Positions 1 through 57,852 of a stretch of DNA of 57,852 nucleotides are shown piece after piece; position 1 is the first letter of the stretch; each line of letters opens with the position of its first letter. The translations under genes and the position numbers were made by a program. The notes beneath the pieces are model-generated. The model saw nothing but the letters and a program-made list of their open reading frames with translations, had not been told where the DNA came from and did not search any database. Source of the stretch: Acidobacteriota bacterium (GTDB lineage: Bacteria > Acidobacteriota > Thermoanaerobaculia > Multivoradales > Multivoraceae); assembly GCA_029263415.1 (NCBI GenBank), contig JAJCXN010000011.1:1-57852 (forward strand), given 5' to 3'.

Positions 1-524
1 CTGACAGTAGACAATCCAGTCAGTCTCATAGAGCGGCGCGAGGAGCCGCTCGAAGGCCGATCGACACGCGAGCGATCTCAAAGGACCACCGAAGGTCAGA
101 GACTGCCATCTTCGCTTGAGTCCAGACAGCATCTTGCCTCGAAACAGCCGGCCCATGACTTTCACTGGCGCGAAGTAACTGCGACGGCAAGGCAGCCAGC
201 CATCGCCCCAACGGTCAGGCCGCCACCAGGAGCGCCCAGACCATGCACGACGTCAGCGTCGTCCAATGGACTCCTGACGACGGGTCGCTCCGGGCCAGGC
301 GACCTGGATGCGAAACGATTGCCTTCGCCCGCGCGATGTGCCGACCATGGCCAGAGCAAACAATGCTCAAGTTGAGGCCGGAGACACGACAGCTGTCACA
401 TCCCCGAGCTCTGCGACACCGCTGCCGCTCTCGAGCCAGAGGAGAACCAACGTGAACCAAATGCTTCGGCCTTGAACTAATCAGGAGGAGTCCAGACACT
501 GGTTGTTTTGGGCGCGACCAGGCG
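1..524. other. No confident gene
   Basis: I see no convincing coding region here. Short open frames on both strands (for example 26-211 and 215-562 on minus, 243-455 on plus) are rich in Arg, Ser and Cys, lack a ribosome binding site and have no recognisable motif. The stretch may hold decayed cassette-like DNA or the 3' flank of the gene at 525-1040. A GGTTGTT word at 501-507 recurs at the other gaps of this corner. Confidence 0.5.
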
Positions 525-1040
525 CTACGGCCAACGCGCCACCTTGGAGCGGAGACGCGCAAGGGAAATGCCGGTTCGCCCGGCGGCCCTACTCTTTCCT
601 CTAAGGACGCCCATCGCGCTACCAGCGTACACCTGCAACGAATACTCGCCGCAAACAGAGACCACGTACTCGGAGCGCTCAGCTTGCATCTCGGTCTCTT
701 CTGAGGCGGTGGCCAGGCCCTTACCCAACTCGGGAGTCACCGCCGACAGCGCAAACACCCAAGTGGTTCCTATCGGATACTCAGACACGTAGGGCCGGCA
801 TTGCTCCCCATTGTCTCCCCACAGACGAACGGTCTCGCGAATCTCCGTTCCTCGCCACGACTCGATGACCCTCAACTCAAGCGAGTTCTTCGTGTGAGAA
901 AGCACTTCGCCAAGAAGCACCGCGTCGCTGTGCGGAGCAGTTCGCAAGAAGCCTCCAAACCATGGGCACATACACGCTGACGCCGAAGCAGGGAGGAGGA
1001 GAAACAGAACGATCAGGGCTTTCCCTAGGCGGTGAACCAT
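525..1040 (-). CDS. Secreted Cys-rich protein, TIMP/NTR-like N-terminus
   Basis: A 171-residue exported protein. I chose ATG 1040 rather than the GTG at 1079 because AAGGGA lies 8 bases upstream and the protein then opens with a clean signal peptide (MVHRLGKALIVLFLLLPASASA). The predicted mature protein starts Cys-Met-Cys-Pro, followed by a pattern of the type F..A...V.LGEV. This resembles the N-terminus of netrin/TIMP-like (NTR) domains, where the first Cys after the signal peptide is structurally important. Further Cys residues occur mid-chain (EQCRPY) and near the end (VSVCGEY), so disulfides are likely in the periplasm or outside the cell. The NTR assignment rests on that N-terminal pattern alone. 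The gene stands apart from its neighbours and its role is unknown. Confidence 0.65.
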   Translation of the reverse strand: MVHRLGKALIVLFLLLPASASACMCPWFGGFLRTAPHSDAVLLGEVLSHTKNSLELRVIESWRGTEIRETVRLWGDNGEQCRPYVSEYPIGTTWVFALSAVTPELGKGLATASEETEMQAERSEYVVSVCGEYSLQVYAGSAMGVLRGKSRAAGRTGISLARLRSKVARWP

Positions 1041-1120
1041 CCGAGTCCCTTGCAACGTAACGAAAAGAGTTCTATTCACCTGCCGGCGGCTTGGCGCCGG
1101 CCTGCTGCAGCAATTGGTTG

Positions 1121-1669
1121 TTAGCTTGCCGCGCCATCATCTTCACTTGAGTCGGTTGCGAGCAGCACCGCATCCCAAGCACGCCGCGCCACCAGAAGAC
1201 CGGCCACCAGCGAAACGGCCCAGAACAAATAGTCTGGCCAACTTGATTCGAGATGCACCTCACTGAGCTTGCGCCTTTCCGCTCCAAGCCACCAGACCAA
1301 CTCTGCGGCGTTCGATACCACATGTGGCAAGGCCCGAAGCGCCACCACCGCGCCAGCGATGGCGAGGCCGACCGGCACGAGAGTTCGTGCGGCCCCAAGC
1401 TCAAGGACACTCTCTCCCTCGTGGCCCAAGACCCAGTCAGCAACCTTCCTTGTGCGTAGAAGCAGCCCGAGCGCTACTGCACCGGATGCGATGACATACA
1501 GACCATTCCAGAACACGTAGCCGCCGATGTCTGCGGATGGACCCCAGCCTCCAAGCCGGACCGAGACCAACTGAAGGCCCGAGCGCACGGTTGCCAACGC
1601 CGTTAGCAATCCAAGGATCTTTAGAGCGGCCACGACGACTCCGGTAGCGCTCGCTCGTATCTCACCCAT
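1121..1669 (-). CDS. Hypothetical four-helix inner-membrane protein
   Basis: A 182-residue protein with about four hydrophobic segments: near residues 10-33, 45-70, 95-115 and 145-165. Between them are short polar loops, and the tail is acidic (TDSSEDDGAAS). ATG 1669 is preceded by AAAGGAG at a good distance, so the start is firm. I do not recognise the family and see no catalytic motif. The TAA stop lies inside GCTAACAACC on the coding strand. A related AACAACC word followed by CTGCAGCAG also occurs beyond the neighbouring gene at 1854-2315 (see findings). Nothing nearby suggests a function. Confidence 0.65.
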   Translation of the reverse strand: MGEIRASATGVVVAALKILGLLTALATVRSGLQLVSVRLGGWGPSADIGGYVFWNGLYVIASGAVALGLLLRTRKVADWVLGHEGESVLELGAARTLVPVGLAIAGAVVALRALPHVVSNAAELVWWLGAERRKLSEVHLESSWPDYLFWAVSLVAGLLVARRAWDAVLLATDSSEDDGAAS

Positions 1670-1853
1670 GTGGAAGCTCCTTTGGCAAGCTAGCGGGTTC
1701 GGCTCAGCTGCGCCACCGAACGGGACGCGGCGGTTGAAGATGAGTGCTCCATGCCCACTACGATAGCTGATGGCGCTAGCGCGAGTGGCGACTGCTGCAG
1801 TGGGTTGTTCCGCTCATCCAGACCTTTGCCACCTTGATCTAATCTGGGCTGCT

Positions 1854-2315
1854 CTAAACGAGAGCTGCCGATCTGTAGCAGCGGCTTCGCCCCTCGATCT
1901 GGGGTACTTGAAACGCGGGCCGGAGGCAGGAGGCTCCATGGAGTTCGATGTCGCCGCTAGGATCCTCCGAGACAGCGGTAAAGCTCCAAGTCAAGAACCC
2001 TTTCCGTTGGACGATTCGAGTTGGATGGAGGACGACAGCACCAAACAACCTCTTGAACTCCTCGTCCCTGGCGACCTCCGACTCGAAGTCGTCTACCTCG
2101 AACGGCATATACCAGAAGTACTCGTCTGGATCCGCACCAATCCGAGTAGCAGAGATCTGCGGCTCGCCATCCGAGAAGAGGTGGCAACTGATTGAGTATT
2201 CGGCCTTTCTATGGGCTGGCAGGGAGTAGTGGCGGCAAGACGACTCAACAGACACCACCACCGCTTCGGCCAGACCCAGATCAGAGAAAGCCACCTCCAG
2301 TTCTTCAGGAGTCAC
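1854..2315 (-). CDS. Hypothetical soluble acidic protein
   Basis: A 153-residue protein with no signal peptide or membrane segment. It reads like a real protein: an acidic, regular N-terminus (TPEELEVAFSDLGLAEAVVV), many aromatics in the middle (DPDEYFWYMPFEVDDFESEV) and balanced composition. The only start is GTG 2315 and no clear ribosome binding site precedes it. A plus-strand frame (1770-2195) overlaps it but has poorer composition, so I prefer the minus strand. Single-domain acidic proteins of this size are often immunity-like or cassette-borne, but nothing here proves either. No family recognised. Confidence 0.5.
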   Translation of the reverse strand: MTPEELEVAFSDLGLAEAVVVSVESSCRHYSLPAHRKAEYSISCHLFSDGEPQISATRIGADPDEYFWYMPFEVDDFESEVARDEEFKRLFGAVVLHPTRIVQRKGFLTWSFTAVSEDPSGDIELHGASCLRPAFQVPQIEGRSRCYRSAALV

Positions 2316-2628
2316 CTAGCGGCCCAACTACTGATTGACTTGCTGAATCATGAACAACCATTTGGGATCTTTGCGCCCTGTGACACCACGCCTTCCGCGT
2401 TTGCTCAACAGTTTGCCACATCGCATCACCCTGCGTGGGTCGTGGCCTAATGTGACACTAAAGGCCACGCATCTTTTCGTTTTCACCAATTCGTCGAGCC
2501 GACCTCGGATGCCACGCCGCGACCCGTTCAGAGGCCAGCCAGGACTCTCGAACCTCAGGCAAAGCACAGTGTCGCCTCGCCTTGACGTGCACCGTTCTCC
2601 GACAGAAGCCCCTAACCCGCGCGCCCAC
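2316..2628. other. Intergenic, no gene called
   Basis: This gap between two minus-strand genes carries only short arginine-rich frames (2328-2567 minus, 2350-2643 plus) without ribosome binding sites or known motifs. I see no terminator or strong repeat. Confidence 0.5.
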
Positions 2629-3459
2629 CTATTGCCGGTTTAGACCCTTGTTGTAAGCACTGTGTGACACGGCGAAGGCCTCAGGGATCTGCGCTGCAGA
2701 ATCGCGGTAGCGGTTGATGTACTCGAGCACAGAACCGCTACGACCTTCGCGCTTCTCGTAGTCGGTGAAGTCCTTCTTGAACCAATCGAAGATCTTTGAA
2801 AGCGCCACGGTGCTGTCGACTTCATTGACCGCGACGTGCTGTTCGGAGTTGACGAACTCTCGGATGGCGCTATCCAGTTGCTGATCGAGCTGCGCTGGAT
2901 CGAATGCGGTTTGTGGCAGGCGCGGGCAGCTGATGGATGCGCAGTTCAAGGCTGCGTGAATGCGCGGGTCGCCGTAGCGTTCGCGAATGATCTTGTCCTC
3001 GAACGCTTTCAGGCTGATCTTAGTACCGCCCAAAGTGATCTTGCGTTTCAAGAAGAAGTTGCGGCCCGAGATCAGCCCTGACCAAACACTGTCGATGTCT
3101 GTGCCCCAATCCAGCACGCCCAAGAAGACTTGTGCGTTGTAGGCATTGATCCAGTAGGCGAGCTCGTGATCTTTAGTTGCGAACAACTCTGGGTTGGAGT
3201 CGGGAGTGGTTGCTTGGACGGAGGCGATGTAGCGGTCGAACTTGGTGCGGTTCTGAGACAACGCCTGGTAGTCGACAAAGCCGCGCTCGTCGACGAACGT
3301 CGAGACGACGGAGTTCCAGTCTGAGTGGTCGAACTCTGGGTCCGAGGCTCGTGCTGGCGCGCTGAGTGCAAGGCTCGTGATCAGCAGCAGCGATGCACTT
3401 GCGATCGCTGCGATGCGGCCTTGAGCTCGAGCGGATGGTTGAGTGGTTGACGTTGTCAT
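2629..3459 (-). CDS. Secreted DUF547 domain protein
   Basis: A 276-residue exported protein. A basic N-terminus is followed by a hydrophobic stretch (about residues 15-38) ending ARA-S, a typical signal peptide. The rest is a DUF547 domain. Its signatures are AYWINAYNAQ (about residues 100-110) and IHAALNCASISCPRL (about 166-180), with a Cys pair in the second motif. The biochemical role of DUF547 proteins is unknown to me; some members lie beside redox or membrane genes. The gene is divergent from the radical SAM gene, with a 216-bp shared upstream region at 3460-3675. The start ATG 3459 is supported by the signal peptide, although the ribosome binding site is weak. Confidence 0.85.
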   Translation of the reverse strand: MTTSTTQPSARAQGRIAAIASASLLLITSLALSAPARASDPEFDHSDWNSVVSTFVDERGFVDYQALSQNRTKFDRYIASVQATTPDSNPELFATKDHELAYWINAYNAQVFLGVLDWGTDIDSVWSGLISGRNFFLKRKITLGGTKISLKAFEDKIIRERYGDPRIHAALNCASISCPRLPQTAFDPAQLDQQLDSAIREFVNSEQHVAVNEVDSTVALSKIFDWFKKDFTDYEKREGRSGSVLEYINRYRDSAAQIPEAFAVSHSAYNKGLNRQ

Positions 3460-3675
3460 TGGGATGAAGCAGCCGAAGGGAAGATTTGTTGAGGTGGCTG
3501 ACTTGCGCCAGACGCACCTTAGTACGTGCGCAGGTCGCGAACGGATTACTGCGTGTCGCTAGCCACGACGCCCAACAGTCCCGTAAGAGGTCATCCACTT
3601 GCGGCTAGGGTTCCGTACAACGGGTGCCGACGCGTGCAGTTTCAACGCTCGGGATTCAATTCGTAAGGACGCCAC

Positions 3676-5130
3676 GTGCACACCGACAACCGACCGACAC
3701 CGGATTCGTCGATCCAACCGCAACAGTCGGTCTGGAGCCGGGCGCTGCGACGCTTCTTGCGACCGGTCTCCAACCACAAGCGAAGGTTGCTGGACGCTCG
3801 CTGGGAAGAGTTGCCGGTTGATCTGCGCACCGACAGGCAGGCGGTGGGCAGGCAGATGACCCATTGCGGTTACACCATGGGCGCCGCCTTTTGTTCTTTT
3901 GGCTGCACCCACTGCTACTTGCCCAAGAACGCCAATAGCGCGCCGTTGCCTACGCTTCTTGAGATGCAAGAGCAGATCGACGCCAACTACGCGGTACTCG
4001 GCGAGTTCGGCGCTTTGCAGATCACCGGCGGTGATGTGGTGGATGCCTACTGGAAAGCGGGCCAGTCAGACGAGCTGATCAAGATCATCCGCTACGCCAC
4101 CGGCAAAGGGTTGGTGCCGATGCTGATGACGCATGGCCAAGTGTTGCTTGAGAACCCAGACTACTTTGATGCCTTGGTGAGCAAGGCTGGGTTGCGCAAG
4201 CTGGCGATCCACATCGATATGACGCAGGCGGGCCGTGCGGGCTACCCGATCAAGTCACTCAAGCGCGAGGCGGATCTGCATCCGTTGCGTGATGCATTCG
4301 TGGAGTTGATCGAAGGTGTCGCTGAGCGCACCGGGCGTCCGATTTCTGCGTCGCACACGGTGACCGTGACTGAGGCCAACATCAGCAGCTTGGGTGACAT
4401 CGTTGAGTGGTTTGGTAGATCGCCGAGGAACGCGGTGGCATTCCGCATGCTGAGCGTGCAGCCTGAGGCGAACGTCGGTCGGACCCGTTACTCCATCAAC
4501 CCGGTGACACCAGAGCGCGCCTGGAGTTCGCTCTCACGAGCGCTTGACCTCGACTTGGTTCGCGACAGCGTGCTCTTCGGACACCCCGAGTGCAGCAGTG
4601 TGGCCGCCGTGTTGCTGCGCCCAGCTGGCGCGAACGGCAAAGCTGGCGCGTTGGATCTGATGCCTGATTCGAAGGAGGCGCGCCATCTCGTTTCGGAGAT
4701 TCTGCGGGTCTTTGGTGGGGTCGGTTCGCGCGGTTCCTCTGACCTGGTGGCTAACGCCCAACGTGCCGGTTTGCTGTTGCGACGCCCATTGTTCTTAGTG
4801 GCGGTGGCAAGCTACCTCTGGTCCTTGCGCAAAAAGCGCACCGGCGCGTCCCTGGTGCGCACGGCGCTTGATCTTGTGCGTGGTCGCTCACGACCGATCA
4901 GCCTGGTGATGCACAACTTTATGAACGCCGCAGAACTAGCTGCGCCTCGATCGCAAGTGGTTGATGATCGCCTGGCGGCGTGTTCGTTCAAGGGTGCAGT
5001 CAAGCAGAACGGCAAGTGGCAGGCGGTGCCGATGTGTTCAATGAACGGGGTGGAGCGCGAACAGCTCTACGAGCAGCAGATTGCCGCATCAAGGCAAACG
5101 GAGCTGGTGTCCCTGCAGCGGGCGAGCTAG
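3676..5130 (+). CDS. Radical SAM protein of unknown reaction
   Basis: A 484-residue radical SAM enzyme. The [4Fe-4S] ligands are C73, C77 and C80 in AAFCSFGCTHCYLP, a canonical CxxxCxxC set. ITGGD (about 116-120) is the GGE-type motif that binds the SAM methionine. A histidine-rich strand, IHIDMTQAGRAG, follows near residues 178-190. The C-terminal third is distinct and carries two more Cys residues (AACSFKGA and VPMCSMN, about 436-460), which might bind another cofactor, though no clear SPASM pattern is present. GTG 3676 has AAGGA seven bases upstream, so the start is good. It lies 219 bp before the nonulosonate operon on the same strand. A modification of a sugar or envelope compound is possible but unproven. 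Confidence 0.85.
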   Translation: MHTDNRPTPDSSIQPQQSVWSRALRRFLRPVSNHKRRLLDARWEELPVDLRTDRQAVGRQMTHCGYTMGAAFCSFGCTHCYLPKNANSAPLPTLLEMQEQIDANYAVLGEFGALQITGGDVVDAYWKAGQSDELIKIIRYATGKGLVPMLMTHGQVLLENPDYFDALVSKAGLRKLAIHIDMTQAGRAGYPIKSLKREADLHPLRDAFVELIEGVAERTGRPISASHTVTVTEANISSLGDIVEWFGRSPRNAVAFRMLSVQPEANVGRTRYSINPVTPERAWSSLSRALDLDLVRDSVLFGHPECSSVAAVLLRPAGANGKAGALDLMPDSKEARHLVSEILRVFGGVGSRGSSDLVANAQRAGLLLRRPLFLVAVASYLWSLRKKRTGASLVRTALDLVRGRSRPISLVMHNFMNAAELAAPRSQVVDDRLAACSFKGAVKQNGKWQAVPMCSMNGVEREQLYEQQIAASRQTELVSLQRAS

Positions 5131-5233
5131 TGGGCCCTCGATGTTGCTGTCATGGACTGAGGCGAAGGCACAAACGGTTGATTGGCGCGCCAGGCGCTTT
5201 GTTCCGCCGAGCAGAGTTTCACCACGGGCAGGG

Positions 5234-5262
5234 CGATCTTCCGTAAGATCGACGGAAGATCG
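5234..5262. repeat. Perfect 11-bp inverted repeat
   Basis: CGATCTTCCGT (5234-5244) and ACGGAAGATCG (5252-5262) are exact reverse complements around a 7-base loop. No T-run follows, so it is a poor intrinsic terminator. Lying between the radical SAM gene and neuB, it could be an operator, an mRNA 3' stabiliser or a factor-assisted terminator. Confidence 0.75.
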
Positions 5263-5349
5263 ATCCGCCTCCAACGCGTTCACGCGCGACGCCATCACCA
5301 CTTGATTGCCCATCCACCTTGCGGGCCCAACTAGGATTCTCTTAAGAAG

Positions 5350-6432
5350 ATGTCGGTCTCCTCTGCCAAAGAACCGCTCGCGCTCAAGCAATGGTTCAAC
5401 CAAGCAAGCGATCAAGACGCCAAACAACGACACACGTTGATTGTCGGCGAGGTAGGTCAAGCGCATGACGGCAGTCTCGGTACCGCGCACAGCTACATCG
5501 ACGCGATTGCCGATGCTGGTGCAGATGCGGTCAAGTTCCAGACCCACATCGCCGCTGCCGAGAGCACTGCGGATGAGCCCTGGCGAGTGCGGTTTTCACC
5601 GCAGGACGACCGCAGGATCGACTACTGGCGTCGCATGGAATTCAGCCAAGAACAGTGGGCTGCGCTCAAGGAGCACGCCGAGGCACGCTCGCTCCTGTTC
5701 TTGAGTTCGCCGTTTTCCTTGGAGGCTGTCGACCTACTCGAAGGGATTGGTGTTGAGGGTTGGAAGATCGCTTCAGGCGAGTTGACCAACGCTCAGATGC
5801 TGAGCGCTATCGCAGCAACTGCGAAGCCGGTTCTGCTGTCGACCGGCATGAGCGACTGGGCCGAGATCGACAACGCAATCGAACAGTTGCGTACGGAGGG
5901 CGCTGGCCCGGTTGCGATCTTTCAGTGCACGTCGGCTTATCCTTGTCCGCCCGAGTCGGTTGGGCTCAATCTCATCGCGGAGATCGCGCAGCGGTACCAG
6001 TGCCCGGCCGGTTTGTCCGATCACTCGGGCACTATCTTTCCTACTCTGGCCGGGGTTGCGCAGGGCATGCAGCTTGCCGAGATCCACGTCACGTTGAGCA
6101 AGCGCGCGTTTGGCCCGGACGTGCCGGCTTCGTTGACCGTGGAAGAGTTGAGCCAGTTGGTGGTGGGCACCCGCGCGATCGAATCCATGTTGGCGCATCC
6201 GGTCGACAAGGAGGAACAAGCTCGCGTGATGGAACCGATGCGCGCACTGTTTCAGCGGAGCTTGGTAGCTGCGATGGACCTCGACAGGGGGCACACTCTT
6301 CGAGACACCGACCTGGTGGCCAAGAAACCTGCGTCAGGACTTAGTCCGGAGGCCTTGCCGCAACTGATCGGTAGGCGGTTGACCAGGTCGCTCGAGCGCG
6401 ACCAGCGCATCGCGATGGAGGATGTGGAGTGA
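5350..6432 (+). CDS. neuB: N-acetylneuraminate synthase family protein
   Basis: A 360-residue NeuB-family enzyme. The family condenses phosphoenolpyruvate with an N-acetylmannosamine-type sugar to give a nine-carbon nonulosonic acid. The TIM-barrel part opens with LIVGEVGQAHDGS (about 30-42), the family's AEIGxNHxG position with a QAHDG variant. DAVKFQTH (59-66), FLSSPFS, KIASGE and LSDHSGT follow. Residues about 295-360 (RGHTLRDTDLVAKKPASGL) form the C-terminal SAF/antifreeze-like domain. Length is normal for the family. Sequence alone does not separate sialic from legionaminic or pseudaminic acid synthases, but the neighbouring hydrolysing epimerase argues against pseudaminic acid. ATG 5350 has only a weak AAGAAG upstream. 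It overlaps neuC by four bases. Confidence 0.9.
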   Translation: MSVSSAKEPLALKQWFNQASDQDAKQRHTLIVGEVGQAHDGSLGTAHSYIDAIADAGADAVKFQTHIAAAESTADEPWRVRFSPQDDRRIDYWRRMEFSQEQWAALKEHAEARSLLFLSSPFSLEAVDLLEGIGVEGWKIASGELTNAQMLSAIAATAKPVLLSTGMSDWAEIDNAIEQLRTEGAGPVAIFQCTSAYPCPPESVGLNLIAEIAQRYQCPAGLSDHSGTIFPTLAGVAQGMQLAEIHVTLSKRAFGPDVPASLTVEELSQLVVGTRAIESMLAHPVDKEEQARVMEPMRALFQRSLVAAMDLDRGHTLRDTDLVAKKPASGLSPEALPQLIGRRLTRSLERDQRIAMEDVE

Positions 6433-7616
6433 GCGCTGTGAACGAAGCCAAGCGCAAGGTGTGCGTGGTGATCACTGCGCGGCCCAGCTATAGCCGGATC
6501 AAAACCGCCCTCGACGCGATCGTCGCTCACGACGACTTGGAACTGCAGCTAGTCATCGCGGGTTCCGCCCTGCTCGATCGCTATGGCACCGCATCGCAGT
6601 TCGTCGAAGCGGACGGCTTCGAGATCGCTGCGCGTGTGTTCATGGTGCTCGAAGGCGAGACACCGCAATCGATGGCCAAGAGCACGGGCTTGGGCGTCAT
6701 GGAGCTCGCCACCACCTTCGGCAATCTCCAGCCAGACTTGGTGGTCACCATTGCCGACCGTTACGAAACTATGGCGACCGCGATAGCTGCGTCGTACATG
6801 AGCCTGCCGTTGGTGCACATTCAAGGCGGCGAGGTCACTGGCAACATTGACGAGAAGGTGCGTCACGCAATCACCAAGCTCGCAGATCTGCATTTGGTTT
6901 CAACCGCGAAGGCCCAAGAGCGCGTGATCAAGATGGGCGAAGAGCCGAGCACAGTCCACATCACCGGCTGTCCCTCAATCGACTTAGCGGCAGCGGTCGC
7001 AGCAGCACCAGCTTTCGATTTTGATCCGTTCGAACGCTACGGAGGAGTGGGTGAGGTATTCGAGATCGCACCACCGGGAAGCAGCGACGGATACCTGGTG
7101 GTGATGCAGCATCCTGTGACTACGGAGTTCGGAGAGAGCCGCGAGCAGACGCTCGAAACGCTGGAGGCGATCGAGGCCTCCGGACGACCAGCGTTTTGGT
7201 TTTGGCCCAATCCAGACGCAGGCTCGGGTGGTGTCTCGAATGCCATTCGCACATTTCGCGAGCAGGGTCGGTCAGGCCGCATGCACTTTTTTAAGAACAT
7301 GGCGCCGCAGGACTTTCTGCGCTTGCTTGTCAACTCAGCCTGCCTGGTTGGAAACTCGAGTGTCGGTATTCGCGAATGCAGTTTCTTGAGTGTGCCGGTG
7401 GTCAACATCGGCACTCGCCAGTCTGGTCGTGAGCGGGGAACCAATGTGCTGGACGTTGGCTACGGCAGAGCAGAGATCGTTGCAGGGATTGCTCAGCAGA
7501 CCGAGCGCATTCGCCCTCAGAGCGACACCTTGTATGGCGATGGCGTTGGCGGTGTAAAGATCGCCGAGCGAATCGCCGAGGCCCAGTTGCGGTCCGACAA
7601 GAGGCTTGCCTACTAG
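6429..7616 (+). CDS. neuC: UDP-GlcNAc 2-epimerase (hydrolysing)
   Basis: A 395-residue hydrolysing UDP-N-acetylglucosamine 2-epimerase. It would convert UDP-GlcNAc, or the 2,4-diacetamido analogue in the legionaminate route, to the free manno-configured sugar used by the adjacent synthase. Visible motifs are VVITARPSYSRIK near the N-terminus, VTIADRYETMATA, HIQGGEVTGNIDEKVRHAI in the middle, and VGNSSVGIRE with NIGTRQSGRE in the C-terminal nucleotide-binding half. These match the GT-B-like epimerase fold. GTG 6429 sits inside the neuB stop (GTGA), and its own TAG overlaps the neuA GTG by one base, so translation of all three is likely coupled. Acts in the cytoplasm. Confidence 0.9.
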   Translation: MSAVNEAKRKVCVVITARPSYSRIKTALDAIVAHDDLELQLVIAGSALLDRYGTASQFVEADGFEIAARVFMVLEGETPQSMAKSTGLGVMELATTFGNLQPDLVVTIADRYETMATAIAASYMSLPLVHIQGGEVTGNIDEKVRHAITKLADLHLVSTAKAQERVIKMGEEPSTVHITGCPSIDLAAAVAAAPAFDFDPFERYGGVGEVFEIAPPGSSDGYLVVMQHPVTTEFGESREQTLETLEAIEASGRPAFWFWPNPDAGSGGVSNAIRTFREQGRSGRMHFFKNMAPQDFLRLLVNSACLVGNSSVGIRECSFLSVPVVNIGTRQSGRERGTNVLDVGYGRAEIVAGIAQQTERIRPQSDTLYGDGVGGVKIAERIAEAQLRSDKRLAY

Positions 7617-8422
7617 TGAGCGATGCGCCGTTGCGGTCCGCTGCTTTGAGGACGCTGGCAATTGTGCCGGCTCGGGGTGGATCGAAGGGAATCCCGCGAA
7701 AAAACATTCGGCCACTGGCAGGCCATCCATTGTTGGCGTACACGCTTGCGGCTGCAAAGACGGCGGGGCTGGCTCGGGTGGTATTGAGCACAGAGGACGA
7801 AGAGATCGCTGAGGTGGCCCGCAGCCTAGGCTTTGATGTGCCGTTCTTGAGGCCCGAGGAGCTAGCGACCGATGTGACCCCTACCGTGCCGGTGCTGCTC
7901 CATGCGTTGGATCAGTTGCGCGCGTCGGGCGGGCTCGATGGCATCGACTTCGTGTGTGTACTGCAACCCACCTCGCCGTTCCGCGAAGCGACGATCATCC
8001 CTCGCTGTTTGCGGCGTATAGAGCCAGAAGGCGACGCTGGGGATTCAGGGGGCTCAGGCGGCTCAGGCGGCTCGGGGCCAGACTCGGTGGTGACCGTTCT
8101 ACCTGTGCCTACCGAGTACAACCCGCATTGGGTCTACTCACTGAACGACGCAGGTGAGATGGGGCTGTTCATGGGCGACGCCGAACCGATCGCGCGGCGC
8201 CAAGACCTTCCTCCTGTGTTCCATCGCGACGGCTCGGTGTATCTGGTTAAGCGCCGAGTGCTGGAACAAGAGCAGTCGCTATATGGCGCGCGCACGGCGG
8301 GGGTGGAGGTTGAGGGTGCTTACTCGGTGAACCTCGACACTTTCGAGGACTGGCGCAAAGCGGAACTGTTGCTGGCCGCCAACCCGGGACTCGCAGAGGG
8401 TGTTGGTCGAGCGCGACTCTGA
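7616..8422 (+). CDS. neuA: CMP-nonulosonate (acylneuraminate) cytidylyltransferase
   Basis: A 268-residue cytidylyltransferase that would activate the NeuB product with CTP. The nucleotide-binding motif AIVPARGGSKGIPRKN lies at residues 15-30, LQPTSPFR at 116-123, and RRQDLPPVFHRDGSVYL at about 194-210, all standard for the family. An oddity is a run of Gly and Ser (residues about 139-155, DAGDSGGSGGSGGSG) made by a 9-bp DNA repeat. It sits between the active-site loop and the dimerisation region and looks like a recent linker expansion. The gene overlaps neuC by one base and the asparagine synthase gene by one base (TGATG). Confidence 0.9.
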   Translation: MSDAPLRSAALRTLAIVPARGGSKGIPRKNIRPLAGHPLLAYTLAAAKTAGLARVVLSTEDEEIAEVARSLGFDVPFLRPEELATDVTPTVPVLLHALDQLRASGGLDGIDFVCVLQPTSPFREATIIPRCLRRIEPEGDAGDSGGSGGSGGSGPDSVVTVLPVPTEYNPHWVYSLNDAGEMGLFMGDAEPIARRQDLPPVFHRDGSVYLVKRRVLEQEQSLYGARTAGVEVEGAYSVNLDTFEDWRKAELLLAANPGLAEGVGRARL

Positions 8423-10269
8423 TGTGCGGATTGTGTGGAATCTGTGGGCCAGCCGCGAACGCGGAGACGCACCGGCGTGCGGTGCACACCATGTCGGCAG
8501 CGCTCGAACATCGCGGCCCAGATGATTCGGGCGACGTGACCCTTCAGGACTTCTGCGGTTCGTTTCGCCGTTTGAGCATTGTTGATCTGAGCCAGAGCGG
8601 TCACCAACCGATGCAGCGCGGACCCTTGACCCTGATGTTCAACGGCGAGATCTATAACCACCTTGAGTTGCGCCGTGAACTGGTCGCTGCGGGAGCCAGC
8701 TTTAGGGGCTCGAGCGACACGGAGGTTCTGTTGGTTGCGTATGAGCGCTGGGGCGGCGCTTGTCTTGATCGCTTGATTGGGATGTTCGCGATTGCCATCT
8801 GGGACCAGCGAGATCGTTCCTTGTTCCTCGCTCGCGACCGGTTTGGCGTCAAGCCGTTGTACCTAGCGACGGTGCGAAGCCCCGAACAGCCGGAGTCGAT
8901 CGCCTTTGCCAGTGAGATCGGCGCATTGCAGGCCGCTGGTTTGGGGCTAGAGCCGGATCAGGAAACTTGGGCGCACTATCTGGCCGATGGCGCCGCTGAA
9001 CGAGGGCGGCGCACCTTCTGGCGGGGTGTCGAGCGACTCGGTGCCGGCGAGATGGCGACCTACAAGGACGGCGCGCTCCAGCGATCGGTTTGGTACGACC
9101 TAGAGCAACGGCTCGGCGCAACCGAGGGGCTCGATACGCGATCCGATCCTGAGGTAGCCGAGGAGCTTGGCGAGTTGTTCGAAGAAACCGTTCGATTGCG
9201 ATTCCGCGCTGATGTTCCGGTCGGCATCAATCTGAGCGGCGGCCTCGATTCGTCGTTACTGCTCGCGCTCGTCGGGCGAACCCAGGGTGCTTCTCTCGAG
9301 CACATCAACGCCTTCACGTTCGTCACCGGCGATGAGCGCTACGACGAGCTGCCGTGGGTTCAAGGCATGCTCGAGCACACGCCTCATCCGCATCACACAG
9401 TGCGGTTGAAGGCTGAGGAGGTGCCGGAACTGGCAGCTTCCGTCGCCGCTGTGCAGCGCGAGCCGGCAGGCGGCCTACCGACCTTGGCCTACGCCAAGCT
9501 CTTCGAGTCTGCGCACGAGCGCGGCGTCAAAGTGTTGCTCGACGGACAGGGTGTCGATGAGACCTGGGCAGGGTATGACTACTACCGGCGCCTGGTGAAC
9601 GAGCAACCTGTTACGCCTTCTGCACCGATGCTGCAAGGGAGCGCTAGTGCGCCGACCCGACCTCAGGCGATGGCTGAAGAGTTGCGCTCGCTGATCACGG
9701 AAGCACCGAGCGGCGCCGCATCGACTGGCGCCGCAGCGAGCGGCCCCGGACCCTGCGACGCCGGACCATCCGACGCCGGACCATGTGACGCTGCGTCAGC
9801 TCCGGGCGGCAGCGCGGTGCTCGTGCGCCAGCTATTCGACATCCAGCACGGCAAGCTGCCGCGCGCATTGCGCTACAACGATCGGGTGTCGATGCGTTCG
9901 TCGGTCGAGTTGCGCGAACCGTTCTTGGATCACCGTTTGGTCGAATTGGGACTGCGCCAACCGCTTGAACGCAAGATCAAAGATGGCGTGGGCAAGGCGC
10001 TGCCTCGAGAGCTGGCCCAGCGCCTAGTGCCTGCTCAAGTCCGCCTCGCGCCTAAGCGTCCGCTGCAGACGCCACAACGAGAATGGCTGCGTGGTCAGTT
10101 GTCCGAATGGGCTCGAGGGCAGATCGAGCCCGCGGTCCAACTCGGTTGGCTTGACCGTGAGGTGGTGGAAGCCGAGTGGCAAAGGTTTAGCCAAGGCGAA
10201 GGGGATAACGCGTTCTTCATTTGGCAGTGGATCGATCTTGGCATGTTGGTGGGTCGAAACGTCGCCTAA
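8422..10269 (+). CDS. asnB: Asparagine synthase (glutamine-hydrolysing) family amidotransferase
   Basis: A 615-residue class II glutamine amidotransferase fused to an ATP-pyrophosphatase-type synthetase domain. Cys2 is the catalytic nucleophile (MCGLCGICG). HRGPDDSG and MFNGEIYNH follow, and LSGGLDSSLL at 271-280 is the PPi loop that binds ATP. The classic reaction turns aspartate to asparagine, but paralogues in glycan clusters amidate sugar carboxylates. Its coupling to neuA (one-base overlap) makes the latter plausible, without proof. Residues about 426-467 are a low-complexity Ala/Gly/Pro insert built on a 15-bp repeat (gacgccggaccat), absent from typical family members as far as I know. 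Its TAA stop overlaps the convergent kinase stop at 10266-10269. Confidence 0.85.
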   Translation: MCGLCGICGPAANAETHRRAVHTMSAALEHRGPDDSGDVTLQDFCGSFRRLSIVDLSQSGHQPMQRGPLTLMFNGEIYNHLELRRELVAAGASFRGSSDTEVLLVAYERWGGACLDRLIGMFAIAIWDQRDRSLFLARDRFGVKPLYLATVRSPEQPESIAFASEIGALQAAGLGLEPDQETWAHYLADGAAERGRRTFWRGVERLGAGEMATYKDGALQRSVWYDLEQRLGATEGLDTRSDPEVAEELGELFEETVRLRFRADVPVGINLSGGLDSSLLLALVGRTQGASLEHINAFTFVTGDERYDELPWVQGMLEHTPHPHHTVRLKAEEVPELAASVAAVQREPAGGLPTLAYAKLFESAHERGVKVLLDGQGVDETWAGYDYYRRLVNEQPVTPSAPMLQGSASAPTRPQAMAEELRSLITEAPSGAASTGAAASGPGPCDAGPSDAGPCDAASAPGGSAVLVRQLFDIQHGKLPRALRYNDRVSMRSSVELREPFLDHRLVELGLRQPLERKIKDGVGKALPRELAQRLVPAQVRLAPKRPLQTPQREWLRGQLSEWARGQIEPAVQLGWLDREVVEAEWQRFSQGEGDNAFFIWQWIDLGMLVGRNVA

Positions 10270-11684
10270 GGTTCTTGGTGGCGCAGGGCCGAGTAGCGCG
10301 GCTGGTCGATGGCCAGTTGCTGCGCTGCGGTCTGACGGAGGTGCGACTGAAGCTGAGCGTCGTTGAGCGCGATCGCGCCGCTCTTCAGGGCCTCGATCAG
10401 GGCGCTGCGTTGACGGTGCAGAGCGCTTAGGGGAGAGCTTTCCTTCTCGGCGTTGAAGCCAAGCGCCTCGAGCCGATCGGACTCAGCGCGAGCGTCGGCG
10501 CCGTCGAGGGCTGCCTCGCGGATCACGATGTCGATCGCATTGGCAGAGACGCGACTCAAGAAGCTCAGGCGCCCTTGAGTGGCGGGCAGCACCTCAGTCT
10601 TCAAGAAGTGACTGACGGCACCCAGCAGTTCGGTGTGGTGGGCGAGATCGGTGGGCTCGGGGTCGCGCTGTTCGAGCTTGTAGGCCCCAGGGAAGAGCAG
10701 GTTGACGCAGTCCATCTGGCACTCGGAGGTGCGCCGTCCGACCGCGACGCGCTCAACGCTAGGGTCCGGGCCGCCGCGGTTGTGTTGGGCCATGCCGAGC
10801 GTGCTCACCGCCCACCAGAACGAACCGAACACTTCCCACCACTTGACGCGTTGTGCATCGACCGGCACGTTGGTGATCGACTCATAGCCCGCGAACAAGT
10901 CCTCGCGCGTGCCGAAGCCACCAACCGGCAGGGCGCCACCGAAGCGCCACGAATTGCAGCACACCCAGCCCAGATCACGCATGGGATCGCCTAGGTGTGC
11001 AAGTTCCCAATCGAGGACCGCAACGATGCCGTGCTCTTTCGAGATCATCAGGTTGCCGTTGCGAAAGTCGTTGTGCACCAGTTTCGGATCCGTGTCGTGG
11101 GGCAAGTGCGCGAGCAACCACAGGGCCGTGTAGTCGATCATCGGTTGCACGGTGTCGAGCTTCTGGTAGCGCGTCCACATGTCGATAACGAACTGCTTTG
11201 GTGTCAGATGGATCAAGCGCTGCTCGAGGTCGCTCTCGAGTACCAGGTTGTGGATGCGAGCCAGCACTTCGCCGCACTGTCGGGCGAGCTTGGGGCGCAC
11301 TTGGGCGAAGTCATCTGAGCGCACGATGCGGGGTCCAAGGGTCTCGCCGTCGAGCCATTCGAGTAGGAAACCGGGCCCCAGTTCATCGCCGGGCTCAAGC
11401 ACCGCGAAGATCTCTGGTTCGGGAATGCCCGCGGTTCGAGCTAGGCGAAACAGTTCTGCTTCCACCTCGAGACCCGGGTGCGGACTTTCCGGGTCGTGCG
11501 CGCGACCGCCGGCGGCTCGCCGCAGCGCGAACGATCGAGGCTCATCGCCCGTGGTCTTCGCCACCACACGATACGTTTCCTGGCTCGCGCCGCCCGAGAG
11601 CCGATCAAAGCTGACCACTTCGCAGCCTGGTCCGAAAACTCGGTTCAGGACACGACCGACCAACGGTTCCAACTGTTCCACCAC
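10266..11684 (-). CDS. APH-like phosphotransferase with DUF6285-like C-terminus
   Basis: A 472-residue protein whose first about 330 residues form an aminoglycoside-phosphotransferase/choline-kinase-type kinase. The catalytic loop is LVHNDFRNGNLM, with the HxDxxxxN pattern, and the metal-binding motif is VLDWELAHLGDP. The C-terminal about 110 residues (from HTELLGAVSHFLKTEV through SRVSANAIDIVIREAAL) resemble the DUF6285 domain often attached to this subfamily. It is six bases downstream of an acyl-CoA dehydrogenase gene. In ACAD10/ACAD11 of animals, kinase and dehydrogenase domains are fused and act on 4-hydroxyacyl-CoA by phosphorylation then elimination. That is the best guess here. Antibiotic resistance is unlikely. 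Confidence 0.85.
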   Translation of the reverse strand: MVEQLEPLVGRVLNRVFGPGCEVVSFDRLSGGASQETYRVVAKTTGDEPRSFALRRAAGGRAHDPESPHPGLEVEAELFRLARTAGIPEPEIFAVLEPGDELGPGFLLEWLDGETLGPRIVRSDDFAQVRPKLARQCGEVLARIHNLVLESDLEQRLIHLTPKQFVIDMWTRYQKLDTVQPMIDYTALWLLAHLPHDTDPKLVHNDFRNGNLMISKEHGIVAVLDWELAHLGDPMRDLGWVCCNSWRFGGALPVGGFGTREDLFAGYESITNVPVDAQRVKWWEVFGSFWWAVSTLGMAQHNRGGPDPSVERVAVGRRTSECQMDCVNLLFPGAYKLEQRDPEPTDLAHHTELLGAVSHFLKTEVLPATQGRLSFLSRVSANAIDIVIREAALDGADARAESDRLEALGFNAEKESSPLSALHRQRSALIEALKSGAIALNDAQLQSHLRQTAAQQLAIDQPRYSALRHQEP

Positions 11685-11690
11685 GGACCG

Positions 11691-12962
11691 CTAGTCCTCA
11701 CTCACGCCCTTAGGCGCTCGCTGCTTCATGAAACCAAACATGTAGCCTGCGACCCGCCGCATCTGGATCTCCTCGGCGCCTTCGGTGATCCGGTATCTGC
11801 GGTGATGGCGATAGATGTGCTCGAAGGGTTTGTGACGCGAGTAGCCGAGGCCGCCGTGTACCTGCATCGCTCGGTCGGCTGCCTCGCAGCACAGCCGGTT
11901 CGACCAGTAGTTGCACATCGAGACCTTGTCGGACACGGTGAAGTTGCCGTAGGTGTCCATCATCCACGCGGTCTTGTGAATCAGCGCACGGAGCATCTCG
12001 CACTGGGTCTGCAATTCAACCAACGGAAACTGGATTGCTTGATTGGTCGCCAGCGGCTTGCCGAACGGCTTGCGCTCTAGGGCATACGCTACGGATTCGT
12101 TGATGCAGAACTGGGCGGCACCTAAGCTTGATGCAGCTTGCCGAATGCGGTTCTCATTGAAGAAGTGCTGCACCACACCCAGGCCGCGACCCTCGCCGCC
12201 AAAGACTGCTGTGTCTGGGACCCGGACGTTGGTGAGCGAGACGTGGCCGTGATCGGTCGGCATGTTGAAGGTCCACAGCATCTCTTCGACCTTGAAACCT
12301 TCAGTGTCGGTTGGCACCAGAAAGCAGGTGATGCCATGACCATCTCCAGCCTTACCTGCGGTGCGCGCGAAGATCAGGTCGTAGGGCGCCTTGTGGATGC
12401 CGGTGTTCCAGGTCTTCTCGCCGTTGATCACCCAGCCATCGCCGTCGCGCACGGCGGTTGTTTCCATGTGGGTGGCGTCGGAGCCGTGGTCGGGCTCGGT
12501 GATGCCGAACGCAAATCCGGTGGTGCCTTCGAGCAGGCCTTGAACAAAGCGCTCCTTTTGTTCATCGGTGCCGTACTGGATCATCAACAAGACGCCGACG
12601 TTGTTAGCGACGATCGAGTGCTCGTTCTGCAGGTCGTTGTGGAGCCCCAGCCCTTTGCTGGCGAAGTGCTCGCGGATGATTGCCATGCCGAGATTGGTGC
12701 CGTTCTTGCCGCCGTACGCTTCGGGTAACGGGTAGCGATAATGACCAGCGGCGTCGGCGCGTTTGCGTGCTTCGCGCAGCAGTTGCTCCCACTCCTCGTT
12801 GGGCAATCCACCGCGCTCCCAGTCGGTCCGGGCGTCCTCACGACGATGATCGAAGAAGCGCATGTTGTCGTCGCTGTTTTCGAGCGGCTTGATCTCGCGT
12901 TCGATGAACTCGTCGAGTTCGGCGAGGTAGTCGCGCAGGTCTTCTGGCAAATCGAAGTTCAT
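11691..12962 (-). CDS. Acyl-CoA dehydrogenase (ACAD10/11-like)
   Basis: A 423-residue flavoprotein of the acyl-CoA dehydrogenase family. I use ATG 12962 (MNFDLPEDLRDYL), with AAGGAA upstream, because the 42 residues that a longer frame would add do not look like protein. Family signatures are FGITEPDHGSDATHMETT, VINGEKTWNTGIHKAP, and the C-terminal MQVHGGLGYSRHKPFEHIYR with RITEGAEEIQMRRVAGYM. The last places FAD and CoA at the tetramer interface. It would oxidise acyl-CoA thioesters in the cytoplasm and pass electrons to an ETF. The downstream kinase gene, six bases away, makes a two-gene operon that matches the fused ACAD10/11 arrangement. Confidence 0.9.
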   Translation of the reverse strand: MNFDLPEDLRDYLAELDEFIEREIKPLENSDDNMRFFDHRREDARTDWERGGLPNEEWEQLLREARKRADAAGHYRYPLPEAYGGKNGTNLGMAIIREHFASKGLGLHNDLQNEHSIVANNVGVLLMIQYGTDEQKERFVQGLLEGTTGFAFGITEPDHGSDATHMETTAVRDGDGWVINGEKTWNTGIHKAPYDLIFARTAGKAGDGHGITCFLVPTDTEGFKVEEMLWTFNMPTDHGHVSLTNVRVPDTAVFGGEGRGLGVVQHFFNENRIRQAASSLGAAQFCINESVAYALERKPFGKPLATNQAIQFPLVELQTQCEMLRALIHKTAWMMDTYGNFTVSDKVSMCNYWSNRLCCEAADRAMQVHGGLGYSRHKPFEHIYRHHRRYRITEGAEEIQMRRVAGYMFGFMKQRAPKGVSED

Positions 12963-13293
12963 GGGCTTTGAGTTCCTTGGGCGCCGAAGTTGCTTCTGGA
13001 AGATGGCCCCTCCAAGGGGCACTCTTGCTAGAGGGAGAACAGGATCATAGCTGTCCGATATCGGCATCGATTCCACCTTCGCGATCAACTCGAGTCTGGC
13101 GTTGGTCGTTGTATGGCAAGGCGAGGAGCTGGAACGTCACGGAAACCGTGGTCCTGAGAAGTCTCGATGGCTCGTCTTTTCGCTCAACTGTGGGAGAATC
13201 CACACTCCACTGCATCTCGGTCTGTTCCACCGTCAGCGCAGGACCCGCGCTGCGCCGGTGAGCTGGTCGATACCTGAATGGGGGCCCGCTTTG
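12963..13293. other. Divergent intergenic region
   Basis: 331 bp between the minus-strand dehydrogenase gene and the plus-strand barrel gene. Open frames through it (e.g. 13102 onward) lack protein-like composition. Both promoters must lie here, but I cannot point to convincing -35/-10 pairs. Confidence 0.5.
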
Positions 13294-14661
13294 ATGAAGC
13301 AAGCATTTTGTTCTTCCAGCACGCCGCGAGCGATCAGGGGGGCCTGCGCTCGATGCAGCGCCGCGCGAGTTGTTGTGCTGGCCTTCGCACTAGCCATCGC
13401 CTCGGTTGCTTCAACCTCGGCACAGGCTGCCGAAGGCTGGTCGTTTGGATGGGAGGTCAAGGGCCACGCGCGCGACAGCGAGGCGTCGTCGTTTCCCAGT
13501 CCCTTCCCGTTCTCCTTCCCGGTGTTCCTTGAGACAGTGGAGCCTGGAGAGCACACAGAGCTTTCGCTCATCAGTCTCAATGCGGGCTATCGCTCCGAGT
13601 GGATTGGGTTTCGCATTAAGGTCGATGCCATTGATCTGCACGACCGCAATCCGACATCTGAAGATCGCGAGATCGACATCGACGAGTTGTGGGTTGAGGT
13701 TGGGCGCGGAACCCCAAGCGGCGAGATGCCTCAGACCGGTTGGGGTGCTTACGCCAAGCTCGGCAAATACGGACGATTCGAACGCCAGAACGATCGCCAT
13801 CTGGAAAGTTACGGACTGGTTTCGACCGCGTTCAATCGTTTCGAGGATGCTGGTTTGGAACTCGGCATCGATCTCGGTCGCAACCTCTACGTTCGCGGCA
13901 GCTTCACTCAGGGCAACCCGGTTTTCATTCGCGACCCCAACGCGCTCGCCGGGGACAATGGTATTGCTGCTGGTGCCGGAGTTACCTCGACTCCTGAGCG
14001 CGGCAGCGGACTGGTGATCCTCTATGACTCCGAAGTCGAATACGACCTGGACTTCAACGAGCCTGAAGTGAGCTTCGGGCTTGGCACCCGCTTTGGCGAC
14101 GCCTCCGGGTTCTGGGTGCTAGACCTGCTGGGTTTCTACAATGAAAGGGATCTGCAAGACAGGGTCGATCTTGAGGGCACGGTCTACGGCGGCGATCTCG
14201 ACACATTGTTGGGGCCGTCGCATGCAATGGCTCCGCTCGGTGTGGTGGGCACGAAGAAGACCGAGGTGGGCGCCAACCTTTGGTTCTACCGTGGTGGCCT
14301 GTCTCTGTTTGGTCAGTACGTGGACCAGGATCTCGCAGGGCTCAAGCGCACCGGCACCGAGTTCGAAGCGTCGTGGCGCTTTGAATTGCCAGGCAATCTC
14401 GCAGCCTTTGGCCACCGGCTGTTCGGCGCGATTGCACCAGCAGTGCGATATTCCAAACTCGACGTCGACAGTCTCGGTGGTAGCTCGGAGTTTCCTGCGG
14501 TGAGCGTTCGCTGGCCCTGGGAGAAGTGGGACTATGGCGTGCGCGTCGATGTCTGGAACGGCATCGATCTTACCCTCGAGCGAGCTGACAACACCTTCAC
14601 GCTTCGCGGTCGGGATTTCACCGCGGAAGAGACGCTGGTCACGTTGCGCTGGCGCCGGTAG
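13294..14661 (+). CDS. Outer-membrane beta-barrel protein (alginate-export/porin-like)
   Basis: A 455-residue exported protein. I use ATG 13294 because the 64 upstream in-frame residues look non-coding and a long signal peptide then follows (VVVLAFALAIASVASTSAQA, about residues 28-50). The mature chain alternates polar and hydrophobic residues in many amphipathic strands, for example SLNAGYRSEWIGFRIKVDAI and GVRVDVWNGIDLTLERADN. It ends LVTLRWRR, as barrel proteins do. Acidic loops such as SEDREIDIDELWVEVGRG face outward. The overall style resembles alginate-export or phosphate-selective porin relatives, but I cannot name a substrate. A short membrane-protein gene starts on its stop codon. 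Confidence 0.75.
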   Translation: MKQAFCSSSTPRAIRGACARCSAARVVVLAFALAIASVASTSAQAAEGWSFGWEVKGHARDSEASSFPSPFPFSFPVFLETVEPGEHTELSLISLNAGYRSEWIGFRIKVDAIDLHDRNPTSEDREIDIDELWVEVGRGTPSGEMPQTGWGAYAKLGKYGRFERQNDRHLESYGLVSTAFNRFEDAGLELGIDLGRNLYVRGSFTQGNPVFIRDPNALAGDNGIAAGAGVTSTPERGSGLVILYDSEVEYDLDFNEPEVSFGLGTRFGDASGFWVLDLLGFYNERDLQDRVDLEGTVYGGDLDTLLGPSHAMAPLGVVGTKKTEVGANLWFYRGGLSLFGQYVDQDLAGLKRTGTEFEASWRFELPGNLAAFGHRLFGAIAPAVRYSKLDVDSLGGSSEFPAVSVRWPWEKWDYGVRVDVWNGIDLTLERADNTFTLRGRDFTAEETLVTLRWRR

Positions 14662-14885
14662 TGCCGCGGTTGCGTTGGGTGTTTCTGCTGGCGGTGATCG
14701 CTCTGTGCGCAACGGCAGGAACGTTGGCTGGCGGCCTGAGGGGAGGCTTGCTGATCGGGGTGGTAGGCGGGGGCTTGGCCTTCTGGTGGATGATCGCGGT
14801 CTATCGACCGCCGCCCAACACCATTCGCGCTGATCGCGGCAACCCGATTTCGCCGCACTCGCGCAAGTTTCGCGGAGACGGCTGA
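14661..14885 (+). CDS. Small two-helix membrane protein
   Basis: A 74-residue protein whose GTG start overlaps the last base of the barrel gene stop (TAGTG), so translational coupling is likely. Two hydrophobic segments (about residues 5-20 and 27-47) are separated by a Gly-rich turn. A basic, Pro-rich tail (YRPPPNTIRADRG) follows. No family is recognised. It could be an assembly partner of the barrel, or merely a small inner-membrane protein. Evidence for coding is its position, overlap and composition. Confidence 0.55.
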   Translation: MPRLRWVFLLAVIALCATAGTLAGGLRGGLLIGVVGGGLAFWWMIAVYRPPPNTIRADRGNPISPHSRKFRGDG

Positions 14886-14921
14886 AGGGATTCGTGAGAA
14901 CTGTCGCTGCTCCCTCGGCCG

Positions 14922-14981
14922 CAACCCCATCCGGCAACCCCATCCGGCAAACCCGGAACGGCTAACCCCGAAACGGCTAAC
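14922..14981. repeat. Short tandem repeats (13 bp x2, 10 bp x2)
   Basis: CAACCCCATCCGG occurs at 14922-14934 and 14935-14947, and AACGGCTAAC at 14957-14966 and 14972-14981. They lie between the small membrane-protein gene and the promoter region of the GntR operon. Confidence 0.8.
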
Positions 14982-15022
14982 GGCGAGAAACTGGGCATGT
15001 GGCTGCAACCAATTGCTCTAGA

Positions 15023-15039
15023 ACCTGTACATAACAGGT
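15023..15039. promoter_or_regulatory. Candidate GntR/YtrA operator
   Basis: ACCTGT (15023-15028) and ACAGGT (15034-15039) form a perfect inverted repeat around ACATA, 70-86 bp before the first gene of an operon that encodes two GntR-type DNA-binding proteins. GntR regulators of the YtrA group usually bind short palindromes in their own promoter, so this is a natural autoregulatory site. A TAGACA (15041-15046) and a weak TTTATG (15063-15068), 16 bases apart, could be the promoter. This is inference only. Confidence 0.4.
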
Positions 15040-15108
15040 ATAGACAGTTGGCCTGCATGCACTTTATGCAGGGGCTGTACCTCTCACACTCTCTAGGACT
15101 CTGCGTCC

Positions 15109-16164
15109 ATGCTGCTCAACCTCACCGACCTGTCCGCCGAACCACTGCACAGCCAGGTCTATCGGCAGATCCGCTCGCGCATCCTTAGCGGGAGCCTGCC
15201 CGAGGCAGCCGAACTGCCGGCCGCGAGTGTGCTGGCACGCGAGCACCGTGTCTCGTCGAGCAGTGTGCAGCGGGCCTACGATGAGCTCAACGGTGAGGGC
15301 CTGGTGCGAGAAGGTGAAAACGAGAGTTGGCGAGTTGCCGAGCTCTCCGACGAGAATCGACAAGAGCTGGCTCGCCAACGGATGTTCGAATCACTGCGTG
15401 AGCAGGAGCTGTCGGTCAAAGAACTCGAGCTCGCCCGCGACATCCAATGTCGATTGCTGCCGCCCGGCCGAGTTGAAGGCGGCGGCTACGCGGTGGGCTC
15501 GCGCAACGACCCGGCCCGCTTCGTTGCTGGGGACTTCTATGACGTCATTCGTCATGCCGACGGCACGCTTGGGTTGGTGGTGGCCGACGTGGCGGGCAAG
15601 GGCCTGGGCCCAAGCTTGATCATGGCCTCGGTCAAGGCAGTGATGCCGTTTGTCTCGGCAGGGCGGTTGGTCAACGAGACTTTGGTTGAACTCAACAAGA
15701 AGCTGCGCAGAGAACTGCGTAAGCGTGAATTCGTGGCTCTGCAGCTTGGCCACTTCGATCCTGCAACGGGTGCACTGTCACTGTGCAACGCCGGCATGCC
15801 AGACGGTTACTTGCTGGGTGCCGCGGGAAAACCGAAAGCGATCAACGTGCCTGGCGAGCGGTTGCCACTGGGATTGCGCGACGATCCTGACTACCAATCG
15901 GCCACCATCCACTTGGAGATAGGCGATCGGTTCTTGATGTGCTCGGACGGTCTGCCTGAAGCCAACCTGCCTGATGGCGAGCCACTGGGTTACGAACGCT
16001 TCGAGCGACTGTTGAAGCGAGCGAGTGGCGCAGAGCCCGATGTCTGGATCGATGACCTGATGGAGCGGTTGCGGCGCAAGCTGCCAGCCAATCATCGTCG
16101 CGACGACGATTGGACTGCGTTGATGATCGAGCGGCGCACGGGCCACGCCGCGGTGGCTCGATGA
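15109..16164 (+). CDS. GntR winged-helix domain fused to SpoIIE-type phosphatase
   Basis: A 351-residue two-part regulator. Residues 1-75 are a GntR/YtrA-like DNA-binding domain (EPLHSQVYRQIRSRILSGSL; SSSSVQRAYDELNGEGLV) that closely parallels the next gene's N-terminus. After a helical linker (about 80-115), residues 115-342 are a PP2C/SpoIIE phosphatase: FVAGDFYDVI at 138-147 and VVADVAGKG at 157-165 supply metal-binding Asp residues. NAGMPDGYLL, MCSDGLPEA (about 280-288) and the terminal DDDWTALMIER follow. SpoIIE phosphatases normally dephosphorylate anti-sigma-factor antagonists, so a DNA-binding version is unusual. Most GntR members carry a ligand-binding domain instead. It overlaps the next gene by ATGA and heads an ABC-transporter operon. 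Confidence 0.88.
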   Translation: MLLNLTDLSAEPLHSQVYRQIRSRILSGSLPEAAELPAASVLAREHRVSSSSVQRAYDELNGEGLVREGENESWRVAELSDENRQELARQRMFESLREQELSVKELELARDIQCRLLPPGRVEGGGYAVGSRNDPARFVAGDFYDVIRHADGTLGLVVADVAGKGLGPSLIMASVKAVMPFVSAGRLVNETLVELNKKLRRELRKREFVALQLGHFDPATGALSLCNAGMPDGYLLGAAGKPKAINVPGERLPLGLRDDPDYQSATIHLEIGDRFLMCSDGLPEANLPDGEPLGYERFERLLKRASGAEPDVWIDDLMERLRRKLPANHRRDDDWTALMIERRTGHAAVAR

Positions 16165-16553
16165 TCCTGCACCTCACCGACGTTTCGTCTGAGCCCCTTC
16201 ACCTGCAGATTCGCCGTCAAGTGCGTGCGTTGATCTTGGCGGGTGAACTCGGTGAAGGCGAAGGCCTGCCGTCGATTCGTGGCCTGGCGAAGCAGGAGCG
16301 CGTCAGCGTGATCACGGTTCAACGGGCCTACGACGACCTAGAGCGTGCATCTTTGATCCAGGCCCGGCGTGGAAAAGGCTTCTTTGTCAACACCATCTCA
16401 GCGGAAGGGAAAATCAGCATGGCGCAGCAACGACTCGAAGATTCACTCAAGCAGGTGCTTGATGCTGCTCGTGCCGAAGGGCTGAGCGCGGATCAGATCG
16501 CTGAAGTGTTCGCCGCTCTGATAGATCCCTCGCAAGACGAGGAGGCACGATGA
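16161..16553 (+). CDS. GntR family regulator, YtrA type
   Basis: A 130-residue one-component regulator. The winged helix occupies residues 1-75 (EPLHLQIRRQVRALILAGEL; SVITVQRAYDDLERASLI; ARRGKGFFV). The remaining about 50 residues form a short helical tail for dimerisation, the hallmark of the YtrA subfamily, which lacks a large effector domain. ATG 16161 overlaps the previous stop (ATGA) and its own stop overlaps the ABC ATPase start, so the three are translated together. YtrA proteins commonly repress their own ABC operon. Resemblance to the DNA-binding part of the previous gene suggests the pair arose by duplication and could share operators or form mixed dimers. Confidence 0.9.
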   Translation: MILHLTDVSSEPLHLQIRRQVRALILAGELGEGEGLPSIRGLAKQERVSVITVQRAYDDLERASLIQARRGKGFFVNTISAEGKISMAQQRLEDSLKQVLDAARAEGLSADQIAEVFAALIDPSQDEEAR

Positions 16554-17482
16554 GTTCGCCGCATTCCTTCCGGCTGTCGGGACTGGAAAAGCGCTATCCG
16601 GACTTCACACTGGGCCCGATTGATCTGGAGGTCGAGCCGGGCTCAGTGTTGGCCTTCGTTGGTCCCAACGGGTCGGGCAAGACCACAACTCTTCATTGCA
16701 TGATGGACCTGGTGCGACCGACCTCGGGAACCATCGAGATCGCAGGGCGACCGAACAACGGTCCTGATCCGCGTTGGAAGGAAGATGTCGGCTTCGTTGG
16801 CGAGGTGTCGGGTTGGTACAAAGGATGGACGGTAGGGCGCAACCTAGCCTTTGTGTCGCAGTTCTACCCGAACTGGTCAGAGACTCACGCCAATGCGTTG
16901 GCTCGACGCTTTGGGCTACAGCTCAACAAGAAGGTCGGTGCACTTTCCAAAGGCAACCGTCGCAAGTTGTCGTTGGTCGCTGCGCTTGCTCACCGGCCAC
17001 GGGTACTGCTGTTTGATGAGCCGACATCGGGTTTGGATCCAGTGGTGCGAGCTGACGTGCTCGACGTCTTGTGGGAACTGCTGGAGGATGGCGAAGCGTC
17101 CATCTTTTACTCGACGCATGTGCTCTCGGATATCTCGCGCCTGGCAGACGAGCTGGTGTTCTTACGTGAAGGCAGGATCCTGGGCCGACACAACAAGGAA
17201 GATCTGCTCGAGAACTGGCGACGAGTGACGTTCCGTTTGACGGGCCAAGCTGGCTCTGGACTGAGCGATTCAGAGTCTTGGTACTCCCATCGCGTGTCAG
17301 GCGCAGACCACCAGTTGGTCACTTCGGACTTCGAGCAAACGGCTCAGGTGCTGGGATCGCTCGGTGCCGAGAACGTGCATGCCAATCGGCTGACGGTTGA
17401 AGAGATCTCGATCGAGATGCTCAAGCACCAACATGTGACGGGCCTTGAGGCCACCGAAGGCAGCCATGTGGCGACTAGTTAG
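16550..17482 (+). CDS. ABC transporter ATP-binding protein
   Basis: A 310-residue ABC ATPase. Walker A is FVGPNGSGKTTTLH (about residues 35-48), the signature is LSKGNRRKLSL (about 134-144), and Walker B is VLLFDEPTSGLDP. The H-loop is YSTHVLSD. The C-terminal about 80 residues lie beyond the nucleotide-binding domain, as in export-type ATPases of the YtrB/CcmA kind. It would energise the two downstream membrane proteins, most likely for export or for protecting the envelope. Substrate unknown. ATGA overlap at the 5' end and a 17-base overlap with the next gene support one operon. Confidence 0.92.
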   Translation: MSSPHSFRLSGLEKRYPDFTLGPIDLEVEPGSVLAFVGPNGSGKTTTLHCMMDLVRPTSGTIEIAGRPNNGPDPRWKEDVGFVGEVSGWYKGWTVGRNLAFVSQFYPNWSETHANALARRFGLQLNKKVGALSKGNRRKLSLVAALAHRPRVLLFDEPTSGLDPVVRADVLDVLWELLEDGEASIFYSTHVLSDISRLADELVFLREGRILGRHNKEDLLENWRRVTFRLTGQAGSGLSDSESWYSHRVSGADHQLVTSDFEQTAQVLGSLGAENVHANRLTVEEISIEMLKHQHVTGLEATEGSHVATS

Positions 17483-18128
17483 AGCGCGGCTCAAGCATCG
17501 GTGGCAGCGGCCGTTTGGGTTCGCGCTGCAAGCAGGCCTATATGCGGCGGCGGTCGAGTGGTTCTATGAAGGGCGGTCACCTGAAGAGTGGTGGACCGCG
17601 GTGCCAGTGGCCCTGCTCGTGGCTGCGCTGACGTGCAGTTGGTGGATCGATTTTGAAGCTCGAGAGCACCGGCCCGCATTACTGAAGCAGCTCCCCGAGT
17701 CAACAACAGCCATTGCACTGTCAAACGCGCTGGTGCCGCCCTTGATATTTCTTACGGTGGTGTTGACCACAGTGATGATTGGTACCGCGATCGGTTCGCT
17801 TGATAGCGCAGACGAGTTCAGAGCCATCGGAGTGTGGATGCTCGTACTTTTGGATCTCCTGCTCCTCGTCCAGTTATGGGCCGAACTCAAACCGCGCTTG
17901 ATCAAGACCACCTCAGGCAGGCTAGTTCACTACCTTCTTCCGTTTATCTGTGGCGGACTCGGCGGTGGCTTTCTCGCCGCGAATCGATGGGCTGAGAACG
18001 AGACCTTGGCTCAAGCGGCGCTGCGCTGGATGAGCCCAACTCTCGGAGTCGTTGCGTTTGTAGCGGCTCTTCTGATGTCGATCACCACGGTCGTACTTTT
18101 TGCTCGCCGCGATGACTACGTCTCCTAA
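17466..18128 (+). CDS. ABC-2-type membrane protein, first
   Basis: A 220-residue integral membrane protein with about six hydrophobic segments, including VALLVAALTCSWWIDF, LVPPLIFLTVVLTTVMIGTA, VWMLVLLDLLLLVQLW and LGVVAFVAALLMSITTVVLF. I chose ATG 17466 (MWRLVRARLKHRWQRPFG), whose basic N-terminus fits an inner-membrane protein and which overlaps the ATPase gene. The family is not named with certainty; position and topology make it a permease subunit of the adjacent ABC system. Confidence 0.75.
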   Translation: MWRLVRARLKHRWQRPFGFALQAGLYAAAVEWFYEGRSPEEWWTAVPVALLVAALTCSWWIDFEAREHRPALLKQLPESTTAIALSNALVPPLIFLTVVLTTVMIGTAIGSLDSADEFRAIGVWMLVLLDLLLLVQLWAELKPRLIKTTSGRLVHYLLPFICGGLGGGFLAANRWAENETLAQAALRWMSPTLGVVAFVAALLMSITTVVLFARRDDYVS

Positions 18129-18172
18129 CGCCGCTGCCAACTAACGCCGCTGCCAACTAGCGCCGCTGCCAA
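18125..18172. repeat. 16-bp tandem repeat, three copies
   Basis: CTAACGCCGCTGCCAA occurs at 18125-18140 and 18141-18156, and with one change (CTAGCG...) at 18157-18172. It spans the stop codon of the first permease gene and the gap before the second. Confidence 0.9.
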
Positions 18173-18195
18173 CCTGAAGATCTTGAAAGGACTCC

Positions 18196-18903
18196 ATGGC
18201 GACCTCCTCTAGGCCCTTGTCCATCGGTCGCGCGATTGGACTCTTGACCCGCGCCCAGCTCAGCTACCGTTTGAGCACGATTGTGTTTGTGTTGTTGCTC
18301 GAGTTCGGCCTCTTGAGCGCGCTCCTTGTGTTCGCACGCCCGGATCTCGACGAGGTGACAAAGATCGCTGCCGGGCTGACTCTAATGTTCGGGTGCCTCC
18401 TCGGCGTGTTCGGTTGGGGCGTCGACACCTTCGAGCGTCGCGTTCGAATGCTGATCACGCTGCCTGTGCCGCGCACTGCAGTCGCCGTTTCTCGGCTCCT
18501 CGGTGTTTTCGTCATGCAAGCCGTTGTGTCTGGCCTAGCGTGGTTTCTGACTCAGCTCTCGGCGCTGTGGCGGGGTGAGGTCGCTGGTGACGCCTACTTG
18601 TTTGTGCTGGTCGCCGCTTGGACCCTCTCGTTTGTCTACGCAACACTCGTGTTCGAGGAGATCAATGTGGCGGCCAACTTCAGCAGGACGCTGGTCTACG
18701 GGATCAACGTCTTGTTCTTGGCGCTGGTGTTCTTCGCAGCACTCCATTTCGAGGGCTTTCTTACACCTACAGGGCTGCTCATAGCGGTTCCTCTAGCGCT
18801 CGGCTTGGCAGTCGCCGAAGTGGCGCTGTTCCGGGCGCGGGCAACGTTCGATGTGGGAGTCAGCCCATGGCATGGGTTGCCGACCGATTGGAGTGGAGAG
18901 TAG
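18196..18903 (+). CDS. ABC-2-type membrane protein, second
   Basis: A 235-residue integral membrane protein with about six hydrophobic segments (for example IVFVLLLEFGLLSALLVF, GLTLMFGCLLGVFGWGV, LFVLVAAWTLSFVYATLVF, GINVLFLALVFFAALHF and GLLIAVPLALGLAVAEVALF). The GVDTFERRVRMLITLPVPR loop is charged and likely cytoplasmic, facing the ATPase. ATG 18196 follows AAAGGACTCC (GGA about 8 bases upstream). It is the last gene of the GntR-ABC operon and presumably pairs with the preceding membrane protein. Substrate unknown. Confidence 0.75.
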   Translation: MATSSRPLSIGRAIGLLTRAQLSYRLSTIVFVLLLEFGLLSALLVFARPDLDEVTKIAAGLTLMFGCLLGVFGWGVDTFERRVRMLITLPVPRTAVAVSRLLGVFVMQAVVSGLAWFLTQLSALWRGEVAGDAYLFVLVAAWTLSFVYATLVFEEINVAANFSRTLVYGINVLFLALVFFAALHFEGFLTPTGLLIAVPLALGLAVAEVALFRARATFDVGVSPWHGLPTDWSGE

Positions 18904-19096
18904 GGCGCGGCTGAGCCATAAGTCATAGGCAAGTTGCCATATTCGCGATCGAGTGCTTAGCGCCCTAGTCTGCAAAGGCTGTCTTTGCGGCCATCAGACT
19001 GGCAAGGGAAATAGAGACACTGCTATATTTCGCCAGCTGCACTGTGTCGCTCGGCGTGGGTGCGCTTCTGTTTGGTTCACTGCTGAGGATCTCAAA

Positions 19097-20344
19097 ATGA
19101 TGTCTAAGTCGTCGCTACTGTTGCTTGTTTGCCTCGTGATCGGTGCGGGGAGTGCTGTTGCGCAGATCCCTGTGGACCTGACTGCTGAGTCAATTCTGGG
19201 AACCGCCTCCATCAGTTCCCCGCTCTCAGCACGCCACGCGGGCGACGGCTCAGGGCGGCTGTTCATCGCTGAGCGCGAAGGCGAAATTTTGATCTATAAG
19301 CCCGGAAGTGGGATGAGAGGGTCGACCGACATTCTGCCCACACCGTTCTTGACCGTTGCTGGAGTCGATGATTTCTTTGAAGGAGGCTTGCTTGGTCTTG
19401 CGTTCCATCCCTTGTATGAGACCAACGGCTACTTTTACGTCTCGTACACACGCGACGGGAGCCCCTTGGAGACGGTGATCGAACGGTTCGAAGTCTCAGC
19501 TGGTGATCCTGATCTTGCAGATGGCACCTCGGGCGAGGAGATATTCACACTTGCTCAGCCAGCCGGAAATCACAACGGCGGTGACCTTCACTTTGGGCCG
19601 GATGGCTACTTGTATCTTTCGCTGGGTGATGGGGGCGCATCGTCTTCCCACGGCCAGAACATCAACACGCTACTCGGCTCGATCATTCGCATCGACCCTT
19701 GCGATACAGCGGTCTGCGCCGCGGGCTACACCGTGCCTGAAGACAACCCGTTCGTGGGGGTCGCTGGTCTCGACGAGATCTGGAGCTACGGTTTGCGCAA
19801 CCCCTACCGCTTTAGCTTCGACTCATTGACCGGTGACATGTACATCGGTGACGTCGGTAGTTTTGGGACCGAATCGACAGAAGAGGTCAACTTCGACCCG
19901 GTGTCGAGCCCCGGCGGTAGGAACTTTGGATGGAACTGCGAAGAGGGTCCTTTTGGGGACTGCGGCAAGGGCACGCCGACCGATCGCTCGATCATGAGCT
20001 ACTCGAGTGACGCTGGCCCCGACAACGCGATCAGTGGTGGTTATACCTACCGGGGTTGTATTCAAGGTTTGCAAGGCATACACATCTTCGGGGATTCCGG
20101 CTCCGGTAGGGTGCGCTTCGGTACCGAAGGCCCGCCCGGAACGTGGGTCGTTTCACAGCCTGCGGAATGGGATCTGACGGGCAACATCGTGGGATTCGGA
20201 GAAGACGAAGATGGCGAACTCTACATTCTGATCTTCGGTGACGTGCTCAAGTTCGAGAGCGTTGCGGAATGCGTTCCAGGCGGCATCTTCAGTGATGGGT
20301 TCGAATCCGGAGACACAACTCTGTGGTCTTCGACCACGCCGTAG
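19097..20344 (+). CDS. Secreted glucose/sorbosone dehydrogenase-like propeller
   Basis: A 415-residue exported protein of the PQQ-dependent soluble aldose sugar dehydrogenase (YliI/GSDH) family. ATG 19097 follows GAGG at a good distance and gives a clean signal peptide (SSLLLLVCLVIGAGSAVAQ). Family signatures are GLLGLAFHP, NHNGGDLHFGPDGYLYLSLG, IWSYGLRNPYRFSFD and GGRNFGWNCEEG. Eight or so Cys residues suggest disulfides outside the cytoplasm. The extreme C-terminus, GIFSDGFESGDTTLWSSTT, looks like a short appended motif, not part of the propeller (see findings). PQQ dependence and substrate cannot be told from sequence. A TATATT at 19024-19029 could be its -10 element. Confidence 0.85.
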   Translation: MMSKSSLLLLVCLVIGAGSAVAQIPVDLTAESILGTASISSPLSARHAGDGSGRLFIAEREGEILIYKPGSGMRGSTDILPTPFLTVAGVDDFFEGGLLGLAFHPLYETNGYFYVSYTRDGSPLETVIERFEVSAGDPDLADGTSGEEIFTLAQPAGNHNGGDLHFGPDGYLYLSLGDGGASSSHGQNINTLLGSIIRIDPCDTAVCAAGYTVPEDNPFVGVAGLDEIWSYGLRNPYRFSFDSLTGDMYIGDVGSFGTESTEEVNFDPVSSPGGRNFGWNCEEGPFGDCGKGTPTDRSIMSYSSDAGPDNAISGGYTYRGCIQGLQGIHIFGDSGSGRVRFGTEGPPGTWVVSQPAEWDLTGNIVGFGEDEDGELYILIFGDVLKFESVAECVPGGIFSDGFESGDTTLWSSTTP

Positions 20345-20357
20345 TGTCTCCGGTTCT

Positions 20358-20653
20358 GGATCAGCTCCCCGTCCACTGGCGTGTCCGGGGCAGGGTGCGA
20401 ATCCTGTAGTAGGGCGCGGTGGTAGCGAGTGGGCTGGATCAGCTCCTCGTCCACTGGCGTGTCGGGGGCAGGGTGCGAATCCTGTAGTAGGACGCGCGAT
20501 GGTAGCGAGTGGGCTGGATCAGCTCCCCGTCCACTGGTGTGTCCTGGGCCGGTGCGAGTTCTGCAGTAGGAAGCCGTGGTGAGTACAGTGGTCGACCTCG
20601 TGCACTAGCGTGTCCGGGTTTCGGGGCGCGAACCCCACAGTAGAACTCCCTGG
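20358..20653. repeat. 78-80 bp tandem repeat, three copies plus one degenerate
   Basis: The unit begins GGATCAGCTCC.CGTCCACTGG and continues through CAGGGTGCGAATCCTGTAG. Copies start at 20358, 20436 and 20516. The first two are about 90% identical, the third diverges in its second half, and a fourth, weaker copy (TCGACCTCGTGCACTAGCG...) fills about 20591-20653. It occupies the convergent gap between two 3' ends. No protein-like frame runs through it. Confidence 0.9.
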
Positions 20654-20683
20654 TCTTCGAACTCGCCCTCGGGATGCCCGGTT

Positions 20684-22840
20684 CTACTTGTCGGTGTAGA
20701 ACTCACGCAGGACGTCGAAAGCGAGTTTCCGTTGACCGTCAGGGGCGATGAGGCCCTTGCGGTTGGTGTAGTCCTGGATTCCACGCAGGGGCCGCAGCAT
20801 GGCGTGGAAGTCCTTGAGGATCCAAGGAGACATGCCGGCCACTTGAGGGCTTGCTTCGAGCATGGCGATCTGGGCGTGGTACACCGCCGCTTGGTAGTCC
20901 TCCGACCAGATGTCGAGTTCCTTGGACCGGGTTCCCGCTGTGGCCCCGGCGCCGAACTCGGAGACGAATAGAGGCTTGTTGGCAGCGGCTGTGAGTCGCA
21001 TGTCGGGCATCATTGAGAGCATCGTCCGGCGCACCGAGCCTTCGCTTACACCCAAGCTCTTGGCGATCAACACCGAGTAGTACCAACCGTAGTACTCGTT
21101 GGTCGCGAGCACATCGACTAGCTCTTCGAGAGGATCCGAGACCACCAGAGTGATGATGGCGTCAGCGCTTGCCGCGTCGCCAGCTGCTTGTGCGACCGCT
21201 TCGTAAACCGCTCGATCTTCTGGCTCGAGGTCATCGCGCAATAGCGCACGTGCAGCGAGTTTGGGCACCAGGGTTTCCATGTCCTTGCGGATGTCGCCCA
21301 GCAGTGCGGCGCTCAGGAGACGGGTTTGGTCGCGTTCGCGCACGGTGTCTGCGAGCTCTTCTAAGAACCGCATGCGCGCTGGTGACACCGGTGTCTCGTT
21401 GGCGAACGACCAGATGATCACCGATGGCCGATTCCAATCGCGTTCCACCAGCCGAGCCATCTGATCGCGCGCGATTGCGAGCGTGGCGGGGTTGTGCCAA
21501 TCGATGTTCCAGTAGACCGGGATCTCTTCCCACAAGAGTAGGCCCATTTCGTCTGCGAGTTGCGCCATGTGCCGCGAGTGGGGGTAGTGGGCGAGTCGAA
21601 CGAAGTTGGCGCCGAGAGCCTTGGCCTCTTCGAGCACGCGTCGCGCTTGGCGTCGTTCGAACATGACGCCATGGTCACGATCGGTTTCGGCGATCGGTTC
21701 TTCGTGCGTCGAGATGCCGCGCAGTGTGACCTCTTTGCCGTTGAGCAGGATTGCGTGGCCACGAGTCTCGATGGTGCGAAATCCAACGCGGTCGGTGAGC
21801 TGGTCACCGCCGGGAGTGGAGAGTTTAATGTCGTAGAGCCTTGGTTGGTCTGGCGACCAAAGGTCGAGGTCGGCGGTGAAGGTCGTTGTCGCTCGATCCG
21901 CCGTGCCGACGGTTGCGGTTGCTGCGATCCCGAGTTCGTCAACTGCAATCGACACCGCTGTTCCCTGTGCGATCCCACTGGTGGTGACCGCCACGCTCAC
22001 CGAAGCGCCCTCGCCTTCATCACCAGCGTCTAGAAGTTCGAACTTCGCGTTGCGCAGGTGCGCGTTCGGTAGGCGTACCAAGCTCACGTCGCGGGTGAGA
22101 CCGCCATATGGCCACCAGTCGGTGCGACCCGTGGGCACGGTGGCGTCGCCCAGCTCGTTGTCCACGCGCACGATGACGAAGTGCTTGCCGTCTTCTGGTA
22201 CGCCCTCCGCTAGGACCTCGGTGATGTCGAACGAAAACGGCACGTAGCCACCCTCGTGGCGACCAACCAAAGTGCGATTGACGAAAACGTCGGCGAGGAA
22301 GTTCGCGCCGCCGAAGTGCAGCAGAATGCGTTCGGTGTCAGGGTCGTTGAGGTCGATCTCGAAGGTGCGGTAATACCAAGCCGGGCCACGGTAGAAGAAC
22401 AAACGCTCTTGCTGGGTGTTCCAGTCGCCGGGCACGCGCACGGTCTCCGCGCTCTCGAAGTCGTACTCGACCAGATTCATGCCGCCACCCGGGCGGTTCT
22501 CGCTGAAGCTGCCAAACGGCGCGCCCAGACATCCGCCGCACATCGGATCGACGATGAAGTTCCAGTCTCCGTTCAGCGAAATCTGTTCTCGCGCATCGAT
22601 CATGCCGAGAGGAGCGAGCGGCTCCGGGTAGTCGATCTCTGGTGCTTCGAACAGACCGGCTTCCTCGTCGGCGACTACCGCTTGCTCCGCACTACTAGCG
22701 CCTTGTGAACCACTTTCCGGCTGCGGGCTACAGGCGGGCAGCAGGACCACCGCCAGCGCCACCAGCCAGAAAGCGCGCAGACCTGCAAGGGAGGGCGTGC
22801 AGCCTTCCCCAGAGCGGCCGCGCGCTTTGCGATGGATCAC
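20684..22840 (-). CDS. Glycoside hydrolase family 2 lipoprotein
   Basis: A 718-residue predicted lipoprotein; the lipobox LPAC places the lipidated Cys at 37. Residues about 80-260 form the GH2 sugar-binding domain (GDWNTQQERLFFYRGPAWYY; WWPYGGLTRDVSL), then an immunoglobulin-like domain and a TIM barrel. FANE at 479-482 carries the acid/base Glu482, and FVSEFGA holds the likely nucleophile Glu628. HYPHSRHMAQLADEMGLLLWEEIP is classic for beta-glucuronidase and beta-galactosidase members. The exact sugar is not clear. About 120 residues between the catalytic acids form a helical insert (ETLVPKLAARALL...). The GTG start overlaps the upstream stop by one base, so it is coupled to the Asp-box protein. 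Confidence 0.9.
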   Translation of the reverse strand: MIHRKARGRSGEGCTPSLAGLRAFWLVALAVVLLPACSPQPESGSQGASSAEQAVVADEEAGLFEAPEIDYPEPLAPLGMIDAREQISLNGDWNFIVDPMCGGCLGAPFGSFSENRPGGGMNLVEYDFESAETVRVPGDWNTQQERLFFYRGPAWYYRTFEIDLNDPDTERILLHFGGANFLADVFVNRTLVGRHEGGYVPFSFDITEVLAEGVPEDGKHFVIVRVDNELGDATVPTGRTDWWPYGGLTRDVSLVRLPNAHLRNAKFELLDAGDEGEGASVSVAVTTSGIAQGTAVSIAVDELGIAATATVGTADRATTTFTADLDLWSPDQPRLYDIKLSTPGGDQLTDRVGFRTIETRGHAILLNGKEVTLRGISTHEEPIAETDRDHGVMFERRQARRVLEEAKALGANFVRLAHYPHSRHMAQLADEMGLLLWEEIPVYWNIDWHNPATLAIARDQMARLVERDWNRPSVIIWSFANETPVSPARMRFLEELADTVRERDQTRLLSAALLGDIRKDMETLVPKLAARALLRDDLEPEDRAVYEAVAQAAGDAASADAIITLVVSDPLEELVDVLATNEYYGWYYSVLIAKSLGVSEGSVRRTMLSMMPDMRLTAAANKPLFVSEFGAGATAGTRSKELDIWSEDYQAAVYHAQIAMLEASPQVAGMSPWILKDFHAMLRPLRGIQDYTNRKGLIAPDGQRKLAFDVLREFYTDK

Positions 22841-25800
22841 TACTGGTCCTCGACGGTGACTGCCTCAAGCTCCGGTAAGAGGAGGATCTCTGCGTCTCGC
22901 ACTGCGGTGCGGAGCGCTGCGACCGGTCCGGTTTCAATCGCCTTGAGTTCAGACAACAGTGCGTGCACCAGCTCGTCTGCTTGGCGCAGGTAGGTTTGTT
23001 GCGTTGGGTTCGGTGCCTCCCAGCTCGACTGCAGTGTGCCCATCGCACTGCCCACCTTGTTCAGTGCTCGATCCCTAGAGACAATGCCCTTGGTGTTGGG
23101 CGGCGTCCAGATCTTCTTCTCTACTTCATCAAGCTGCTTCATTGCTTCCTTGGCGTTGTCCGCCACTGCGTCTGCTTCCGGTTCGTCCGTTTCGGACTCC
23201 GACTCAGGAGCGGCACTGGTTTCAGTGTTGGCTTCGGAGGCGTCCTTCTTAGCGGCTGCATGTTTCTTCTGGATCGTCTCAATGTCGGTGCGCACTTCGC
23301 TGATTCGGGCCACCGCTGCGGCCAGTGCCTCTTGCAGAGCGCCAGCCTTTTGTAGCGCGTCCCAGTTCGCTTGGCGATCGGCCAGTGAGATGTTCAGTCG
23401 TGGATCAGCGAGAACTTCAAGCGCGCCTGTCGCCTCGGCTTTGGCGTCACCTTTGCCGTAGCTCACGCGCAGTGTGTAGTTGCCGGGCCTGACCTCAGGG
23501 CCGCCACCACCCCGACGGCCACCGAAGCCACCGCCTGCGCCGGGGCGTTTGAAGGAGTCAGTGCGCAGGTTCCAAACGGCGCGATTGACACCCGCTGTGA
23601 CGTCGACGTCGAAGCTGCGCAGCACGTCCTTCATTTCAGAATCGGCGGCAGCGAAGATCTCGACCTTGGCCTGCTTGGCGTCGGGATTGCCGCCCGGTCC
23701 ACCGCGACCACCCCGGCCTCCGGTTCCTCCGGCGCCGCCACGACCGCCACGACCACCGCGGCTTGTACTGTCGCTCTCTTCACCCTTGTCACTCTTGGCG
23801 GCCGCGTCGTCCCCACGTTCCGCTCGCTCAAGCCGCTTGCGCTCTTTGCGCGCGCGCTCGACGTTGCGATCAGGGTGCGGGAGATCTTCGGAGTTCAAGG
23901 AGAAGGTGATCAGTGCGCCATAGGGGCGATTCTCTCCACGGAACTCCGTGCTGCCGGGCATCAGCTCACCCGCAGACGCCATCGGTTGGTACTGCTGGGC
24001 GGGCTCGGTCGCAAACAGGTGAATGGGCTTGGCCAGAGTTTGCTTCGAGAGTTCGCGCAGCGGCGCAATGTCATCGAGAACGAACAAGGCGCGACCGTGG
24101 GTGCCCAGTACGAGATCGTGATCGCGCGTGTGAAGCGCCATATCCATGACCGAAACCGTGGGCACGCCGTGCGTCCACTTGAACCAGTTATCCCCCGCAT
24201 CAACGCTGACATAGAGCCCAAACTCGGCGCCGATGAACAATAGGTTCTCTGCCACCGGATCTTGCTCGACCTTGAGCACATAGCCAGAGATGTCACCTTC
24301 TTCGATCAGCGACGTCCAGGTCTTTCCGTAGTTGGAAACGCGGAAGGCATACGGGGTCCAATCACTATTGCGATGATTGTCGAACACCACAAACGCTTCG
24401 TCCGCGCGATGCTTAGACGGCGTGATGTGGGGCACCCAAGTGTTCGCCGGAACACCCTTAGCGCGCTCCTCGAGACTCTCCCAGTTAGTGCCGCCATCGC
24501 GCGTGATGTGCACGCGGCCATCGTCGGTGCCGACCCAGATCACACCGCGTTCGAGCGTGGAGGGTTCAATGGTGAGGATCGTGGTGTAGTTCTCGGCTGC
24601 AGTGACATCAAAGGTGAGGCCGCCGCTCTCTTTCTGCAGCTGCCACTCTTCGTTGTCACTGGTGAGATCAGGGCTGATGCGGGACCAGCTTTCGCCACGG
24701 TCGGTCGACTTGTGCACGAATTGGCTACCGTAGAACACGGTGGTGGCGTCGAACGGGTCTTGAGCAAAACCCGCGTTCCAGTTGAAACGCAGTTCCTCGT
24801 CGTCTGGGCCATCCGGCTTAATGGCCTTGCCGCCTCCGGTGCCCAGGTTCCAACGCGAGAGATTGCCGCCTTGGCTCATGGCATAGCCGCGCGTGGAATC
24901 TTCTGGGTCGGGGATGGTGTCGAAGCCGTCGCCGAAGGCGACCATGGTCCAGTGAAAGTTGCGGATGCCTCCGCCAAAGCCGGCCTCCCACACTGCCGAC
25001 GGGCCTCGCCAGGAGCCGTTGTCTTGAAGGCCTCCGTAGATGTTGTAAGGCACATCGTTATCCACCCGCACGTGGTAGTACTGCGCCAATGGCAGGTTGC
25101 GCACGAAGTCCCATGACTCGCCGCGGTCGCGCGAGATGGCTACGCCACCGTCGTTGCCGTTGATCAAGTGCTCAGGGTTGTCCGGGTGGATCCACAGTTC
25201 GTGGTGGTCCGGGTGAATATCACCGAAGCCTGCGAGCGTTTGAAAAGATCGACCACCATCGGTGGAGACGTCGAGCGAACTCTGGAGCCGGTAGACGCGG
25301 TTTGAGATCTTTGGGTCAACGCGAATGTCGGCGTAGTAAAACGGGCGCGGCGAAATGTTGGTGTCTGAGTTCACCGTGCGCCAGGTGCGACCACCGTTTT
25401 CAGAACGCAAGAGAGCGCTCTTCTTCGCCTCCACTAAGGCGTAAGCGATGCGCGGTTCGGATGGCGCGAAGGCGAGGCCGATCCGGCCTAGGTCGCCCTT
25501 GGGCATGCCGTCGAGCTCTGCGGCCCGTTGCCACGAGTCGCCACCGTCGGTGGTGCGGTATAGACCTGAACCAGGGCCGCCCGAATCAAAGAAGTGGGGG
25601 AAGCGCCTGAACTGCCACATCGCTGCGAGCAGCGTTTCCGGGTTGCTCGGGTCTTGAACCAGATCGGCACAACCGGTCTTTTCATCGACGCTCAAGATGT
25701 GATCCCAGGTCTTGCCGCCATCGGATGTTCTGAAGACACCGCGCTCGGGGTTCTCTCCCCACGCTCGACCCATCGCGCACACCCACACCGTGTTGGCATC

Positions 25801-26280
25801 ATTGGGGTGAAGGATCACGCGATGAATGCGTTCGGTCTCCTCGAGCCCGAGGCGCAGCCAAGTTGCTCCGCCGTCACGCGTGCGAAAAAGCCCGGCACCC
25901 ACCGAAACCGAGTTGCGCGGGTTACCCTCGCCAGTGCCCACCCACACGGTGTCGGGACTGCTCTGGTCAATTGCGATCGCCCCAATCGCGGCCACCGGCT
26001 GGTCATCGAAGATCGGCCTGAAGGTAGCGCCTGCGTCATCTGAACGCCATAGACCACCGGTGGCAGCACCGACGTAGATCGTCTTCGGATCGTCGATCAC
26101 CACATCGATCGCGGCGACGCGTCCGCTCATGCCGGCAGGGCCAATGCTGCGAGCCTTCATCCCCGAGAGCAGTTCGGGATCGAAGTCAATCTGGGCTACT
26201 GCCACTCCCGGCAGGATCAGAAGGGCGGTTGCAAGAAGAAGCAGGGCGCTGCGCGCGCGCGAAAAATCCTTAGCGTTCAC
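22840..26280 (-). CDS. Large secreted Asp-box (sortilin/BNR-like) propeller protein
   Basis: A 1146-residue exported protein. GTG 26280 is chosen because GGAGA precedes it and a signal peptide follows at once (ALLLLATALLILPGVAVAQ). The upstream 79 in-frame residues (with MARCMARCMA) come from a DNA repeat. At least ten Asp-box motifs of the type S/T.DGG.TW are spread along residues about 70-800, among them RTRDGGATW, RTSDGGKTW, STDRGESW, TRDGGTNW and SVDAGDNW. This gives one or two beta propellers as in VPS10/sortilin or exo-glycosidase folds. A Gly/Arg linker (GRGGRGGAGGTGGRGGRGG) and a helical, Glu-rich C-terminus follow. Function is not established for this type; carbohydrate or protein binding is plausible. 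Confidence 0.85.
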   Translation of the reverse strand: MNAKDFSRARSALLLLATALLILPGVAVAQIDFDPELLSGMKARSIGPAGMSGRVAAIDVVIDDPKTIYVGAATGGLWRSDDAGATFRPIFDDQPVAAIGAIAIDQSSPDTVWVGTGEGNPRNSVSVGAGLFRTRDGGATWLRLGLEETERIHRVILHPNDANTVWVCAMGRAWGENPERGVFRTSDGGKTWDHILSVDEKTGCADLVQDPSNPETLLAAMWQFRRFPHFFDSGGPGSGLYRTTDGGDSWQRAAELDGMPKGDLGRIGLAFAPSEPRIAYALVEAKKSALLRSENGGRTWRTVNSDTNISPRPFYYADIRVDPKISNRVYRLQSSLDVSTDGGRSFQTLAGFGDIHPDHHELWIHPDNPEHLINGNDGGVAISRDRGESWDFVRNLPLAQYYHVRVDNDVPYNIYGGLQDNGSWRGPSAVWEAGFGGGIRNFHWTMVAFGDGFDTIPDPEDSTRGYAMSQGGNLSRWNLGTGGGKAIKPDGPDDEELRFNWNAGFAQDPFDATTVFYGSQFVHKSTDRGESWSRISPDLTSDNEEWQLQKESGGLTFDVTAAENYTTILTIEPSTLERGVIWVGTDDGRVHITRDGGTNWESLEERAKGVPANTWVPHITPSKHRADEAFVVFDNHRNSDWTPYAFRVSNYGKTWTSLIEEGDISGYVLKVEQDPVAENLLFIGAEFGLYVSVDAGDNWFKWTHGVPTVSVMDMALHTRDHDLVLGTHGRALFVLDDIAPLRELSKQTLAKPIHLFATEPAQQYQPMASAGELMPGSTEFRGENRPYGALITFSLNSEDLPHPDRNVERARKERKRLERAERGDDAAAKSDKGEESDSTSRGGRGGRGGAGGTGGRGGRGGPGGNPDAKQAKVEIFAAADSEMKDVLRSFDVDVTAGVNRAVWNLRTDSFKRPGAGGGFGGRRGGGGPEVRPGNYTLRVSYGKGDAKAEATGALEVLADPRLNISLADRQANWDALQKAGALQEALAAAVARISEVRTDIETIQKKHAAAKKDASEANTETSAAPESESETDEPEADAVADNAKEAMKQLDEVEKKIWTPPNTKGIVSRDRALNKVGSAMGTLQSSWEAPNPTQQTYLRQADELVHALLSELKAIETGPVAALRTAVRDAEILLLPELEAVTVEDQ

Positions 26281-26379
26281 GAGAGTCTCCGTCGGTCGGT
26301 GTTTTGGGTCGTAAGGGTCTTGAGTCCAGTTTGACCGACTCAGACCAATTTCGCCACGCACCTTGGTCCAACGTACCTT

Positions 26380-26415
26380 CGCCATGCACCTCGCCATGCA
26401 CCTCGCCATGCACCT
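26380..26415. repeat. 12-bp tandem repeat, three perfect copies
   Basis: CGCCATGCACCT is repeated at 26380-26391, 26392-26403 and 26404-26415, with a degenerate CGCCACGCACCT at 26352. It lies in the 160-bp gap between the permease gene and the Asp-box protein gene, upstream of the latter's start. Confidence 0.9.
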
Positions 26416-26440
26416 TCGTCCACGCACCGGGGACCGGGGG

Positions 26441-29152
26441 TTACTCCGCTTTGAGAACGGTTGCCGGATCGAGTCTCGCTGCGCGCCAAGCGGGTACGCC
26501 GCTCGCCAAGCAGGCAACGATGATCATCACTACCGCTAGTCCGGCAAAGGTGAGTGGGTCGGTGGGCTCGATCTCGAAGAGCTGTGAGCGCAAACTCCTG
26601 GCGGCAAGAGCTCCTAGCCCCAGTCCGAGAACCACGCCGACGAGAGAGATGCGGAGGCTACGGCTAATCACCCACCTACCAATGGTCGATGCCGGTGCAC
26701 CGAGAGCGAGCCGTAGGCCGATCTCGACCGTGCGTTGGCTGACCCGATAGCTGATGACTCCATAGAGACCGACTGCCGCGAGGGTCAGGGCGACGCCTGC
26801 AAACAGAGAAAGCAGCCAAGCTACGAACCGGTCGAGGCTGCGGGCTCCCTCCACCAACGAATTCGCAGCCTGGATCACCGGTACAGCGTCAGGATCGAAC
26901 GCGCGTAGGCGCTGCTGAACCGACCTCAGGAGTTGATCCTCATCGCCGCCGGTGCGCAGGGCAAGGAACGCTCGGCGCGTCTGGACTTGCGCAAACGGTA
27001 GATACATGGCGGGTCGCGCTTGCTCACGCAGATCGAAATTCTTGATGTCGCCGACCACACCGATGATCTCTCGCCACTTTGGCTCTGACGGATCGTTGAT
27101 GTTGAGTCGCTGACCAACCGGATCTTGGTTGCCGAACTGTCGTTGCGCCAACGTCTCGTTGATCAATACGACAGGTACGGCATCAGCGCTGTCGGTGGTG
27201 GCGATCGCCCGACCGCTGACCAGCTCAATGCCGAGAGTGGCGAAGTAGCCGGGCGTTGCCCGCCTGAACCAAGCGATGTCTTCCTCTCCGGGGTCAGGCA
27301 CGTCTCGCCCTTCGATGTTGTAGGTGAGGTCACCGTTGGCCCCCGAGAGTGGCAGCGTGTCTCCGCGAGCGATCTTCTCGACGCCGGCGATTGAAGAGAG
27401 CTCCGCTTCGACATTGTCCAGGTACTCCGAGGCCTGCTCCATTTCTGGGAAGCGTGCAGACGGAGCCGTGACGGAAACGCTGATCAGCCCTTCGGCTCGG
27501 TAGCCGAGGTCGGTGCGGGCGAGCTTGGTGAAGCTCTGGAGCAGCAGGCCAGCTCCAATGAGTAGTACCAGCGCTGCCGCCACTTGGCCGGCGACTAGGA
27601 ACTCGGAAGCACGTTCGCCGCCTTCGCGGTTGCGACCGATGCGGCTTGCGATTCGAGAGCGCGCCGCTTGCAGCGCGGGCAACAGCCCGAACAGCAGTCC
27701 GCACAGGAGCGAGACCGCGGTGCAGAACAACAAGACTCGATTGTCGACGCCGACCTCTTCGATCCGCGGCGTTCCAGCGGGCGCCAGTGACACCAGAAGC
27801 CGAGTTCCAGCGATCGCGAGAGCGACGCCCAGCGCTCCGCCGAGGCCGGCGAGCAACAAGCTCTCGGTCAGGAGCTGGCGGGCAAGGCGCCCCGAGCTTG
27901 CGCCAAGGGCCGCACGCAACGAGAATTCGCGCAGTCGAGCGTTGCCGCGCGCCAGCAAGAGATTGGCAAGGTTGATGCACACGATCAACAGCGTGGCGAC
28001 CACCGCTGCGAGTAGCAGTAAGAGGCCGCTGCGGGAGCCCGCAACGATGTCGTCTTTGAGTGGGAAGGCGGTGGCACCGACGTTGGTGAGGTCCTCGGGA
28101 TAGGCCTGCTCTAGTGCCGCTGCCACCTGCTGGAGCCGTGCCCGCGCTTGGTCGAGCGAGGCCTCGGGTGCCAGTCGGCCAACAACACGCATCATCGCGC
28201 TGCCGCGCCCGCCGGGGTAGTCGGTGATGTCAATCCTGGGAACGGTCCAGATCTCGGCTTGGGGGATGAAGGGCTGGCGAAACTCACCGGGTAGGACGCC
28301 CAACACCGTGAAGGTCTCACCACTCAAGGTCAGCGATCGGCCGAGGATGTTCGGATCGCCACCGAAGCTGCGCTGCCATAGACGTTCGCTGATTAGGGCG
28401 ACTTGAGATGCACCTGGAACATCGTCTTCGGGTCGAAAGAGAGAGCCCTTGATCGGTGCGACCCGGAGCACGTTGCTGAGCATTCCCTGGCTGACCCTGG
28501 CACCTTGTAGTTGTTCGGCGCCTCCAGAGTTGCCGGTCAGCGTTGGGCCCCAACCGGTCCAGAGTGCCATGTCTTCGAATACGCGGCCGTCGGTCACTGG
28601 GTCGGTCACTGCGTCGGCGACTGCGCCCGGTTCGAGCGCCGAGAGCGCGGTTTCCTTGCGCACGTCATGAAAGTTCGGATAGCCCCACCATTCGCGTTCA
28701 GGTCCGTTGCGCTTGGTGTAGTCGGCCCAAACGGTGACCAGTTCACCAGCCTCGGCGTAGGGCAGGGCGCGCAGCAAGATGCCGTCGACCACACTGAAGA
28801 TTGCGGTGCTCGCACCAATGCCGAGCGCGAGGGTCAGAATGGAGACGACGGTGAAGACGGGACTACGTTTCAGTACGCGCAAACCGAAACGGAGGTCCGC
28901 CATCAGCCGCTCGAATGGGCCGATGCCATCGACGTCGCGCACTTCGTCGCGCCACTTACCTTGGCCTCCGAAACGCAGACGCGCCTGGCGTCGCGCGTCG
29001 GCTTCACTTAGTCCTTGTTCGCGCAGCTTCCTTTCTTCCATTTCCAGATGGAACAGCATCTCGTCGTCGATCTCACGCTCTTTGGTGCGCAAGCGACGGA
29101 GCGGGGAGATATCAGCTAATGAGCGCTTCGGTTTCTGCGGGTCGTTGGCCAC
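26441..29152 (-). CDS. ADOP-type MacB/FtsX ABC permease
   Basis: A 903-residue permease. Its first about 70 residues (LRRLRTKEREIDDEMLFHLE, then LSEADARRQARLRFGG) are the soluble N-terminal segment typical of acidobacterial duplicated orphan permeases. Two MacB-periplasmic-core plus FtsX units follow: SPVFTVVSILTLALGIGASTAIFSVV begins the first, and a second set ends with four more membrane segments. TVEIGLRLALGAPASTI is the conserved cytoplasmic loop. No ATPase gene is adjacent, as usual for these orphans. A 12-bp in-frame repeat at 28589-28624 encodes ADAVTDPVTDG in the first periplasmic domain. GTG 29152 overlaps the padR stop by one base. Probably an envelope efflux or stress component. 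Confidence 0.9.
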   Translation of the reverse strand: MANDPQKPKRSLADISPLRRLRTKEREIDDEMLFHLEMEERKLREQGLSEADARRQARLRFGGQGKWRDEVRDVDGIGPFERLMADLRFGLRVLKRSPVFTVVSILTLALGIGASTAIFSVVDGILLRALPYAEAGELVTVWADYTKRNGPEREWWGYPNFHDVRKETALSALEPGAVADAVTDPVTDGRVFEDMALWTGWGPTLTGNSGGAEQLQGARVSQGMLSNVLRVAPIKGSLFRPEDDVPGASQVALISERLWQRSFGGDPNILGRSLTLSGETFTVLGVLPGEFRQPFIPQAEIWTVPRIDITDYPGGRGSAMMRVVGRLAPEASLDQARARLQQVAAALEQAYPEDLTNVGATAFPLKDDIVAGSRSGLLLLLAAVVATLLIVCINLANLLLARGNARLREFSLRAALGASSGRLARQLLTESLLLAGLGGALGVALAIAGTRLLVSLAPAGTPRIEEVGVDNRVLLFCTAVSLLCGLLFGLLPALQAARSRIASRIGRNREGGERASEFLVAGQVAAALVLLIGAGLLLQSFTKLARTDLGYRAEGLISVSVTAPSARFPEMEQASEYLDNVEAELSSIAGVEKIARGDTLPLSGANGDLTYNIEGRDVPDPGEEDIAWFRRATPGYFATLGIELVSGRAIATTDSADAVPVVLINETLAQRQFGNQDPVGQRLNINDPSEPKWREIIGVVGDIKNFDLREQARPAMYLPFAQVQTRRAFLALRTGGDEDQLLRSVQQRLRAFDPDAVPVIQAANSLVEGARSLDRFVAWLLSLFAGVALTLAAVGLYGVISYRVSQRTVEIGLRLALGAPASTIGRWVISRSLRISLVGVVLGLGLGALAARSLRSQLFEIEPTDPLTFAGLAVVMIIVACLASGVPAWRAARLDPATVLKAE

Positions 29153-29535
29153 TAGGAGACTCCCGCAGTCGCCGGCGCATTGCTCAGAGCGCCGGCCGGC
29201 GCATTGGCCGCACCGCGCAAGACAAGTTTGACCGCGCGCGCTAGGCGCTCCCATCGTTCGGTCTCTGAGACCAGTTCCTTCTCACCGCTTCGAGTGATTC
29301 GGTAGTACTTGGCTCGTCGGTTGTTCTCCGACCGACCCCAGACGGCGGTGACCAGTCTGCGTTTCTCTAGTCGGTGCAAGGCAGGATAGAGCGCCCCTTG
29401 CCCGACCTGGAGGATCTCTTCGGAGAGTTCGCTGATCTGCTCGGAGATCGCCCAGCCGTGAAGGTCCCGATGCTCTAACAGTTGGAGAATCAGGAGATCG
29501 AGAGTGCCTCGCAGGACGTCTTCTTTGGGAGCCAT
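29152..29535 (-). CDS. PadR family transcriptional regulator
   Basis: A 127-residue winged-helix regulator. ATG 29535 follows AGGAAA about 10 bases upstream; the longer frame adds 34 Arg-rich residues and is rejected. PadR features are VLRGTLDLLILQLLEH, the wing region with GALYPALHRLEKRRLV, and RAKYYRITRSGEKEL, then a short C-terminal helix. PadR proteins usually repress adjacent transporter genes and are released by small ligands. Its coupling to the ADOP gene (one-base overlap) matches the common PadR-permease pairing. The C-terminal tail contains a duplicated 12-bp unit (GCCGGCGCATTG at 29171 and 29195) encoding Ala-rich sequence. Confidence 0.92.
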   Translation of the reverse strand: MAPKEDVLRGTLDLLILQLLEHRDLHGWAISEQISELSEEILQVGQGALYPALHRLEKRRLVTAVWGRSENNRRAKYYRITRSGEKELVSETERWERLARAVKLVLRGAANAPAGALSNAPATAGVS

Positions 29536-29653
29536 GTAGCTATTTCCTATCGTAGTGAGCCGTTGAAGGCTTCTACGGAGAGCCTTCCCCTCAGGTTTCG
29601 ACAGGAGCTGCGTTTCTCTGGGCCTGCGGCGGATCACCGCAGGCCTGCGGGTG

Positions 29654-30967
29654 CTACTCGGTGATGACTTTGCCGCCCTTCATCACGAACGACACTCGCT
29701 CCATCAAGCTGATGTCTTCGATCGGGTTGCCCGGAACCGCCACGATGTCCGCGAACTTGCCGGCCTCGAGGGTGCCCACTTGGCCTTCGAGTCCTAAGAC
29801 CTCGGAGGCCGTTTTGGTCGCCGATTGGATTGCTGCCATTGGCGGCATGCCGCCTTCGACCATGTAGCGAAACTCCGACCCATTCGATCCGTGCGGGCAA
29901 ACGCCGCAGTCGGTACCGAACGCGATCTTGACGCCGGCGCGATAAGCGTCGGCAAAGGTCTCGTCGATCACTGGGCCGATCGCCGCTGCTTTGGGCCGGA
30001 TGATCGGCGGAAAGTAACCGTCGATCTTTGCCTTCTCTGCAACGAAGCGACCGGCGGAAATGGTCGGCACGTAGTAGGTGCCGCGTTCTTTCATGAGTTC
30101 CATGACCTCTTCGGTCATGTAGGTGCCGTGCTCGATGGTGGTGACACCTCCCAACACTGCGCGCTTCATGCCCTCGGTACCGTGCGCATGTGCCGCGACG
30201 ATGAAGTTGTAGTCTTTTGCAGTGCGCACGATCTCTTCGATTTCGGCCACCGTGAACTGGGGATTCTCGCCACTCTTCGCCATGCTCAAGACGCCGCCAG
30301 TAGCGGTGATCTTGATGGTATCGGCACCCTCTTTGTAGCGCTGTCGGACGGCTTTGCGAGCATCTTCCACGCTGTTGACGATGCCGTCCTCGGGACCCGG
30401 GTCAGTGCGCAAGCGGACGGGTAGCCCGTTGGTTGGATCGCCGTGGCCGCCGGTGCTCGCTAGCGATGCGGTTGCGGCGTAAATCTTTGGTCCTTCAATG
30501 AGTCCTTGATCGATCGCATTGCGCAGCGCGATGACCACCTGAGTCTCGCCTCCCAGATCGCGCACGGTGGTGAAGCCTGCGCGCAAAGTCTTCGCGGCGT
30601 AAAGAGTCGCGCGAATGGTTGTGTCCGCTGGGTTGGACGTCATGCGTTCGATCATCGCGTTCGGTGAGGTTTCACCCGACAGATGAACGTGCAGATCGAA
30701 CAAACCCGGCATTACCGTGCTGTACTTAAGATCGATCACAGTGTCACCTGATGCGCCACGCGCGTAGCCGTCCACGATGCTCTGAATTCGCCCGTCTTCA
30801 ATGATCACGGTCTTGCGATCAAAGACGGTGGTAGAGGCTCCGTCAATCATGCGCCCAGCGTGAATGAGTGTGCGCTGGGAACTGGCCGCACCAGCCGCGA
30901 GCAACAGCAGGGTCGAGAGCGCCAGCAACCGGACGGCGCGTGAGAAGCGGAAAGTCTTTGCGATCAT
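29654..30967 (-). CDS. Secreted metal-dependent amidohydrolase
   Basis: A 437-residue amidohydrolase-superfamily enzyme with a signal peptide ([18 protein letters not shown]). The metal site is complete: H93 and H95 in LFDLHVHL, the bridging carbamylated-lysine candidate K219 in [10 protein letters not shown]260/H262 in AAHAHG, H280 in IEHGT, and D353 in FGTDCG. This pattern belongs to the imidazolonepropionase-like/Xaa-Pro dipeptidase (prolidase-type) group, often periplasmic and acting on peptides. Substrate cannot be fixed from sequence. It lies about 120 bp upstream of padR on the same strand and is divergent from the M19 gene. A run of seven C residues on the coding strand sits between AAGGAA and the start. 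Confidence 0.88.
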
Positions 30968-31101
30968 GTTGGGGGGGTTCCTTAACGAGCGTAAGAGGGA
31001 TGTGCAGACACAACGGCGATGACCAGGAGCATAAATGACGATGACCTATGGAACTATGTCTTAGATCCGAAGTACACCGACGCTCACCGAGTGGAGATTC
31101 A

Positions 31102-32388
31102 ATGATGGCAATTGCCAACCGTTCGCCAGCACCCGTTCTTGCCTGCCTGCTGGTCTTGTTGAGCGGTGGGTGGTCATGCGCAGAACCTGCGACGCCAGAT
31201 CCGGACGCTACTCAAGGCGAGGTAACGGCCCTCGAGATTCATCAAGCAGCGTTGGTGGTTGACGCGCACGCCGATATTGAAATTCCAGGTAGGCCGTCGC
31301 GATATGCAGGTGCAGATGGTCTTTCGAGAGTGGCTCCCGACAAAATGCGAGCGGGAGGCGTTGATGCGGTGGTGATGGCGGTGGCGGTGAGTCCGGGGCC
31401 AAGAACCGCGGAAGGATATGCCGCCGCACGAGCTCTGGCTGATGAGAAACTTGCAGCAGTGACCGCGTTGGTTGCTGATTCGAGCAACAACTTGATCCTC
31501 GCACGCACGGCAGACGAACTCGAGAAGGCGCATGACGAGGACAAAGGAGCATTGATCCTCGGGTTTCAGAATGCCCTCATCGCGGGAACCGATCCGACGG
31601 TGTTCGACGAGTTCTATGACGCCGGGGTGCGCGTGTTTGCCTTGACCCATATGGGCCACAACGCCTTCGCAGATTCTTCTCGCCCGCTGTTCAACGGCGC
31701 AACCGGTGAATACGAGCCAGACGCCGAGCATGGTGGCTTGTCTCAGTTAGGCAAAACGGCGATCCAGCGCCTCAACGCTCTCGGCGCCGTGATCGACGTG
31801 TCCCAGCTTTCGAAAGAGGCGACGCTGCAAGTCCTTTCGATGTCGACCGCGCCGGTTATAGCGAGCCATTCGAACGTGCAGCAGCTGTCTAATGTTCGGC
31901 GCAACCTTTCTGACGAGGAAATCGATCGCATGGGCGCTACCGGTGGGGTGATTCACATCTCGGCGTTTAAGGGCTACCTGTTCGATTCTTCAGATCAGGA
32001 GTTGGACCGGAGCATTCGCAACGCGCGCGAGGTGGCCGGTATCGCCCTCGACTACGACTACCCGTTCGAGCTCTACTGGGAGATCGAAGATCCTGCGGTG
32101 CAATCGACGTTCCTCACCGCGGTCAGCGGTGTGCTCGGGCCTGGCAGCGTCGAAGACATGCTCAACCACATCGACTATGTGGTGCAGCGTGTTGGGGTCG
32201 ACCACGTTGGCATCGGCAACGACTTCAATCACGGCAGTGGAATCGAAGGGTATGTCGACGCTAGTGAGGCGCTCAACATAACTGTCGGGCTCTTAGAGCG
32301 CGGATACAGCGCTGAAGATATCGAGAAGGTCTGGGGCGGCAACTTTCTGAGGGTGTTTCGCGAGGCCGCCTCGAAGGCAGAAATCTAG
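31102..32388 (+). CDS. M19 (membrane dipeptidase) family protein with altered metal ligands
   Basis: A 428-residue exported protein of the renal dipeptidase family. ATG 31102 follows GGAG six bases upstream. The N-terminus is a signal peptide that may end at a Cys (GGWSCAEP), though the lipobox is not canonical. H56 and D58 in VVDAHADIE match the first metal ligands, and H256 in PVIASHSN the last. The family's bridging Glu (GVEG) is Q156 in LGFQNA, and the His of DVSH is Gln in IDVSQLS. In characterised M19 enzymes these two are zinc ligands, so activity may be altered or lost. The sequence is otherwise complete, so it is not a decayed pseudogene. Confidence 0.88.
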   Translation: MMAIANRSPAPVLACLLVLLSGGWSCAEPATPDPDATQGEVTALEIHQAALVVDAHADIEIPGRPSRYAGADGLSRVAPDKMRAGGVDAVVMAVAVSPGPRTAEGYAAARALADEKLAAVTALVADSSNNLILARTADELEKAHDEDKGALILGFQNALIAGTDPTVFDEFYDAGVRVFALTHMGHNAFADSSRPLFNGATGEYEPDAEHGGLSQLGKTAIQRLNALGAVIDVSQLSKEATLQVLSMSTAPVIASHSNVQQLSNVRRNLSDEEIDRMGATGGVIHISAFKGYLFDSSDQELDRSIRNAREVAGIALDYDYPFELYWEIEDPAVQSTFLTAVSGVLGPGSVEDMLNHIDYVVQRVGVDHVGIGNDFNHGSGIEGYVDASEALNITVGLLERGYSAEDIEKVWGGNFLRVFREAASKAEI

Positions 32389-32463
32389 CCGCTCGGCTGG
32401 TACCGTGCCTCGGCCTACCCGCCCCCAATCACCGACTGGAGCAACGCCCACCTTGCGGCGTAG

Positions 32464-33252
32464 TTGAACCCCATTCCAATACCACGATTGCACCTGTTCG
32501 AGATCGAGGACCAGCCCTGGTGTCCGCATTGGTTGCGTAGCATCATGACGGGCTACTTGTCCTGCGTGAATGCCCTGATGAGGCCCTATCGCGGCGCCGC
32601 CGAACCCTTAGCAGAGATGCTGCGCGCCTCAGGCAGCTCCGAGATCCTCGACTTGTGTTCCGGTTCCGGTGGGCCCTGGCCAGAGCTAGGCGACGAACTC
32701 ACGCGACTAGGGCTCGACGCGACGGTGGTGTGCTCGGATCTCTATCCTGATCGGGCCGCCGCCAAACGGCTTGAGGGCCAAGTTGGATTTCGGATGCATC
32801 CGGCACCGGTCTCAGCGCTCGCGGTCCCCGCAGAACTCGCGGGAACTCGAACTCTGTTCACCGCGCTGCACCACTTCGAACCACAACAGGTGAAGGACAT
32901 GCTGCTCGACGCACAACGCGCTGGCCGCTACTTCGCCGCCTTCGAGATCACCCATCGCTCCTTCAAGGGGCTGGCAACGACCTTCGCGGTACCGATCTTG
33001 GCCCTGTTCCTGTTGCCCAGGGTCCGGCCCCGTCGGTGGTTGCCGCTACTGTTCTCTTACCTTCCGCCGATCGTTCCGCTTGCCATCGGTTGGGATGGCA
33101 TGGTCTCTACTTTCAGGAGTTACCGAAAGGAAGAACTCGAGGCGATGGTGGCAGAGCTCGGAGCGAGCGACTATGAATGGCGCGTTGCAGAGTTTCCCAG
33201 TGGTACACCGCTGCCGATGACCTGCATTCTGGGCCGTCCGCTTCCGCCTTGA
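32464..33252 (+). CDS. SAM-dependent methyltransferase
   Basis: A 262-residue class I methyltransferase-like protein. ILDLCSGSGGPWPELGDEL (about residues 61-79) is motif I for SAM, and VVCSDLYPD is motif II with its acidic residue. FTALHHFEPQQVKDML is typical of these enzymes. Two hydrophobic stretches (TFAVPILALFLLPRV and LLFSYLPPIVPLAIG, about 175-215) suggest membrane association. The start is TTG 32464 without a clear ribosome binding site. I keep it because the next ATG (32545) would drop an aromatic N-terminal segment (RLHLFEIEDQPWCP) that looks conserved. Substrate unknown; a lipid or small hydrophobic molecule would fit. Confidence 0.8.
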   Translation: MNPIPIPRLHLFEIEDQPWCPHWLRSIMTGYLSCVNALMRPYRGAAEPLAEMLRASGSSEILDLCSGSGGPWPELGDELTRLGLDATVVCSDLYPDRAAAKRLEGQVGFRMHPAPVSALAVPAELAGTRTLFTALHHFEPQQVKDMLLDAQRAGRYFAAFEITHRSFKGLATTFAVPILALFLLPRVRPRRWLPLLFSYLPPIVPLAIGWDGMVSTFRSYRKEELEAMVAELGASDYEWRVAEFPSGTPLPMTCILGRPLPP

Positions 33253-33391
33253 TTTGTTGCTTGCTGACTCCGTGAACACCGCGTTGTTCCCGGTGCACCA
33301 ACAGGCGTGCGAAACCTCTTAGACTTAGGAGCCGAACCACCGAAGCTTCGGCGTCCGCTCCCTAATCTCTTGATGGACTCATAGACCCGTT

Positions 33392-33748
33392 GTGCTGATT
33401 GCCTTCATCGCATCCATCTTGGCCCTTGGCCTAGCGCTCGTGGCGGGAGCCGTCGTTCTCTTGCATCGGCGCAATCGCGACGCGCATCAGTCGCTCGCGG
33501 TAGCGGGGCACGATCGCGCCCATGCGTTGGACCAGCGCGCGGACGTCCTCCAAGAGCAATCGGACCGAGCGCGCTCTGAGCTGCTTCGACTCGAACAACG
33601 GATTGAGCAATTGCAGCTCGAGCGCAAGATTGATCAGGCCCGGTTGCTGGTGCTTGAGGCTGAACGAAAGAGCGCAATTCCCACCGACGCGTCCACGCGC
33701 CTGTCCGACCAGTTGGTTGACATGGCCTCCGAAGCGCAGCGGCGCTAG
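33392..33748 (+). CDS. Small membrane-anchored coiled-coil protein
   Basis: A 118-residue protein with one N-terminal membrane helix (LIAFIASILALGLALVAGAVVLL). A long charged helix follows (about residues 28-95) with heptad-like spacing, for example SELLRLEQRIEQLQLERKI. The start is GTG 33392. It lies 23 bp before a glycosyltransferase gene and could be an accessory scaffold for the surface-polymer machinery, by position only. No family recognised. Confidence 0.6.
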   Translation: MLIAFIASILALGLALVAGAVVLLHRRNRDAHQSLAVAGHDRAHALDQRADVLQEQSDRARSELLRLEQRIEQLQLERKIDQARLLVLEAERKSAIPTDASTRLSDQLVDMASEAQRR

Positions 33749-33771
33749 CGGATCTCAGGGAGCACTCCAGT

Positions 33772-34953
33772 ATGCGGATCGGTTTTGATGTGTCCAAGGT
33801 GGCAACACCGCGTGACGGAATCGGTACTTACTGCGCTCAGCTGCTGGGTGCGATGGCAGAGAGTTCCGAAGAACACACCTTTCGAGCGCACGTGTTGGTC
33901 GAGCCGGCCGACCCAGCGAGCCTGGAGGTTGCGTTGGCTAACTTTCCCGGCTGTGTCGAGCTTGCTCGAGTGCCACCGAGCGAGGATGGCCTAGACGTCT
34001 TTCACGCCACAACGCTGGCGTGGCCGAGGGACTTTGATGGACCCGTAGTCATGACGTGCTACGACCTCACGTTCCTCACACACCCGCAACACCACACACT
34101 CTTGAACCGTCTGCATTGCATCGAAGGCATGGTGCGCGGTGCGGTGGGAGAGGCTCATGTATTGGCGATCTCGCAAGCCACGGCGGATGCGGTGAGCGAG
34201 CACATCGGTGTGCCTCAGGATCGACTGCACGTTGTGCACTGTGCTCCTGGAGAAACTGCTCCGGGCGAATGTGTTCTCGATGACCGCTCTGTAGGTGCCC
34301 GTGGTACAGGGCGCGGCACGCAGGCTGATGGCGATAGCGGACCTGCCCAACTCGGGCCGGACGTGTTCGGGCAGCATGACCTCGTGCCGGACGATCTCGT
34401 GCCCCAAGGTCCCTACGTACTAGCAGTGGGCACTCTCGAACCGCGCAAGAACTTGCGCAGGCTGATCGAGGCGCACGCGCAACTGCCTCTGGAACTGCGG
34501 CAGGCGTTCCCACTCGTGGTAGTGGGCTCGGGCGGGTGGAAGAACGAGCGGCTTCTTGACTGTCTGCAAACGGCAGAGCATGTTCATCTCGCAGGCTCTG
34601 CCGATACCCAACAGTTGACCAAGTTGTACCGCGGAGCTTCAGTGTTCGTGTACCCGTCCTTGGCTGAGGGGTTCGGGTTGCCAATCCTTGAGGCGATGGC
34701 ATGCGGCACTCCCGTGATTACCTCCAACGTCACTTCGATGCCCGAAGTGGCAGGCGACGCGGCTTTGTTAATCGATCCCGAAGACAGCGCAGCGATTGCT
34801 GGTGCCCTCGAGCGTGTGCTCACCGACGAAGCCCTAGCTGCCGAACTCTCTGAACGCGGCAAGCGGCGGGTTGCTGAGTTCTCTTGGCACAAGGCCGCAG
34901 CCGAAACGCTAGATGTCTATAGAGCAGCAATTGACTCAGCCTCGAAGCCGTGA
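33772..34953 (+). CDS. Glycosyltransferase family 4
   Basis: A 393-residue GT-B fold glycosyltransferase. The N-terminal domain starts MRIGFDVSKVATPRDGIGTY with the glycine-rich acceptor loop. The C-terminal donor domain has VLAVGTLEPRKNLRRLIEA and the retaining EX7E motif in EGFGLPILEAMACGTPVI (about residues 305-322). Sugar transfer would occur at the cytoplasmic face of the membrane during polysaccharide or glycolipid synthesis. A loop of about 50 residues between the domains (GECVLDDRSVGARGTGRGTQ...HDLVPDDLVPQ) is longer than usual and partly made of a duplicated DLVP unit. The next glycosyltransferase gene follows 10 bases later. Confidence 0.9.
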   Translation: MRIGFDVSKVATPRDGIGTYCAQLLGAMAESSEEHTFRAHVLVEPADPASLEVALANFPGCVELARVPPSEDGLDVFHATTLAWPRDFDGPVVMTCYDLTFLTHPQHHTLLNRLHCIEGMVRGAVGEAHVLAISQATADAVSEHIGVPQDRLHVVHCAPGETAPGECVLDDRSVGARGTGRGTQADGDSGPAQLGPDVFGQHDLVPDDLVPQGPYVLAVGTLEPRKNLRRLIEAHAQLPLELRQAFPLVVVGSGGWKNERLLDCLQTAEHVHLAGSADTQQLTKLYRGASVFVYPSLAEGFGLPILEAMACGTPVITSNVTSMPEVAGDAALLIDPEDSAAIAGALERVLTDEALAAELSERGKRRVAEFSWHKAAAETLDVYRAAIDSASKP

Positions 34954-34963
34954 GAGCCCTCTG

Positions 34964-37537
34964 ATGCCACTTGACGCTTGCACCATCGTTTCGAAGAACT
35001 ACCTGCCGTTTGCGCGGGTACTGGCTCGTTCGTTCCACGAGCAGAACCCAGAAGGCCGCTTCTTCGTGTTGCTCTACGATCGCAACGATGAGCACATTGA
35101 TGTCTCTCGAGAACCTTTCGAGCTGCTCGAAGTCGAACAACTCGACATTCCCGAACTGCGAGGCTTCCTGTTCAAGTACACCGTGCTCGAAGGCAACACA
35201 GCTGCGAAGCCCTATTTTCTCGAGTATCTCTTCGAGCAGCATAACTGCGAGCGGCTGCTCTATCTCGACCCAGACATCTGGGTGATGAATTCGCTGGCGG
35301 ACCTTGACCAGTTGCTCCAGGAGCACTTGGTGGTGCTCACGCCGCACTTGGATCAGCCGATCGACGATGCCGCACACCCGGGCGAGCAGAGCATCTTGCA
35401 GAGCGGCACCTACAACCTCGGTTTCGTTGGTCTGCGCCGCGACCCGGAGACCCTCCGGCTCTTGCATTGGTGGCAGGCGAGGTTGTGGGACCAATGTGTG
35501 GTTGCGATCGACGAGGGTCTTTTCGTTGATCAAAAGTGGATGGATCTCAGCCCCGGCTTGTTTGACGGTGTTCATGTACTGCGTGACCCCGGCTACAACG
35601 TGGCCTACTGGAATCTCCATGGTCGAACCGTGACCATCGAGGATGGCGCTGTTTTGGCCAACCAACGGCCGCTGGTCTTCTTTCACTTCAGTGGCATCGA
35701 GCCGCACGCGCTGAAGCGGGTGTCGAAGCACCAGGATCGGTTCACCCTGGATCGCATCGGCCAGGCCGCCGACCTCTATCGCTCCTACAGCGAGCGGCTC
35801 ATGGACGAGGGTTTTGACGACTGCAGGGCCTGGCCGTTTGCCTTCGCCACCTTCGACAACGGAGTCCGAGTGCCGGCGGCGGCGCGCAGGCTCTACCTGT
35901 CGTTGAACGCCGCTGATCGGGCCAAGTTCGGCGACCCGTTTGCCGCCGGAGACCCGGCCAGCTTCTTTCACTGGCTCAACCAAGCGCACGATGGCCGCGG
36001 GCAAAGCCCGCCAACGTTGAGCCGCCTACTCGCGCACCTATGGGCCGAACGTTCCGATCTGCACGCCGACTTTCCGGACCCGGCCGGCGCTTCGTGGCCG
36101 AACTTCTCGTCTTGGCTGCGAGATTGTGGGCGTTCAGAGCTTGGTCTGGATGAACCTCTGCTCGCTAACCTGCATCGCGAGTCACCGGTGAGTTGGTTCA
36201 CTCCGTCTGGGTTTCGTCGCCGGTCGCGCAACAGCCTGCGCAAGGCCTGGCGCTCAGATGCCGCGATCGACAGTCGCCGTTGGCTCAAAGGTCGGATGGG
36301 AGCAGAGCGCTTCAACGCGCTGAAGGGGCGCTTGAGACCCAAGCGTCTGACCGCGCACGCTGCAGCCCACCAACCTAACGCTGCGGTTGGATCCACCAAG
36401 GTCCATCGCCCGGGCATCAACTTGATTGGCTATCTTTCCGCCGAAACGGGCATGGGCGAGGCAGCGCGCGGCCTCGCGCGAGCGCTCGCGACCACCGACA
36501 TCCCGCACTCACTACACAATCTGGAGTTGGGCGTCGTCGCGCGCAAGGGCGATCCGTTTGCTGGAGCCTCAACCCTTGCCAAGGGGGAAGACGACTTTCA
36601 GTACGACATCAACCTGCTGGTTGCGAATGCCGACCAGGTTCCGCACATTGTCGACTACCTTGGCCCGCTGGCGTTCACCAGCAAGGTGAATGTGGGCTAC
36701 TGGCTGTGGGAGCTGGAGAACTTCCCTCGGGAGTTTTCAACATCGTTTGATCAACTTCAAGAAGTGTGGACTTCGAGCACCTACTGCGTCGACGCGATCT
36801 CAACTGCCGCTCCGGTGCCGGTGAGGCGGGTGGCATTACCGATCGAGCGGCCGAGTGGGTTTGATGGGAGCAGCGGTGCTCATCGCGAACACTTCAAGAT
36901 CGACCCGGACACCTTCGTAGTGCTCTACATGTTCAACTTCCTAAGCCACTTTGAGCGCAAGAACCCGTTGGCGCTGGTGCGCGCTTTCGAGAAAGCCTTC
37001 GATGCTGACGACGATGTCTTGCTGGTGTTGAAGACATCGCAGGCGAGCTTCGCTGAAGCTGAGTATGAGTCGTTGCTGAAGGCGGCGGAGGGCTCGCGGA
37101 TCCGAGTGGTCAACGACTACCTGGACCGCGCCGAGGTGTGGCGGTTACTGGCAGCCGCTGATGCATACGCCTCGCCTCACTGCGCCGAGGGCTACGGTCT
37201 CACGTTGGTCGAATCGATGGCTCTCGGTAAGCCGGTGATTGCAGCGCCCTATTCAGGCGTGGCCGACTTCTTCAATCTAAACACCGGGCTCGAAGTGCGC
37301 TATCGACGGGTAGCTCTCTCGGACGATCATGGGCCCTATGCGAGTGGCTCAAGGTGGGCGCAGATCGACGAGCAGCATCTTGCTGAGCGGTTGAAGGAAG
37401 CATTCGAGAATCAACAGCGTGTTGCTGAGTTGGGCGAAGCCGCACAACGCGTTGTCGAAGAGGAGCTATCGTACGCTGCGATTGGGCGAAGGCTTCAACA
37501 GCGCTATGACGCTATCGTTGAGCGCTTTTCTCCATAG
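34964..37537 (+). CDS. Two-domain glycosyltransferase (GT-A plus GT4)
   Basis: An 857-residue fusion. Residues about 1-290 look like a GT8-type GT-A enzyme: ACTIVSKNYLPFARVLARSF at the start, LLYLDPDIWV with a DPD metal motif, and LQSGTYNLGFVGLRR. A middle region of about 190 residues, rich in Arg, Trp and Ser, links to a GT4 domain. The latter begins INLIGYLSAETGMGEAARGL and contains HCAEGYGLTLVESMALGKPVI, the EX7E motif, near the C-terminus. I place the start at ATG 34964; the in-frame ATG at 34913 would overlap the previous gene by 41 bases and adds little. One protein could add two successive sugars to a polymer. Confidence 0.85.
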   Translation: MPLDACTIVSKNYLPFARVLARSFHEQNPEGRFFVLLYDRNDEHIDVSREPFELLEVEQLDIPELRGFLFKYTVLEGNTAAKPYFLEYLFEQHNCERLLYLDPDIWVMNSLADLDQLLQEHLVVLTPHLDQPIDDAAHPGEQSILQSGTYNLGFVGLRRDPETLRLLHWWQARLWDQCVVAIDEGLFVDQKWMDLSPGLFDGVHVLRDPGYNVAYWNLHGRTVTIEDGAVLANQRPLVFFHFSGIEPHALKRVSKHQDRFTLDRIGQAADLYRSYSERLMDEGFDDCRAWPFAFATFDNGVRVPAAARRLYLSLNAADRAKFGDPFAAGDPASFFHWLNQAHDGRGQSPPTLSRLLAHLWAERSDLHADFPDPAGASWPNFSSWLRDCGRSELGLDEPLLANLHRESPVSWFTPSGFRRRSRNSLRKAWRSDAAIDSRRWLKGRMGAERFNALKGRLRPKRLTAHAAAHQPNAAVGSTKVHRPGINLIGYLSAETGMGEAARGLARALATTDIPHSLHNLELGVVARKGDPFAGASTLAKGEDDFQYDINLLVANADQVPHIVDYLGPLAFTSKVNVGYWLWELENFPREFSTSFDQLQEVWTSSTYCVDAISTAAPVPVRRVALPIERPSGFDGSSGAHREHFKIDPDTFVVLYMFNFLSHFERKNPLALVRAFEKAFDADDDVLLVLKTSQASFAEAEYESLLKAAEGSRIRVVNDYLDRAEVWRLLAAADAYASPHCAEGYGLTLVESMALGKPVIAAPYSGVADFFNLNTGLEVRYRRVALSDDHGPYASGSRWAQIDEQHLAERLKEAFENQQRVAELGEAAQRVVEEELSYAAIGRRLQQRYDAIVERFSP

Positions 37538-37559
37538 TCGGCGAACACCTTCTGCCGAC
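37537..37559 (+). terminator. Weak hairpin after the glycosyltransferase operon
   Basis: GTCGGC (37537-37542) and GCCGAC (37554-37559) can pair around an 11-base loop, followed by AATCTTTCGC, only mildly T-rich. It starts on the stop codon of the preceding gene. Terminator function is tentative. Confidence 0.3.
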
Positions 37560-37615
37560 AATCTTTCGCTACCTACTCCCTCTTTCGCGACCAAACTTCT
37601 CCGCTCGGACCACCA

Positions 37616-39289
37616 ATGCTGCGCGTTACCCAACTGATCCTGCCGCTTGATCACGACCACACTGCCCTCGCGCAGGCCGTTGCACGACGCTTGGGAATCA
37701 AAGCAGAGAAGATTGAGGGTCTCGCCGTACACAAACGAACGCCAGACGCGCGGCAACGCAACAGCATCAAACTTGTCTACGCGGTGAACGTTGTGGTGGC
37801 GGATGAGGCCGGCGTGCTCGAACGGTGTTCGACCGATCCCAAGTCACAGTTGGCGCAGACTGTCAGAGCGGCTCCTGATACGTCGTATGAGTTTGTTGTA
37901 CCTCGCGCGGCTGCTGATTCTGCGGTTGGAACGCAGGCACGACCGGTGGTTGTTGGGCTTGGACCGTGCGGCCTCTTTGCAGGATTGTTGTTGGCTCAGA
38001 TGGGGCTGCGACCGCTGATCCTTGAGCGCGGCAAACGGGTGCGCGAACGCACTGTCGACACTTTTGGCTTCTGGCGCAAACGCGCACTCGATCCAGAGTC
38101 CAATGTGCAGTTCGGCGAGGGCGGGGCGGGCACATTTTCTGACGGCAAGCTCTATAGCCAAGTGCGCGACCCGGGCCATCGCGGCCGCAAGGTGATGGAG
38201 GAGTTTGTCGCAGCCGGCGCGCCTAAAGAAATCCTGTGGCAAGGCCGCCCCCATATCGGCACCTTCAAGCTGGTCAAGGTGGTGGAGACCATGCGCGCAA
38301 AGATCGAGTCGCTTGGGGGCGAGATTCGGTTCACGTCGCGTGTCGACGAAGTCTTGCTTTCGCGAGATGAACACGGCAATCGTTCGGTGTGCGGGGTCAA
38401 GCTTGAGGGCGGCGAAGAACTGGAGACCAACCATCTCGTGTGCGCTCTTGGCCACAGCGCCCGTGACAGTTTCGCAATGCTCCACCAGCTCGGAGTTGCC
38501 ATCGAGCCGAAGCCGTTTTCCATTGGCTTTCGCGTTGAGCATCCGCAGACCGCGATCGATGCGTGCCGCTACGGGCGCGCTGCCGGCCATGAGCGGCTTG
38601 GTGCGGCCGACTACCGGCTCGCTCACCACTGCAAGGGTCCCGGCCTTGAAGGCCGTACCGTCTACAGCTTCTGCATGTGCCCGGGGGGTACCGTGGTTGC
38701 GGCAGCCTCGGAAGAGGGCGGTGTAGTGACCAACGGCATGAGCCAGTACGACCGGAGCGAGCGCAACGCGAACTCAGGATTGGTGGTTGATCTGCAGCCG
38801 GAAGACTATGGCGCTGACCCCACGGATCCTGAAACAGCGCTTGCTGGCATCGCCTTCCAGCGCAAGCTTGAACGCCAGGCGTTCGTCGCTGGCGGCTCGG
38901 ACTACAACGCTCCGGGCCAACTGATCGGTGACTTCATTGCCGATCGACCATCGACCGAGTTCGGTTCGGTTGCGCCCTCATACCAGCCGGGAGTCACGTT
39001 GACCTCGCTCGCCGAATGCATGCCTTCTTGGGTGATCGACGCTATGCGCGAGGCGCTGCCCGCGTTCGATCGCAAGCTGCCCGGCTTTGCGCAAGCCGAC
39101 GCGATTCTGACCGGAGTTGAAACGCGCACCTCGTCCCCGATTCGCATGCCACGCACCGCGAGCTTTGAAAGCACTAATACGAGCGGCCTCTACCCAGCCG
39201 GGGAAGGCGCAGGCTACGCTGGTGGCATTCTCTCAGCAGCGATCGACGGCATTCGTGTGGCCGAAGCGGTGGCGCTTTCGATCGGCTGA
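37616..39289 (+). CDS. FAD-dependent oxidoreductase (COG2509 type)
   Basis: A 557-residue flavoprotein. A small N-terminal domain (about 1-100) precedes the dinucleotide fold VVVGLGPCGLFAGLLLAQMG (about 111-130, a GxGxxG variant). NVQFGEGGAGTFSDGKLY, CALGHSARDSFAML and the C-terminal GLYPAGEGAGYAGGILSAAIDG follow, all typical of the widely distributed COG2509 family of uncharacterised FAD-dependent dehydrogenases. Cytoplasmic; substrate unknown. ATG 37616 has no clear ribosome binding site. The gene is followed by a long repeat-rich convergent gap. Confidence 0.9.
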   Translation: MLRVTQLILPLDHDHTALAQAVARRLGIKAEKIEGLAVHKRTPDARQRNSIKLVYAVNVVVADEAGVLERCSTDPKSQLAQTVRAAPDTSYEFVVPRAAADSAVGTQARPVVVGLGPCGLFAGLLLAQMGLRPLILERGKRVRERTVDTFGFWRKRALDPESNVQFGEGGAGTFSDGKLYSQVRDPGHRGRKVMEEFVAAGAPKEILWQGRPHIGTFKLVKVVETMRAKIESLGGEIRFTSRVDEVLLSRDEHGNRSVCGVKLEGGEELETNHLVCALGHSARDSFAMLHQLGVAIEPKPFSIGFRVEHPQTAIDACRYGRAAGHERLGAADYRLAHHCKGPGLEGRTVYSFCMCPGGTVVAAASEEGGVVTNGMSQYDRSERNANSGLVVDLQPEDYGADPTDPETALAGIAFQRKLERQAFVAGGSDYNAPGQLIGDFIADRPSTEFGSVAPSYQPGVTLTSLAECMPSWVIDAMREALPAFDRKLPGFAQADAILTGVETRTSSPIRMPRTASFESTNTSGLYPAGEGAGYAGGILSAAIDGIRVAEAVALSIG

Positions 39290-39306
39290 GAACCCGCGGT
39301 TGGTAC

Positions 39307-39681
39307 CGCGGAACCTCAGCCTCGTGTTGATTCTTGCTCCAAGGGCCGTTGGCCCGTCGCAAGGAGAAGGAGAAGGGGAAGGGGAAGGGGAAGGGGAAGG
39401 GCAAGGGGAAGGGGAAGGGGAGGGCAAGGAGAAGGGAAGGAGAAGGGGAAGGGGAAGGGGAAGGGCTGGACGCTGGTGGGTACTGTGAAACCTTCGCCCG
39501 TGCTGATCCTGGCTGTTTGCATCCCTTGGGACCAAGGGCCGTTGGCCCGTCGCCAGGAGACGGGAGAGGGTTGAGCGATGGGGCGCCCGATGTCGGTGCT
39601 GCGCAACCTCAGCTCGGTGTTGATGTTTGCTTGCGATCCCGTTGGGACTCAGCGGGCCGTGGGCTCGTCGCGAGGAGAAGG
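39307..39681. repeat. Three degenerate copies of a roughly 65-85 bp repeat
   Basis: The unit contains GCAACCTCAG.CTCGTGTTGAT and ends ...AAGGGCCGTTGGCCCGTCGCAAGGAGA, which includes the self-complementary GGGCCGTTGGCCC. Copies lie at about 39307-39370, 39486-39567 and 39599-39681. The spacers differ, the first being filled by the purine tract. The copies share the hairpin core best. Likely a member of a dispersed intergenic repeat family. Confidence 0.8.
39361..39476. repeat. Purine-rich GGGGAA microsatellite
   Basis: About 115 bases of nearly uninterrupted purines on the plus strand, dominated by the 6-bp unit GGGGAA with GGAGAA and GGGCAA variants. Consecutive G4 runs could form G-quadruplex or triplex structures. 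Located in a convergent gap, outside any gene. Confidence 0.9.
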
Positions 39682-39728
39682 GGGGCGGGGAGGTGTGTTG
39701 GTGCAAACGGGTTGTAGCAAGACGAAGA

Positions 39729-39753
39729 AAGGCCGGGGCTTAACCCCGGCCTT
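39729..39753 (-). terminator. Intrinsic terminator, probably bidirectional
   Basis: AAGGCCGGGG (39729-39738) and CCCCGGCCTT (39744-39753) form a perfect 10-bp stem with a 5-base loop. On the minus strand it is followed by TCTTCGTCTT, a T-rich tail, about 50 bases after the TonB receptor stop. From the plus side it could also stop read-through from the flavoprotein gene. Confidence 0.85.
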
Positions 39754-39805
39754 CTCCCATCGCTGTCGATAGCTCACGGCACGTTAGGTGCCGTGAGGTT
39801 GCGGT

Positions 39806-42800
39806 TTACTTCCAGCCCAAACGAACGCCAAGGCGGTAGATCCGCGGGCTGACGTTGTCGTTGAGGAAGTATGCGCGGGACGAGCTGAGGTTGCGGATGC
39901 GAGACAGCTCGGTGCCTTCGTTGGTGACGTTGAACACGTCGATACCGAAGGTGAAGTTCACCGCGCTCGAAAGCGCGAATTCCTTCTCTGCGCGCAGATC
40001 AAAGGTTGCCAGGTCATCGAGTCGGAAGCCGTCGAAGTCTTGGCCAACGTTGATCGTGCGGGAGACGCCGTCACTGGTAACGACCGAATCGTAGTAGGGC
40101 GTGGGGTAACCCTCACGCGCCTGCGCCGATGCCGAGACGTTGAATCCCCACGGGCGGTCCGGTGCGACCTGGTACATGCCATTGAGGTTCGCGGTCCAGG
40201 TCGATTGCAAGAAGCGCTCGCCTTTGCCGGAACCCGTTGAGCGGGTTACATACAAACCACCGTCGATATCACTACCAGCGGAGTCGCCGATGTCGGCGCC
40301 CACACCGCTCTCACGGTTGGGGTTACTGTTGAACAGGTAGTTGTCGTCAATGTCCCACTCTGCATCACCGTAGTTGAGGTAACCACGCATCATCCAGCGG
40401 TTTGCGAGGCGCTTGGTGAAGTTCACCGCTGCGCCTCGGTAGTTGCGTTCGCGTGATCCGTTGGTGAGGAAGTCGCCGCCGGTGGTCGTCACACTCGATG
40501 AGCGCGCGAACACCGGTACGTTGTAGCCCAGTGAGCTGCCGCCAGCATTCGGGTTACTGATGGTCCCGCTAACGAAACCGTCTGCTACGTAGTCATTCCG
40601 AGTGATGGTGCGAACGTTGCCGCTGGCATCTCTGACGAGCGTGCGCTCTTCGAGGATGTCGGTGACATTGCGCGCGGTCAAGGTCAAGCCGACCACGAAC
40701 TCAGGTAGGAGTGCATGCTCGACCGAGAGGATGAGTTCCGAGGTCAAGGGTGCATCCAACGAGCTATCGTTGACGTCCGGATCGGACAGCGAAGTCGGGT
40801 TGCTTGGATCGAAGCCGTTCGCTAGGCCTGGCTCCGGTGTCAGCACTTCATTGGTCCAAGAGTTGACGCCGTCACCATCAAAGCTGAAGTAGGCGTACGC
40901 CTCGCCGGCCGGGTTGGTCCGGGTGACGTTACCGACCGCCAGCTGATCAGCGAACTGCGCGAACGAGGCTCGCAACAACGTGTCGCGATTCTTGCCCAAT
41001 GCGTAGGTCGCACCAATGCGTGGCGTGATGCTGGTCCAATCGAAGTCGTTGCCGCCGCCAGGGTAGTTAATCGCGGGTAGGACGTCCGGAAAGATCGGAT
41101 TCGCAGCCACCGTGAACGCCTCGTTGACACCTGATTGGTCATCGTAGCGGAGGCCGATGTTCAACGTGAAGTTGCCGAACGAAACGGTGTCCTGCGCCCA
41201 CAACGAGAAGTACTCCATAGTGGTCGGCGTGGCAACGCCACGCTTCGCTCCGACGTAGCTCTCGATGCCGCCGCCTGAGGTTTGGTCATGGTCGGTGAAC
41301 ACGTTGCCACCGGGCCAAGCGAAAGCAGAGTAGGACTCGTAGGTGCGCACCCTGCCGCCAACCTTGAGCTCATGACTCACGTCAGCGGTGTTGAAGAAGT
41401 ACGAACCATCGACCTTGAACTCATCGTTGGGGCCGTCAGCAGCGCCCGACAGGTAGTTGTCCTGCCAGATACCGTCCGCACGTTGCACTGAACGCGGTGC
41501 GTTGGGTCCGGTGCCGCCCTTAGCGGCCAGCGCGAAACCAAAGTCGCCGAGTGAATAGGTGCCGGTGACGAACAAGTTCGACGAGAACACGTGGGTGTCC
41601 TCGAAGCGGTAGACCGCAGAAGGACCACGCTGGTTCCAGGTGGTGATGTCCGGGCGTGTGGTTGAAGCACCACGGCCGAACTTCTGTTTGTCACCGTTGT
41701 TCCACGATGCAACCGCCGAGTTCTCGGTGGTGACCTGGCCGTTCAGCTTGAGTGACTGGTTCTCGAGAATGGTGTCATCAGCGGTACCCGAAGCGGCGTT
41801 CTGCTGAACGTCGTTCTGGCCCCAAGAGCCCCACATCCAAAGGCGATCCCGCACTGCAGCACCGCCAGCTTCGAAGCCCATGTCTTCGATCTCACGGATC
41901 TGAGCACCAGCATAGGTCTCGGTGCAGCCAGGGTTGGTGTCACCGCTCAAGCACTGCAAGGTCGAGGAACCGGACCCTAGGTCGCTGGCTGACACTCCGG
42001 GCTGAGACTGTGAAGCCTTGCCGCCGAAGTAGCCGCCAGCCTTGGTGTTGTAGAACCGGGCTGAGCCACGGAACTCGTTTGAGCCGCGCTTGGTCACCAG
42101 GTTGACCGAGACCCCAGCCGTGTTCTTGGTGACATCGGTGCCACCGGTCGTGAACTGCATTTCGGCGAACTGGTCGAAGTCGTAGTAGGTCGGAGAGGCG
42201 CCAGTGGCGCGCATGTCGGTGATCGAAACACCGTCAACCAAGAAGTCGTTCTGACCGCCGCCCACGCCTTGGGCGCGGAAAGCTGCCTGCTGGCCGGACT
42301 CGTTGCCACCAACGTTGACGCGGTCAACCAACACACCGGGTGTTTGGTTGAGGATCGCCCATGGGTCGCGAGCGGTTGGAATCTTCTCAAGCTCGGTCTG
42401 GGTGATCTGAGCACCTTGAGAAAGCTTGCGCTCGTCGAGCAACGGGCTTTCAGAGGTGACAGTCAAGACCTCATCAACTGACGGGCTGAGCCGCAGGTTG
42501 ATGGTGGTGTTACGGCCGATGTTGACGTTGACTTCGGGATACTCGACCGAACCCGAGCCTTCGAGGCTCGCGGACATGGAGTAGGTGCCGGGGTCAATGC
42601 CCAGGAATCGAAACTGACCTTGCTGATTGGTCTGTTGGTTCTTTGCGGGACTGGAGTTCAGGGTCACCAAGACCCCAGGCAAGAGTTCGCCATTGGCGGA
42701 CTCCACGGTGCCAAACACATTTCCGGTAACGGCTTGGCCGAAACTCGGTAGTGCGATGAATGAGACTGCGACGAAGGCGACTAAGCCCAATAGTGCAGTG

Positions 42801-42820
42801 TGTCTGCGTAGGGTTGTCAT
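39806..42820 (-). CDS. TonB-dependent receptor with carboxypeptidase-regulatory-like domain
   Basis: A 1004-residue outer-membrane receptor. ATG 42820 follows GAGGAG upstream and opens with a signal peptide (ALLGLVAFVAVSFIALPSFGQ). A beta-sandwich of the carboxypeptidase regulatory type follows (GNVFGTVESANGELLPGVLV; RFLGIDPGTYSMSASL). The plug region is about residues 130-280 (DPWAILNQTPGVLVDRVNVG; FLVDGVSITDM). About 700 residues of barrel strands end in YRLGVRLGWK. Receptors of this layout import large nutrients such as oligosaccharides or peptides with energy from TonB. No partner lipoprotein or regulator is adjacent, so the substrate is open. Confidence 0.9.
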   Translation of the reverse strand: MTTLRRHTALLGLVAFVAVSFIALPSFGQAVTGNVFGTVESANGELLPGVLVTLNSSPAKNQQTNQQGQFRFLGIDPGTYSMSASLEGSGSVEYPEVNVNIGRNTTINLRLSPSVDEVLTVTSESPLLDERKLSQGAQITQTELEKIPTARDPWAILNQTPGVLVDRVNVGGNESGQQAAFRAQGVGGGQNDFLVDGVSITDMRATGASPTYYDFDQFAEMQFTTGGTDVTKNTAGVSVNLVTKRGSNEFRGSARFYNTKAGGYFGGKASQSQPGVSASDLGSGSSTLQCLSGDTNPGCTETYAGAQIREIEDMGFEAGGAAVRDRLWMWGSWGQNDVQQNAASGTADDTILENQSLKLNGQVTTENSAVASWNNGDKQKFGRGASTTRPDITTWNQRGPSAVYRFEDTHVFSSNLFVTGTYSLGDFGFALAAKGGTGPNAPRSVQRADGIWQDNYLSGAADGPNDEFKVDGSYFFNTADVSHELKVGGRVRTYESYSAFAWPGGNVFTDHDQTSGGGIESYVGAKRGVATPTTMEYFSLWAQDTVSFGNFTLNIGLRYDDQSGVNEAFTVAANPIFPDVLPAINYPGGGNDFDWTSITPRIGATYALGKNRDTLLRASFAQFADQLAVGNVTRTNPAGEAYAYFSFDGDGVNSWTNEVLTPEPGLANGFDPSNPTSLSDPDVNDSSLDAPLTSELILSVEHALLPEFVVGLTLTARNVTDILEERTLVRDASGNVRTITRNDYVADGFVSGTISNPNAGGSSLGYNVPVFARSSSVTTTGGDFLTNGSRERNYRGAAVNFTKRLANRWMMRGYLNYGDAEWDIDDNYLFNSNPNRESGVGADIGDSAGSDIDGGLYVTRSTGSGKGERFLQSTWTANLNGMYQVAPDRPWGFNVSASAQAREGYPTPYYDSVVTSDGVSRTINVGQDFDGFRLDDLATFDLRAEKEFALSSAVNFTFGIDVFNVTNEGTELSRIRNLSSSRAYFLNDNVSPRIYRLGVRLGWK

Positions 42821-43311
42821 TAGAACAACGCTCCTCTTAGTGACGGAGTGGCAAAGCAGCGGGTGAGCCCTTGGGCTGCGAACTGCTCTGCCAGTACCGT
42901 CGAGTTGGTTTGCCGCACGCAACACCCGGGATTCAGTTCCCTGATGCCATGACGGCGCTCTTGGAGGCGGTTGTTGCTAGTGCAACGGCAACGCCAACAT
43001 GGACGTTGAGGGCACCCCCGTGCCTGGATCTGTGGCGAGGAACAGGGTGTTGGGGACGAACGACAGTGCCAGTGGTCTGGTGTCGGCAGGCACTCGGCAG
43101 AGCTGACGAGCGAAGATCGCGCTCGATTCAACCGTGCGGAGAGAAGGGGGCGTCGTTTCCAAAAAGTTGAACCGCTGCCGTGGCGAGCACGGCGTCGAGG
43201 GGGGTGGCGCGGGCCACGGGTCCTCGGGCCGCGGATCAGGGCGTGATCACCAACAAGGCGGCGGCTCTATGCCGAGATCGGGAGCGGGAGTGTTTTCAAC
43301 ACACGCTTGAG
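42821..43311. other. Intergenic, no gene called
   Basis: 491 bp upstream of the TonB receptor and downstream of a minus-strand gene. Short frames (42871-43170 plus, 42977-43162 minus) have no ribosome binding site or protein-like composition. The receptor's promoter must lie in its left part. No strong repeat was seen; GTGTT-TTC-AACAC near 43290 is a minor hairpin. Confidence 0.5.
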
Positions 43312-43839
43312 TCAGTTGAGATCGTCGAGCGCATTGCGAATGCGGGCGCGGACCGCAGCGCGTTCGGTTTGATACGCCTCCGAAAGAACTGCGATTGCCT
43401 CGCTGCGAAAACTAGGGTCACAGCGCGCGATCTCAGCAAACCCGTTGAACACCCAAGCGCGGGTCAGGCCGTGCTTTTCTTCAACGACTAGTGCGGGCAA
43501 GAAGTCGCGGAGGAACCGGAGCGACGCCGATCCCAAGGCGCACAAGGGGAGCGTCTGCAGGAGGTGGAGCCGAGACGCGCTATCGCTCACGCTTGCGATC
43601 CGCGCCACCAGGGTGGCGGCGATGTCGCGGGGAATGGGATCCTTGCGTCTTTCGGCAAGGTTCTTGACCACCCAGGTTGCCCCAATCTCGACTAAACGCT
43701 CCTCGTGCTTTGCCACTCGTAAGAAGGTGCGAAGACTGGCGTCGCTGGGTTCAAACCCTGCGCTAAGAGCGCGCAACGGTTGCGCGCTCTTGCCGTCGTA
43801 GAGCAACAGGGCTGCTCGTGCTTCCTTGACCGTTTGCAT
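43312..43839 (-). CDS. Hypothetical helical (HEAT-like) protein
   Basis: A 175-residue cytoplasmic protein with regular amphipathic helices: SLRTFLRVAKHEERLVEIGA, IPRDIAATLVARIASVSDSA, and AWVFNGFAEIARCDPSFRSE followed by AIAVLSEAYQTERAAVRARI. The helix-turn-helix pairing and the RAWVFNGFAEIA helix resemble HEAT-like repeats used for protein binding. I do not recognise a named family. The start at ATG 43839 lacks a clear ribosome binding site. It stands alone between larger gaps. Confidence 0.6.
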   Translation of the reverse strand: MQTVKEARAALLLYDGKSAQPLRALSAGFEPSDASLRTFLRVAKHEERLVEIGATWVVKNLAERRKDPIPRDIAATLVARIASVSDSASRLHLLQTLPLCALGSASLRFLRDFLPALVVEEKHGLTRAWVFNGFAEIARCDPSFRSEAIAVLSEAYQTERAAVRARIRNALDDLN

Positions 43840-43948
43840 TTCGGGGCAATGGTAACGGTAGTAGCTTTCAACCTACGGCCCCCCGAACAACCTCGAGGCG
43901 ATTACGCGTGACTCGGAGAGACGCCCGGGGGGGCTGGCACTGGCTGGC

Positions 43949-44776
43949 CTACTGGTCGGCGCAGTACGCCTCGTGTCCCACTGAGAACCTGCCAAAGGCA
44001 CTGTGTCGTGAGGACACCACACCCCAACGTCCGTCACCGAAGTCGAGTTCGGCGACGCCAAAGCTTTTGTTGGTGTGTGCCGCGAGATCGATGGTGAAGG
44101 CGTCGTGATCTGAGAAGACCTCGAAGACCGTGATGAAGGTACCGTCTTGCTCGTACAAGTAGACGGTGAGGGTCACCGGCGCAAAGGTGCTGCCAAGCGC
44201 CTCAGTCAGAACGTCGATCGACGTGGGTCCGCTACCGAAGTTGAGGAAGCGAGCGCTCCAGTTGCGACATGACTCTGACAGCTTATGGACCGTGCCACCA
44301 TTCGCAAAGTCGCTGCTGGCGTCGACGGTGAAGCTGTCGATGGAGATGCGGCCATCCTCGGCAGCAAGATTGGCCGTTCTTCGCGCTCTGAACCAAATTG
44401 AACCGTCCACGAAGCCGGTGGGCCCAGGAAAGCCGTCGAGATCGCGCATGCTGCGGGTCATGGTTTGGCGTTCTGCTAAGAGGAAGTTGTCGGTGCCGAT
44501 CTCATCGCCGATGGTGTTCCGGTACGTGATGTCGACCCTCACCGGGCCGTTGTCTTCGTTGCGCACGGCCCATAACGTGGTCACATCAACGAAGGCCGTC
44601 TGCTCGACGACGAACCGAGGCAGCACCCAGACATTGATTGGTTGAAGGAGGATGCCTCGAGCGACCGTGGGCGGAGATGCGCTCAGGACAGTGCTTGCGC
44701 CAAGAACGCTGAGCAGAGAGAAGATCGCAAAGGCGAGTGTCGCTGCCAGGCGGGAAGGACGAGTCGGATGGGTCAT
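43949..44776 (-). CDS. Secreted protein of unknown function
   Basis: A 275-residue exported protein. ATG 44776 follows GGAG at about nine bases and gives a signal peptide (LAFAIFSLLSVLGASTVLSA). The mature part looks all-beta: alternating strands such as VDVTTLWAVRNEDNGPVRVDI and APVTLTVYLYEQDGTFITVF suggest immunoglobulin-like or jelly-roll domains. Two Cys residues (ESCRNW and EAYCADQ) may pair. It ends FSVGHEAYCADQ. No family recognised and no neighbour suggests a role. Confidence 0.65.
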   Translation of the reverse strand: MTHPTRPSRLAATLAFAIFSLLSVLGASTVLSASPPTVARGILLQPINVWVLPRFVVEQTAFVDVTTLWAVRNEDNGPVRVDITYRNTIGDEIGTDNFLLAERQTMTRSMRDLDGFPGPTGFVDGSIWFRARRTANLAAEDGRISIDSFTVDASSDFANGGTVHKLSESCRNWSARFLNFGSGPTSIDVLTEALGSTFAPVTLTVYLYEQDGTFITVFEVFSDHDAFTIDLAAHTNKSFGVAELDFGDGRWGVVSSRHSAFGRFSVGHEAYCADQ

Positions 44777-45058
44777 GTTGTTGCTCCGGAAGGGAATGGA
44801 TCTGTTCGCTCAAGGGGGATCGCGTTCGGCAATCCGTCTGATGCGATGCCCCTTCTTACGCTGCACCAGCAAGATCCCGCCAGCGGCGCGCAACAAACTC
44901 GCACTGAGCCTCGTGGTCTTTGGAGAAGACAGTCGAGCCGTGAACAGTTGTTGATCCCGTGCGGCATACTCGTGACGCCAGACCCGTAAGGTCGGTAGAA
45001 GCTTCCTTTTGCCATGAGAAGCGAAACCACACGTCATCGGAGCTAGCTCGGCATTGCC

Positions 45059-45820
45059 ATGAGTGAACCAAAGTCCGCAACGGAACAGTCGGAATTCGCC
45101 GACAGCGACGTCTTCGCGTTAGACAACATCCGCCTGGAGCTACTGTACGCAGGTGCTGGCAGTCGGGTGATGGCTGGGGTCATCGACTACAGCCTGTTTT
45201 ACGGTGTGAGCCTGGCCCTAGGAGTGGCGACTGTGGCGGTGCTTGCGCTCACCGGCGGCTCAGAAGCGTTTGGGGGATTGGGCGGCTGGGTGGTTGCGTT
45301 CGCGCTTCTCGCGTTCTTTATGTTTGAGTCGTTTTGGTTTGCTGCGCAAGAGATCATGATGAGCGGGCAGACGTTGGGCAAACGTGCGCTTGGGCTGCGC
45401 ACAATTGCAGCGCAAGGGCACTCTGCTTCGACCGTGTCTTTGCTGTTGCGCAATCTGGTCAAGATGCTCGACATCATCGTCGGAGGTTGGTTCTTAGTGC
45501 TTGACCGGCGCTCGCGCAGACTCGGTGATCGGCTGGGCGGCACAGTGGTGGTGCACGAGATGTCGAACGCCGGTGCTGGTGCACTGAGACGAGTGCCTCA
45601 GGGTTGGGGCCCGCACAAGGTGAGGGTCGCCGAGGAACTCCTTGATCGTCTGTTCACTCTGAACGACGACTCCGCTCGCCGCCTGAGTGAACAGATGCTT
45701 GGGCTGGTCGCTCGCGACGATCCGCAGTTCCTGGCTGACGTGCCCAGTGATCTTGCACCCACCACGCGTCTTGCGGCCGCTTTCGGTACGGCTCGCGTTC
45801 AGGCAAGCGGCCGCTCTTGA
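45059..45820 (+). CDS. RDD family membrane protein
   Basis: A 253-residue membrane protein. The RDD domain covers residues about 25-170: GAGSRVMAGVIDYSLFYGVS carries the Arg-x-x-A-x-x-x-D pattern, two helices follow (VSLALGVATVAVLALTG; VVAFALLAFFMFESFWFAA), and TLGKRALGLRTI and LDRRSRRLGDRLGGTVVV complete it. The C-terminal about 80 residues are soluble and helical. RDD proteins are poorly understood; some take part in ion transport. It is the first gene of a seven-gene operon and its stop overlaps the next start (TTGA). Confidence 0.9.
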   Translation: MSEPKSATEQSEFADSDVFALDNIRLELLYAGAGSRVMAGVIDYSLFYGVSLALGVATVAVLALTGGSEAFGGLGGWVVAFALLAFFMFESFWFAAQEIMMSGQTLGKRALGLRTIAAQGHSASTVSLLLRNLVKMLDIIVGGWFLVLDRRSRRLGDRLGGTVVVHEMSNAGAGALRRVPQGWGPHKVRVAEELLDRLFTLNDDSARRLSEQMLGLVARDDPQFLADVPSDLAPTTRLAAAFGTARVQASGRS

Positions 45821-46827
45821 ACTACGAGACCTTCTTGATGCGGCGCACGCGCTGGGACGTGCTGTCGAGCAAGCTCGACGTGCTCGACCAGTCGCTGACC
45901 GCCAACGGCAAACTGCGCTCCGCAAGGAGCAACGTAGGTCATGAAGCCATTGAAGAAATAGTGCTCGACTACCGCAAGGCGTTGAGTGACTTTGCCATCG
46001 CGCGGGCGCGTTTCCCAGGTACCTGGGCCGCGCGCCATCTGGCTCAGTTAGTCGCGCGCGCCAATCACCGGTTGCGCACCGACGGCGAGCAGCGCAAGGG
46101 CCTTGGTTTGGCACAGTTCTATCGCGTGACTTTTCCGCGCCTCTTTCAAAGGATGCGCACAGAGATTCTGTTGTGCGTCGCTTTGTTCTTGGTGGGGATC
46201 CTCCTCGGTGTCGCGTTGACCACCCTTACGCCCACTGCGGGTGCTGCATTCTTGGGGCATGACGCGATCGCCGGGCTCGAGCGCGGAGAGATCTGGACCG
46301 ATGCCATCCAGGGAGGATCCTCGATGTTCTCGGCCGCGATCGCTCGCAACAACATGAAGGTGGCGATGACCGCGTGGGCTGGCGGGCTGTTGGCCGGCAT
46401 CGGCAGTCTCTACATCGTGTTCTTCAACGGCCTCATGCTAGGGGTGATCGTGGCGACCACGGTGCACTACGCCATGCAAGGAGCGCTGTTCGAGTTCATC
46501 TCCGCGCATGGGCCTCTCGAATTGACCTTGATCCTGGTTGCAGGAGCAGCTGGTCTTCACATGGGCAGAGCGATGATCAGCGACGGAGACCGTCCGCGGG
46601 GCCAACGCCTAGCAGAAGCGGCGAAGACGTCGTTGTTGGTCCTACTTGGCTGCTTGCCTTTCTTCTTGACTCTAGGGTTCATCGAAGGCTTCTTGTCGCC
46701 AGCCGCGAGTTTGCCGCTCTCGCTCAAACTCTCGGTTGGAATCGCGCTCGAGTTGGCGTTCATCGCGGTTGCACTAAGGCCGGTGCCAGCCAATCACGCC
46801 TTGGATGTTTCTGTGGGGAGTCTTTGA
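45817..46827 (+). CDS. SpoIIM-like (stage II sporulation protein M) membrane protein
   Basis: A 336-residue membrane protein starting at TTG 45817 inside the previous stop. A soluble helical N-terminus (about 1-100) precedes membrane segments beginning ILLCVALFLVGILLGVALT. ARNNMKVAMTAWAGGLLAGI is the conserved SpoIIM-type N-N-x-K motif, with YIVFFNGLMLGVIVATTV next. In sporulating bacteria SpoIIM helps engulfment, but the wider family occurs in non-sporulators beside MoxR/DUF58 genes, as here. Role likely in the inner membrane complex encoded by this operon. Confidence 0.88.
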   Translation: MNYETFLMRRTRWDVLSSKLDVLDQSLTANGKLRSARSNVGHEAIEEIVLDYRKALSDFAIARARFPGTWAARHLAQLVARANHRLRTDGEQRKGLGLAQFYRVTFPRLFQRMRTEILLCVALFLVGILLGVALTTLTPTAGAAFLGHDAIAGLERGEIWTDAIQGGSSMFSAAIARNNMKVAMTAWAGGLLAGIGSLYIVFFNGLMLGVIVATTVHYAMQGALFEFISAHGPLELTLILVAGAAGLHMGRAMISDGDRPRGQRLAEAAKTSLLVLLGCLPFFLTLGFIEGFLSPAASLPLSLKLSVGIALELAFIAVALRPVPANHALDVSVGSL

Positions 46828-47711
46828 TGAGCGAATCGAACGAAGGCATCGGCTTGAACCGAGTGCAGTCTCTGCCGCGGTTGGCGGATCGCGCTGTGAG
46901 GAGCACCTTGGCGCCGCCGCGCAGCACCATGATCTTGTGCGGTTTGGTTATGGCGCTGATCAACGGCGGTCTCACCGCGATCATGGCGTTGGTGAGTGGC
47001 AGCCTAAACACCACGGCGGGCAGCTTGATTGCCTTGGGCTCGATGATGGTCTGGTTGCCGGTGACGATCGCTCTCACCATTTTGGTGACCTTGATCCTTG
47101 CGGTCTATGCGACCCACCGAACCCTGCTCAAGGTCGAACTCTCGTTGTTCGAGGCGATGCAATACATCTTCAGGCCGCGAGTGCTGGCAACTTTGATCTT
47201 GATGGTTGGAGCGATTGCGGTGGCCACGCTATTCCTAGTGATCCCAGGTGTGATCGTAGCGGCCTTCTTGTCGTTGGTCGTGCCGGTGATGGTCAGCGAG
47301 CGCGTCTACTTGGTTGCGGCGCTCGTGCGATCCTCCGAGTTGGTTTGGTCGAACCCCGAACGCAGGATTCTCACCCTACCCTTGGTGCGCGTATTGGCCA
47401 TTACCGCGGTGGTGGTGGCGTTGAGCACCTTGATGACCCTGGTGATGCAGGTCCCGCTGCAGCTGATGACGCAGGGCATGATGTTTCGCGAAGCGCTGTC
47501 AGGCGCTGAGCCGTCGACGTCGACCTTCGCCGCGGTCAACTGGATCTCTTTGCCGTTCACCTTGGTGTTGGCAGTGGTGAACGTTGGCGTCTATTCGTAC
47601 TTCTTTCACAGCTTGGCGATGTTCTATAGCGATCTGGTGGAGCGTCGCGAGGCTCGCAGTCTCGGCGCTGCGATTTCTGAGCTTGCACTGATCGACAACG
47701 AGGTTCCCTAG
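46827..47711 (+). CDS. Multi-pass membrane protein of the MoxR operon
   Basis: A 294-residue inner-membrane protein. ATG 46827 overlaps the previous TGA by one base; a longer frame beginning at 46374 is a shadow of the SpoIIM-like gene. It has about six membrane helices, among them MILCGLVMALINGGLTAIMA, VTIALTILVTLILAVYA, ATLILMVGAIAVATLFLVIP and FTLVLAVVNVGVYSYFF. A charged loop near the middle reads SERVYLVAALVRSSELVW. Proteins of this position and layout are common between SpoIIM-like and DUF4129-like genes, but I know no function for them. Confidence 0.8.
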   Translation: MSESNEGIGLNRVQSLPRLADRAVRSTLAPPRSTMILCGLVMALINGGLTAIMALVSGSLNTTAGSLIALGSMMVWLPVTIALTILVTLILAVYATHRTLLKVELSLFEAMQYIFRPRVLATLILMVGAIAVATLFLVIPGVIVAAFLSLVVPVMVSERVYLVAALVRSSELVWSNPERRILTLPLVRVLAITAVVVALSTLMTLVMQVPLQLMTQGMMFREALSGAEPSTSTFAAVNWISLPFTLVLAVVNVGVYSYFFHSLAMFYSDLVERREARSLGAAISELALIDNEVP

Positions 47712-48422
47712 GTGAGAGCTGGGGGAGGGCTGACGGTTGTCAACTTAGGTGCCGTCAGCTTAAGTGCCGAAGGCACGGACGCTGCGCGCAAGGTGCTTGA
47801 AGCCTCGACCATCGATGGATCGGTGCCGCGTCCGCGCTTGGGTGATTGGTGGCAAGAACTCATGGGACGCACCCTTGCCTACATTGCGCAACTGCTTAAT
47901 CTCGATTCAGCCTTGGTCAAGAGCGTGATCATGAGCGCTGCGTGGTTGGTGATTGGGGTGACAGCTTTGGCGCTGATTTGGTTCGTTTGGAGTTGGGTCA
48001 AGGCTCGAGATACGGTTTCGGAGGGCGCGGCCTACACCCGGGTAAGGACGCAGACGACACGCCATCAAGGGGACGAGCAGCAATGGTCACAGCGCCTGGA
48101 TGCAGCACTCGCCCAGCGCAATGTGGCGGCTGCGCTCGAAGCGCTGTGGTTTGTGGTCGCCGCGCGGTTGGCGGGGCGTTCGACTGATCCAAAGAACACC
48201 GCCCAGCTGCACACTCTGGTAGCCGGGCGTGAGTGGACCGGTCGTCGGTTGCTTGCAGCTGCGGGCGCCTTGCGTTCGAGTTTGACCCCGCGCGTGCGAG
48301 CCCTCGAGCGCTATACGTATGGCAAGGGAGAAACCACCCTCGAAGATGTGCTGGAGCTGCGAAGTGGTTTCGATCAGGTGCTGTCGCGTTCGGTGACTGC
48401 CGATTCCGGAGGCAGTCGGTGA
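47712..48422 (+). CDS. DUF4129-like membrane protein
   Basis: A 236-residue protein with one central membrane helix (VIMSAAWLVIGVTALALIWFVWSW, about 75-98) and a soluble C-terminal domain. The domain ends RALERYTYGKGETTLEDVLE, similar to the (F/Y)E+..YG motif at the end of DUF4129 domains. The start is GTG 47712, directly after the previous stop with no gap. The gene overlaps the next by GTGA. DUF4129 proteins regularly accompany MoxR, DUF58 and DUF4350 genes; the exact biochemical role is unknown. Confidence 0.75.
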   Translation: MRAGGGLTVVNLGAVSLSAEGTDAARKVLEASTIDGSVPRPRLGDWWQELMGRTLAYIAQLLNLDSALVKSVIMSAAWLVIGVTALALIWFVWSWVKARDTVSEGAAYTRVRTQTTRHQGDEQQWSQRLDAALAQRNVAAALEALWFVVAARLAGRSTDPKNTAQLHTLVAGREWTGRRLLAAAGALRSSLTPRVRALERYTYGKGETTLEDVLELRSGFDQVLSRSVTADSGGSR

Positions 48423-49729
48423 GCGAGGCAGGAAAGCGCCGATCAGCACGGCGCGCTGTTGGCATCGCTGTGGCGTTAGCGTTGCTGGTCTTGTCCTTGC
48501 CCATGGTGTTGCCGCAAGGCGCCTCGGGTCCGAGCGTTCGATCACGAGCAAGCGACGGGCTGCTCGGCGCTCGCTTGGTATTGGAGGACTGGAACACAAC
48601 GATCGACGTGGTTGAGGTTGGCGCCACTGCTCTTTCAGCTGAGACGGAGGGCGCAGACGTTGTTGTAGAGACAAGGTGGAGCCTTGATGCCGTGCCGGTA
48701 GAGAAGTCGGTGGTGGTCGCATTTCCGGCCAGCCGCGCGGTGTTGCCGATCGCTAGCGATCTTGATCGACGCGTGCGCGCGGGATCGAAAGCGCTCTTGG
48801 CTTACTCGGGAACCCTGCTTGCATTTGAGGAGATCGGCTTCTTTGCCGATCTTGGCGTGGCACTTGAGCCGAGTCCAAGTCGAGGTTCGATGGCGCCGTG
48901 GCAATGGTGGATGCGTCAGCGACGCGGCGAACGGTTCGAGCTGAGCCGCGTCAATGACGATGTTGCGAGCCAAGCCGACCGAGCCGACGGAGCCCTTGGC
49001 AGTGCGCTGCAATCACAGCCGTTTGTTGCCGACCGCCTGGGCGCGATGCCAGTGCCTGAGGAAGGCTGCGAACGCGTCACCGGCACGGCGACAGGACCGC
49101 GGGCTGGCAGTGGTGGGAAAGTCGCCGCGGCGATGCGCTGCACTCTTGGCGAAGGGGTTCTCTGGCTTGTGCCAACGTCGAGTTTGGCCAATGCGCGAAT
49201 TGAGAATGCAGGCAATCTCGAGGTCTTGTGGCGTATTCGCCAAGACCTCGGCGATGCATGGTCGGTCTTAGAAGCGAGTCAAACAGCTGTGGCGGGGGCA
49301 GCGACAGGCAATGTGCGCAGCGCCCGCGCAACGCTGAACAGCATGGCCGCGCAGTTGGCGCTTCTCTATCTTGGAGCGGTGCTCGCCTTGGCTTGGAGCT
49401 TTGGCCCGCGGTGGAGCGAAGCGCGTCATCCGCCGGACGGACACCGTGGTTTCCTGCTCGGGCTTGGTGCGCTGCACCAAAAACTAGGGCAGTTTGCGAG
49501 TGCCGCAGAAATGCTGCGCAAGCGCTGGCTAGAGTACGACCCGATGGCACGCCGCCGTGGCCTGACTGAGCTCGCGAACGTGAGTTCAGGAGAGCCTGGT
49601 GAGATCTCTGAAGAACAATTGGTCGAGTGGGCGCAGGGTGCGTCGCGTCGACGTTCCGATTCCGTAATGCCTCAGCAACAACTCAGCAATAACTCAGCAA
49701 TAACTCAGCAACAACACAATGCAAGGTGA
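48419..49729 (+). CDS. DUF4350-like membrane protein
   Basis: A 436-residue protein starting at GTG 48419 inside the previous stop. A membrane helix at about 12-30 ([20 protein letters not shown]) is followed by a periplasmic domain of about 280 residues. A second helix ([19 protein letters not shown], about 345-363) precedes a cytoplasmic tail. DUF4350-type proteins have this helix-domain-helix plan and the same operon position. The last residues ([16 protein letters not shown]) are encoded by an 11-bp DNA repeat and look like an accretion, not a folded part. Translation is coupled to the MoxR gene by a GTGA overlap. Confidence 0.78.
49671..49714. repeat. 11-bp tandem repeat, four copies, inside a gene end
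   Basis: CTCAGCAAYAA is repeated four times in a row (49671, 49682, 49693, 49704). Because 11 is not a multiple of 3, each copy is read in a different frame. Change of copy number would move the stop codon of the DUF4350-like gene and its overlap with the MoxR start at 49726. Confidence 0.92.
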
Positions 49730-50850
49730 CCGTAGTGACTGAACCCACAGTAAACGACCCCTCAACGTCGACCCAGGAAAGCGGCGCGAGCCATCCGGAT
49801 CTCGCGGCGTTCGACGCGCTGCGAGCGGCGGTCGCCACCAAAGTTTTAGGTCAAGACGATGCGATCGAACAACTGTTGGTGGCCTACCTTGCGGGCGGCC
49901 ACTGCCTGCTTGAGGGTGTGCCAGGAATTGGCAAAACCCGATTGGCTCGTTCCTTCTCCGAAGCGCTGGGTTTGGGTCTAAGACGAGTGCAGTTCACCCC
50001 AGACTTAATGCCTGCCGATATCACCGGGTCGAGCGTTCTGGATCCGGCGAGCAACGACTTTGTGCTGATGAAAGGGCCGCTGTTCACCGATCTCTTGTTG
50101 GCTGATGAGATCAATCGCACACCCCCTAAGACCCAGGCAGCTCTCTTGGAGGCAATGCAAGAGCGGCAGGTAAGCATCGACGGCGAGACGCACGCGCTCG
50201 ACCCAGCGTTCTTTGTCGTCGCCACTCAGAATCCGATCGACTTCGAGGGCACCTATCCGTTGCCTGAAGCGCAGGCGGACCGATTCTTGTTGCGGGTGGA
50301 GATGAGCCTGCCCGACGCCAGCGAGGAGCTGCGGCTCTACCATCTAGCGTTGAAAAGCGATCTTCTGGGTATGGCGGATCAGCCGCTGAGCGCAGTGTTA
50401 GCGCCCGAGCAGGCGCGCGCTCTACGGTCGGCAGCTCGCGAGACCTACGTGTCGACTCCCGTGCTCGAATATCTTCAAGGGCTTGCGGTAGCGGTGCGCA
50501 CGTCGCCAGAAGTGGAGCTGGGGCCAAGTCCTCGTGCGGCTCTGGCGTTGTTGCGTGCGGCGCAGGCTCAAGCGATTGTTGCTGGTCGCACGTTTGTTTT
50601 GCCAGACGATCTGCAGACCCTGCTCGGTCCATGTTGGGGCCATCGCATTCGGCTGAGAGCCGAAGCAGAGCTTGAGGGTGTAACTCACGACGGCCTGCTC
50701 GACTCGGTGCGCTCGGCGGTGGAGGTGCCGCGGAGGGTTGGGCCAGATCCGGGTGTAGGTCACGGTCTAGATCGAGGCGCAGATCAAGGCGCCGCCCAAG
50801 CACCAGCCCCATCGCCCGACTCCACAGCTGCCGAGAGTTCGCAGGACTGA
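49726..50850 (+). CDS. MoxR family AAA ATPase
   Basis: A 374-residue AAA+ ATPase. Walker A is [12 protein letters not shown] (about 63-74) and Walker B is [46 protein letters not shown] is the sensor region that defines MoxR. MoxR proteins act as chaperones that help assemble or activate partner complexes, often through a von Willebrand-type or DUF58 partner. The start GTG 49726 overlaps the previous stop. The C-terminal about 40 residues (from [20 protein letters not shown] on) are a disordered, repeat-derived tail beyond the usual family end. The DUF58 gene follows after three bases. Confidence 0.94.
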
Positions 50851-50853
50851 TCG

Positions 50854-52173
50854 ATGATCCCGTCTCGAAGGCTCGTCGTCCTCTTGGGCATGCTCGCGCC
50901 GCTCATTGTGCTGGGCGCGCTGTTTCCGCAGATCCTTTGGGTGATTCTGTTGGCAGACATTTGGCTGGTCTTAATGGCGTTGTTCGATTGGAAGATGGCG
51001 AAGTCCGTTCTTTTCGAAGCGTCTAGAGCCTGGCCCAGGTTGTTGGTGCAAGACGAACAAGCAATACTCGACCTGGTGATCCACTGCTCGGCGCGCACCC
51101 GCGTTGCGGTGCGCGAGACACTGCACCCCTCACTCGCGGAGTTGCCTTTTCGCGCCGGCTTCGATTTAAGAGCAGAGGACTTGAGCGGCGGTGATGCGGT
51201 CAAGGTCGAGGTGCCGATTCACCCGAGTCGTCGCGGTCAGCATCAAGCAGGCCCGTTGGTTGGTCGCGTGCTAGGACCGTGGGGTTTGATGTGGCATCAG
51301 CGCCAGCTGGTGGCGGGTGAAGCGGTCAAGGTCTATCCGCGAGTCAGTTGGGGCGGGCGAGTGGGCCAGCTCTTAGCACTCGCACGCAGGCGCGAGTTGG
51401 GCGCCGTGCCGCTGAAGCACCAAGGCATCGGCGGCGAGATGTATGCGTTGAGGCGCTATCAAGACGGTGACGCGCGCAACCGAATTCACTGGCGTGCGAG
51501 TGCAAAACGAGGTGAACTGATCGTTCGCGAAGACGCTCTCGAGCGCGGTGCACCCCTGGTCCTGCTGTTTGATTGCGGTCGCTCAATGACCGCGTCGGCC
51601 GGGCGCATGGGCAAGCTCGACTACGCCTTGGCCGCGGGTCTTGCCATGTTGCGGGTGGCGTCGAGTCGCGGCGACAAGGTGCGGGTGGCGGCGTTCTCCG
51701 ATCGCATCGAAAAGCAGATTCAAGTGCGCTCGGGCGAGGCCGGCATCCGCTCGGCCTATGAACAGCTCTATGGCCTAGAAGCGCGACCGGCAGAGCCCGT
51801 CTATGACTTAGTGGGAGAGTGGGTCAGAACATCAGCGCCCGGTCGAGCGACGGTGGTGCTGTTCACTTCAGTCGTTGACCTTGCAGCCGCCGAACTCTTG
51901 CGCAACGCCTTGCAACAGATCTCGCGCCGTCACCGCACCATGCTGATCAACCTCGAAGACCCTGTGATTCGAGACCTCGCTGAAGCGGCTCCTAAGAACG
52001 CACAAGAGGTGTTCGCCAAGCTCTACAGTTTGGACATCCTGCTGCACAATCGCAAACTTGCAGCGCAACTGCGGCGGCGCGGCATCCTCACGGTCTCTGC
52101 GTCCGCTGATCGGCTGGCGCTTGCGACCCTCGAGAGCTACTTCGCGTTGTTGAGTGAAGGGCGCGCGGCGTAG
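50854..52173 (+). CDS. DUF58 domain protein
   Basis: A 439-residue protein with two N-terminal membrane helices (LVVLLGMLAPLIVLGALF; ILWVILLADIWLVLMALF), a beta domain and the DUF58 signature YQDGDARNRIHWRASAKRGE (about 206-225). The C-terminal part looks like a von Willebrand A fold: VLLFDCGRSMTASAGRM carries an incomplete MIDAS motif (DCGRS instead of DxSxS). MoxR and DUF58 proteins usually act as a pair. Last gene of the operon, three bases after the MoxR gene. Confidence 0.92.
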   Translation: MIPSRRLVVLLGMLAPLIVLGALFPQILWVILLADIWLVLMALFDWKMAKSVLFEASRAWPRLLVQDEQAILDLVIHCSARTRVAVRETLHPSLAELPFRAGFDLRAEDLSGGDAVKVEVPIHPSRRGQHQAGPLVGRVLGPWGLMWHQRQLVAGEAVKVYPRVSWGGRVGQLLALARRRELGAVPLKHQGIGGEMYALRRYQDGDARNRIHWRASAKRGELIVREDALERGAPLVLLFDCGRSMTASAGRMGKLDYALAAGLAMLRVASSRGDKVRVAAFSDRIEKQIQVRSGEAGIRSAYEQLYGLEARPAEPVYDLVGEWVRTSAPGRATVVLFTSVVDLAAAELLRNALQQISRRHRTMLINLEDPVIRDLAEAAPKNAQEVFAKLYSLDILLHNRKLAAQLRRRGILTVSASADRLALATLESYFALLSEGRAA

Positions 52174-52436
52174 CGAGCGTTGCCCAGGATGGCGCAGCGA
52201 GCATTGGCAACGTTGGCGAGGATAAGGAGCGTGCAGGCGGCTCAAAGCTGAAGGACGGCTGCGTCAGATCGCGCTCGCCCGTGCTCTGATCATGCTCGAG
52301 TTGGAGCAAGTTGCCATGATGCGCGTTGGCATAGCCCGTTGAGTCTCGAGCCTCGCTTGAGGCTACACAAATACTTGTGGTGGTCGATTCATGGCTAGCC
52401 GTTGCAAATGACCGGCGTGCTCGGCGAGTATGCGGC

Positions 52437-53918
52437 ATGAATAAGACCCCACCATCCGATCCGAACGATCCCATCTCAGGCCTCCTGATCGACGCTGCAA
52501 CCCGCGCGGAGCAATACCTCGAGTCGTTGTCCAGTCGCCGGGTTGGGCCCGACGGTGCAGCTTTAGAACAACTCGATCGCTTTGATGAAGCGTTCCCTGA
52601 GCATGGCGAGAGCGCGGCATCGACACTTGCTCTCCTGGATGAAGCTGGTTCACCGAACACCATGGCTTCCCCGGGCGGGCGCTACTTCGGTTTTGTCAAC
52701 GGCGGAACACTGCCCGCGTCACTTGCGGCACACACCCTAGCCTCGGCGTGGGATCAGAACTCAGCGCTGTCTGTGATGTCGCCGGTGGCGAGCAAACTGC
52801 AGCAGGTGGCCAGCACTTGGATCTTGGAGGCACTCTCGTTTCCGAGCGAAGGCGGCGCCTTCTTCGTGGGCAGCGCAACGGTTGCCAATCTGTGCGGCGT
52901 GGTGGCGGCTCGTGATCATCTTCTTGCCGAGGCCGGCTACGACGTGGCCGCGCGGGGATTGATCGGCGCTCCAAAGATCAACGTGCTGGCTGGCTCGTCG
53001 GTGCATTCAACCTCGGCGAAGGCGCTTTCCATCGCAGGCCTCGGTCGAGCCTGTGTGCATTCAGTTCCGGTCGACGAAGAGGGTCGCATGCGCGCGGACC
53101 TGCTGAGCGAAGTGGCTCAGGCCACCGGCAAGCCCGAGGCACCAACCATGGTCCTGGCTCAAGCAGGGGAGGTCAATTCGGGCGCGTTTGATCCGTTTGA
53201 TGAGATTGCAAACTGGGCTGAACAGCGTAACGCGTGGGTGCACGTTGATGGCGCGTTTGGTCTTTGGGCGGCTGCGAGTGAGAGCAAGCGGCACCTTGTT
53301 GCAGGTCTTGATCGCGCCAACTCGTGGGCCACCGATGGGCACAAGTGGCTCAATGTGCCGTATGACTCAGGCGTCATCTTGGTGCGCGATCCCTCGACAC
53401 TGAGGCGCTCGATGGCGGTCAGCGCTGCATATTTGGTGGATGAGGGTGCCATCCTAGAACCGATGCACCACACCCCTCAATCATCACAACGAGCACGCGG
53501 GATCGACGCTTGGGCTGCCCTCAGAAGCCTCGGCCGCACCGGACTCCAAGAGCTGGTCGATCGCACCTGCGCGCACGCACGGCGCTTCGCTGAAGCGCTC
53601 ACTTCAGCCGGTTTTGAAGTGTTGAACGACGTGGTGCTGAATCAAGTGTTGGTTCGCTTCGGCACCGACGAGCAAACCGCGCGAGTCATCGCAACTCTGC
53701 AAGAAGACGGCACCTGCTGGTGCGGCCCCACCGTCTGGCGCGGCCAAGGAGCTATGCGAATCAGCGTTTCGAGTTGGGCGACGACCAACGAAGATGTGGA
53801 GCGCAGTGTGGCGGCGATGATCTCTGCTGCGGGTGTGGCGGGTGCAGCGGGCGGAGAGGCCTCGGGCGCCCACGAAACGAGCGCCCGCAGCACCAACGCC
53901 GACGATGCGGACGTCTAG
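52437..53918 (+). CDS. PLP-dependent group II decarboxylase family protein
   Basis: A 493-residue pyridoxal-phosphate enzyme of the aromatic amino acid/glutamate decarboxylase family. PLP would bind K303 in ATDGHKWLNVPYD. D271 in VHVDGAFG pairs with the ring nitrogen, and H190 in GSSVHSTSAKA stacks on the ring. PGGRYFGFVNGGTLPASLAA near the N-terminus is the substrate-side segment. Substrate cannot be assigned; some members are not decarboxylases at all. ATG 52437 is used although only a weak CGAG precedes it. The last about 35 residues (AGVAGAAGGEASGAHETSAR) are low complexity. The stop shares CTAG with the convergent peptidase stop. Confidence 0.88.
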   Translation: MNKTPPSDPNDPISGLLIDAATRAEQYLESLSSRRVGPDGAALEQLDRFDEAFPEHGESAASTLALLDEAGSPNTMASPGGRYFGFVNGGTLPASLAAHTLASAWDQNSALSVMSPVASKLQQVASTWILEALSFPSEGGAFFVGSATVANLCGVVAARDHLLAEAGYDVAARGLIGAPKINVLAGSSVHSTSAKALSIAGLGRACVHSVPVDEEGRMRADLLSEVAQATGKPEAPTMVLAQAGEVNSGAFDPFDEIANWAEQRNAWVHVDGAFGLWAAASESKRHLVAGLDRANSWATDGHKWLNVPYDSGVILVRDPSTLRRSMAVSAAYLVDEGAILEPMHHTPQSSQRARGIDAWAALRSLGRTGLQELVDRTCAHARRFAEALTSAGFEVLNDVVLNQVLVRFGTDEQTARVIATLQEDGTCWCGPTVWRGQGAMRISVSSWATTNEDVERSVAAMISAAGVAGAAGGEASGAHETSARSTNADDADV

Positions 53919-55324
53919 TCACGCTCCGTGATGCGGTGAAGCAGCACAGCGATCCGCTGTGCTTGAGTGACCAACGTGTCGAGGTCGGCCACTTCGTTGA
54001 CAGTGTGCCCGCCGGTGCCCATCAGGCCTAGGCCGTCGAGCGCGCTGGGAACGAGCGTCGCCACGAACGAGATGTCGGCCGCTCCAGCGTTGCGCGGATT
54101 GACCGCTTCTATAGCGCCCAGGCCGAGGTCTCTGCTTGCTCGATCGAGCATGGAGAGTAGTTCGCGGTTGCCGTCAGTGGGGGCCATCGGCGGATAGCCA
54201 TCGGTGAAGCGGATGGTGGCCTCGGTTTGTGGCAGTCCTCGTTCAACGATCGCCCGCATTCGTTTTTTGGCGTCCTCATACTGCTCTGGGGACAACGCGC
54301 GCAGGTCGCCCTGAACAAGAGCGCGCTCGGCAATGACATTGCTCTTGCCGAAGGCGGTGCCGCTGGCGGTAGCGGAGTCGTAGTCAACGTCAGTGCCGCC
54401 AACGATGGTGCCGGGATTGAACGTTAGGTTCTCGATGGTCGAGAGTTCGCGGTAGAAGTCGTGCAGGATGCGAGAGGCCTCGTAGATCGCACCGGCGCCG
54501 TACTCAGGCTTAAAGATCTGCGATGAGTGCGCGGGCCTGCCGGTGACCTCGAGCGACCAGCCAGAAGCACCACGCCTAGAGACCACGGCGGTGGCAGGGT
54601 TGCCGTCGCCGTCTTCGAAACCGAGCGCGAAGTGAGCGCCTTGCGCTGCTTGTCGGAGATCGCGACGAGCGATCGAGAGCGGCTTGCCTGACCGTTCTTC
54701 GTCACCGATCAAGACCGCGATCACGTGCAGCTTGTCTAGTGCATCAACAGTCTCCAATGCTCGCAACACCTCTAGCATGATGACGTTGCCGCCCTTCATG
54801 TCGGTGATGCCGGGGCCCTTGGCATACCGCTGACGCGAGCCCAGGTTCGAGCGTTCGGTACCGGTGAACTCGGCCTTTTGGAAGGGGCTGCTGGGTTCGA
54901 ACACGGTATCTAGATGACCGATCAACAGCACCTTCACCGGGTCAGCAGTGCTTGCTTTGCGTTCGGCGATCAGATGCCCGGCACGCTCGACCTCGCTCAT
55001 GTCCGACCAGCGCACGGTGAATCCGAGCGACTCGAACTCGGAGCGAAAGAGCTTCCCAGTGGCGGCGACACCGTCTAGGTTGAGCGATCCGCTGTTGATG
55101 TCGACCGCGCGGAACAGAAGCTCGATCGCTGCATCCTGGCGCTCGCCGATTGTGGCTGCGAGCCGCTGCTCGACCTTAGAGAGGTTGGCCTGTGCGGTCG
55201 CAGCAGCGGCTGTACCGAGGCCGGCCACTAGAATAGTGGCGAAGACAGCAGAGGTTGGCAACCACGCCATAGGAGCGGGCTGACCGAGTCGCGGGTGTTG
55301 CTGAGAGAGTGCGGGTTTGCTCAT
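53915..55324 (-). CDS. Secreted M20 family metallopeptidase
   Basis: A 469-residue exported peptidase of the M20 (glutamate carboxypeptidase/CPG2-like) family. A signal peptide spans about residues 20-46 (VFATILVAGLGTAAAATAQA). The metal and catalytic residues are all present: H137 and D139 in LIGHLDTVFE, D175 in GPGITDMKGG, E209-E210 in IGDEERSGK, an acidic residue in ALGFEDGDG, and the terminal His in GTGGHTVNEVADL. A dimerisation domain (RRGASGWSLEVTGRPAHSSQ) is inserted as usual. It would remove C-terminal amino acids from peptides or folate-like compounds in the periplasm. Confidence 0.92.
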   Translation of the reverse strand: MSKPALSQQHPRLGQPAPMAWLPTSAVFATILVAGLGTAAAATAQANLSKVEQRLAATIGERQDAAIELLFRAVDINSGSLNLDGVAATGKLFRSEFESLGFTVRWSDMSEVERAGHLIAERKASTADPVKVLLIGHLDTVFEPSSPFQKAEFTGTERSNLGSRQRYAKGPGITDMKGGNVIMLEVLRALETVDALDKLHVIAVLIGDEERSGKPLSIARRDLRQAAQGAHFALGFEDGDGNPATAVVSRRGASGWSLEVTGRPAHSSQIFKPEYGAGAIYEASRILHDFYRELSTIENLTFNPGTIVGGTDVDYDSATASGTAFGKSNVIAERALVQGDLRALSPEQYEDAKKRMRAIVERGLPQTEATIRFTDGYPPMAPTDGNRELLSMLDRASRDLGLGAIEAVNPRNAGAADISFVATLVPSALDGLGLMGTGGHTVNEVADLDTLVTQAQRIAVLLHRITERD

Positions 55325-55641
55325 GCCGTGAATGCTATCCGTGAAGCGCCTCGTTCCGATTGAACTAAAGAACCTCGTTGCTTCTTGTGAAGCGACTCCG
55401 CCAGCTCTTCCCGGCTCGGCTCCTGGCGATTCGCACTCGGGCGTTCTTCAATCTAAGGCTGATCCAACCAGCCAGCTGTTTGGTCCGGCTCATTGTCCCA
55501 AGCTGCCAAAGTTCTCGCCGAGAGCTGCACACCCGACTTGACACGCCGAGCGTGCAGCGAGTTCTCCAACTCCGAAAGACACCAAGCCCTCTGCGACAAC
55601 AGAGTCGCTACGGCGTGCCGCTACTCGCTGAGGGCCAGGCG
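55325..55641. other. Intergenic, no gene called
   Basis: 317 bp between two minus-strand genes. Short plus-strand frames (55332-55541, 55378-55653) lack ribosome binding sites and known motifs. I see no strong hairpin or repeat. Confidence 0.5.
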
Positions 55642-56250
55642 CTAGGTGCGTAACGCCGGCAGCGCTTCGCCCTCCGGCACGAACGCAAGCGCAACGCCGT
55701 TGTTGCAATAACGCTTGCCGGTTGGTCGCGGTCCATCATTGAAGACGTGGCCTTGATGGCCACCGCAGCGCGCGCAGTGATATTCGGTCCGTGGCACCAA
55801 CAGCTTGAAGTCACGGCTGGTCACCACGCGCCCTTCAATGGGCTGAAAGAAGCTAGGCCAGCCAGTGCCGCTGTCGAACTTGGTGGAGGCATCGAAGAGC
55901 GGCAAATAGCAGGCCGCACAGATGAACTTGCCGTCGCGCTTCTCATCGTTGAAGGCGCTCGACCACGGGCGTTCGGTGCCTGCTCTGAAGAGCACGTCAT
56001 AAGCGTCGGGACTGAGCAGTTCGCGCCACTCGGCTTTCGATCGCTCGAGCTTGGTGAAGGTCAAAGCGCCGTCGCTCGCAGGTTCAGTTTCCATGCGATT
56101 GCCTCGAGAGGAATTGGGCGAAAGGCCAAACTTAGCGGCGACGGAGCCTGCGGTGAGAGCCAATGGAAGCGCAGCGAGCGCAAAGAACTTGCGGCGCTCG
56201 AACGACGGGCGCGCGGGGTTCAACGAGGAGGTATTGCGTCGGTTCTTCAT
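55642..56250 (-). CDS. msrB: Peptide-methionine (R)-S-oxide reductase, exported
   Basis: A 202-residue MsrB. The first about 40 residues contain FERRKFFALAALPLALTAG, a twin-arginine-like export signal, so it probably repairs oxidised methionine in the periplasm. I use ATG 56250; the frame continues 16 residues upstream without a better start. Four zinc Cys are present: C112 and C115 in ICAACYLPLF, C159 and C162 in HCARCGGHQGHVF. The catalytic Cys is C182 in KRYCNNGVALAF, and STKFDSGTGWPSFF is also diagnostic. The gene stands alone with its own upstream gap. Confidence 0.94.
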   Translation of the reverse strand: MKNRRNTSSLNPARPSFERRKFFALAALPLALTAGSVAAKFGLSPNSSRGNRMETEPASDGALTFTKLERSKAEWRELLSPDAYDVLFRAGTERPWSSAFNDEKRDGKFICAACYLPLFDASTKFDSGTGWPSFFQPIEGRVVTSRDFKLLVPRTEYHCARCGGHQGHVFNDGPRPTGKRYCNNGVALAFVPEGEALPALRT

Positions 56251-56316
56251 AGCCCTATATGCGTTGCTCAAAGCTGATTGGATTGCTCCCGGTGCCAAGC
56301 GCGCCGCCGCTGGGTT

Positions 56317-57432
56317 CTAGTCGTCGTCGGTAGATGCAGCGTTCGCCTTGCGCCGCTCGTTCTCGAGCAGCCGGGCGCCTTTGAGGATGTTGTCCATGGC
56401 GTAGTTGCCTTCGTGGCAGGCGTACTCGTAAGCCTTCTTGTCACTGGCTGCCCAAACGTACTCACCGCTCCAAGGTGCCGTCCAGATGGTTGGGTCGGTG
56501 ACTGTGAAGTTGTAGCGCATGTTGCCGCCATCAACCAGGCTGAAGCGTTCGGTCAGGTGCAAGTTCTCATCGGCACCGTAGGTGCCTGAAACGTCGCGGA
56601 AGTTCTTGGTCTCGACCACCAGCGTGTCGCCGTCGAAGTGTCCCACCGCGTCGCCCAACCACTTGCGCACATCTTCTGGATCGTGCTCCGCGTCGAGGCG
56701 GATCACTCTGACGTCGTGCACCATCTCCGCCATGATCATCACGTGTGTGTCGGTCTGCACAATGCGCGTGTAGTTGTTGTAAAGCCCTGGCAAGAGCGGT
56801 GGTCCCGCACTGAAACCCAACAGGCAACGTTCGGCCAACGCCAAATCCTCAGGCCCGTCAAACGGCCCCGGAGCATTCCCATCGAGCCACCATGCGGTGC
56901 CGTCGTTGGGTGTGGTGAACGAGCTGAAATTGTCGGCGATTTTGCGGAAACCCTTGGGCGTCATCCGCGGTTGCTGCCCATTTTCTGGGTCGTGGATGAT
57001 TGAAGTGCGGAACTTGCCATCCACCACGTTGGCTTCGCTGCCGCGATCGATCCAGAAAGCGTTGTATCCACCAACGTTGCCCGCACCTAAACTCTCTCGC
57101 TCAGAATCAGGTGCACCGGCCGGCGCAGCTCCGCCGGCAGCTGGTGCTTCACGATCCGCAGCTGACTGCGCGTTAGAAATGGCCAGCAGCGCCGCTTCCT
57201 CGTCAGCAAGAGCCTTAGCCTCTTCCTCGCTCATGTACAACTTGTCGCCATACGCTCGTGGCCTAGTCAACGGTGTCAAGGTCGCGCGGTCGTACGTCCC
57301 AGAAAGATCAGGTCGGCCGTCGTGGCGACGGGGCACATCGTCAGACTGTGCAACGAGGGCGCTGGCGCACAGTGCGAACAGCGCGAGCATGGTGGTCGCG
57401 GTCCGAATGGGTGGGAAGGGTCTCTTGTACAT
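56317..57432 (-). CDS. Secreted protein, uncharacterised family
   Basis: A 371-residue exported protein. ATG 57432 is firm: AGGAGG (57442-57447) lies nine bases upstream and a signal peptide follows (TATTMLALFALCASALVAQ). The longer frame adds 64 Arg-rich residues and is rejected. Recurring patterns are PRRHDGRPDLSGTYDRATLT at the mature N-terminus, GPFDGPEDLALAERCLLGF, GDAVGHFDGDTLVVETKNF and EYACHEGNYAMDNI. I recall this type as common, unnamed secreted proteins of Acidobacteriota and some Proteobacteria; no function is known to me. An Ala/Gly/Pro stretch (APAAGGAAPAGAP) interrupts the N-terminal third. The two Cys (ERCLLG, YACHEG) may pair. Confidence 0.8.
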   Translation of the reverse strand: MYKRPFPPIRTATTMLALFALCASALVAQSDDVPRRHDGRPDLSGTYDRATLTPLTRPRAYGDKLYMSEEEAKALADEEAALLAISNAQSAADREAPAAGGAAPAGAPDSERESLGAGNVGGYNAFWIDRGSEANVVDGKFRTSIIHDPENGQQPRMTPKGFRKIADNFSSFTTPNDGTAWWLDGNAPGPFDGPEDLALAERCLLGFSAGPPLLPGLYNNYTRIVQTDTHVMIMAEMVHDVRVIRLDAEHDPEDVRKWLGDAVGHFDGDTLVVETKNFRDVSGTYGADENLHLTERFSLVDGGNMRYNFTVTDPTIWTAPWSGEYVWAASDKKAYEYACHEGNYAMDNILKGARLLENERRKANAASTDDD

Positions 57433-57852
57433 TGATCGGCGCCTCCTGGGAGCTGGGTGATCGACAGTGATCGACAAGTGTAGCAACGCCGTCGGTTGGC
57501 TACGCAGGGAGGTCAGGGGCGTACAGGGTTTGATCAGCGACGACGAATAATGAAAACGAAAAGACTGCGTGATCTTCCTCCTCGCACTACGCTGCGAGCC
57601 ACGCAGTGTAGTGCGATATGGCAAGATACCGGAGAACGCGATAAACCCACACTGCGAAAGGGCGGACGCGTGGTTTGTGGTCGGGGTCGAGAAAGTAATC
57701 GCTGCGGAAAGAGCGCAGTGATCGAGAACGGGAGTGTTCGTTATCCTGCAAGTGAGTAAGTAGTTGAACGAAACCGCTGACGCGGTAGCTCCTGCTTCTC
57801 CTCCTTCTTCCTGACAGTTCCTCGAGCGCTGGCCATAGCGGTGGCGGCTACG
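57433..57852. other. Right-edge intergenic region
   Basis: 420 bp with no convincing gene; the frame 57496-57759 is Arg-rich and lacks a ribosome binding site. The region right of the secreted protein gene must hold its promoter. It contains a long hairpin (57583-57615) and is somewhat richer in A+T than its neighbours between 57540 and 57780. Confidence 0.5.
57583..57615. repeat. 14-bp-stem hairpin
   Basis: CGCACTACGCTGCG (57583-57596) pairs with CGCAGTGTAGTGCG (57602-57615) around the loop AGCCA, with one G-U pair and no gaps. No T-run follows on either strand, so it is not a standard terminator. It lies 150 bases upstream of the nearest start. Confidence 0.85.

Follow-up and report, generated by a model that had tools for sequence, protein, structure and literature searches.

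A NeuA-linked branch of AsnB-like amidotransferases that may convert sialic-acid-like nonulosonates into carboxamides

Neu5Ac and legionaminic acid are made by pathways with the three core enzymes NeuC, NeuB and NeuA. Amidine decoration of nonulosonates is known from PseA/PtmG of Campylobacter, PP-loop proteins that stand alone and lack a class II glutaminase, and which we compare here by description, not by sequence. The AsnB fold of asparagine synthetases also occurs outside asparagine synthesis, as in the XrtA/PEP-CTERM amidotransferase (TIGR03108) and the N-acetylglutaminylglutamine amidotransferase (TIGR03104), and to our knowledge all characterised enzymes of this fold activate carboxylates. 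In the small-molecule pathway of the TsnB9/SaHAT hydroxyamidotransferases, SaHAT, a homologue of TsnB9, activates a free carboxyl with ATP (PMC13418202). An AsnB-domain protein within a nonulosonate cluster has been described from T. forsythia, where asnB (Tanf_01265) belongs to a pseudaminic acid O-glycan cluster (PMC6120980). This gene lies near wecB/wecC among Pse/Leg genes, not neuBCA, and is likened here by description, not by branch placement. The literature searched yielded neither a description of a neuBCA-asnB cassette nor a report of a nonulosonate carboxamide.

Here, we analysed a stretch of 57,852 nucleotides from an Acidobacteriota bacterium, referred to as the window. Four of its genes, neuB, neuC, neuA and asnB, follow each other on the + strand with successive overlaps of 4, 1 and 1 bases, confirming the overlaps of 1-4 bases that had been noted in a preliminary description of this DNA:

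5350-6432, + strand: NeuB-type nonulosonate synthase (PF03102, 221.8 bits versus a cut-off of 22.1; SAF domain)
6429-7616, + strand: NeuC-type hydrolysing UDP-GlcNAc 2-epimerase (PF02350; TIGR03568, 364.1 bits, above the cut-off of 235.9)
7616-8422, + strand: NeuA-type CMP-nonulosonate cytidylyltransferase (PF02348, 66.5 bits versus a cut-off of 22.6)
8422-10269, + strand: AsnB-like class II glutamine amidotransferase of the NeuA-linked branch (PF13537 and PF00733)

The locus shares the three core enzymes of the NeuC-NeuB-NeuA pathways, adjacent and overlapping, and its NeuC, which scores above the TIGR03568 cut-off, is 74% identical to a homologue in LB_ACB_1. In contrast to these pathways, NeuB and NeuA fall below equivalog cut-offs (NeuB, 299.5 bits on TIGR03569, cut-off 399.65; NeuA, 159.6 bits on TIGR03584 (PseF), cut-off 205.7), and a fourth gene, encoding the amidotransferase, overlaps the operon. 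Besides NeuB, no protein of the genome matches PF03102, and the top PDB matches of NeuB are SiaC/NeuB. When its residue positions were mapped onto the scheme of PMC7371886, the C2 discriminator was Gly, as in Neu/Leg enzymes, and the 184-type position was Ser, as in Pse enzymes; because these signs are mixed, they do not separate Neu from Leg. Dehydratases of the PF02719 type, which could supply precursors, gave seven matches, two of them strong and in long frames of 650 and 671 aa, which is compatible with a legionaminic route but does not establish it. No Rfam match at gathering scores was found within the window, and the search for plasmids gave no match at 1e-60.

The preliminary description had also listed a radical SAM enzyme as an associated feature of the operon:

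3676-5130, + strand: putative radical SAM gene (CxxxCxxC motif; PF04055 at E=0.0017, 19 bits versus a cut-off of 29.5)

Its placement on the same strand was borne out, with a gap of 219 bases (5131-5349) before NeuB; its family assignment was weakened by the PF04055 score below the cut-off, and a divergent radical SAM protein is the most that can be claimed for the product. A long frame with the CxxxCxxC motif was present in all ten homologue loci viewed, the frames having been chosen by this motif. The PDB matches of the protein are nearly all repeat proteins over ~40 residues, and we did not take them as kin. A role in the pathway would agree with the shared strand and with the lack of promoter- or terminator-like sites across 5000-5500. 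However, of 97 other related genomes, 21 have a homologue, and the closest genome with the same cassette (G002) has none, while in another genome (G052) the homologue and the cassette gene lie on different contigs. Moreover, neu genes are missing from the ~1.5 kb flanks of all 11 homologue loci, and no homologue was found at 24 other neu loci tested or at L010-L060. From these comparisons, we rejected the gene as a pathway partner: it is a neighbour, not a conserved associate, and its membership in the pathway is very improbable.

Judged by sequence, the AsnB-like protein is part of a sharply separated branch, away from other AsnBs. We define this branch by a score of ~790 bits or more on profile A1 together with placement in one group on the tree. 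Its 30 members score at least 794 bits and other AsnBs at most 565; the protein of the window, itself among the ten rows of the profile, scores 862 bits. In a tree of 54 rows obtained by a short search, the branch forms a single group (SH-aLRT 100). Members are present in five phylum-level samples, from surveys in which first-look filters scored three to four candidates per genome. A same-strand NeuA lies within 9 kb in 28 of the 30 members, the window among them. The same holds for 21 of the 23 members found via AsnB similarity alone, a count that leaves out the window and six loci that similarity to NeuC had first brought up (L026, L034, L037, L038, L039 and L056). NeuA and AsnB profile ends are at most 30 bases apart in 17/30. 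For two members, L114 and L121, the stretch examined lacks NeuA; that of L114 covers all 20.6 kb of upstream contig and extends to 31.4 kb of 35.5 kb. At L118, NeuB and NeuC are opposite in strand to NeuA-AsnB. Recurring in so many genomes, the presence of NeuA beside the AsnB branch is more than chance. Thus, the synteny search that had been suggested for this locus reveals a neuBCA-asnB linkage conserved across several phyla, which supports the earlier view that an amidotransferase is coupled to a nonulosonate operon.

On a NeuA tree (49 rows, short search), the presence of the branch takes eight gains or losses, at least five of them forced by starred branches, with gain and loss not being separable in direction. 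This count omitted loci with truncated or unclear surroundings (L031, L035, L036, L043, L051, L055, L057 and L058) and NeuA/B/C rows that scored below set limits. The pattern indicates that related neuBCA loci exist both with and without the gene, and the branch is best read as a modular addition to neu loci. The loci of relatives also contain methyl-, formyl- and FkbH-type acyl genes. Methyltransferase-type genes lie within or adjoining the neu-AsnB stretch at L038, L112, L113, L115 and L119, and two loci encode FkbH-ACP-thioesterase and formyltransferase-adenylation-ACP-thioesterase proteins. These genes would fit an N-acyl or an amidine decoration as well, which counts against a carboxamide.

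Within the AsnB-like protein, four sites were compared across the branch:

8425-8427, + strand: codon of Cys2, the glutaminase nucleophile (C in 30/30 branch members)
9235-9255, + strand: SGGLDSS PP-loop for ATP pyrophosphate binding, residues 272-278 (residues 272-277 in 10/10 rows, S278 in 9/10)
9469-9483, + strand: GGLPT motif, residues 350-354 (G351 and P353 in 30/30, G350 and T354 in 29/30)
9541-9561, + strand: DGQGVDE motif, residues 374-380 (Gln in place of human ASNS Glu364, Asp in place of Ser362)

An AF2 model of the protein (pLDDT 79.7, pTM 0.84) finds its nearest solved folds in TsnB9 (Z 36.2) and E. coli AsnB (1ct9, Z 34.8), with human ASNS (6gq3) at Z 31.6. TsnB9 is also the nearest solved structure by sequence (154 bits), with 28% identity over the structural alignment. 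Scores on TIGR03108 (322 bits, cut-off 817) and TIGR03104 (312 bits, cut-off 570) are below the cut-offs of these families. Like E. coli AsnB and human ASNS, the branch has the two-domain fold and retains Cys2, the PP-loop (G273 and D276 in 30/30) and the equivalents of K466, D367 and E368; all of Cys2, N74, D99, D276, D379, E380 and K545 are kept in 30/30. Unlike these enzymes, it is linked to NeuA and altered at the synthetase site, as mapped here from the 1ct9 and 6gq3 alignments. GGLPT occupies the T-T-x-R site of the E. coli and human enzymes, which becomes GG-x-P in 29 or 30 of 30 members. Position 376 (human Glu364) is Q in 24 and N in six members, whereas TsnB9/SaHAT keep the Glu (GEAADE), and position 374 (human Ser362) is D throughout.

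For comparison, we used 25 other AsnBs from the loci at hand, an unbalanced set that includes no proven asparagine synthetase. All 25 lack T-T-x-R as well, which means that the branch does not stand out by this loss; within GGLPT, the branch-specific residues are Gly351 (1/25 others) and Pro353 (0/25). Gln at the Glu364 position also occurs in two of the 25 (L064 and L017), and together with the common loss of T-T-x-R this means that residues taken singly are not exclusive to the branch. Its residue signature comprises DG[QN]G.DE..AGYDYY and a PLQTPQREW-like stretch. The altered residues alone do not separate a carboxylate from an amide substrate.

That an ordinary asparagine synthetase sits in the operon by chance would agree with the score on TIGR01536, the general asparagine synthase family (367.8 bits, cut-off 267.1), and with genome G453, where the branch AsnB is the sole AsnB-like match at 1e-20 and could therefore have a role in making Asn. 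However, the variants E364Q, E364A and D367A of human ASNS show no activity with aspartate, ATP and ammonium (PMC6748925). As the essential acid is replaced by Q or N in all 30 members, the protein is probably no asparagine synthetase. Its separate branch with recurrent NeuA linkage argues in the same direction. The preliminary description had considered that it might prove to be the organism's only asparagine synthase, yet the genome has nine PF00733 matches, six of them strong AsnB proteins. A stray asparagine synthetase is hence unlikely, and its placement here by chance is barely credible.

We propose instead that the four genes serve to build and modify a sialic-acid-like nonulosonate, with a C1 carboxamide as the most probable product, a reading that we hold with about even confidence. 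Judging from family membership, NeuC would detach the nucleotide carrier from a ManNAc-type sugar, which NeuB would condense with PEP, and NeuA would activate the resulting nonulosonate with CTP. The AsnB-like protein would hydrolyse glutamine at Cys2 and pass the ammonia to its C-terminal ATP-pyrophosphatase domain, which may adenylate the nonulosonate carbonyl, be it free, CMP-activated or in a glycan, and release the amide. The proposed product, a C1 carboxamide, would be a sialic-acid-like sugar without charge. We favour it because AsnB-fold enzymes activate carboxylates and C1 is the sole carboxylate on a plain nonulosonate; a precedent is given by SaHAT, whose homologue TsnB9 is the closest solved fold.

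As to where such a sugar might go, no Wzx or sialyltransferase was found among the window ORFs read or scanned (part of all ORFs), in line with what had been stated earlier. The window holds two GT4-type glycosyltransferases at 33.8-37.5 kb. Elsewhere, a glycosyltransferase-like family (cl4) often lies 3' of the branch AsnB, and the genome has one member on contig C5, around which no glycan genes were recognisable by eye. Four of five cl4 members scanned scored 34-49 bits on the BFO_1060 glycosyltransferase model (cut-off 200) and the fifth had no match, while Pfam gave a weak PF04464 match for one member and none for another. As a candidate nonulosonate transferase, cl4 is a lead only.

The main rival to the carboxamide, which we regard as doubtful, is an acetamidino synthase that would activate the N-acetyl carbonyl and swap its oxygen for ammonia to give an N-acetimidoyl group. 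Such a group is linked to PseA/PtmG in Campylobacter, whereas the AsnB-type protein would bring a glutaminase of its own. The two products share an identical mass shift and are distinguishable solely by fragmentation or NMR. Argininosuccinate and GMP synthetases activate amide-like carbonyls, and acetamidino groups can carry N-methylation; both points count for this rival, as do the methyltransferase-type genes at the loci listed above and a neutral amide at the Glu364 position, which could suit a neutral substrate. Moreover, argininosuccinate and GMP synthetases are described as being without an acidic pocket (PMC6748925), acetamidino groups are well known on pseudaminic and legionaminic acids (PMC3068675, PMC7371886), and the T. 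forsythia cluster paper proposed AsnB as the maker of a 5-acetamidino group (PMC6120980). However, this proposal is ambiguous, because T. forsythia asnB is conserved with wecB/wecC in both Pse and Leg strains and the glycan also contains a uronamide (PMC6120980). In addition, D379 and E380 are kept and the Ser362 position is Asp in 30/30, so that the change in the pocket is more than a neutralisation, and the carboxylate chemistry of characterised AsnB-fold enzymes, including SaHAT (PMC13418202), argues against activation of an N-acetyl carbonyl.

The enzyme might also amidate a different acidic sugar in the same glycan, a uronic acid, comparable to the uronamide of the Bordetella b-Cool oligosaccharide, and merely be housed with neuBCA. 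A single UDP-sugar dehydrogenase query (E 1e-15) over limited stretches found no such gene in 30/30 branch loci and matched four other loci, including the one from which it was taken, so that no uronate is in sight. As neuBCA are furthermore the only sugar genes coupled to the AsnB-like gene in the window, we consider this reading improbable. Decidedly improbable, too, is an amide ligase that would join a non-ammonia amine to the nonulosonate carboxylate, or to an acid from nearby FkbH/2-hydroxyacid dehydrogenase genes. AsnB-fold relatives such as beta-lactam synthetase, which is among the fold matches (Z about 29), do form amides with other amines, and the two ACP-thioesterase proteins of relatives' loci would fit such a role. 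Yet the glutaminase residues Cys2, N74 and D99 are invariant in the branch, as expected of an ammonia user, and the window operon is without acyl genes of the FkbH/formyltransferase kind.

If the enzyme indeed amidates a nonulosonate, the TIGR01536 call of an 'asparagine synthase' would mislabel a sugar-modifying enzyme in five phylum-level samples. The residue signature offers a simple first test for branch membership of genes annotated as AsnB, and related neuBCA loci with and without the branch gene allow a comparison of their sugar chemistry by mass. DMB-type assays require an alpha-keto acid and might miss a nonulosonamide, which could likewise be overlooked wherever bacterial sialic acids are surveyed by means of the charged alpha-keto acid. 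Taken together, we tentatively suggest, with somewhat less than even confidence, that nonulosonamides occur naturally in several bacterial phyla, where a dedicated AsnB-derived enzyme would turn the C1 carboxylate into a neutral carboxamide. Such a sugar would keep the sialic scaffold and lose the negative charge behind most sialic-acid biology.

The window is the entire contig C11 (57,852 bases) of a 6.89 Mb genome in 60 contigs that is 99.2% complete. Profile searches support all four gene names of the operon: NeuC meets a curated cut-off, and NeuB and NeuA fall within broad families, below narrow-family cut-offs. The gene coordinates confirm the overlaps of the preliminary description (4, 1 and 1 bases), as follows:

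5350-6432, + strand, NeuB, operon gene 1, overlapping NeuC by 4 bases
6429-7616, + strand, NeuC, operon gene 2, overlapping NeuA by 1 base
7616-8422, + strand, NeuA, operon gene 3, overlapping the AsnB-like gene by 1 base
8422-10269, + strand, AsnB-like protein, operon gene 4
10266-11684, - strand, phosphotransferase-type gene, overlapping the AsnB end by 4 bases

As the phosphotransferase-type gene lies on the opposite strand, with an acyl-CoA dehydrogenase gene after it, we place the operon end at AsnB. A profile search of the whole genome found no NeuB match other than that of the window. Nine PF00733 matches are present in the genome, of which six have E-values no higher than 7.2e-65; the operon protein is thus not the sole AsnB of the organism. 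The closest genome with the same genes is Acidobacteria MAG LB_ACB_1 (locus L024). Elsewhere in the window, 15109-16164 encodes an unusual regulator that joins a DNA-binding domain of GntR type to a phosphatase domain of SpoIIE type; after it come a second GntR-like ORF and an ORF resembling an ABC transporter.

The gene at 3676-5130 carries a CxxxCxxC motif, scores below the PF04055 cut-off and has no Pfam match at 1e-3; it looks like a divergent radical SAM member. A partnership with the neu operon was not borne out. Of 97 other related genomes, 21 hold a homologue, and at 11 homologue loci that were read the ~1.5 kb flanks contain no neu or branch AsnB gene. No homologue was found in 24 further loci, in loci L010-L060 or in G002, the closest genome to carry this operon. 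We therefore rejected it as an operon part and regard it as a neighbour, since its homologues are not tied to neu genes.

To place the AsnB-like protein, neighbours of NeuC relatives were mapped at 37 loci in named records. Seven of these carry a strong AsnB homologue after NeuA; they come from Acidobacteria, Cyclobacteriaceae, two other Bacteroidetes records, Ignavibacteria, Chloroflexi and Desulfofustis. As this set was chosen through NeuC, a separate search was made by AsnB alone. A ten-member profile (A1), one row of which is the window protein, scores the branch at 794 bits or more. Other AsnBs reach at most 325 bits in nine genomes of one comparison and at most 402 bits in a second set, save one at 565 bits (a single gene that both L013 and L064 cover). 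On a 54-row AsnB tree from a short search, the 29 branch members included cluster together (SH-aLRT 100), with the L064 AsnB as sister to them. This GQGGDE-type protein (L064:8958-10868) lies on the strand opposite to a NeuBCA-dehydrogenase locus with NeuA ~6 kb away, L064 being the one non-branch AsnB locus whose wider flanks were read; it may be a related sugar amidotransferase. At 1e-150, and with sample-centre genomes counted in, A1 matched 14 of 396 genomes of the window's phylum, 8/395 in the Bacteroidota sample, 1/392 in Planctomycetota, and 1/301 in Chloroflexota and 1/297 in Desulfobacterota, where the sole match was the sample's centre genome. Judging from these counts, the branch is rare yet widespread.

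We then compared the active sites of 30 branch members with those of 25 other AsnBs. All 30 keep the glutaminase residues Cys2, N74 and D99, the PP-loop residue D276, and also D379, E380 and K545, the last three corresponding to human D367, E368 and K466. The Glu364 position holds Gln (24) or Asn (6) in the branch, whereas the others have Glu (14), Asp (8), Gln (2; L064 and L017) or Leu (1). The Ser362 position is Asp in 30/30 branch members and Ser/Thr in 22/25 others. Gly and Pro occupy the T337 and R339 positions throughout the branch; Thr and Arg are also absent there from all 25 others, so that this loss alone does not mark the branch. As described in PMC6748925, the E364Q, E364A and D367A variants of human ASNS show no activity when given aspartate, ATP and ammonium. 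By the same account, the residue matching Lys466 is essential in E. coli AsnB, and Ser362 contacts the ribose 2'-OH in a computed model. Because the glutaminase and PP-loop residues are kept and the Glu364-type acid, whose loss inactivates human ASNS, is replaced, the branch protein is expected to share the glutamine and ATP use of AsnB but to make no asparagine. An AlphaFold2 model (8 rows; pLDDT 79.7, pTM 0.84; low confidence at 395-408 and 427-462) gives a complete two-domain AsnB fold. The closest solved fold is the hydroxyamidotransferase TsnB9 (Z 36.2, 2.9 Å over 535), followed by E. coli AsnB (Z 34.8, 2.7 Å over 471).

The genomic company of the gene would point to a nonulosonate as substrate, and its fold family to ATP-dependent amide formation. 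In known AsnB-fold cases, the amide is formed at a carboxylate. The TsnB9 homologue SaHAT is described as activating a free carboxyl (PMC13418202), and an AsnB-like gene is reported in a uronamide glycan locus (PMC12407052). As one query detected a UDP-sugar dehydrogenase in 0/30 branch loci, the nonulosonate's own C1 carboxylate appears the best candidate for amidation. Alternatively, amidation at the N-acetyl group would yield an acetamidino sugar, a role proposed for the AsnB of the T. forsythia pseudaminic acid cluster (PMC6120980). However, by the same paper's account that glycan also holds a uronamide and asnB is conserved with wecB/wecC, which renders the acetamidino proposal ambiguous. 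As to the type of nonulosonate, the window NeuB gives mixed signs in the scheme of PMC7371886 (section 7): it carries Gly at the position that is Phe in Pse synthases, but Ser at the one that is Tyr in Leg synthases. Elsewhere the genome encodes two PF02719 dehydratases that are strong matches with long frames.

In relatives, the branch loci resemble polysaccharide loci: they hold glycosyltransferases and Wzm/Wzt-type ABC-transporter genes (identified by eye), along with methyltransferase, polysaccharide deacetylase and formyltransferase genes. A D-2-hydroxyacid dehydrogenase occurs in 5/29 branch loci and in ten loci without the branch; in several phyla it repeatedly sits next to or in between NeuA, NeuC and AsnB (L026:6686-7654, L056:9813-10826, L063:8447-9418 and others). 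Two neuBCA-AsnB loci enclose formyltransferase-adenylation-ACP-thioesterase and FkbH-ACP-thioesterase proteins (L115:10705-15093, L116:6204-9197), whose domains suggest that thioester-borne acyl groups (formyl, glyceroyl) are put on the sugar. A GT-B-like family (cl4) with SWDN and GSTM motifs is found in 20/29 branch loci, in several immediately 3' of AsnB; outside the window's genome it often follows NeuA or AsnB, and it is a candidate nonulosonate transferase. Its similarity to the 'BFO_1060 family glycosyltransferase' is weak, and BFO_1060 may be GtfS. In T. forsythia, GtfS transfers pseudaminic acid (PMC6120980). The single cl4 match of the window's genome lies on another contig (C5:159964-161358, equal to L130:1474-2919). 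Within the window, two adjoining GT4-type glycosyltransferase genes (33772-37537) lie ~24 kb from the neu operon; the product of the second (874 aa) has an extended N-terminal part that lacks a Pfam match.

Literature searches that paired nonulosonic acids, sialic acids or neu genes with asparagine synthases, amidotransferases or Acidobacteria found no paper on a neuBCA-AsnB cassette; they covered mostly titles and abstracts, and subscription papers poorly, and are no proof of absence. The T. forsythia paper (PMC6120980) is one precedent naming an asparagine synthase-type gene in a nonulosonate cluster. Nonulosonate operons are known; we rate as new an operon of this kind with a putative, unrecognised amidotransferase branch.

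The coupling of neuBCA to the amidotransferase gene recurs elsewhere. Reading ~9 kb to each side of the branch AsnB, as far as contigs allowed, we found NeuA on the same strand in 27/29 branch loci and in the Planctomycetota locus, i.e., 28/30. Among the 23 loci found by AsnB alone (L061-L063, L111-L129, L141), 21 are linked, the exceptions being L114 and L121. At L118, NeuA and AsnB stay together with NeuB and NeuC on the opposite strand, and the NeuA and AsnB profile ends lie at most 30 bases apart in 17/30 loci. By comparison, no NeuA lies in the 1.5 kb flanks read at 16 AsnB loci outside the branch, which represent 15 places (L013-L023, L098-L102). On a 49-row NeuA tree, branch presence takes 8 changes, of which starred branches force at least 5; on the NeuC and NeuB trees it takes 10 each, with 4 and 5 forced, respectively. 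All are changes in presence in which gains and losses are not distinguishable. The branch gene has repeatedly joined or left neuBCA loci and would be a modular decoration gene, not an obligatory step.
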